From a virus, in the IMG/VR virus record IMGVR_UViG_3300008267_000243, positions 1 to 29,882 of that record: a stretch of DNA of 29,882 bases. One strand, 5' to 3'. Shown one piece after another: positions 1 through 29,882 of the stretch. Position 1 is the first letter of the stretch. Every line of letters begins with the position of its first letter. Position numbers and translations under genes: made by a program. The notes under the pieces were generated by a model. That model did not search any database and was not told where the DNA came from. It saw only the letters and a list, made by a program, of their open reading frames with translations.

Positions 1-13
1 AGTTACATGTGAT

Positions 14-964
14 ATGTATCAGAAATCAGCTTTGCTAGGTGGAGACTTAATAAAGTGCGGACTATGTAGTTACACTTCAGCAAAATTAACAATACATGTC
101 AAGAAAGAGCATAATATTTCTCCTGAAGAGTATCGTGAAAAATACGGAAGCTTGGTTTGTGATAACTCAATAAAAAGATATTCCGCAATTGCAAAAGAAA
201 ATGGATCTTGGATAAATAGAGCCAAAGAGTCTGGGCAGGATTTAGGAGAGTATAAAGCAAAAGTTTCCGAGTCTGTTTCTAAATCAATTATGTCAAATCC
301 AGAAGAAAGAAAGCGCAGAGCAGAGCTTCTTGGCAGTTTAAATAAAACAGAGGCCTTTAGAAAGAAGGCTAGTGAAACTGCCAAGAAAACCTCTGCCAGA
401 ATCGATATACAGAAGAGTAGAGCCGCTAATCTTAAAAGGTGGAGAGCTTCTCATAGGAAAGAATTTTTAGCCATAACTTCTAAGCTTCTTGTGTCAAAGA
501 AAAAGACAAAACCAGAAATCTACATAGATAGGTGGTTAATTAGTAATTACGAGGGAATGTTCAAGTATTCTCAATTTTTTTATTCTAAAAAATTTAATAC
601 AATTTCTGGCAAAAAACAAGTTGACTTTTTATCTTTAGATCGAAATATAATAATTGAAATAGATGGACCACTTCATTTCAGGGAATCACTTGAGAGTTTT
701 AAGAAAATAAGGGAAAAGGATGTAGCTCTATCTATATATTCAATCTTAAAACAAAAAACCTTAATAAGAGTATCTTACGATTGTTGGGCTCAAAGCACTG
801 GAGGCTTCTCTAATGCAACTTTAGATAGAATATCTTCTATTATAGATAGCCCGCTCCCAGGGGTTCATTTTGTGGGTAAGATTTGGAATGGCAATGAATA
901 TAGTTATTGCACCTCAGAAGAAGAAATTATAAAAATCTATAAGGATACACAATGTCAAAAATAA
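14..964 (+). CDS. Free-standing homing endonuclease, Vsr-like/EDxHD type, inside a split-intein locus
   Basis: Probable DNA endonuclease that would spread the intein locus. Seen: an N-terminal zinc-finger-like motif (C15, C18, H28, H33) followed by SPEEYREKYG, which resembles MucR/Ros fingers; a basic helical middle (about 85-150) with NUMOD3-like repeats; and a nuclease core with E168, D204 in QVDF, and E215, D217, H221 in IIIEIDGPLHF, the layout of Vsr/DUF559 and EDxHD enzymes. The stop lies 10 bases past the next gene's ATG, in another frame. Known: EDxHD endonucleases occur between the halves of phage fractured genes with split inteins. The reading frame is open to the window edge and no SD is visible before this ATG, so the true start may lie upstream. 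The nuclease family is fairly sure; the role is inferred from context. Confidence 0.75.
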   Translation: MYQKSALLGGDLIKCGLCSYTSAKLTIHVKKEHNISPEEYREKYGSLVCDNSIKRYSAIAKENGSWINRAKESGQDLGEYKAKVSESVSKSIMSNPEERKRRAELLGSLNKTEAFRKKASETAKKTSARIDIQKSRAANLKRWRASHRKEFLAITSKLLVSKKKTKPEIYIDRWLISNYEGMFKYSQFFYSKKFNTISGKKQVDFLSLDRNIIIEIDGPLHFRESLESFKKIREKDVALSIYSILKQKTLIRVSYDCWAQSTGGFSNATLDRISSIIDSPLPGVHFVGKIWNGNEYSYCTSEEEIIKIYKDTQCQK

Positions 965-1062
965 TTTCATGTGAAGAAATTGGAGAATTTGATACCTATG
1001 ATCTAGAGGTAGATCACCCTGACCATCAGTATTATCTAGCAAATGGAGTTCTGACTTCTAAT
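952..1062 (+). other. C-intein coding segment (37 codons)
   Basis: Encodes the 37 residues ahead of the DnaE C-extein. The length matches natural C-inteins of cyanobacterial DnaE and phage gp41-1 (36-37 residues). The last residues are Leu-Thr-Ser-Asn; the penultimate Ser replaces the usual His, as in cyanobacterial DnaE inteins. The +1 residue is Ser. Splicing itself is inferred. Confidence 0.85.
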
Positions 1063-2139
1063 TCCCACTCTGTCTCTTACTCCTTTATTTCTTACTACAC
1101 CGCTTGGCTAAGATATCATTATCCAACACAGTTTATGTGCGCCATACTCAACTCTGAAGATCCAAATGGTGATAAGATTCAAGAGTACATTGATGAGTGT
1201 AGAAAAATGGGAATTTCTCTCTTGCCACCAGATGCAAATTCCAGCTCTTATGTAAATAAAGTTACTGGAGAAAAAGAAATTACTTCTGGACTCTCAACAG
1301 TTAAGGGCGTAGGAGAAAAGGCGGTAGGAAGCATTGTTGCCAATCAGCCATATGTTAATTTTGTAGATTTTCTAGCTAGAAATCCAAGCAGACTAGTGGG
1401 GAAGACTGCCATTCAATCTCTCGCAAAGGCTGGAGCATTTGATGCCTTTGGTTTGCCAAGAAAAGAGATGCATGATAACTATCAGAAATATAGAAATAAA
1501 ATTAACGCACTAATTAGAAAAGAGATTTCTATTGCAGAGGCAGAGGAAGCAGAGGTTCTAGAGGATAATTCCCTCTCTATTGGAGAAGATATCTTTGATG
1601 AAGAGGTATCAGATTCTACTGTAAGAATAATCTCCTTGAAACCAACTTATAACCCAGAGATGACAGAAAAGATTAAGAAAATGTCTCTTTCCTTTGAAAC
1701 AAAGGAAGCTCCGGAAGAGTGGGATAAGAAGAATATTTTGCTCTATGAGAGAGAGGTCTTGGGTAGAGCTGTATCTGGAAGTCTTCATGAGGCTTTCAAG
1801 GGGTTCTTCTCGGGAGGTTCCAATGTTGTCTCGCTGGGATCTATTGGAAGAATGGAGTCTGGTTCCAAGGTAAGGGTGGAGGCCATTATTAAGAATAAAA
1901 TTAAAGAATTTAAGATTAAAAATGGTTCCAATATAGGGAGAAAGTTTGCCAAATATTTAATTGAGGATAGTTTTGGCAACACTTGCGGGATGACTCTTTG
2001 GGCCGATGATTATGATCAGCACAGAACATCTTTAGTTGACGGAATACCTTTTAAGGCTATTTGTAAAGTGAACGAGTATATGGACCAAAAAGATTTGGTA
2101 TTATCCTCACTAGAAAGAGTATATGGGAGAGAAAAATGA
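952..2139 (+). CDS. dnaE: C-intein fused to C-terminal part of DNA polymerase III alpha subunit
   Basis: Second half of a fractured replicative polymerase gene. Residues 1-37 are a C-intein: block F-like DTYDLEV, then block G-like NGVLTSN, with splicing expected after N37 and Ser38 as the first extein residue. Residues 38-395 align by eye with E. coli DnaE from its conserved SHS..Y motif: SHSVSYSFISYYTAW, then YIDECRKMGI, LLPPD and VKGVGEKAV (helix-hairpin-helix), and finally an OB-fold-like domain near residues 290-390. The protein ends soon after the OB fold, so the bacterial tau-binding tail is absent. An SD-like AAGGA at 941-945 lies 6 bases before the ATG, supporting translation as its own gene. 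The N-terminal extein plus N-intein should lie upstream of the window. It overlaps the next gene by ATGA. Confidence 0.9.
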   Translation: MSKIISCEEIGEFDTYDLEVDHPDHQYYLANGVLTSNSHSVSYSFISYYTAWLRYHYPTQFMCAILNSEDPNGDKIQEYIDECRKMGISLLPPDANSSSYVNKVTGEKEITSGLSTVKGVGEKAVGSIVANQPYVNFVDFLARNPSRLVGKTAIQSLAKAGAFDAFGLPRKEMHDNYQKYRNKINALIRKEISIAEAEEAEVLEDNSLSIGEDIFDEEVSDSTVRIISLKPTYNPEMTEKIKKMSLSFETKEAPEEWDKKNILLYEREVLGRAVSGSLHEAFKGFFSGGSNVVSLGSIGRMESGSKVRVEAIIKNKIKEFKIKNGSNIGRKFAKYLIEDSFGNTCGMTLWADDYDQHRTSLVDGIPFKAICKVNEYMDQKDLVLSSLERVYGREK

Positions 2140-2684
2140 TTAACTGTGCAGCTTGTAAGTTTGAAGTCTCCAATAAGATGAGACATGCATTGACAAAAAA
2201 TATGTGCCCGGCTTGTGGCTCAGCCTTGTTGGGAGACTTTCATATGCAAAGACTGGGAACAATAAGGGAAAAGATATCTCTGCAAGAATTTTCCAGAGGT
2301 TTAGATCAGTCAGTTATTTTTGATATGTCTTTGTTCATCATGTCGGAATTTTTTCCAAGTACTCCCAATAGGGCGGTGGCGGCAAGCATTTCTGAAATAG
2401 AGGACCAGGCTTCTGACTTAGATCTTGAAAAAATAAGAGAACAGGTAAGAAGAGATGCTTTGGCAAGATCTAGTGCAAGAAAAAGACCTGAATTAGACAC
2501 TGAGGTCGAAGAATCTGAAGAGCTAGATGAATATGAGTCAGGAGAAGATGAGTCTGAATATGGTGAGCCAGACATTCCGCTTCCAAAGAGTGAGCAAGAT
2601 CTGAAGGTTGCAAAATTAAAAAGACTTTACAATGAATCCCCAACCCTAAGAAAGGGCGGTGTTAGTGTCAGGAGGATTACTTGA
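2136..2684 (+). CDS. Hypothetical protein with N-terminal four-cysteine zinc motif
   Basis: 182 residues, function not recognised. C4/C7 and C24/C27 form two CxxC pairs (CAAC and CPAC) that could bind one zinc ion. A helical middle follows, then a strongly acidic stretch (about 122-148, rich in E, D and S) and a basic tail ending in an RRIT-type sequence. The ATG overlaps the polymerase stop (ATGA) and the next gene starts inside its own stop, so it is translationally coupled on both sides. Its position between polymerase and SSB suggests a replication accessory role, but nothing in the protein shows which. Confidence 0.7.
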   Translation: MINCAACKFEVSNKMRHALTKNMCPACGSALLGDFHMQRLGTIREKISLQEFSRGLDQSVIFDMSLFIMSEFFPSTPNRAVAASISEIEDQASDLDLEKIREQVRRDALARSSARKRPELDTEVEESEELDEYESGEDESEYGEPDIPLPKSEQDLKVAKLKRLYNESPTLRKGGVSVRRIT

Positions 2685-3004
2685 TCAAGGCTATTGCAAA
2701 TAAGAGAATAGACCTCTCACTAGAGGAGTATAACTACTATAAACTCTTATCTGAAAAATATGGTCCAGATTGCTTTAGAATGTTGTTTGAAACAGATCAA
2801 AATGGAGTAGTCACATCTGTCTCTCCACCATTGGACGGACAGACGCCTATGGCAGTAATCTTCTATATGTTGAATGTTATGTTTACGCAAAGAATGAGAT
2901 TTCTAGACGCCAAGATATCAAAGTTTGAGGCACTAGAAAAAAAGGTTGACCAACTGCAAGCCGTGGCTAACCTAATGGAGAGGAGGGGGGATGGCAAAGA
3001 TTAA
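2681..3004 (+). CDS. Small hypothetical protein, TTG start
   Basis: 107 residues, not recognised. The start is TTG at 2681, chosen because GGAGGA at 2671-2676 sits 4 bases upstream and the TTGA overlaps the preceding stop. The protein is helical, with a hydrophobic middle around MAVIFYMLNVMF and a short heptad-like C-terminus (about 78-100) that may form a coiled coil. It overlaps the next gene by 14 bases, consistent with one translationally coupled operon from the polymerase to 3545. Confidence 0.65.
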   Translation: MIKAIANKRIDLSLEEYNYYKLLSEKYGPDCFRMLFETDQNGVVTSVSPPLDGQTPMAVIFYMLNVMFTQRMRFLDAKISKFEALEKKVDQLQAVANLMERRGDGKD

Positions 3005-3545
3005 GGACCTGCTAAGCCTAGAGGGGTTTTCTCCAGAAGAGATTGATACATCCAATCTTAATAAGATAGCAGGTATGCTACCAGTTAATGGTGTAATTGA
3101 TATTAACATCGCAGAACAAGGCTTGATTTTTACCCTAGAGGGACAGAACGCCTGTCAAGAAAAAATAGCCTTATTGGACCGATATATTGGTCTTTTTGAA
3201 ACCAAGAAGAACAAAGCCTGGTCTAATGCCGCTCTTAATAAAGCCAAAGAAGAAGGTCACAAGACTGCAAAAGATAAAGAGTGGTTCGCTCAGGCAGATG
3301 ATGAGTATATTGAAATTTGTAACAAGTTAACGATGGCTAAGGCTACCAAGAAATGGTTTGAGAATAAAGCAAATTACTTTTTTGGCTGGCACTACACCTT
3401 CAAAACCTTCCTAAGAAGGGACTACCCTATTGAGAAGTCTAGCAATCTAACATTTGGTGCTTTTGACTTTAGCGAAGGAGATAATTCTCCAGAGCCTTCA
3501 AGTCCAGACATTGAAGTTAATTCAGACGATATTGAATGGGAATAG
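2991..3545 (+). CDS. Hypothetical protein, possible UvsY-like recombination mediator
   Basis: 184 residues. The middle (about 50-145) is predominantly helical with many Lys, Ala and aromatic residues: an early AWSNAALNKAKEEG segment, a charged KDKEWF segment, and a late KKWFENKANYFFGWHYTFKTF helix-like stretch (given here in part). The C-terminus is acidic (SPDIEVNSDDIEWE). Helix order and size recall T4 UvsY and related phage mediators, which load recombinase on SSB-coated DNA, and the next gene is a gp32-like SSB with recA nearby. The resemblance is to pattern and context, not clear identity, so the function is a guess. The start ATG follows a GGAGGGGGG-type SD inside the preceding gene. 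Confidence 0.6.
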   Translation: MAKIKDLLSLEGFSPEEIDTSNLNKIAGMLPVNGVIDINIAEQGLIFTLEGQNACQEKIALLDRYIGLFETKKNKAWSNAALNKAKEEGHKTAKDKEWFAQADDEYIEICNKLTMAKATKKWFENKANYFFGWHYTFKTFLRRDYPIEKSSNLTFGAFDFSEGDNSPEPSSPDIEVNSDDIEWE

Positions 3546-3563
3546 CCTAACTTTGGAGCAAGT

Positions 3564-3576
3564 CCGCATTGTGCGG
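3564..3576 (+). promoter_or_regulatory. Short hairpin in the leader of the SSB gene
   Basis: CCGCA-TTG-TGCGG is a perfect 5-bp stem in the 80-base gap before the SSB gene. It is followed by A/C- and A/T-rich sequence that should be unstructured up to the SD. A 9-base direct repeat, GGAGCAAGT, flanks the leader (3555-3563 and 3617-3625); the second copy is the SD region itself. There is no T-run, so it is unlikely to be a terminator. It may be a leader operator. Confidence 0.4.
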
Positions 3577-3625
3577 CAAATTCCACAAGACAACAATCCA
3601 CAATTAATTAAATAAAGGAGCAAGT

Positions 3626-4246
3626 ATGATTTTTGGCGAAGTAGATTGGAACTCAGCAGATTCTTCATCCGGTAAATCTGATTTTATGAAGCTGGAGGAG
3701 GGAGAGAACACTGTTAGAATTATGAGCAATCCCATTCAGTTCTATATCCACTGGTGTAATGGTCCAGATGGTAGCAAGCGCAAGTTTAACAGCCCCATTG
3801 ATGATGCGGCTATGGTTCGTCGCCTAGAGGATTCTGGCTTCAAGCGTACCGCTAGATGGTTTATCAAGGTACTTGATCGTCGTGACAATCAGTTCAAGGC
3901 GCTAGAAATTGGTCCACAGGTTTTCAACGGTATCAAGTCTCTATATACCAATAAGAGATGGGGTAAGGTTACTGGTTACGATATTACTATCACTAGGGCT
4001 CCAAAGGGTACTCAGCCTCTCTACAGCGTTACTCCAAATCCACATGAGGCGCTGCCAGGTGATCTAAAGTCGAAGTTCCAGGACTTTAATGATAGAATCA
4101 ATCTAGAGAAGATTATCGCCCCTGCGGCCTCTTCAGAGATTGCAGAATACATGAAGTGGTCAGATACCAAGTCAGCGTCTAGCTCTGCTGGCAAGACAGC
4201 GCAGAAGTCAAAGGGTGATGATTTTGACTTTGAATTTGAAGAGTAA
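3626..4246 (+). CDS. gp32-like single-stranded DNA-binding protein
   Basis: 206 residues. It would coat ssDNA during replication and recombination. Seen: an N-terminal core beginning FMKLEEGENTVRIMSNP, then W...VLDRRD, LEIGPQVFNGIKSLY, WGKVTGYDITITR and LYSVTPNP, the conserved string of T4-gp32-type OB-fold proteins; a Ser/Ala/Lys-rich linker (about 178-196); and an acidic tip DDFDFEFEE of the kind SSBs use to recruit partners. The zinc module of T4 gp32 (Cys/His cluster) is absent: only one Cys is visible. Codons such as CGT and GGT are more frequent here than in neighbours, fitting high expression. A strong SD (AAGGAG) precedes the ATG, and a hairpin follows the stop. Confidence 0.82.
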   Translation: MIFGEVDWNSADSSSGKSDFMKLEEGENTVRIMSNPIQFYIHWCNGPDGSKRKFNSPIDDAAMVRRLEDSGFKRTARWFIKVLDRRDNQFKALEIGPQVFNGIKSLYTNKRWGKVTGYDITITRAPKGTQPLYSVTPNPHEALPGDLKSKFQDFNDRINLEKIIAPAASSEIAEYMKWSDTKSASSSAGKTAQKSKGDDFDFEFEE

Positions 4247-4266
4247 AATCACATTCTAGGGTGAAA

Positions 4267-4304
4267 AAAACCCCTGCATGGAGTAAAATTCATGCAGGGG
4301 TTTT
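4267..4304 (+). terminator. Perfect 14-bp hairpin after SSB gene, abutting next start
   Basis: Arms 4267-4280 and 4291-4304 are perfectly complementary (AAAACCCCTGCATG with CATGCAGGGGTTTT), with a 10-base loop containing GAGTAAAAT. The U-tract is only the last four bases of the arm, so this is a modest intrinsic terminator or a processing/translation-control hairpin. The 3' arm contains AGGGG (4296-4300), the only SD candidate for the ATG at 4306. Confidence 0.75.
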
Positions 4305-4305
4305 C

Positions 4306-4857
4306 ATGTTTAAAACATTGTCACTTGATATATCTTCCACAACAATAGGCTGGGCTTTACTAGGCAACTCTGATGATCAAATTACAATCATAGAGCACGG
4401 ACATTTAAAGCCGCCAAAATCAGAACTATCTTTAGCCAATAGAGCTTTAAGATCACAAGTCTTAATCAAGAACTTAATCAGAAAATATGATCCAGATAAA
4501 ATTGCCATAGAAGATTATGTTACAAAATTTTCAAAGGGTAAAAGTACTGCTAAAACCATTGTTGTTTTATCTGTCTTTAATGAAGCAATGACTATGGCCT
4601 GTATTGAAGAGAAAAAAGTTGATCCAGACAGGCTGGCGGTTATAAGTATTAGAAGTTTGTTATCAAAATCTTTTGATCAAAAAATATCTTCCAAAGAAGA
4701 ATGTTTTGATTTTATCAAGCAGATTGCATCTTTTTCGGTCAAGCAAAATAAGAAACAAAGTATTAAAAAAGAAACCTTTGATGAAGCCGATGCCGTAGCT
4801 GTTGGTATCGCATCAATTATCAGGAGTAATAATGGCAAAAAATTTATCTTACAATAA
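4306..4857 (+). CDS. RuvC-like Holliday-junction resolvase
   Basis: 183 residues from the ATG at 4306. An in-frame GTG at 4261 would place the start inside the hairpin and adds no conserved residues. Fold of RuvC/RNase H-like nucleases that cut four-way junctions. Seen: LSLDISSTTIGWALL with D8 (first acidic motif plus the typical S/T and GW), IAIEDY with E69, and the C-terminal DEADAVAVG with D159 and D162, together the three acidic motifs. Known: phages use such enzymes to resolve recombination and packaging intermediates. It overlaps groEL by 26 bases. Its ribosome-binding site lies in the 3' arm of the preceding hairpin, so translation from read-through RNA may be repressed. Confidence 0.78.
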   Translation: MFKTLSLDISSTTIGWALLGNSDDQITIIEHGHLKPPKSELSLANRALRSQVLIKNLIRKYDPDKIAIEDYVTKFSKGKSTAKTIVVLSVFNEAMTMACIEEKKVDPDRLAVISIRSLLSKSFDQKISSKEECFDFIKQIASFSVKQNKKQSIKKETFDEADAVAVGIASIIRSNNGKKFILQ

Positions 4858-6478
4858 AGAAGCTAGAGCTAAGCTGCAATCCGGTGTAGACAAGTTGGCA
4901 AAAACTGTCGCAGTAACCATGGGACCACAGGGCAAAAACGTTATTCTGCAGAAGTTTGTCGGAAATCCAGTTATTACTAAGGATGGAGTCTCTGTTGCCA
5001 GAGAGATTGTCTTGGAAGATCCAATCGAGAATCTTGCCTGTCAATTGGTTAAGGAGGCTGCGGGCAGAACCGCTGATATGGCTGGCGATGGAACTACCAC
5101 CGCTACTGTGCTAACTCATGAGATTTTTTCTAGAGGCAATAAGCTAATTAGCGAAAATTATCACCCATTACACCTAAAGAGAGGGTTGGAGTGGGCTAGG
5201 GATCAGGTTGTAGCTGGTCTAAACAAGATTGCTACTCCAGTTTCTGATTTTGTTTCGCTTAAAAATATTGCCACCATTTCCTCTAATAATGATCAGGAAA
5301 TGGGAGGTTTAATCGCAGAAGCTTTTGAAAAAGTCGGATTATCTGGAACTGTCACTGCAGAGGCTTCTCCAGGCAATCATTCTTATGTTAGGGTTACTGA
5401 TGGTATAGAGTATAAGAAAGGTTTTATTACCTCTAATTTCATTGTGGATGGAGGGTCTGAAGTTACTTTTCAGAACTGTGCAATTATTTTAACTACACAA
5501 GAGATTAGCTCTTTAACCTCTGGTTGGCTTCAAATTTTAAACGAACTGAGTGAATCACAAACACCTGTTTTGTTAATCTGTAAGTCTCTAAAGCAAGAAG
5601 CTCTAGCAACCTTAGTTGCAAACAATAAGCTTGGAAGGCTAAAGTGTGTGGCAACTGAGCTACCTCCATATGCCAGAAATAATCCGGAGTGGTTGGACGA
5701 TCTTTCAATCTTATTGGGCACCAGGATTGTCGGCCCTGAGTTTGGTCTAGAGCCACAGGATCTAAAGAGATCAGATCTTGGATTTGCAAAGAGAATTACT
5801 GTTGGAAAGTACGATACCAAAATCTTGGAAGGCAAAAAGAATCTAGAGAGACTAGAAGCAAAAATGATAATCTATAAAGAAGATCTTCAAAAGATTATTG
5901 GAGATACTGATAGACTAGATATTAAAAGAAGAATGGAATATCTCACCAATAAGGCTGCCGTCATTGTTGTTGGCTACAATACTGAGTTGGAGCTAAGGGA
6001 GAAGGGGGATCGACTAGATGATGCCCTAGGGGCGACTAGGGCCGCAATAGAAGAGGGGTACGTCCCTGGTGGTGGTGCAGCCCTTTATCGTGCAGCCAGC
6101 ATGGTAGACTTGGGAATGGCACCTTATGAGATTAGGGAGGCTGCAAGGGTCTTGCTAGACTCCTGCTCTAGACCATTGAGACAAATTGTGACCAATGCAT
6201 TTGAAGATCCAGAGCAGATTCTAAAAGAGTATCTAGAGTATAACGGTACAAATATTGGCTTCAATGCTTCTAGCGGCAAGTGGGAGGATTTAGTTGCCGC
6301 TGGTGTTATTGATCCAAAAAAAGTTACACGCACAGCCCTAGAAAACTCGACAAGCATCGCCTTGCTGCTTATAAATACAGAGGCGGTAGTTTCTGATGAG
6401 CCAGAAAAACCATCTGGTTGGCAACCCCCTGCGGGGTGGCGTCCACCAGAGTCCTCTAATTTAAATCACAAATACTAG
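4832..6478 (+). CDS. groEL: Phage-encoded chaperonin GroEL (HSP60), full length
   Basis: 548 residues, the same length as E. coli GroEL; ATP-driven protein folding cage. The start is the ATG at 4832 because AGGAG (4822-4826) lies 5 bases upstream and MAKNLSYNKEAR matches the family; a TTG 30 bases earlier has no support. Seen: VTMGPQGKNV, ITKDG (D51), GDGTTTATVL (D86), and DALGATRAAIEEG with D397, the counterpart of catalytic D398, then PGGGAAL. The apical domain is complete (about 190-370) and keeps L233, L236 and L258, but the usual SPYF substrate/GroES-binding segment reads TSNF. The C-terminus is Trp/Pro-rich instead of GGM repeats. No groES lies in the window. It may fold virion proteins or work with host GroES. 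Confidence 0.93.
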   Translation: MAKNLSYNKEARAKLQSGVDKLAKTVAVTMGPQGKNVILQKFVGNPVITKDGVSVAREIVLEDPIENLACQLVKEAAGRTADMAGDGTTTATVLTHEIFSRGNKLISENYHPLHLKRGLEWARDQVVAGLNKIATPVSDFVSLKNIATISSNNDQEMGGLIAEAFEKVGLSGTVTAEASPGNHSYVRVTDGIEYKKGFITSNFIVDGGSEVTFQNCAIILTTQEISSLTSGWLQILNELSESQTPVLLICKSLKQEALATLVANNKLGRLKCVATELPPYARNNPEWLDDLSILLGTRIVGPEFGLEPQDLKRSDLGFAKRITVGKYDTKILEGKKNLERLEAKMIIYKEDLQKIIGDTDRLDIKRRMEYLTNKAAVIVVGYNTELELREKGDRLDDALGATRAAIEEGYVPGGGAALYRAASMVDLGMAPYEIREAARVLLDSCSRPLRQIVTNAFEDPEQILKEYLEYNGTNIGFNASSGKWEDLVAAGVIDPKKVTRTALENSTSIALLLINTEAVVSDEPEKPSGWQPPAGWRPPESSNLNHKY

Positions 6479-6486
6479 GAGAATAC

Positions 6487-7692
6487 ATGGCAAAAAGCGA
6501 AGAGAAAATGATGTCAGAGTCCGAGGCTTGGAAACAGCTAGAAGAGCTTTTTGGCTCAGACTCTGTAGTGAGACCAGATGAAGTTGTTAAGACAGATGTT
6601 ATCAAAACTACCACTCCGTCCCTTGATAGGGCTATCGGAGTAGGTGGTTGGCCAAGGGGTAGGCTGATTCAGTTGGCTGGTGCCCCTAGCTCTGGAAAAA
6701 CTCTCTTAGCCCTCTTGGCTATTGCTGAATGGCAGTCCGAGCATCCAGAGAACTGTGCAGCCTTTTTAGATGCAGAGTATACTTATAGCGCCGAATGGGC
6801 TGCCAAATTTGGAGTTGATAATGATAGAGTCTATCTTATCAAGAGCAACGAAGCAGCCAAAATCTTTGGAGGATTGGTTGGCAAGGTAAAGAAGAACGCT
6901 GTCACTGGAAAGCTAACTAAGATTCCAGGATTGTTTGATATGATTGCTGCAGGTCAAAGTATTTCTTATGTTCATCCAGAGACAAAAAAGAAGGTAAATT
7001 TAAACTGCGGAAGAATGGGAGTAGTCGTCCTAGATTCTATTGCTAACTTGCAAGTTCCACAGGAAGTAGAGGCCGATGTTGGCAAGTCACTCATGGCGGC
7101 AGTTGCAAGATTCCTAACTGTAGAGCTAAAGAAGCTAACTCCAGGTATCGCAAAAGCCAACGTAGCCATGATTGGCATTAACCAAGTAAGAGTTAATCCC
7201 GGACAAATGTTTGGAAATCCAGAGGACACACCTGGAGGAAAGGCTCTAAAGCATGCCTGTTCCATCATGGTAGAAGTTGGTCCAATGTCTGGCTCTGATA
7301 ACCTAATTCTAGACTCTAGAGAAGAAAAGCAGGGACATAAGATTAGAGCCAAGATTACCAAGAATAAGCTAGGTGCTCCCTTTAAAGTCGCAGAATTCTT
7401 CGTAGATTTTAGATCAGGAGTTGTTAGAAAGGGCGAGGAATTACTAGAGCTTGGCGTAAAGCTTAACCTTTTTGAAAGACCCAATAATAGAAGCTATATT
7501 ATCAATAAAGAAAAGCTTAACTCTAGAGATGCTGCTATAGAATTCTGCGAAGCTAACAAAGACTCTATTGAAAGTGCAATTAGAGACTACTATCTTTCTG
7601 GCTCAGATTCTTCATCTGATATGTCTGATGCTACAGAAGAAGCAGAAGTAGAAAACCCATTTGATGACGAAATTGATGGAGAAATTGTATGA
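6487..7692 (+). CDS. recA: RecA family recombinase
   Basis: 401 residues. ATP-dependent strand-exchange protein, the counterpart of T4 UvsX. Seen: Walker A GAPSSGKT (65-72), DAEYTYS with catalytic Glu at 97, Walker B VVVLDS (179-184), and NQVRVNPGQMFGNPEDTPGG (232-251), the RecA signature around loop 2. Relative to E. coli RecA there is an extra basic segment of roughly 40 residues (about 134-175) just before Walker B. The C-terminus is acidic (from about 370), as in bacterial RecA. TAGGAG overlapping the groEL stop provides the SD. The gene ends in an ATGA overlap with the next. It belongs with SSB, resolvase and the possible mediator. Confidence 0.92.
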   Translation: MAKSEEKMMSESEAWKQLEELFGSDSVVRPDEVVKTDVIKTTTPSLDRAIGVGGWPRGRLIQLAGAPSSGKTLLALLAIAEWQSEHPENCAAFLDAEYTYSAEWAAKFGVDNDRVYLIKSNEAAKIFGGLVGKVKKNAVTGKLTKIPGLFDMIAAGQSISYVHPETKKKVNLNCGRMGVVVLDSIANLQVPQEVEADVGKSLMAAVARFLTVELKKLTPGIAKANVAMIGINQVRVNPGQMFGNPEDTPGGKALKHACSIMVEVGPMSGSDNLILDSREEKQGHKIRAKITKNKLGAPFKVAEFFVDFRSGVVRKGEELLELGVKLNLFERPNNRSYIINKEKLNSRDAAIEFCEANKDSIESAIRDYYLSGSDSSSDMSDATEEAEVENPFDDEIDGEIV

Positions 7693-8057
7693 TATTAAGG
7701 TGCAATCAAGGCTGCAAGCTCAGCGATGGAACTACAGATGGATCTCTTAATGTAGAAACAAATGAGGTTATTTGTAATACCTGTGGTGATGCCATTAAGG
7801 GCATCTCAGATTTTGCAAAGCTATCTATGAAGAATACTGGAGATATCAAAAGAATTAATAAAAAGAAAGCTTTTGTTTTTTCCTGCCAGACTTGTAAAAA
7901 GAGCGTAGAGACAGAGATTGTTGCAGGAAAAGTCTCTGGTAAAAATTGTGCAGAAAAGAAATGTTCAATTAACATTACGGATTTTATGGTTAGAGTAATT
8001 GAGAATAATCAGTTATCCGACTTTGAGGGCAACAAGCTAAATGCAGAGCAAGTCTAG
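7689..8057 (+). CDS. Small eight-cysteine zinc-ribbon-like protein
   Basis: 122 residues, not recognised. Eight cysteines fall in two sets: C5, C9, C29, C32, and C66, C69, C87, C92. This suggests two four-cysteine zinc sites. The region between is basic. It overlaps recA (ATGA) and the primase gene (17 bases). The following primase lacks its own zinc-binding domain, so this protein might supply one in trans. However, the spacing does not match the CHC2 motif, so that is a hypothesis only. Confidence 0.65.
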   Translation: MILRCNQGCKLSDGTTDGSLNVETNEVICNTCGDAIKGISDFAKLSMKNTGDIKRINKKKAFVFSCQTCKKSVETEIVAGKVSGKNCAEKKCSINITDFMVRVIENNQLSDFEGNKLNAEQV

Positions 8058-8805
8058 TGAAATTTCCAAGTTAATTGATATCTGTCACTTTAATTTGGAA
8101 AAATCAGAAAAATGTTTTTCTTATCTTAGAAAAAATAGAAGGTTAAGTCTTGATCTAATTAACCGATATAGACTTGGATTTTTTCCACAAAATATTGGAA
8201 AACTGATACAGCACGTAGACGAAGAAGTGCTTATGAACTCAAACATTATTTCTGGACATAAGAATAGTGATTTTGCCAATTATTTTTATTTAGTAATACC
8301 ATTAATTAATGAGTATGGTGAATCAGTAGGCATTAGCGGCAGAGCTTTAGTCAATGATGATGAGAGGTCTTATCTAGGAATTCCAAAATATAAAAACTCA
8401 TCATTTAAAAAAGCAAATTTTTTATTTGGATTAAATTTTTCTAAAGAAAAAATTATAAATTCTGGTAATGTTTATGTAGTTGAGGGCTACTTTGATCAAA
8501 TTGCCATGACACAAAGAGGATTGGATAATTGTGTTGCCATTTGTGGTACAGCCTTTTCACAATATCATTTTTATAAATTGTCCAAATATTGTGATAAAAT
8601 TACATTCATTTTGGATTCAGACGAAGCTGGTCAAAAATCTGCTGAAAGAATTTACTCTAAATATCTAAATAAAGGTATTAAGTTAAGGTTTTTAAAAATT
8701 CCAAAGCCGTATAAAGATGTTGATGAATATTTTGCTGATCCATCTAAAAACAAATCTTCTTTTTTAAAAGAATTTAAACAAATTATTCCAGAGGATTGGG
8801 GATGA
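8041..8805 (+). CDS. dnaG: DnaG-type primase core lacking zinc-binding domain
   Basis: 254 residues. Makes RNA primers for lagging-strand synthesis. Seen: YLRKNRRLS..LINRYRLGF (about 28-47), matching the DnaG entry of the RNA polymerase domain; VIPLINEYGESVGISGRAL with a following YLGIPKYKNS (about 85-120); and a TOPRIM fold with VVEGYFD (E148), DSDEAG (D192, D194) and the later KDVDEY. The CHC2 zinc finger that precedes this core in DnaG is absent, as is a C-terminal helicase-binding domain. Codons are more AT-rich than in recA or groEL. It overlaps the gene before by 17 bases and the one after by ATGA. The core assignment is firm. Confidence 0.85.
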   Translation: MQSKSSEISKLIDICHFNLEKSEKCFSYLRKNRRLSLDLINRYRLGFFPQNIGKLIQHVDEEVLMNSNIISGHKNSDFANYFYLVIPLINEYGESVGISGRALVNDDERSYLGIPKYKNSSFKKANFLFGLNFSKEKIINSGNVYVVEGYFDQIAMTQRGLDNCVAICGTAFSQYHFYKLSKYCDKITFILDSDEAGQKSAERIYSKYLNKGIKLRFLKIPKPYKDVDEYFADPSKNKSSFLKEFKQIIPEDWG

Positions 8806-9266
8806 AAAAAAAGAGCAAATCATATCAATATAAGATAGTTGAAGTTTCCTTTGACTATGCAAATTTATCTAATTTCTCTGAAAATAGAGGAATGGCGGCC
8901 ATTCTATCTGAGAATTCTTATAGCGATAAAATGTGTGATCTTAGAGAGAAGTTATTAGAAGAGCTATATGAAGTAATACATGGAAATGTATTAACAGAGC
9001 ATCAGCAAAAAATTTTGTTTATGAGACTTATGGGCAAGACACAGAATGAGATTGCATCCCACCTTGGAATCACACAATCTGCTGTACACAAGGCGATGCA
9101 TGGTAACATTGATTATAAGAATCAGAAAAAAAGATATGGCGGTATAGTTAAGAAGTTAAAGAAAATATGTTTTAATGAACCAAAAATAAAAGACATTTTA
9201 GATGAAATGTCTAAGTCAAATAATTTATCAGAAGATTCTCCTACTAATTTCTTTACAGAATTATAA
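8802..9266 (+). CDS. Sigma-70 region 4-like helix-turn-helix protein
   Basis: 154 residues from the ATG at 8802, which overlaps the primase stop and follows GAGGATTGGGG; a TTG two codons upstream is possible but unnecessary. Residues about 64-120 read LTEHQQKILFMRLMGKTQNEIASHLGI.QSAVHKA in pieces, the pattern of sigma-70 region 4 or LuxR-type HTH domains (a DNA-binding four-helix unit), followed by a basic KKRYGGIVKKLKK segment. No region 2 is obvious. It is the last replication-side gene before the virion genes, so it may direct middle or late transcription. It could also be a different HTH regulator. Confidence 0.65.
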   Translation: MKKKSKSYQYKIVEVSFDYANLSNFSENRGMAAILSENSYSDKMCDLREKLLEELYEVIHGNVLTEHQQKILFMRLMGKTQNEIASHLGITQSAVHKAMHGNIDYKNQKKRYGGIVKKLKKICFNEPKIKDILDEMSKSNNLSEDSPTNFFTEL

Positions 9267-9269
9267 ATA
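9262..9269 (+). promoter_or_regulatory. TATAAATA element, possible late-type promoter
   Basis: TATAAATA is identical to the T4 late promoter -10 consensus. It spans the stop codon of the sigma-like gene and lies 51 bases before the next ATG, at the boundary between replication and virion genes. AT-rich DNA yields this octamer by chance (copies inside genes occur at 6370 and 19109), so support is positional only. Confidence 0.3.
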
Positions 9270-9320
9270 TCATAAAAATTTTATCTATTAATAAAAATAA
9301 ACATTCTTGGAGAATCAAAG

Positions 9321-9785
9321 ATGAAAGAACTAGATAATATCTTATTTGATTTATATCAAAAAAGAATAAAAGATGTAAGCAAAAAGAATAAGATATCTAT
9401 GGATGAGGCTGTTGGTCTCAAGAAAGTTGCCTTTGATATTTATAAGATTATGAATGACCAATATAATGACCTGTGGAGGGTAGAGGACGGCTTTTTAGTC
9501 AGAAGCTCTGATCCAAAATATCAGGTAAAGGAAGGCGGAGACTGGTCTGCAGTTTCTAGCTACGACGGAAAAATCGTAACTCTTGCCTATAAAAATGTTC
9601 CAGTTTGCAACTTCTCATCAGAAGAGTATGGTTTTTCCACTGAAGACGTATTTACCTTTAAAAGTGCATTATTAGACGAAGTAAGTCAAAATAATGATTT
9701 TTTAAAAAATGTTTTTAGTTCTCAGGCAAGATCAAAAAAAGAAGCTCTTACCAATGTCTTCCCAGAGCTTAAAAAGTTTGTATAA
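9321..9785 (+). CDS. Hypothetical protein, probable virion-associated
   Basis: 154 residues, not recognised. A helical, Lys-rich N-terminus (1-50) is followed by a mixed region with several aromatic residues (LWRVEDGFLVRSSDP, then the VTLAYKNVPVCNF stretch) that looks beta-rich, and a helical C-terminus. TTGGAGAA supplies an SD before the ATG. It is the first gene after a 54-base AT-rich gap. Its neighbours downstream have the Lys-x-Ala motifs typical of the virion genes in this window, and LKKVAF is present here too. Function unknown. Confidence 0.65.
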   Translation: MKELDNILFDLYQKRIKDVSKKNKISMDEAVGLKKVAFDIYKIMNDQYNDLWRVEDGFLVRSSDPKYQVKEGGDWSAVSSYDGKIVTLAYKNVPVCNFSSEEYGFSTEDVFTFKSALLDEVSQNNDFLKNVFSSQARSKKEALTNVFPELKKFV

Positions 9786-9794
9786 GGAAATAAA

Positions 9795-11333
9795 ATGAAA
9801 GATATTAAAAATATAGCAAGAGAAGCAAAAAAAGCTCTAGATCAATTACAGAATGGTAAGAGTTATCCAACCAGCTATGTTCTAGATAGACTTGAAAAGG
9901 CTGCTGGCAGAAACTCTGGAGATCCTGTCATTGGACACTTTAGAGATGTTATGCAAAAGGTTGCAAAGTCTAACCAGTTTGTTAGTCAGTCGCAGCTAAC
10001 GGAACTATATCATCAGCTATCAGGTATGGGTGGTGGCAGAGATAAGTTTAGAAGAGAGCTTGGTGATCTAATCTTTGAAAGACCATCTCCAAAAATAGAA
10101 AAAGATGCTTCTACAGCTAGAGTCTCTTATGAAAATGGCATGTTGCCACTCTACGGTGATTCAGAGGCTTCTAAGGAATTTGAAGGAGTTTTCTCTCTTG
10201 ATAAAAAATCTTTCTCTTCACTTTCTGATAATGTGATCAAAAAAGCAGAGAAGTTTACAAAAGTTCAGCTAACATCCCTGGGCTGCTCTCCAACCTCTGT
10301 CTCTGTAGTTCATCACAATGAACACTTCATTCTTTGCAAAGCCTCTGTTGATACCTCAGATCATACTCAGGTCGATCTGTCAATTCCAGTCAAGATTGCT
10401 GGTGGAATTCCATCTATTCCAGATTCTTTTATTCAAGACAATAAGGTTGTAAAACTAAATAAAGAGAATCTCTATGTCCACCTAAAAGACAAACAAAACT
10501 TTAAAAAGAAAGCCTCTAGAAATGCGTTTGAGGGACAGAGGGCTGCCCATGATTTCAGGCTGGATACTCCAGTGGTTCCAGTGGCTCTTGAGAAGTTTGC
10601 AGAACTAGAGAATAACCTAGTAGCTGCAGCCTCTAAGTACTCCCAGAATCAGATTGGACTTGCCTCCAAGGTTCTAGAGGTAGAGCTAAAGGGAATGGGA
10701 GTTCAGAATCCTCAGATCAGGGTAGCTTCATCTGATGATAGATATCTAAATCTAAAGGCAGAGATTCCTACAACTGGCGGAAGAGTTGATATTCTTGTAC
10801 CTGTGGAGTTTTCATCTGGAAGGCCAATTATTCCAAATTCCTTCAAGGTTGGCGGCGAGCTATACAAGCTAAACTCTGAGTCAATTAATGCCTTGGTCAA
10901 GGTTGCCAAGAAGTCTGGACTAGAAACCATTTCTAGGGAAGCAGAGTCTATGGAAAGACTCTCTCATGATCAATTGCTAGATAGAATGATTTCTGGAGTT
11001 AGCTCTGGAGATCTTAAGATCGCAGAAGACGCACTTAGAGCTATTGAGTTGAAGTTCGGTGGTCAAACTTATATCTCAGCACTAGAAAAATTCTCTAAAC
11101 TACTCAAGCATGCCTCTAACAATGATAAGAGAGACGTTCTTATTAAGGAAGCTCTAAAGAAGGGTGAGTTTATTTGGGTTCCAACTTCTGTGGAGCCATT
11201 CTGCCCCAAGTTGGGTCTACCAGCCTCTAAGGTAGATTTCGATGCCAAGGGAAGGCCAATTCCATTTAGAAGATCTATGAGAGAGGATATAGAGGGAGCT
11301 CTAATTAGCACCTCAAAGGTTGTATTGTCATGA
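9795..11333 (+). CDS. Hypothetical virion protein with internal domain duplication
   Basis: 512 residues, not recognised. Two segments, about 143-231 and 274-369, are related by eye: both run from a helical KxxQ... stretch into a beta-rich part with VDLSIPVKIAGGIPSIPDSF in the first and VDILVPVEFSSGRPIIPNSF in the second, then a K/LN.E.. ending. A helical N-terminus (1-100) and a C-terminus with GEFIWVPTSVEPFCPKLG frame the repeats. Motifs of the Lys-x-Ala type occur (FKKKAS, IKKAEK). It sits between an unknown gene and another virion-like gene and overlaps the latter by ATGA. Probably structural, but this is inference from position. Confidence 0.7.
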   Translation: MKDIKNIAREAKKALDQLQNGKSYPTSYVLDRLEKAAGRNSGDPVIGHFRDVMQKVAKSNQFVSQSQLTELYHQLSGMGGGRDKFRRELGDLIFERPSPKIEKDASTARVSYENGMLPLYGDSEASKEFEGVFSLDKKSFSSLSDNVIKKAEKFTKVQLTSLGCSPTSVSVVHHNEHFILCKASVDTSDHTQVDLSIPVKIAGGIPSIPDSFIQDNKVVKLNKENLYVHLKDKQNFKKKASRNAFEGQRAAHDFRLDTPVVPVALEKFAELENNLVAAASKYSQNQIGLASKVLEVELKGMGVQNPQIRVASSDDRYLNLKAEIPTTGGRVDILVPVEFSSGRPIIPNSFKVGGELYKLNSESINALVKVAKKSGLETISREAESMERLSHDQLLDRMISGVSSGDLKIAEDALRAIELKFGGQTYISALEKFSKLLKHASNNDKRDVLIKEALKKGEFIWVPTSVEPFCPKLGLPASKVDFDAKGRPIPFRRSMREDIEGALISTSKVVLS

Positions 11334-12055
11334 AAAAAAAGGCATTAAAGGATCAACACGGTCTGTTTCAGCATTTCCAATCTGGAGTGGCTGACTACAA
11401 TACTAGAGAGAACTACCTAGCTCAACGCGGCGGTAAGTCATCTGATCTACAAAAACTATATGGTCTTGGACCAGAGCATCCAGAATCATATCAGCCAAAA
11501 AAGGAGAAGCCCGGCAGTCTATCTACTAGATATGTTCCTGGAAGACCTGGCGTTCAGGCTCTTAGGGTTTCATCTGGAGTTTATCAGGATCCAAATACAA
11601 AAGAGATTTTTGATTATAATGAAGGATTTACTACATCAGATGGCAGAACTTTTAGAGGTGGAACCGTGGATCTTCAGACAGACTTAGTAACACTAGCAAA
11701 TAGATTAGATAGATTGGGACTTACTAAAGAAGCCTCTCTTTTGGATTCAATTCTAAAAAAGGTTGCTCAAACTCAATCAGATCCATGCTCAGAGCTTGCT
11801 AGCACTATTCTAATGGGAGTTCCATATGCAGATCTGAATAATGATAATATTGGCAAACTTGCAAGCTTTCTTAGCCAAAATTTTGGAGAAGAATCTTGCC
11901 TTAAAATCAATGAGTTTTTAAAGGCCAATATTTCTGACCAAAATTTTTCAGACAGCATGATGGGCAAAGATGATTCCTCAGATGATTCGGATTCAGTAGG
12001 ACACGATCCAGAAATGTCAGCAGATATTCTACAGGCTGCACTTTCCACCATCTAA
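11330..12055 (+). CDS. Hypothetical virion protein with a helical LD..G..A motif
   Basis: 241 residues, not recognised. The N-terminal part is polar and rich in Gly, Tyr and Pro (loop-like, about 10-110). Residues about 115-147 contain LVTLANRLDRLGLTKEASLL with a following DSILKKVAQ, a two-helix motif that recurs in two other virion proteins here. The C-terminus is acidic and Ser-rich (about 205-230). The ATG overlaps the preceding stop, and a strong hairpin terminator follows. It closes the transcription unit that begins at the resolvase. Confidence 0.65.
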   Translation: MKKKALKDQHGLFQHFQSGVADYNTRENYLAQRGGKSSDLQKLYGLGPEHPESYQPKKEKPGSLSTRYVPGRPGVQALRVSSGVYQDPNTKEIFDYNEGFTTSDGRTFRGGTVDLQTDLVTLANRLDRLGLTKEASLLDSILKKVAQTQSDPCSELASTILMGVPYADLNNDNIGKLASFLSQNFGEESCLKINEFLKANISDQNFSDSMMGKDDSSDDSDSVGHDPEMSADILQAALSTI

Positions 12056-12087
12056 GGATAGTATTATTTTTAAATAGCAAATGAATT

Positions 12088-12125
12088 TGCTCATTTAGAG
12101 TAAAATCTAAATGAGCATTTTTTTT
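12088..12125 (+). terminator. Intrinsic terminator, 11-bp stem with eight T
   Basis: Arms 12088-12098 (TGCTCATTTAG) and 12107-12117 (CTAAATGAGCA) are perfectly complementary, with an 8-base loop, and T-run 12118-12125. The apex reads GAGTAAAAT, the same nine bases as in the hairpin at 4267-4304. The SD (GAGG) of the next gene starts right after the T-run. Confidence 0.85.
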
Positions 12126-12133
12126 GAGGTAAC

Positions 12134-12826
12134 ATGAGCGCAAAAGTACTAAATCATCCAGATAAAGAAAGAATTATTGAAAAACTTTTATCTGGAGAGT
12201 CTGTTAAGGAAATAGAATCTTGGCTTGAAAAAAAATATCCAAGATCTAAAAGACTTCATATTTCTTATATGACTCTGCAGAAATTTAGATCAGAAAACCT
12301 AAATATTAAAGGAGAAGTTCTAGAAGATATTAAGAATAAAAAAACAGAAATTGATAAGAAAAATTTAGAGCTTGAAACAAAAATGATAGTACAAAGCTCT
12401 AATGCCTATCAGAAAAAGATTGATGAGATTGCTTCTTCTGAACTAGATGTTACTAGGCGACTACTAGAAATGGACAGGCTGATTAACTCTAGAATAGAAC
12501 ACTACTTTAATTTATTAGAAACAGGTGGATCCATTAAAGAGGATCGAATTTTTCTTGAGTACGTCAATACTATGAAGTCCTTAATGCAGGACTGGAAGAA
12601 ATATATTGAGGGTGTTGCTGATAAAAAAATAGAACATAATATTAATATTAATGTTGTTAATGAACATGCAAGAATTTTAAAAGAAACAATTTTAGAAATT
12701 CTAAGAGAAATGGATCCAAAGTTAATTGCATTATTTGTAGATAAATTGAATTATAGAATGAAGCAATTAGATGTTTACCAGGATGTAGATCCAAGGAGGC
12801 AAATAATAGATGTTGATGGACGGTAA
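12134..12826 (+). CDS. HTH/coiled-coil protein, possible terminase small subunit
   Basis: 230 residues. An N-terminal helix-turn-helix-like region (about 10-55: IIEKLLSGESVKEIESWL, then ISYMTLQKFR) is followed by a long charged helical region (about 60-190) suited to oligomerisation, and a mixed C-terminus. Terminase small subunits have this order (DNA-binding HTH, then coiled-coil oligomerisation) and lie upstream of terL; here terL is about 5 kb downstream in the same unit. No diagnostic motif proves it. An alternative is another DNA-binding virion or regulatory protein. The SD is GAGG, directly after a terminator. Confidence 0.6.
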   Translation: MSAKVLNHPDKERIIEKLLSGESVKEIESWLEKKYPRSKRLHISYMTLQKFRSENLNIKGEVLEDIKNKKTEIDKKNLELETKMIVQSSNAYQKKIDEIASSELDVTRRLLEMDRLINSRIEHYFNLLETGGSIKEDRIFLEYVNTMKSLMQDWKKYIEGVADKKIEHNININVVNEHARILKETILEILREMDPKLIALFVDKLNYRMKQLDVYQDVDPRRQIIDVDGR

Positions 12827-13064
12827 AAAGCTTAAAACATTTCAGCTTCATGATTTAAATAGCAGAATTTCTTTTTCTAATTGGTTAAAAACAAACATCT
12901 CTAATGAGAGACAAAATTCTGCAATTGAAATCTTCAAATCAAAAAGATATCTGGAATACCTAAAATACATCGAAGAGCAGGTTAGAGCTCAGCCTTTAAA
13001 GAATAAAATGGATTGGATTGAGCAAATAAAAAAGCTAAAAGAAGAAAGGAATGAAGAAGAATAA
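12810..13064 (+). CDS. Small hypothetical helical protein
   Basis: 84 residues, not recognised; basic and largely helical, with several Trp/Tyr and a Lys/Glu-rich C-terminus. The start at 12810 has AAGGAGG (12793-12799) 10 bases upstream; a second in-frame ATG two codons later is also possible. It overlaps the genes on both sides (17 bases and 1 base), so it is coupled to the possible small terminase and to the large head gene after it. Confidence 0.6.
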   Translation: MLMDGKKLKTFQLHDLNSRISFSNWLKTNISNERQNSAIEIFKSKRYLEYLKYIEEQVRAQPLKNKMDWIEQIKKLKEERNEEE

Positions 13065-14449
13065 TGTCTTTTACTATTTCTCAAAAATTATTGGCCAAAA
13101 AAGCAGCCAAAGAATTTGGTATAAAAGATATTTCTAAATTTTCTTATGGTAACTTAAGAGATTTTAATGATGCTTATTACTGGACATTAGTCAATCTAAT
13201 GGAATCAAAAAAGTTAAAAAAAATAGCCTATCCTAATGGCTCTGGAGGTCCAGAGTTGGCTCCAGAGTATGATTTAAAAAAATGGTTAGATCTTGTTTAT
13301 GCAATTCATCTAGAATCTAAAAAAACTGGAGAGCTAGTTTTAAATCTGCTTGATAAATATGCAGAAAAATTAGATAAAAGTATACAAGAAGATACTAATT
13401 TTAAAGCATGGTTTAAGTTTTATTATAATGGTGAAAACTTAAAATATGCTTCTAGGAATAAAAACATGAAAAAACAAGCTTTATATAGTGGTAATTTAGG
13501 GCAAACTCCTGGCCTCTATGGTCACTCCACCTACGATCTTCCAGGCAGCAGCTTTGGTGCAGCCGCCGCCAAGGCAGAGGCAGACTCGCAGCCAGAGGCT
13601 AACCCAGTAGATACAAGCTCTGATGATCTAAAGTCTTGGAAGGCAAGAGTCAATACTGCATGCAGAAGAATCGATAAACTACTTAGAGAATCAGATCATC
13701 TTTCTCCAGATGAATACCTAGAGCTTTCTCAGCTTTTATTAACTTTTAGTCATAAAATTAGAGGTGTTAAGCTTTTATCTACCGCCCAGGATTTAACCTA
13801 CCAATTTAGCAATACTTTAAAAAAGTATGCTAAGAATAAATCTTCTACATCTTTGATTAAAAATGCTTCTGATATTTTAATTAAAACAGCGCAAGAAGCA
13901 GAGCAGACTCCAGTACCCGCTCCAGCGCCCGCTCCAGCACCAGCCGCCGCTCCAGTGGATCAGGCGGAATTGGAAGGCGCAGCAGAAGCACCAGTTGAGA
14001 CTCCATCTCCCGAGAGGACCTTGAAGGATAGTATACCTGGTCCAGACGATGTAGAGCCTGCAGATATAAAGGATATTACTCCAATTCCAGGTCCAAAAGA
14101 AGGAGAGTACGACGGATTTGTTGGAGATGTAAAGTTAGATGACGCTGCTTCAAAATTAGATGAGGTAGCAGGAATGCTTTCCGATAGAAGAATTATTAGA
14201 TTGCTAGCAGAGTTTGACATTATGTTGGATAAAATTGGAATTGCAGCAATGTTTCCAGAGTTAGCAGAGGCTCAGAGCAAACTAATTGACGGATACTCTT
14301 ACGCTCTAACCCGCGTTACTAAGATGATGGGCCAGCTAGCAAATGCAAGAATGCTTCTTGAGGCACAGGATAGTGGAGAGGAGCTAACTGAAGGTCAGGA
14401 GGCAGGCACCGAGCCCAACGTTCCAAGGCCAGAAGAAACCCCTCAATAA
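13064..14449 (+). CDS. Hypothetical virion protein with Pro-Ala linker
   Basis: 461 residues, not recognised. The N-terminal domain (about 1-140) is helical and Lys-rich. An Ala-rich spacer (165-180) leads to a second helical domain (about 188-278). A low-complexity Pro/Ala linker (282-297) and an acidic Pro/Gly-rich segment follow, then a third helical domain (about 345-430) and a charged tail. Lys-x-Ala motifs (LKKIAY, MKKQAL, LIKNAS, LIKTAQ) sit mainly near domain borders, as expected for cleavage or flexible sites. It starts on the last base of the previous stop codon. Structural role inferred from position. Confidence 0.65.
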   Translation: MSFTISQKLLAKKAAKEFGIKDISKFSYGNLRDFNDAYYWTLVNLMESKKLKKIAYPNGSGGPELAPEYDLKKWLDLVYAIHLESKKTGELVLNLLDKYAEKLDKSIQEDTNFKAWFKFYYNGENLKYASRNKNMKKQALYSGNLGQTPGLYGHSTYDLPGSSFGAAAAKAEADSQPEANPVDTSSDDLKSWKARVNTACRRIDKLLRESDHLSPDEYLELSQLLLTFSHKIRGVKLLSTAQDLTYQFSNTLKKYAKNKSSTSLIKNASDILIKTAQEAEQTPVPAPAPAPAPAAAPVDQAELEGAAEAPVETPSPERTLKDSIPGPDDVEPADIKDITPIPGPKEGEYDGFVGDVKLDDAASKLDEVAGMLSDRRIIRLLAEFDIMLDKIGIAAMFPELAEAQSKLIDGYSYALTRVTKMMGQLANARMLLEAQDSGEELTEGQEAGTEPNVPRPEETPQ

Positions 14450-14468
14450 CGTCTAGAATGGAAAGAAA

Positions 14469-15245
14469 ATGGACCTACAATTAGCTAACAATCTAAAGAA
14501 ATTTGCAGAAGAAAACTACATAGATACCCCACTTATTGTGGGTGGCTATGTTAGAGATACTGCCTTTGGATTAGAAGATAAAATTGTAGACATAGACCTT
14601 ACTACGAACAATGCTGATATCACCAGATACGCTATTGGTTTTGCCTTACAGAATAATTTTTATTATAAAATATTTAATGATCTACATGTTACAATTTATA
14701 CAGATCAGTATAAAAATTTAGATTTTTCTAGCAACTTCAATTCAAAGAAAGCAATAGAGTTTTATAAAGATTCAAAATTTTCTGATAAAAAATACTATGA
14801 GGTAATTAGCAGGGATTTTACAATCAATACTCTTCACAAGAGTATGTTTAATGATGATATTATTGATCCATTAGAAGTTGGTCTTTCTGATTGCAATGAC
14901 AGAATTATCAAGACTGTTTCAACTCCAGAGATTTGCTTTGGTGATGATCCAAGAAGGGCCTATCGTGCCATATCTATTGCCACAAGATTAAATCTAACTA
15001 TAGATGGAGAAATTATAGATTATATTAGAGATAATCATTCTATTTTTATGCCATTAAATAGCGGCTCTGTATCAGAAACTTATATTACTTCAAATATAGA
15101 TAAAGTGATTGGAATCAATGATGATGTATTATTGGGAGTATTAGTTGACACAAAATTGTTACCATTCGTTCCATTGATAGGAAAATTTAAAGATTTATTA
15201 ATATCTAAAAATATGGTTCCAATTTATTTGGACTTAATAAAATAG
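14469..15245 (+). CDS. CCA-adding enzyme/poly(A) polymerase-like nucleotidyltransferase
   Basis: 258 residues. Class II nucleotidyltransferase head and neck. Seen: VGGYVRD (24-30), DIDLTT with D41 and D43 as the metal-binding pair, ISRDFTINTLH (113-123), corresponding to the family's RRDFTINAL, IIDPLEVG (131-138), and GDDPRRAYRAISIATRL (158-174), equivalent to the E/D-DP-R..RA..FA.RL motif. The usual body and tail that hold tRNA are missing: bacterial enzymes have about 400 residues. Known: these enzymes add CCA or A to RNA 3' ends. Placement among packaging and head genes is unusual. Substrate cannot be told from the sequence. Codons are AT-rich. Confidence 0.82.
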   Translation: MDLQLANNLKKFAEENYIDTPLIVGGYVRDTAFGLEDKIVDIDLTTNNADITRYAIGFALQNNFYYKIFNDLHVTIYTDQYKNLDFSSNFNSKKAIEFYKDSKFSDKKYYEVISRDFTINTLHKSMFNDDIIDPLEVGLSDCNDRIIKTVSTPEICFGDDPRRAYRAISIATRLNLTIDGEIIDYIRDNHSIFMPLNSGSVSETYITSNIDKVIGINDDVLLGVLVDTKLLPFVPLIGKFKDLLISKNMVPIYLDLIK

Positions 15246-15282
15246 TTATACTAATAAAAAATTCTTGTTTTAGGAGAAGTTC

Positions 15283-15708
15283 TTGATTAGAGGTTTATTG
15301 CAAAAGTGTCCATTTGGACTTCCGATTCCAAGAGCCTGCAAGTGTGCTGGTGGTTTAGCCGATGGTGTAGACGTAGCGGCTATTGAACTTATGTCGCCCA
15401 TAGATTGGAATTCTGAGAGCGCACAAGATGATTTGGAAGACAATTTAGAGGCCCTCGATCAGGTAGTTAGCCCTAAGCAATGCCCCTATGTCGATAGACT
15501 TTTTACTGATTCTAAGAAAGTTGATTGTAAATTTAATGAAGTTAATGCAGACTTTGTCTCCAATCAGTTCCCATTGAATGGGAGTCCAGAATATCCATCT
15601 GTGATGATTGGAAATACTTCAATTCCTGGTTTTGGACAGCCTCCGCACGATTATTCTGATAATAATAATCGTACAGTATATTATGGTATTTATTCTTTAA
15701 TAGGGTAG
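15283..15708 (+). CDS. Cys-rich hypothetical protein, TTG start
   Basis: 141 residues, not recognised. The TTG start at 15283 is supported by AGGAGA (15272-15277) 5 bases upstream; no ATG is available nearby. The N-terminus carries CPFGLPIPRACKCAGG (C9, C19, C21), and C67 and C82 follow, enough to bind zinc or an Fe-S centre. The rest is polar and Asn/Asp/Pro-rich with aromatic residues near the end (TVYYGIYSLIG). It lies between the nucleotidyltransferase and an acidic virion-like gene. It may be a small virion or metal-binding protein. Confidence 0.6.
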   Translation: MIRGLLQKCPFGLPIPRACKCAGGLADGVDVAAIELMSPIDWNSESAQDDLEDNLEALDQVVSPKQCPYVDRLFTDSKKVDCKFNEVNADFVSNQFPLNGSPEYPSVMIGNTSIPGFGQPPHDYSDNNNRTVYYGIYSLIG

Positions 15709-15716
15709 GAGATTTT

Positions 15717-16700
15717 ATGAGCAAATATGTAACAAGCTATATTTATAAAGAAGCACAGGTTCTTCCAGAGGATCAGGTGCTAGAATATTACTTTGAAGAA
15801 GACTCCGAGGGAGATTTTGAAGAAGACTCTGACTCTATGGAAGTAGTTACCGTAGAAGAGGCCTTCTCTCCCATGATTGAGGGCGAGGATAGCCTTGGAG
15901 AGCTTGGAGAGGAACTTACAGAGTTAGACGAGAGTCTAACAGAATTTGTTGAAGAGCATGGTGATGAAAAGATTTCCATCATTCCAGGATCTGAAGCTAA
16001 AGAGTCCGACTTTGAAGAGGAAGAAGTCGAAGAAGAAGGCGATTATGCTAATGATGGTAATATTAAAAAATTCCTAGACTATATCAATGAAATCTATCCA
16101 TCCAAAATTCCAAAGCACGATGGGTCTACCACCTTGGGTTGTGAGAGGGCTAAGTCATGGCTTGAAAAGCTTGATAAAGAAATCTCTACAGTAATTAGAA
16201 AAGATCAAGATGGCGTTTTAGATATTAATGTCTTAGAGAAGATTAGAACTAACATTATGTCTGATGTTGCCAAGCTATCTAAGCATATTAATGTATTAAA
16301 AAATAGATTTAAAGAAGATTCCAAAAAGAAAGCAAGTCTAGATGAAAACGGCATTCCATCTTGGACAAGCTATTCTGGCAATCAGGTTGGCTATTCCGAT
16401 CTCAAAAAAGAAGCAGCCACACCAAATAAGATGGTCATTTCAGTCTCACCTTTTGAAAGAGCCATCTCTGGAATTATGATTAATGCACATGTTTCTGCAG
16501 GACACAGTATGGAAGAAGTTTATGACTTCTTATCCAAAAAGTATGCTATAACCCCAAGAGAAGAGTTGGCTATTATGCAGATCTGCATGGATAGTGGTTT
16601 TCATATCTTTAAAGATAGAGGCACCTATTCTGGTCTAACTAAAGATTCTGATAACAATGCTAAGCATGGCGTTGATTTTATCAAAAACTATTTTGCGTAA
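15717..16700 (+). CDS. Hypothetical virion protein with very acidic N-terminal region
   Basis: 327 residues, not recognised. Residues about 15-110 are dominated by Glu and Asp with few basic residues. A helical Lys-containing domain follows (about 115-205), then a linker with two Lys-x-Ala sites (SKKKAS and LKKEAA), and a compact C-terminal domain (about 240-327) starting around VISVSPFERAISGIM. TAGGAG precedes the ATG. The acidic region could be a scaffold-like or DNA-mimic segment. It is the second gene upstream of the terminase, so probably head-related. Confidence 0.62.
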   Translation: MSKYVTSYIYKEAQVLPEDQVLEYYFEEDSEGDFEEDSDSMEVVTVEEAFSPMIEGEDSLGELGEELTELDESLTEFVEEHGDEKISIIPGSEAKESDFEEEEVEEEGDYANDGNIKKFLDYINEIYPSKIPKHDGSTTLGCERAKSWLEKLDKEISTVIRKDQDGVLDINVLEKIRTNIMSDVAKLSKHINVLKNRFKEDSKKKASLDENGIPSWTSYSGNQVGYSDLKKEAATPNKMVISVSPFERAISGIMINAHVSAGHSMEEVYDFLSKKYAITPREELAIMQICMDSGFHIFKDRGTYSGLTKDSDNNAKHGVDFIKNYFA

Positions 16701-16706
16701 AATATC

Positions 16707-17312
16707 ATGAAAATAACAAGACAAGATACATCTGAATCTTATAATACCACAGTTGATTGGCTAAAGGATTTTGCAAACTCTTTAAGAAAAGACGCCAACT
16801 TTATTGATAATTTTAAAAAAATTAAAAACAAAGAATTTGGCTCCATTGAAGAGAAGATGGCAGATATTAGACAAAGAGTTGGTTTCGATCTAATCAAGAC
16901 CATGCAGGATGAGCCAGTTCAGGTAAAGTCTGCCGCAATCAAATGTGATCACGTTAAAGATGGCCCAGACGAAGAAGAGTGTAAAGTTTGTAAGGCTAAA
17001 AAAGTCTTAGATGAAGATGGCATGAAGATTCTAAAAAACTTCGTAGAATATGCCATTGATTTTGGCAAGTCAAGGCCAGATGCTAGCATTGAAGCTATTA
17101 TACATGAGTGCAAGAGAGATCCTAAATTAAAATTTGAAAAAATAGAAAAAAGCATCAATCCAAAGTCTTTAAGAAAAATGTTAAAGACAAAGCTGGCCAA
17201 ATATAGAAAAGAAAAAGAAGATGCAGTAAAATATGTGGCAGATGAAACTACGAGTTCTAGTATCCAAAATGATCTGGCAGACTACGTACTTCACGCCTCG
17301 CCCAAAGAATGA
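16707..17312 (+). CDS. Hypothetical helical protein with Cys/His zinc motif
   Basis: 201 residues, not recognised. Mostly helical and charged. C80, H82, C92 and C95 (KCDHVKDGPDEEECKVC) form a plausible zinc knuckle in the middle. The C-terminal half is Lys-rich. No strong SD precedes the ATG, which lies 6 bases past the previous stop, so reinitiation or coupling is likely. It overlaps terL by ATGA. The direct link to terL suggests a packaging or head-assembly role, without proof. Confidence 0.62.
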   Translation: MKITRQDTSESYNTTVDWLKDFANSLRKDANFIDNFKKIKNKEFGSIEEKMADIRQRVGFDLIKTMQDEPVQVKSAAIKCDHVKDGPDEEECKVCKAKKVLDEDGMKILKNFVEYAIDFGKSRPDASIEAIIHECKRDPKLKFEKIEKSINPKSLRKMLKTKLAKYRKEKEDAVKYVADETTSSSIQNDLADYVLHASPKE

Positions 17313-19078
17313 AGAGAAAAGAAGAAGAAAAAATCTTAGATCAGCTAGCCAGTAGTTTTTTAGATTTCGATCCAGCAAACTTTGTTCAGCATAATTTAAC
17401 GATAGATGGCACCGATTTTAATCTCCTCGAAACTGGTTGGAGATTTATGGTAGACATCTATCGTTATATTGCTTTGGAAGCAACTCAGAAAAAAGGTAAG
17501 CCAGTAGTAATTAAGAAGGGTCGTCAGGTAGGTGCTACTATCATGGGCTCAGCCCTAGATCTTTATTTTACTAATAGCGGTCTATTTACCAATCCTAATA
17601 TTAGAGTTGTTCATTTGTTCCCCGCTCTAGCTCAGGCAAAAAAATTCTCTCAGGATAAGCTGGAGACCATGGTTAGAACAGCCAAGGATGACTTTATTAA
17701 TAAGAATAAATTAAAGTCAGATAATGCTGTTGATAACTTAACAATGAAGCAGTTTAAAACCGGAACTCTTTGGGTGGAGTCACTGGGCGCTGATGGAGAT
17801 AGAATCCGTGGTATGACCGCAGACGTTGTATTTTTTGACGAGATTCAGGATATGTATGGTCATGCAGTTGGTAACGCAACCAAGATTTTAACGGCAGCTA
17901 AATACGGCCCAATTGGTCAGGGTGTTCAAGTTTACTACGGAACACCAAAAGAAAGAAATAGTTATTTCTCTACCATCTGGGACATGTCAGATCAAAGATA
18001 TTATCATCTTGGCTGCATTAATTGTCAAAAGACTTACCCATTTTACTTGCCGGGTGATAATAGATGGATGTCAATCTGGCTGCATGATAATATAGTTCAA
18101 TGCCCATTGTGCGGAACAAAACAAAAGAAAGTTGAAGCAATAGAGATGGGTAAATGGGTTCCATCAAAAAATCCGGAAGAATGTAAATTTACAGGCTTCC
18201 ATATTAATCAGCTTTATATTCCTTATTTTGCTAAGGAAAATATTATCAATTTAATGCCGGAGAAAAATCCTTCTCAGTCAGAGAGACTCTGGAATAATGA
18301 GGTGGTTGGAGAGTTTTACTCTGATGCAGGCATGCCTCTTACCAAGGATGAGATTTACAATAAATGCAGGGATCAAGATAGGGAATTTTCTACAAAAATT
18401 GAATCAGGCAAAAAGCAAGTTTACTTGGGTGTGGACTGGGGTGGTAAGGATGATGATCCAAGCTCTACTGCTGGTCAATCATTTTCTTGTGTAGTTATTC
18501 TGTCCGCCATGCCTGATGGCACACTGCTAATTGAGCATGCTCATAAATTAAGAAAGAACGACTTTAGCTATAAAAAAGAAACTATTCAAGAAATGTATAG
18601 AAGATTCGCTGTCAACAGAGGTGTTTCTGACTGGTTCTTCGGACAAGATGTTGTTCATGACCTGCAGTATATTTATCGTGATAAATTTCTCGGAGCACAG
18701 GGTAGCGGCAGCTTAGCTAATGCTGTAAAGTTTCGTGAGGATGAGCTAATAATTTCTTATAATAAAGATTTATTAATTGAAGAAATATTTGATCAATTTA
18801 GAAAAGGAAGAATTAGATTTCCATGGAAAAGCTATGAATATGTTGAGTGGTTAATAGATCATTGTACATCCATGGAAGTTAAGACGAAAATAGTTGGTGG
18901 GCAGCCGGTCAAAACATACTCCAAGGGAGGTGTTCCTAATGACGGCTTGATGGCCCTAATGTATGCTTATATGGCATACAAGTTTGATCTAACCAAAGGT
19001 TTCTCAATAAAACCTGGACATAAGACAGAACATGAGTATCCTAGGGCAGTATTGGCAAAATTAAATCGGAGAGTTTGA
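17309..19078 (+). CDS. terL: Terminase large subunit (packaging ATPase-nuclease)
   Basis: 589 residues. Drives DNA into the prohead and cuts the concatemer. Seen: an ATPase domain with a P-loop-like KKGRQVGAT (69-77), Walker B VVFFDE (173-178) and coupling motif YYGTP (209-213); a zinc ribbon (C236, C239, C265, C268) placed as in lambda GpA-type terminases; and a C-terminal RNase H-like nuclease with YLGVDWGG (D376), QDVVHDL and GVPNDGLMALMYAYMA. The canonical Walker A Lys is Ala here; Lys69/Lys70 precede it, resembling the shifted Lys of lambda GpA. The start ATGA overlaps the preceding gene. The portal gene follows directly. Assignment is firm. Confidence 0.93.
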   Translation: MKRKEEEKILDQLASSFLDFDPANFVQHNLTIDGTDFNLLETGWRFMVDIYRYIALEATQKKGKPVVIKKGRQVGATIMGSALDLYFTNSGLFTNPNIRVVHLFPALAQAKKFSQDKLETMVRTAKDDFINKNKLKSDNAVDNLTMKQFKTGTLWVESLGADGDRIRGMTADVVFFDEIQDMYGHAVGNATKILTAAKYGPIGQGVQVYYGTPKERNSYFSTIWDMSDQRYYHLGCINCQKTYPFYLPGDNRWMSIWLHDNIVQCPLCGTKQKKVEAIEMGKWVPSKNPEECKFTGFHINQLYIPYFAKENIINLMPEKNPSQSERLWNNEVVGEFYSDAGMPLTKDEIYNKCRDQDREFSTKIESGKKQVYLGVDWGGKDDDPSSTAGQSFSCVVILSAMPDGTLLIEHAHKLRKNDFSYKKETIQEMYRRFAVNRGVSDWFFGQDVVHDLQYIYRDKFLGAQGSGSLANAVKFREDELIISYNKDLLIEEIFDQFRKGRIRFPWKSYEYVEWLIDHCTSMEVKTKIVGGQPVKTYSKGGVPNDGLMALMYAYMAYKFDLTKGFSIKPGHKTEHEYPRAVLAKLNRRV

Positions 19079-19079
19079 T

Positions 19080-20744
19080 ATGAGAAGAAATCCGGGACAA
19101 CCACAGAATATAAATAAAAATGCGGCTAGTACTTTATCTGAGGTTAGAAGGGCTCAGATTTCTGAGGTTGCCAATAAACAGATTGACGCAAAGATGGAGT
19201 CAAGTTTTTACTCCTCTATTGCTCACAGCCCCTCATTTAAACAGGGAGGTTTTAATAAAAAGGCTTCCATCACCTCTCCCATGCCTGGTCCACAGACTGG
19301 ATATAATAATGATAGATTGGCACCAGAAGTTTACTCTCCACTCTTTCAGCTTGCAAATCTAAATCTTCCAAGAGATAGAGTTACTATGAACGCTTGGAAT
19401 AGGGTATTTTATGATACCCATCCAATTGTTCGAAACGCTATTAACTTGCACTCTAGTTATCCTATTAGCAAAATTAATATTACATGTAAAAATAAAAAAG
19501 TTCAACAATTCTTTATGGAAATGGCTGAAAGAATTGATTTGTACTCCGTTGTCTATGGTGCGGCTCTTGAGTTCTGGAAGATGGGGGAGAGCTTTCCCTA
19601 TGCAGAGCTAGATGAAAGTATGGGTGTATGGAATAGAATTACTATTTTAAACCCAGACTTTATTCATGTAAAAAAATCTATTATAGGAAATCACTCTCAA
19701 GTCTCGCTCAGACCAGATGCTGGATTGGTTAGAATGGTCAACTCCAACTTGCCAGCCGATGTATCTATGAGGAAGTTCATACCTGCTCATATCATTGATT
19801 ATGTTAAAAAAGGTATGAATATACCTTTGGATGACTTTAATATTTCACATCTAAAACTTTTAAGCTCTCCATATGATATTAGAGGAACTTCTATCATTGT
19901 TTCTATTTACAAAGATCTAATGTTATATGATAAACTCAGAGAATCAAAATTTGCTCAAGCCGATGGTATGATCAATCCACTGACTCTAGTCACCCTGGGT
20001 GGTGATGGAGATTATAGGGCCACCCAGTCTGATATTGAAGCCTTCAAACAAGTTCTAGAAGAAGCGCAATATGATAAGGACTTTAAGATTGTTACTCACT
20101 CTGGCGTTAAAATAGAAAGAAGCGGATATAGCGGCGCAACCATGGATATAGCCGCTGATATTACTCATATTGTAGAGAACATTTATGCAGGCCTGATGAC
20201 ACCTAAGGCTCTAATGGATCAGGAGTCTGCCACCTATGCCAGCTCCTCTGTAGGTCTAGATGTCTTGAGGCAAAGATATGATGTCTTTAGAAATATGATT
20301 AAAAAATGGTTAGAAAGAAAAATCTTTGCCCCAATTTGCGAGCTACAAGACTTCTTTGAATATAAGGATGGAGAAAAAAGATTATTAGTTCCAACTATTG
20401 ATTGGAACCATATGAATCTATATGATATGAATGATTACGTTCAGCAAATCTCAACCTTTGTTGGCAACAAACAGGTTTCTCTACAGACACTCCATAGAAG
20501 TCTTGGACTTTCCTATGAGGAGGAGCGTAGAAGAATTAGAGAGGAGATGATTGATGATCAAATCTTCTCCAAAGAACAGCAGATCTTGGGCAACATGAGA
20601 CTTTCTGAAATCCAAGGCCTAGATCCAACTAGAGGTATTCCAGAGCCTCCAGAGGGTACTGCGGCAGCAGCGCCCGCAGAGGGCGGCGGTGGACTACCTG
20701 GAATGGAGTCGCCAGCACCGCCGATGGGCGGGCCACCAGCCTAG
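19080..20744 (+). CDS. Portal protein
   Basis: 554 residues. Forms the dodecameric ring at the capsid vertex through which DNA passes. Seen: NAWNRVFYDTHPIVRNAINLHS, cited here in part, near residues 102-124; VYGAALEFWKMGESFPYAEL in the wing region; FIPAHIIDYV; SHLKLLSSPYDIRGTSII; then GLMTPKALMDQE and the long helical region with IKKWLERKIFAPI, a typical portal order. The C-terminus is Pro/Gly/Ala-rich (from about 520). The N-terminus carries INKNAAS and FNKKAS, possible processing sites. It lies immediately after terL with GGAGAG as SD. Portal identity rests on order, length and these motifs. Confidence 0.85.
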   Translation: MRRNPGQPQNINKNAASTLSEVRRAQISEVANKQIDAKMESSFYSSIAHSPSFKQGGFNKKASITSPMPGPQTGYNNDRLAPEVYSPLFQLANLNLPRDRVTMNAWNRVFYDTHPIVRNAINLHSSYPISKINITCKNKKVQQFFMEMAERIDLYSVVYGAALEFWKMGESFPYAELDESMGVWNRITILNPDFIHVKKSIIGNHSQVSLRPDAGLVRMVNSNLPADVSMRKFIPAHIIDYVKKGMNIPLDDFNISHLKLLSSPYDIRGTSIIVSIYKDLMLYDKLRESKFAQADGMINPLTLVTLGGDGDYRATQSDIEAFKQVLEEAQYDKDFKIVTHSGVKIERSGYSGATMDIAADITHIVENIYAGLMTPKALMDQESATYASSSVGLDVLRQRYDVFRNMIKKWLERKIFAPICELQDFFEYKDGEKRLLVPTIDWNHMNLYDMNDYVQQISTFVGNKQVSLQTLHRSLGLSYEEERRRIREEMIDDQIFSKEQQILGNMRLSEIQGLDPTRGIPEPPEGTAAAAPAEGGGGLPGMESPAPPMGGPPA

Positions 20745-20768
20745 CAAGTAATTACGGAGCATTATCTT

Positions 20769-22232
20769 ATGAGAACTTCTTTAAAAAAGCTAAGCCCGGC
20801 TGCGGTGCAGCCTGGCGGCGGACCACCACAGTCTAAAGAATCTAGTTTTACAGAAGCTGATTTTGCAACTGCAATACATTCTTTTATTGTAGGTATGAAT
20901 GATTTCAATAAAATAGGAATGATTAAGACTGATACTCCAGCCTTGCTGTCTGGTGCTATAGGGCTGGCTACGTCTATTTTATTAGCAACTCCAGGCTCTA
21001 ATTATATGCAAAGAGAATTACAACTAGGTGCATCAAAATCAGCCACCAGCAGCGGAAGAGTATCTCCATCTGTTGGTGACTTATTTACCTCTTTTTCTAC
21101 GAGAGTTTCTAGCAAAATAACTGCTGCCTTTGCCAAATTTAACTCCCTGATGAAATATTCAGAAGAATTATTAGAGGGAAAAAATATATCAGCAGATCCT
21201 GCAAAGGCGGCAGAATATGAAAAGCAAAAACATATTATTTTAAGATCTATTTCATCAAGTGATTCATTATCTATAGGAGAATTAAAGTCCAATTTATATC
21301 AATTAATAGATAATATTTCAGAGTGTTTAGATAATATTAACAAAGCTTCTGGAACAAATTTTTCAATTATTAAGCAATTTTTAAACCTAGATCCTGCAGT
21401 AAGTACAGGTATAGATATAGATGAGGATACTCTTTCAACTAAGAAATATGATTTAAATAATCTTCCTCAAAATTTAATTTCTCAACTTTCTAATTTATTA
21501 AAAGAACTTAAAAATCTTAGCATTTTAGTTTCCATCGCAAATAGTATTTCTTCAAACTTTCCATCAGTCTCCTCTATTCCTATTGGCGGCTCTTCCGCCA
21601 AACCTACTTCTGGACAGGGCTCTACCGCAAGTGGTGGAAGACAAACCACCACAACAAGCAGTACTTCTTCAACTTTTTTCATTGATTCAATCAAAAATCT
21701 AGTAGATTTTACTTTTGATGGTGCAACAAATAGTTTAAAACTATCTTCTTTTACAGCATCTTCTCAGCCGTCATTTACCTTGGCCATTGTCTGCCAAACA
21801 CCTAATCTTCAACCTTATGATTTATTTTCCATGATTTATAGACCTGGACTTCTCAAGATATCCGATCCGTCCAGACTAACCAATCCTCCGCCAGCCATCT
21901 CTCAGGCCTTAAATCAAGTTCGCGACATTATTTCTAATCCTAGCTCTAACAATCTTAATTTAGAAATATCTCCAAATTCTGCTATTTCTGGTTATGATTT
22001 AAAAATTTCTTTGCCAACAAATATTGCCGCACAGCTCTCACTACATCCAAGAATTATAATTTTTAGCATTCAAACAAAATCTGGCATAACTATGGTGAAA
22101 TCTGGTACTAATCTTTATTCTCTTGAGTCTGGAATATCAAAAATATATTTCAAGACAAATGACTTAATTAATGATTCTTCTAATATTTCTAAAGTAGATA
22201 GGCAGAAAATATTAAATAAGTTAAAACAATGA
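20769..22232 (+). CDS. Hypothetical virion protein with Ser/Thr-rich linker
   Basis: 487 residues, not recognised. A Pro/Gly-rich start (10-22) precedes a helical region (about 28-260) including a hydrophobic AIGLATSILLATPG that is too short and isolated to call a membrane segment. A Ser/Thr/Gly low-complexity linker (about 263-302) separates this from a beta-rich C-terminal domain (about 303-480). CGGAGC lies upstream of the ATG. It follows the portal and overlaps the next gene by ATGA. It may be a head-completion or internal head protein. Codons become AT-rich after the first 100. Confidence 0.65.
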   Translation: MRTSLKKLSPAAVQPGGGPPQSKESSFTEADFATAIHSFIVGMNDFNKIGMIKTDTPALLSGAIGLATSILLATPGSNYMQRELQLGASKSATSSGRVSPSVGDLFTSFSTRVSSKITAAFAKFNSLMKYSEELLEGKNISADPAKAAEYEKQKHIILRSISSSDSLSIGELKSNLYQLIDNISECLDNINKASGTNFSIIKQFLNLDPAVSTGIDIDEDTLSTKKYDLNNLPQNLISQLSNLLKELKNLSILVSIANSISSNFPSVSSIPIGGSSAKPTSGQGSTASGGRQTTTTSSTSSTFFIDSIKNLVDFTFDGATNSLKLSSFTASSQPSFTLAIVCQTPNLQPYDLFSMIYRPGLLKISDPSRLTNPPPAISQALNQVRDIISNPSSNNLNLEISPNSAISGYDLKISLPTNIAAQLSLHPRIIIFSIQTKSGITMVKSGTNLYSLESGISKIYFKTNDLINDSSNISKVDRQKILNKLKQ

Positions 22233-22756
22233 ATAAAAAATCTTATATTTCAAAAAAAGAAGAAGTTGTAAAAAATACAAAAAACATGCCAGCCATTGCA
22301 CCGGCCTCTGATCTAGAGACTGGCGCTAGAGGTTATATCATGCCCGGAACCTATCTTGGTCAGCCCTTTATGAAGAATGAGGAAGGCGAGGGATCAATTA
22401 CCTCTAGGGTTGAAAAATACAAGAAGAAAAAGACACCATATAAAGATCTTAAAGATCTTATGATAGAACTTTCTGATAATTTAGATGAAACAGGTGAAAT
22501 AGCATTGGCTAACTTTGGAGATTTTTTAATTAAAAAAATAGCCGAAATGGAAGAAGTTGATTATGTCTATCAGCTTAATTTGCTAATTAAAGCAATTAAT
22601 AATTCTGATATTTTAGATAAAGATAAAAAAATATCAGAATTAATTTTAAAATTTAATCTTTTTGTAAAAGAAAATGTTACAACTCTAGGAGAGACTCAGG
22701 CAAAAATGCAAGCCTATCAGATTACAAGAGCAGAGGCAGAATCTCATGTCAGATGA
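22229..22756 (+). CDS. Hypothetical virion protein with a helical LD..G..A motif
   Basis: 175 residues, not recognised. A basic N-terminus (1-20) is followed by a Gly/Pro-containing loop (MPGTYLGQPF), then a helical domain starting about residue 66. Residues about 74-107 (LMIELSDNLDETGEIALA, then FGDFLIKKIAEME) share the two-helix pattern found in the proteins at 11330 and 28731. The ATG overlaps the stop of the gene before, and the next gene starts 11 bases before its end. Probably a small head protein. Confidence 0.62.
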   Translation: MNKKSYISKKEEVVKNTKNMPAIAPASDLETGARGYIMPGTYLGQPFMKNEEGEGSITSRVEKYKKKKTPYKDLKDLMIELSDNLDETGEIALANFGDFLIKKIAEMEEVDYVYQLNLLIKAINNSDILDKDKKISELILKFNLFVKENVTTLGETQAKMQAYQITRAEAESHVR

Positions 22757-23045
22757 TTTAATTAAAAAAGCACAAATTCTAGAAAGAGATCCGGTTTATG
22801 TTGCTACAGAATTAAGTAAAATAATCAAAATCATGCTCAGCAGAATGTCTTCTAGCGCGCAGGTTAAGTCTCTTATTAATGTAAAAAATAAATTAGAAAA
22901 ATTTAATGTTATTGAAATTTCAGGAAAAAAGAATCCAGGCGGTGCGGCAATCGGCGTTAGCCTTGGTCTTGTCAAGAATGTTTTAAATGGTAAAGATCCT
23001 TACTTTATTAATGTGGTTCTGCAAGAGCTTGCAAAGAGGTTATAA
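22746..23045 (+). CDS. Small hypothetical protein
   Basis: 99 residues, not recognised. It opens with DLIKKAQILERDP, a Lys-x-Ala site close to the N-terminus, then a helical Lys-rich region and a Gly/Ala turn (GGAAIGVSLGLV), and ends in a helix. The start overlaps the previous gene by 11 bases with no strong SD, so translation is probably coupled. Its last base is the first base of the next ATG. Part of the portal-to-protease block. Confidence 0.58.
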   Translation: MSDDLIKKAQILERDPVYVATELSKIIKIMLSRMSSSAQVKSLINVKNKLEKFNVIEISGKKNPGGAAIGVSLGLVKNVLNGKDPYFINVVLQELAKRL

Positions 23046-25159
23046 TGAACAAAATATCATGGCCATATATTGGAACTACAGATGCTGAAATGGGCTCTAT
23101 GAAAGGCCATGGTAATTATAGAGATTTTATGGAAGAGGGCTATTCTAGATTAGATTCGCTTACTCCAGAAAAGTTTACCGTAGAAGATACTGCCACACCA
23201 ACGGCTGGGATTTCTGGTGGAAGAAGATTTATTCTCTCAGAAGATCCTATGGAGTCTAACATGTTTTTTGATTTTTTATTTAATGACGAAGATTTACCAA
23301 ACAATTCTAATGTTCTTATTGTTTCAGATAATATTGATGAAATAGAATCTTGTGCTACCAATAAGCATAATGTTTTTTGCCTCTCTAAGCAATCTGATTT
23401 TTTTAGTGATAAAATTGTTTGTGAGGCAGGTGATTCTAAATATTATAAGTTTAATAAAAAATTTGATTCTTTTTATCTAGAAGAAGATGATTTTGAAAAT
23501 TTAAAATTATCTTTTTTAAATTTAAATGATCAAATTAAATCGATCTCTTTTGGATACATTAAAACAAATTTGGATCCTTCTCAGATCAAGAAAGCCGCAG
23601 ACTATGGTGGAGAGACTATTTCTTCTTTTGAAAAGCTTTCCGATAGTTATTACAAAGTTTCCTTTAATAATTTAAAAAACTCCAAAATTATTGGAGTTTT
23701 AGATAGAGATGGTAATACAAAAGCTGCTTTTATTTGTGATATTGCTGACTCAATTGATAAGAAATTTACTGGATTGCAAGCTTATTCTAATATTAGGAAT
23801 AGCTTTGGTTTATTATTTCCCTATAAAAGAGCAACCGATGTCTCTTATCATATGGGTACCGTCTCTTATCCTATAGATATTATTTTTCTAGATGACCATT
23901 CTTTAGTTAAAAAAATAGAAGAAAATATCCAGCCTGGAAGCCCTGGACTATTCTCATGCTCTGAGGTGAGAAATGTTTTGGAGATAAAAGGTGGAATGTC
24001 TAGTCTCTTGGATATTAAAGTTGGTGATGCTGTATTTGTTGATTCCGCTGAATCTTTATCTTCTTCTTTTTTGGATAAAAATACTGCCATTAAAACTTCC
24101 AATTTCTTACCATCATCTATTCATAAGTATGGCTCTGTCTCCATCAAGGTAAGGGGTGTAGAGGGCTTGAGAAAAGAGGCCTTTCTAAATGACCTTTCAA
24201 ATGTCGCCATAATAGATTTGGATACTATTTTAGGATATGATGTTAAAATTCATAAAGTTAACTCTTATGATGCCAATAACGTTAGAACTATTATTGGATC
24301 TGGTCCTAAAACTATTAGCGATAAATTTGAAAACTTATCAATGATCAAGTACGCAAGCACCAACCTGCAAGAACCTTATTGTCTGCCAGCAACATCTTCT
24401 TCTTTCTCTCAAGCCTTTAGAAAAGAAACTAAAGATAACTTAGAAGAAATTTTAAAGTTTAATGGAAAAATTGTTTTAGCAACAAAAAACGATTTTAATT
24501 GGGAAAAGATTGGATCTATTTTAAACTTTAAAACTAAAATCTTATTTAACAAAAATTTTCCAAGCTTTGAAGTCTTAAGATATCATCAAAATGATTCTTT
24601 ATATGAAGCCTCAAGAAATAGATATCCTAATAATGATCTTTATTTTTTAAATAAAAAAGCAGGAATCCCTGTTCCCAAGGAAGATTTAGAAAAAGCAAAA
24701 GTAGCAGAAGATTTATTTAAAAAAACAAAAAAAGATTTAGACAAACTTTTAAAAAATTTAAAAAAGAATCTTTCTGTTTATCAAACTATTCAGTCAGATA
24801 AAAATCGTATTAAAAATAGTAAATATGAGTATAATGAATCTGTTAAAAGAAATACAGAAATATTAAAAAAGATTTTAACTGATATAAAGAAAGCGCTACA
24901 GATTATGAATGAAATTAAAGATATTTCTAATACAATTGAAATCATTAGTGCTGTAGCTACCTCTACCATGAGGTCTTCAAAGGTTGTTAAGGAAATTTTT
25001 GACCTATCAGATTCTATAGAAAATGACGATTTTATCACTCAGTTAACTCAAAAAACTGGTGAAGCAGAAAAAATGTTTTTGGATTTAAACAATTCTAATC
25101 AACGCATGGTAAATTATATCAATACAGATATTTTGGGTGTTCTAGTAATTACACCTTAG
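23045..25159 (+). CDS. Large hypothetical virion protein with C-terminal coiled coil
   Basis: 704 residues, not recognised. The first 540 residues are mixed alpha/beta with many Ser, Asp, Phe and Tyr, and no catalytic motif that I can name. From about 545 to 690 the protein is Lys/Glu/Leu-rich with heptad-like spacing, a likely coiled coil. Lys-x-Ala sites occur at IKKAAD, LRKEAF and LNKKAG, the last directly before the coiled coil. Codons are strongly AT-biased in the middle. It lies between small head genes and the protease-scaffold gene. It could be a head or neck structural protein or an internal head protein. Confidence 0.65.
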   Translation: MNKISWPYIGTTDAEMGSMKGHGNYRDFMEEGYSRLDSLTPEKFTVEDTATPTAGISGGRRFILSEDPMESNMFFDFLFNDEDLPNNSNVLIVSDNIDEIESCATNKHNVFCLSKQSDFFSDKIVCEAGDSKYYKFNKKFDSFYLEEDDFENLKLSFLNLNDQIKSISFGYIKTNLDPSQIKKAADYGGETISSFEKLSDSYYKVSFNNLKNSKIIGVLDRDGNTKAAFICDIADSIDKKFTGLQAYSNIRNSFGLLFPYKRATDVSYHMGTVSYPIDIIFLDDHSLVKKIEENIQPGSPGLFSCSEVRNVLEIKGGMSSLLDIKVGDAVFVDSAESLSSSFLDKNTAIKTSNFLPSSIHKYGSVSIKVRGVEGLRKEAFLNDLSNVAIIDLDTILGYDVKIHKVNSYDANNVRTIIGSGPKTISDKFENLSMIKYASTNLQEPYCLPATSSSFSQAFRKETKDNLEEILKFNGKIVLATKNDFNWEKIGSILNFKTKILFNKNFPSFEVLRYHQNDSLYEASRNRYPNNDLYFLNKKAGIPVPKEDLEKAKVAEDLFKKTKKDLDKLLKNLKKNLSVYQTIQSDKNRIKNSKYEYNESVKRNTEILKKILTDIKKALQIMNEIKDISNTIEIISAVATSTMRSSKVVKEIFDLSDSIENDDFITQLTQKTGEAEKMFLDLNNSNQRMVNYINTDILGVLVITP

Positions 25160-25167
25160 GAGATTTT

Positions 25168-25347
25168 ATGTTTTATAAATTCGGAGATAATACAAAGACT
25201 AAAACTGTTATAAAGAAGGGAAATAAAGATAATTTTGACTTAAAAGAAGAAGAAGCAGAAATTTTTGATGAAAATGATGACACAAATAGAAGATCTGCTA
25301 TAATAAAAAAATATATTGAAAAAGAAGAGGATGAAAAAATAGATTGA
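25168..25347 (+). CDS. Small acidic/basic hypothetical protein (59 aa)
   Basis: Short reading frame starting at an ATG with TAGGAG 5 bases upstream, directly after the stop of the 704-residue protein. The product begins MFYKFGDNTK, is Lys-rich early and Glu/Asp-rich late, and has no Cys. The codon pattern matches the AT-rich neighbours, and the good SD makes it likely to be translated. Function unknown. Confidence 0.55.
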   Translation: MFYKFGDNTKTKTVIKKGNKDNFDLKEEEAEIFDENDDTNRRSAIIKKYIEKEEDEKID

Positions 25348-25371
25348 ATTCTTTTACACAAAGATTATAAA
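25344..25371 (+). promoter_or_regulatory. Possible sigma-70-type promoter before the protease-scaffold gene
   Basis: TTGAAT (25344-25349), 16 bases, then TATAAA (25366-25371), in the 61-base gap before the 1103-residue gene. The -10 matches the consensus at 5 of 6 positions and the -35 at 4 of 6. Another TATAAT occurs at 25385-25390 without a well-spaced -35. AT-rich DNA makes chance matches common. Confidence 0.3.
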
Positions 25372-25408
25372 AATTAATAATGATTATAATGTTTATCTTG
25401 AGGTTTAA

Positions 25409-28400
25409 ATGTTAAAGAAAATTTGTTATTCTAATGAGCCAAAAATTCAAACTGAATCCGCAGAGAAAGTATTGGCCTCACAAGAGTTGGTTGATAGATT
25501 GAATAAGTTAGCTACAGATGTTAGAGCAATTGCACCAAAATCCGACGATTTTCTTTATTTCTCTATTATCTTTTTAAAGGCAGCAGAATCAGCCTACCTA
25601 GATGAAAATGGAAAGGTAAAAAAATTAGCCAACGGCGAAGATGCTTGGGGCTTCTTTGATGAAAACTGGAAGTGGCATGGAAACGTTCTGCCACATAGAA
25701 ACAATAACAGAGATATTTTTCCAGAATCACAATTAAAGATTGCTGCCAAGAAGTGGGTAGGAATGCCGCTCTGCAGAGATCATGAATCTTCTTCTGTAGA
25801 CGGAATCAGAGGCATCATTTTGGATGCACATTATGATGAAAAGTTTAAACAAGTCATTGGTCTTTGTGCCCTAGATAAGGTTAACTATCCAGATTTGGCT
25901 AGAAAGGTAACAACAGGACTTGTTAGATATGGATCCATGGGAACTGCTGTGGAGGTTTCAATCTGCAGTGAATGTGGAAATAAGGCTAGTACTCAGAAGG
26001 AGTATTGCTCACACGTTCTAGGCAAGACTGCTCATGGAGAAATTAACGTTGGCTTAAAGCCAATTGAGTATTCTCTTGTGGTGCAGCCAGCAGAGCCTGG
26101 AGCCATTCTTCTAAGATGTCTTGCCTCACTAGAGGATTATAGAACTGAGTTTGTTAATTATGGCGTTGAAAATGTTGATGAAATGTTGGGAAGACTTAGT
26201 GAAAAGCAGGCCTCTCATCTTGAAACAATTATGAAGACAGCCTGTGGTGAGAATGGTTGTAGCATTCCACAGCGTAAGAAAATTATTACAAGCTTTTTAG
26301 CAAATAATGGATTTATCAAAGAATCGGATCTAAAAGACACATCTGGTCACACAAACTCCGACATAAAAACCTATGCCTATCAGGAATCTGATGCAGGCTC
26401 AGAGAGATTTACCTCTGGTGAGCCAGGGGTAAGAAATCAGCTCTTTGGAGCTACATCTTCTCATTCCATTTTAGGGACAAAAGACCCAGAGGATGAACCA
26501 GACTTTACAGCAAGCAGCGATGTGGTTAAAGCTGTAAATAGGAATCCCTCTTCCGCCCCGCTTACATCTGTGGCTGGCGTAAAAGATTCTGACAAACTAT
26601 CAATTAACCAATTATTGGAGGATATAATGAGTGAAACAAATCTTAAGAAAAGAGCAGAACTCCGCAGACGCATTGCTTATATGCAGGGTGGAGAGTCAGT
26701 AGACGACAAATCTTATCGCGAGCCCAGCGGCTTTAAGTCAGATAAAATGTCTGAAACTGTTAGAAACACACAGGATCGCCATCTTCTACAGGATGCTGAT
26801 ATGGACAAGCTCACCAGAGAGGATATGGCTCTCAAAGAGAAGCTTTCTAGAGCAGCACTTAAGGATGCCAGACTTCGCAGAATCGCCTACATGCAGGGTG
26901 GAGAATCTGTAGATGATAAAGGCTATCGCGAGCCAGCCACCTTTAAGTCTGACAAAATGTCAGAAACCGTTAGAAATACTCAGGATCGTCACCTTCTGCA
27001 AGATGCCGATATGAGCAAGCTAACCAGAGAGGATATGGCCCTCAAAGAGAAGCTCTCTAGAGCCTCTGCCAGAGGAGCTGCTCTAAACAAGGTTGCTTAT
27101 ACAGGCCCTTCTCTAACAACCAGATTCTCTGTTAAGAGAAATGCTAATGGCAGCATTAACAAGTCTGCTTCAGTATTTGAGGTTTTCTCCGGCAACAGAA
27201 GAGTTATTGCCGCCACAGCAGGAGATATCTTTGGATCAGATCTCAATGGTAACTGGGATTGGATCAAGAGTGAAGAGTACGGTAGAGAGGTCTGCAGGCA
27301 GATTAGAGCTAGCGGCATTCCTTATGTATCAGGACTTCTAAAGGCAGCCCAGGAGCTTCCCCCACCTCCAGATATGGGTGCCGCTCCCGCCGACGCTGGT
27401 GCCCCTCCAGCCCCCGCCGCTGCTGGTGCAGCCCTTCCACCCATGGACGATATGGGCGCAGTCCCAATGGGCGCAGAGCCAATGGACGATGAGATGGCCC
27501 CAGAGGGTGATGCCGGCGCAGAGGAAGAAGAGTCTGCCGAAAAAGCAGAAGATCCAGCCGGACAAATCGACAAAGAGCTAACTGACATTGAAACCGCAGT
27601 TTCTGCAGTTAGAGATCTAGTTAATGAGCTAAAAGATAAACAGCAAGCAGATGTTGATGTTAATGTCTTCACCGGCAAAAAGAAAGATGGTGAAGAAGAT
27701 GAAGAGAAGCTGGCTCTATCTAGACATCTATTTAATGATCTTAAGAAGGCTTACAGACAGCTCGATAGCTCTGCAGATGAGCTTGCCATGGTTGCCGAGA
27801 CCTATGAGAATATTGCCAAGCTTTCTTCTGCACAGAGAAGAGAATTTGTCAAGCTAGCTGGAGAGGCTAGAAAAGATTCTGCTAGAATTCTTGGCGAAGC
27901 CACCTCTTTGATCAGGGTTGCCAAAACATTTGTGACTGCTGGTGGACTCAAGAAGTCAGCCCAGTCTGCAAAAGACTATATGAAGGATGATTACGTTATG
28001 GAAGGCGATGAAGCCTCAGATTACGTTGATTACGAGGATGATGCAATGATGGGTCCAGAACATGATATGTATGATGGCGAACATGCCGCCGCTGATGAGC
28101 TAGTCTCTGCCGCCATGGATATGAGAAGGGCTCGTAGAGAGGCTATTGTCAAGCAGGCTGAGTCCAGCGCTCTTTCCAAGAGATCTGCTGCAAGAACTGC
28201 CCTCCTAAAGAGAGCAGAAGAGGCCGCTGATATGGCAGAAGATGAGGCAAAAGACAAGAAGCACCCCATGAAAGGTCATGACAAAGATATGAAGGGTCAT
28301 GATAAAGGCAAGAAGTCCGAGAAGGGTGATGACTCAGGTGACGTAAAGGATGATGATCTTAATGATATGAGCGCCCTACACACCATGAATGGAATGCAGA

Positions 28401-28720
28401 TGGGCATGAGATCTCAGGAGAATATGCCTGCTGGTATGAGCGCCGGGCCACAGATGTCTGATCAGGTTAAGGCATTTGATGTTAGGGCTTCAGCACTCAA
28501 TGCTAGAATGCAGCAGAAGAAGGCCGAGGATGAGAGAGAGTCTTATAGAATCAAGCTTCGCCGCGCCTATGATGTAGGCATGGAGATGCAGAGAAAGGGA
28601 CTTCTTCCTCAGACCAAGGTCGCTGCCGATCTAGGCGGTGTCAATGTCGGTGTAGAGTCAGAAGCTACAAATCAATCTGGATCAATTACTGCTGATAAGC
28701 TTCTTTCTCTCTGGGACTAA
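25409..28720 (+). CDS. Prohead maturation protease fused to scaffolding domain
   Basis: 1103 residues. The N-terminal part (about 50-240) looks like a herpesvirus-assemblin/HK97-fold prohead protease: H125 in CRDHESSSVDGIRG, S176 in LVRYGSMGTAVEV, and IEYSLVVQPAEPGA, the usual end of the core. A CxxC...CxH zinc knuckle (C186, C189, C200, H202) follows the Ser, as in proteases of some large phages. The rest is scaffold-like: two 70-residue repeats (420-559), a Pro/Ala/Met-rich linker (about 650-700), acidic and helical segments, and a His/Lys/Asp-rich patch (about 950-985). Many Lys-x-Ala sites occur. A strong internal in-frame start lies at 26627. SD is TTGAGG. Protease identity is by motif order and is fairly sure; the catalytic residues are inferred. 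Confidence 0.8.
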   Translation: MLKKICYSNEPKIQTESAEKVLASQELVDRLNKLATDVRAIAPKSDDFLYFSIIFLKAAESAYLDENGKVKKLANGEDAWGFFDENWKWHGNVLPHRNNNRDIFPESQLKIAAKKWVGMPLCRDHESSSVDGIRGIILDAHYDEKFKQVIGLCALDKVNYPDLARKVTTGLVRYGSMGTAVEVSICSECGNKASTQKEYCSHVLGKTAHGEINVGLKPIEYSLVVQPAEPGAILLRCLASLEDYRTEFVNYGVENVDEMLGRLSEKQASHLETIMKTACGENGCSIPQRKKIITSFLANNGFIKESDLKDTSGHTNSDIKTYAYQESDAGSERFTSGEPGVRNQLFGATSSHSILGTKDPEDEPDFTASSDVVKAVNRNPSSAPLTSVAGVKDSDKLSINQLLEDIMSETNLKKRAELRRRIAYMQGGESVDDKSYREPSGFKSDKMSETVRNTQDRHLLQDADMDKLTREDMALKEKLSRAALKDARLRRIAYMQGGESVDDKGYREPATFKSDKMSETVRNTQDRHLLQDADMSKLTREDMALKEKLSRASARGAALNKVAYTGPSLTTRFSVKRNANGSINKSASVFEVFSGNRRVIAATAGDIFGSDLNGNWDWIKSEEYGREVCRQIRASGIPYVSGLLKAAQELPPPPDMGAAPADAGAPPAPAAAGAALPPMDDMGAVPMGAEPMDDEMAPEGDAGAEEEESAEKAEDPAGQIDKELTDIETAVSAVRDLVNELKDKQQADVDVNVFTGKKKDGEEDEEKLALSRHLFNDLKKAYRQLDSSADELAMVAETYENIAKLSSAQRREFVKLAGEARKDSARILGEATSLIRVAKTFVTAGGLKKSAQSAKDYMKDDYVMEGDEASDYVDYEDDAMMGPEHDMYDGEHAAADELVSAAMDMRRARREAIVKQAESSALSKRSAARTALLKRAEEAADMAEDEAKDKKHPMKGHDKDMKGHDKGKKSEKGDDSGDVKDDDLNDMSALHTMNGMQMGMRSQENMPAGMSAGPQMSDQVKAFDVRASALNARMQQKKAEDERESYRIKLRRAYDVGMEMQRKGLLPQTKVAADLGGVNVGVESEATNQSGSITADKLLSLWD
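26627..28720 (+). CDS. Nested in-frame scaffold protein (alternative start within protease gene)
   Basis: ATG at 26627 (Met407 of the long protein) is preceded by GGAGGA (26617-26622) at a 4-base spacing, a better SD than that of the full-length start. It would give a 697-residue protein without the protease domain, containing the repeats, linker and helical scaffold. Known parallels are lambda C/Nu3 and herpesvirus UL26/UL26.5, where scaffold is made from an internal start in the protease gene. Use of this start is inferred. Confidence 0.5.
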   Translation: MSETNLKKRAELRRRIAYMQGGESVDDKSYREPSGFKSDKMSETVRNTQDRHLLQDADMDKLTREDMALKEKLSRAALKDARLRRIAYMQGGESVDDKGYREPATFKSDKMSETVRNTQDRHLLQDADMSKLTREDMALKEKLSRASARGAALNKVAYTGPSLTTRFSVKRNANGSINKSASVFEVFSGNRRVIAATAGDIFGSDLNGNWDWIKSEEYGREVCRQIRASGIPYVSGLLKAAQELPPPPDMGAAPADAGAPPAPAAAGAALPPMDDMGAVPMGAEPMDDEMAPEGDAGAEEEESAEKAEDPAGQIDKELTDIETAVSAVRDLVNELKDKQQADVDVNVFTGKKKDGEEDEEKLALSRHLFNDLKKAYRQLDSSADELAMVAETYENIAKLSSAQRREFVKLAGEARKDSARILGEATSLIRVAKTFVTAGGLKKSAQSAKDYMKDDYVMEGDEASDYVDYEDDAMMGPEHDMYDGEHAAADELVSAAMDMRRARREAIVKQAESSALSKRSAARTALLKRAEEAADMAEDEAKDKKHPMKGHDKDMKGHDKGKKSEKGDDSGDVKDDDLNDMSALHTMNGMQMGMRSQENMPAGMSAGPQMSDQVKAFDVRASALNARMQQKKAEDERESYRIKLRRAYDVGMEMQRKGLLPQTKVAADLGGVNVGVESEATNQSGSITADKLLSLWD
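26666..27085 (+). repeat. Two tandem 210-bp (70-codon) repeats in the scaffold region
   Basis: Units 26666-26875 and 26876-27085. The encoded copies agree almost everywhere (for example YMQGGESVDDK then REP, and SDKMSETVRNTQDRHLLQDA), but the DNA differs at many third positions. The sequence after unit 2 (LNKVAY) aligns in register with LRRIAY of the units, marking a degenerate third copy. Confidence 0.9.
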
Positions 28721-28730
28721 GGAGTATAAA

Positions 28731-29321
28731 ATGAAAATTAGAACAAATGGTGATGCCATCGCCCATGAGTTTGCTAAACTCATGGCTGGCAAGCCAGGCT
28801 TGAACAAGACAGCCTCTCTTAATAAAAAGGCAGAAGCCGAAGTTTCTGGAGGAGATACCACAGTATCTTTATCTTCAGAAGTAAAAGATGATGCAATTAG
28901 TGACGAGGATCTGGTTAGCTTAGTTTCTGGTCCAGATGATACAAAAAATGATGCAGTTTTAAATCAAATTGACGAATCATTAGATAGCATTAGCGATGCT
29001 GATGAGGCTAAAGATGATTCTGTAAAAGAGCATCATAAATCAGCTAGACAGTCTCCATCTTTAATTTCTCCAAAGGGAATTAAGGTTATGCACGGACTCG
29101 GAAAGATTGCTGCCAGCCTTAGAAACAAGGGTGAGAACTTTGCAGCCGATGTTGTAGAGGCTACAGCACTTTCTATTAGCAATGATCTAAAGAAAGAAGC
29201 TGCGGAAAAAAGATCGGTAATTTCCCATTTGCAAAAAGTTGCCAGAAAGCTAGATAGCTCTGGTGATAAATTTGCAGGAGATTTAGTTAGAACTACAATG
29301 AAAAATATTATTAAAAAATAG
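28731..29321 (+). CDS. Hypothetical head protein with two helical repeats
   Basis: 196 residues, not recognised. The N-terminus holds LNKTAS and LNKKAE back to back, then an acidic Asp/Ser-rich region (about 40-100). Two related helical units end the protein: about 121-154 (LGKIAASLRNKGENFAADVV) and 165-196 (LQKVARKLDSSGDKFAGDLV), both followed by T...I..LKK-like sequence. AAGGAG precedes the ATG. It is directly downstream of the protease-scaffold gene and upstream of a terminator, the usual place for a scaffold-associated or capsid accessory gene. Function inferred only. Confidence 0.65.
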   Translation: MKIRTNGDAIAHEFAKLMAGKPGLNKTASLNKKAEAEVSGGDTTVSLSSEVKDDAISDEDLVSLVSGPDDTKNDAVLNQIDESLDSISDADEAKDDSVKEHHKSARQSPSLISPKGIKVMHGLGKIAASLRNKGENFAADVVEATALSISNDLKKEAAEKRSVISHLQKVARKLDSSGDKFAGDLVRTTMKNIIKK

Positions 29322-29358
29322 TTCTAACTAAAATCAAATAGGAATACCTATTAATAGT

Positions 29359-29395
29359 ATAATAAAGGGAAGAGAAATCTTCCCTTTATTATTTT
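29359..29395 (+). terminator. Intrinsic terminator, 15-bp stem with GAAA loop
   Basis: Arms 29359-29373 (ATAATAAAGGGAAGA) and 29378-29392 are perfectly complementary around a GAAA loop, with T at 29392-29395 apart from one base. The stem's A-rich 5' side would also give a U-tract on the opposite strand. It separates the protease-scaffold unit from the next gene, whose ATG is 14 bases away. Confidence 0.8.
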
Positions 29396-29409
29396 GCTTA
29401 TGAGGAAAA

Positions 29410-29882
29410 ATGCTTAAAGTAATTCATAGTGGAAATGCAATGCCAATGAGTACTGCGGTTGATCCAACTGCAGAGTTTCAGCCTGGAATGTTTGCACAGT
29501 TAGGATTAATTGGAAATGATATCGTAGCCACAGTAAGCGATGGAACCGCTCCACTTGGAATTATTGATGATGCTAGAACAACTTCTTTTACTAAATCACA
29601 AATTGATGAAATTATATATATAAATGTTAATGCAGTTGAATTAGATTCAAATGGTCAAAGAGTTAATTTAGAAGAAGTTACAGGAGTTTTAGAGTTTCCA
29701 AATATTTTAGATAGCAGCTTTGTAAGTACAGTATCAGTAGTTTTAAATAAAGTCAATGGAATTATTACCGTTCCAGTAGGCACCGCACTGAATCACGATG
29801 CCGATGGAGATGGAACCTTTGATAGCTTTAAGATTATTGTTAGTTATGTTTATCGTGTTAGCGGAATACCTGGAGATGATAC
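29410..29882 (+). CDS. Probable capsid-associated structural protein, 5' part only
   Basis: 157 codons are visible before the window ends; no stop is reached. TGAGGA supplies the SD. The product starts MLKVIHSGNAMPM and contains FQPGMFAQLGLIGND and VSDGTAPLGIIDDART, a pattern common in small beta-rich phage capsid/decoration proteins (a start segment, a PG-F turn, then PLGIIDD). The rest is beta-rich with few Lys. It follows the protease-scaffold block, where capsid genes are normally found. It might be a decoration protein or another head component; the major capsid protein should lie nearby downstream. Confidence 0.55.
   Translation, partial: MLKVIHSGNAMPMSTAVDPTAEFQPGMFAQLGLIGNDIVATVSDGTAPLGIIDDARTTSFTKSQIDEIIYINVNAVELDSNGQRVNLEEVTGVLEFPNILDSSFVSTVSVVLNKVNGIITVPVGTALNHDADGDGTFDSFKIIVSYVYRVSGIPGDD

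What the first reader, a model, noticed from the sequence alone, without database searches (positions are those of the whole stretch)
14..1100. Fractured DNA polymerase III alpha gene: split intein with a free-standing homing endonuclease between the halves
The second polymerase gene starts with its own SD and ATG, then a 37-residue C-intein that leads straight into the conserved SHS..Y motif of DnaE. The gene just upstream is a Vsr/EDxHD-type endonuclease. This is the fractured-gene layout known for some phage split inteins (gp41, IMPDH, NrdA/J types). A working case in a phage replicative polymerase would be a new natural trans-splicing intein and a possible protein-ligation tool.
Basis: partly seen in the sequence, partly recalled or inferred. 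Interest (0 to 1): 0.85.

Follow-up and report, generated by a model that had tools for sequence, protein, structure and literature searches.

The report
Phage polymerase gene split by intein
A phage stores its DNA-copying enzyme as separate gene pieces that a protein-joining element (a split intein), carrying its own DNA-cutting gene, is predicted to weld back together; related phages break the same enzyme into three, four or more pieces, which to our knowledge has not been described.

Summary
Window 952-1062 encodes a 37-residue C-intein fused in frame to DnaE (polymerase III alpha) at FNK|SHS. ORF 2-964 is a zinc-finger, EDxHD/Vsr-like homing endonuclease. The N-half is missing only because the record begins just past its predicted stop; relatives (L002-L008 and others) carry DnaE-N ending FNK plus a Ser1 (or Cys1) N-intein. 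At least 26 non-redundant loci are split at this site with both halves held. Exteins join without a gap, no second dnaE exists in 24 related records, and a naturally fused version (L009) folds confidently as a HINT intein, closest to Npu DnaE. The cassette moves laterally: between L005 and G012, four-fold sites are 76% identical inside the N-intein/endonuclease/C-intein block and 43% in the exteins (p=4e-10). The endonuclease start lies inside N-intein block B and its stop overlaps the dnaE-C start. The layout is the known 'fractured gene' kind, new to me for phage DnaE. Beyond the finding: eight loci carry two or more split inteins in one dnaE (G024: four polypeptides, 15.6 kb between two; L101: three split inteins; G019: five or six), with 6-7-residue exteins holding PDID in two genomes. 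Splicing itself is untested.

The parts
2..964 (+). Free-standing homing endonuclease ORF (320 aa in the window, 5' end cut off by the contig edge): Ros/MucR-type C2H2 zinc finger, NUMOD-like helical repeats, EDxHD/Vsr-like nuclease domain
   Evidence: (invariant E172, D208, E219, D221, H225, D240); mosaic breakpoint near aa 150 relative to L004
44..202 (+). Ros/MucR-type zinc-finger region of the endonuclease
   Evidence: Pfam PF05443, 11 of 13 homologues, best E 1.1e-8; PDB 2jsp by sequence and fold
515..721 (+). Nuclease core of the endonuclease: E172 (515-517), D208 (623-625), E219 (656-658), D221, H225 (674-676), D240 (719-721)
   Evidence: invariant columns in 13 homologues; DUF559 match to residues 201-239
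941..945 (+). Shine-Dalgarno AAGGA for dnaE-C, inside the end of the endonuclease gene
952..1062 (+). C-intein (IntC), 37 codons, ending LTSN; asparagine at 1060-1062
   Evidence: TIGR01443; alignment with 10 relatives and with N-inteins; AlphaFold/Foldseek of the naturally fused homologue
1063..1065 (+). +1 serine, first residue of the C-extein (DnaE SHS motif); the splice junction is 1062/1063
   Evidence: gapless tiling FNK|SHS in intein-less L006 and spliced relatives
1063..2139 (+). C-extein: C-terminal part of DnaE (HHH_6 helix-hairpin-helix, OB-fold region), stop at 2137-2139

Best explanation
The window holds the downstream part of a fractured phage dnaE gene. An upstream gene, outside the record, makes DnaE-N ending FNK fused to an about 100-residue N-intein. 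The gene at 952-2139 makes a 37-residue C-intein fused to DnaE-C. The two inteins associate and splice: an acyl shift at Ser1, transfer to the +1 Ser, then Asn cyclisation and ligation, giving a continuous DnaE and discarding the intein. The endonuclease between the halves is a separate EDxHD/Vsr-like homing endonuclease. Its start codon lies inside N-intein block B and its stop overlaps the dnaE-C start, so IntN, endonuclease and IntC travel as one interlocked cassette into intein-less dnaE alleles. After fixation the endonuclease decays or is replaced while the split intein must stay. Shown by sequence: layout, junctions, conserved residues, fold, lateral transfer, endonuclease decay series. 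Inferred: trans-splicing, cleavage of the empty site, and the presence of the N-half in this particular phage.
For: N-half plus N-intein upstream in every split relative whose contig reaches that far. At least 26 non-redundant loci are split at FNK|SHS with both halves held. Spliced exteins align without gap or duplication to intein-less L006. Intein motifs: TxxH block B, TYDLEV..DH block F, N then +1 S, invariant or nearly so. L009, a natural fusion, folds at pLDDT 95.9; best PDB match is Npu DnaE intein, E 5.9e-10, TM 0.80; by sequence, halophilic DnaE intein 7qil, 6e-12. No second dnaE in 24 records, pieces tile once. Mobility: four-fold sites 106/140 identical in the cassette against 103/240 in the exteins between L005 and G012, p=4e-10; L002 and L007 share inteins (81/89%) but not exteins (61/50%), trees conflict. 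Constraint: dN/dS 0.10-0.13 for N-intein, 0.15 for endonuclease. Decay series: intact, frameshifted (L008), remnants (L002, L028), absent (L003, L012), fused gene (L009), empty site (L006).
Against: The window's own N-half is not in the record and no overlapping contig was found. No splicing or cleavage assay exists. The endonuclease fold match is weak (best E 0.037 to AbaSI; Vsr 1vsr only rank 21). The penultimate residue of the intein is Ser, not His, though cyanobacterial DnaE inteins share this. The intein-tree conflict is significant but modest (p_AU 0.026), and overlapping reading frames raise identity in part of the cassette, though not in the endonuclease body.
Confidence: 0.92

Rival explanations
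1. The two halves are not spliced. DnaE works as a non-covalent complex of two polypeptides and the intein pieces are inert leftovers.
For: A recurrent break of dnaE without intein halves exists in relatives at profile position about 606-622 (L086, L090, L095, L096, L099, L110, L115, L118, G019), so phage DnaE pieces can apparently work without splicing at one site.
Against: Splicing residues are conserved in every pair under purifying selection (dN/dS 0.10-0.13); the break lies inside the conserved FNK|SHS polymerase motif, not between domains; exteins tile without loss.
Confidence: 0.05
2. The split or multi-split genes are metagenome assembly or sequencing artefacts (frameshifts, chimeras) or decaying pseudogenes.
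For: All records are metagenome contigs; L008's endonuclease and one L065 break look like simple frameshifts.
Against: The same junction recurs in at least 26 non-redundant contigs from many samples, each flanked by correct N- and C-intein halves, start codons and mostly Shine-Dalgarno sites; exteins are highly conserved (dN/dS 0.02-0.05).
Confidence: 0.02
3. The endonuclease ORF is not part of the intein element but an unrelated gene that landed in an already split dnaE.
For: Some split loci carry no endonuclease or unrelated cargo (L003, L012, L033, L069r, L070r) and two carry a different CapR-repeat type of endonuclease (L010, L065).
Against: The same endonuclease family sits in the same place in 13 loci including the window; its start codon is embedded in block B of the N-intein; endonuclease and inteins share one low synonymous divergence that steps up at both intein edges.
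Confidence: 0.06

Closest known systems
'Fractured genes': split inteins with a free-standing endonuclease gene between the halves (Dassa et al. 2009, Nucleic Acids Res 37:2560; cited in PMC12350094 and PMC6892783; full text not held)
   Same: Enzyme gene broken in two by a split intein with a free-standing endonuclease in between, often EDxHD/Vsr-like, in phages; DNA-metabolism enzyme (from the abstract as I remember it)
   Different: Host gene is DnaE; I could not check whether DnaE is among the enzymes of that paper. The endonuclease start is embedded in intein block B. Several split inteins in one gene occur in relatives.
Cyanobacterial split DnaE intein (Ssp/Npu DnaE)
   Same: Same host protein; closest solved intein by fold (4kl5) and among the closest by sequence (7qil, 2keq); penultimate Ser before Asn; C-intein of 35-37 residues
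   Different: Inserted at FNK|SHS, three residues downstream of the cyanobacterial site (AEY|CFNKSHS, own knowledge); Ser1/Ser+1 instead of Cys1/Cys+1; carries a homing endonuclease; found in phages
Phage PolB split inteins: Pseudomonas jumbo phage MIJ3 PolB with HNH endonuclease (PMC6892783), Aes123 PolB1 / CP21 PolB1 / LCGC14 PolB2 (PMC12707363)
   Same: Naturally split intein in a phage replicative polymerase, in MIJ3 with an endonuclease between the halves; Ser1-type chemistry in Aes123
   Different: Family B polymerase, different intein lineage and endonuclease family (HNH in MIJ3)
Contiguous DnaE inteins of Rhodococcus phages (NiceHouse, Trina, Weasels2)
   Same: Same insertion site FNK|SHA
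   Different: One continuous gene, Cys1, no endonuclease ORF; not annotated as inteins in GenBank
Trichodesmium erythraeum DnaE (Liu and Yang 2003, cited in PMC5874633)
   Same: Several inteins in one DnaE, one of them split
   Different: Cited there as split dnaE genes encoding multiple inteins; from memory only one intein is split. G024, L101 and G019 have three to six split inteins.
CapR-repeat EDxHD/Vsr-like homing endonucleases of phage group II introns (PMC12350094)
   Same: L010, L065 and the N-terminus of L011/L025 show what reads as the same repeat type in the gap
   Different: Here they sit in a split intein instead of a group II intron; the window's own endonuclease has a Ros-type zinc finger instead

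Membership tests
Naturally split intein (HINT) | N-intein with nucleophile at position 1 and block B TxxH | tested here: met
   Ser1 in most, Cys1 in L033, L035 and G024 (L071r is Thr-Cys); T..H in every row. Met in relatives; the window's own N-intein is not in the record.
Naturally split intein (HINT) | C-intein with block F, terminal Asn and Ser/Thr/Cys at +1 | tested here: met
   window 952-1065
Naturally split intein (HINT) | HINT fold | tested here: met
   pLDDT 95.9; Npu DnaE E 5.9e-10, TM 0.80, on the fused homologue L009
Naturally split intein (HINT) | Halves on separate polypeptides whose exteins complete one protein | tested here: met
   (relatives); window shows the C-half only
Naturally split intein (HINT) | Trans-splicing activity | not testable with these tools
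   needs co-expression and mass spectrometry
Fractured-gene arrangement (Dassa 2009) | Free-standing endonuclease ORF between the two halves | tested here: met
   12 non-redundant relatives with full-length endonuclease plus the window
EDxHD/Vsr-like homing endonuclease | Conserved catalytic E, D, H, D residues | tested here: met
   E172, D208, E219, D221, H225, D240 invariant in 13 homologues
EDxHD/Vsr-like homing endonuclease | Vsr-like nuclease fold | tested here: inconclusive
   Foldseek best hits AbaSI (E 0.037), 1vsr rank 21 (E 1.0, TM 0.49 on target); DUF559 in 5 of 13, best 0.0014, below cut-off in the window
EDxHD/Vsr-like homing endonuclease | Cuts the intein-less allele | not testable with these tools
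   lateral transfer of the cassette is indirect support
Cyanobacterial split DnaE intein allele | Insertion at AEY|CFN with Cys1/Cys+1 | tested here: not met
   insertion is FNK|SHS with Ser1/Ser+1; the cyanobacterial site is from own knowledge

The most novel reading that the evidence does not exclude
In a group of large phages the replicative polymerase is made from three to eight separately encoded polypeptides that are joined in order by several different, mutually selective split inteins, with homing endonucleases or unrelated genes between the pieces (up to 15.6 kb apart), and with exteins as short as 6-7 residues that carry the catalytic PDID motif. The window's phage probably belongs: its close relative L004 is split at a second site too.
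Probability: 0.7. Interest if true: 0.88.

Novelty: new variant of a known kind. Interest (0 to 1): 0.75.

Why it matters
It is a natural series of a split intein at one site in all states: empty, split with active-looking endonuclease, with broken endonuclease, with remnant, without, and contiguous. That makes the life cycle of 'fractured genes' testable. The inteins are Ser1/Ser+1, so no cysteine takes part in catalysis, which is a wanted property for protein ligation. Genomes with several split inteins in one polymerase would supply naturally co-existing, presumably orthogonal pairs, and raise the question how a phage assembles its polymerase in the right order during one infection.

Tried and rejected
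Looked for the upstream N-half by an exact 39-base search of viral contigs: none. Searched GenBank phages for the endonuclease and the N-intein: no match. Plasmids with the IntC stretch: none. Genome contigs: one hit, a short Thioploca MAG contig, probably phage. Considered an RNA element at the gene overlap: folding is no better than shuffles (z 0.44), no Rfam match. Considered an intron: the boundaries encode intein motifs and the endonuclease lies in another frame. Considered that L009's fused intein is the ancestor: it sits inside a split clade (98-99% bootstrap), so a later re-fusion is at least as likely; direction is not proven. The G019 junction KKERH|MAKVV was first counted as an intein and then withdrawn: it has no intein motifs and matches a recurrent intein-free break. 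The script's PDID-site junction for G019 skipped the 7-residue piece; it was read by hand. The third-position comparison of the window and L004 endonucleases used a wrong frame and is not used; one search is.

Full report
WHAT IS IN THE WINDOW. The record is a 29,882-base IMG/VR virus contig with phage terminase, portal, GroEL, RecA and primase genes. ORF 952-2139 begins with ATG behind AAGGA and encodes a 37-residue C-intein directly joined to the C-terminal part of DnaE: TIGR01443 (intein C-terminal region) scores above its cut-off at residues 15-38 and DnaE models start at residue 37-38. ORF 2-964, in a different frame, overlaps its start by 13 nt and is open at its 5' end.

THE MISSING HALF. 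The contig edge cuts the N-half. In the close relatives L004 and L008 (C-half 85 and 78% identical) the gene upstream is DnaE-N ending ...GFNK followed by SLTFSELV...CTINHKFRT...LEIVVSAEK, an N-intein. The intein-less relative L006 reads ...YAFNKSHSISYS..., so the element sits exactly at FNK|SHS. In L008 the N-half stops 24 nt before the codon that corresponds to window base 14, so in the window's phage it should stop about 10 nt before base 1. The window's own N-half is therefore inferred.

HOW COMMON. Three scans of viral contigs and one of genome contigs gave at least 26 non-redundant loci with both halves split at FNK|SHS. Motifs needed for splicing are kept: Ser1 (Cys1 in a few), TxxH, TYDLEV..DH, Asn and Ser+1. 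L009 is a natural single-chain version; its AlphaFold model has pLDDT 95.9 and matches Npu DnaE intein best. No related record has a second dnaE: TIGR00594 and my own profile are covered once, by complementary pieces.

THE ENDONUCLEASE. Thirteen homologues align, with E172, D208, E219, D221, H225 and D240 invariant (window numbering) behind a Ros-type C2H2 zinc finger and helical repeats. Structure comparison favours Vsr-like nucleases (AbaSI, Vsr) but weakly. I call it EDxHD/Vsr-like, fold not proven. In L004 its ATG is made from bases of N-intein block B (ACATGCACG, encoding T-C-T in the intein frame, M-H in the other), and the start MHxxSQ is conserved in most homologues with the same overlap. 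In the window its stop overlaps dnaE-C. The three coding regions are thus interlocked. The window's endonuclease is a mosaic: about 90% identical to L004 up to residue 120, then 17% at residues 161-200.

MOBILITY AND LIFE CYCLE. Between L005 and G012 the exteins are saturated at synonymous sites (dS above 2) while N-intein, endonuclease and C-intein have dS 0.31-0.48. Four-fold sites: 106/140 identical inside against 103/240 outside, Fisher p=4e-10, with the step at the intein edges. L004/L008 show the same trend (p=6e-4). L002 and L007 share inteins but not exteins; the intein data reject the extein grouping (p_AU 0.026) and the extein data reject the intein grouping (p_AU 3.9e-6). Loci show every stage: intact endonuclease (12 loci plus the window), frameshifted (L008), remnants (L002, L028), none (L003, L012, L033), another type with CapR-like repeats (L010, L065), unrelated cargo of 3.5-4.6 kb including Tad-like, TnpB/Cas12f-like and methylase genes (L069r, L070r), contiguous (L009), and empty site (L006).

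MORE THAN ONE BREAK. L004 starts its held DnaE part with a second C-intein (..NIDGIAVHN|SAAGSLVAY), so the window's phage is probably split there too. G012: three pieces, two split inteins, each with an endonuclease-like ORF between its halves. G017 (L074): three pieces, two split inteins, at STA|C and FNK|S. G024: four polypeptides joined by three split inteins plus one contiguous intein, pieces 1 and 2 lying 15.6 kb apart with unrelated genes between. L101: four polypeptides, three split inteins (GRG|S, N|SSPDID, FNK|SHS). L110, L117, L118: two each. G019: eight ORFs with five to six split inteins plus one break without intein. In G019 and L091 a 7- and a 6-residue extein (SGAPDID, SLPDID) with catalytic aspartates lies between two inteins. 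Spliced on paper, each polymerase aligns without gaps at the intein junctions. N-inteins of one genome are only 18-37% identical to each other, which fits but does not prove orthogonality.

COMPARISON. The layout belongs to the 'fractured genes' kind (Dassa et al. 2009; not readable here). Phage PolB precedents exist: MIJ3 with an HNH endonuclease (PMC6892783) and Cys-less PolB split inteins (PMC12707363). The cyanobacterial DnaE split intein is the nearest solved relative but sits three residues upstream, uses Cys, and, from my own knowledge, has no endonuclease. I found no description of phage DnaE split inteins, or of three or more split inteins in one gene, in the held library; that library lacks most subscription papers.

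LIMITS. All is sequence inference. No splicing, cutting or expression was measured. The multi-piece genes rest on metagenome contigs; the simplest (G012, G024, L101) are clean, G019 is partly unclear. Ages and direction (split first or contiguous first) are not resolved.

Noticed in passing
L067/L068 (G024:C1:132000-160000, reverse strand): dnaE in four polypeptides with three split inteins and one contiguous intein; first and second pieces 15.6 kb apart with unrelated genes between.
   Followed up: yes
L066 (G019:C1:72500-90000, reverse strand): dnaE in about eight ORFs with five to six split inteins, including a 7-residue extein SGAPDID between two inteins; one ORF carries an extra Hint-like C-terminal stretch that I cannot explain.
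   Followed up: partly
L091:9266-10531: 6-residue extein SLPDID between the C-half of a split intein and a contiguous intein.
   Followed up: partly
L086, L090, L095, L096, L099, L110, L115, L118, L066 (DnaE profile position about 606-622): Recurrent break of dnaE without any intein; in several loci the downstream piece begins with a CGC motif stretch. Mechanism unknown.
   Followed up: no
L069 and L070 (gap between dnaE halves): 3.5-4.6 kb of unrelated genes between the halves: Tad-like pilus proteins in both; in L069 also a TnpB/Cas12f-like protein and an N6/N4 DNA methylase.
   Followed up: partly
window 161-514 relative to L004 2906-3964: Abrupt breakpoint in the endonuclease: DNA-binding half about 90% identical to L004, nuclease half strongly diverged; looks like a nuclease-domain swap.
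   Followed up: partly
L013, L079 (Rhodococcus phages NiceHouse, Trina); Streptomyces phage Paradiddles (L078) and Gordonia phage Wojtek (L076): DnaE of GenBank phages with contiguous insertions or C-intein-like matches at FNK|SHS; annotated only as DNA polymerase. Trina's dnaE is annotated in two CDS without an intein at that break.
   Followed up: partly
L080 (Vibrio phage PVA7): dnaE annotated in three CDS; no intein halves seen at the breaks, could be sequencing errors.
   Followed up: no
L041:3785-10546: A 2254-aa ORF with three matches to the C-intein profile, i.e. probably three inteins in one non-DnaE gene.
   Followed up: no
window 4802-6478: Phage-encoded GroEL-like chaperonin (Cpn60, E 1.1e-57) next to RecA.
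   Followed up: no
window 14469-15245: CCA/poly(A) polymerase head-domain protein among the phage genes.
   Followed up: no
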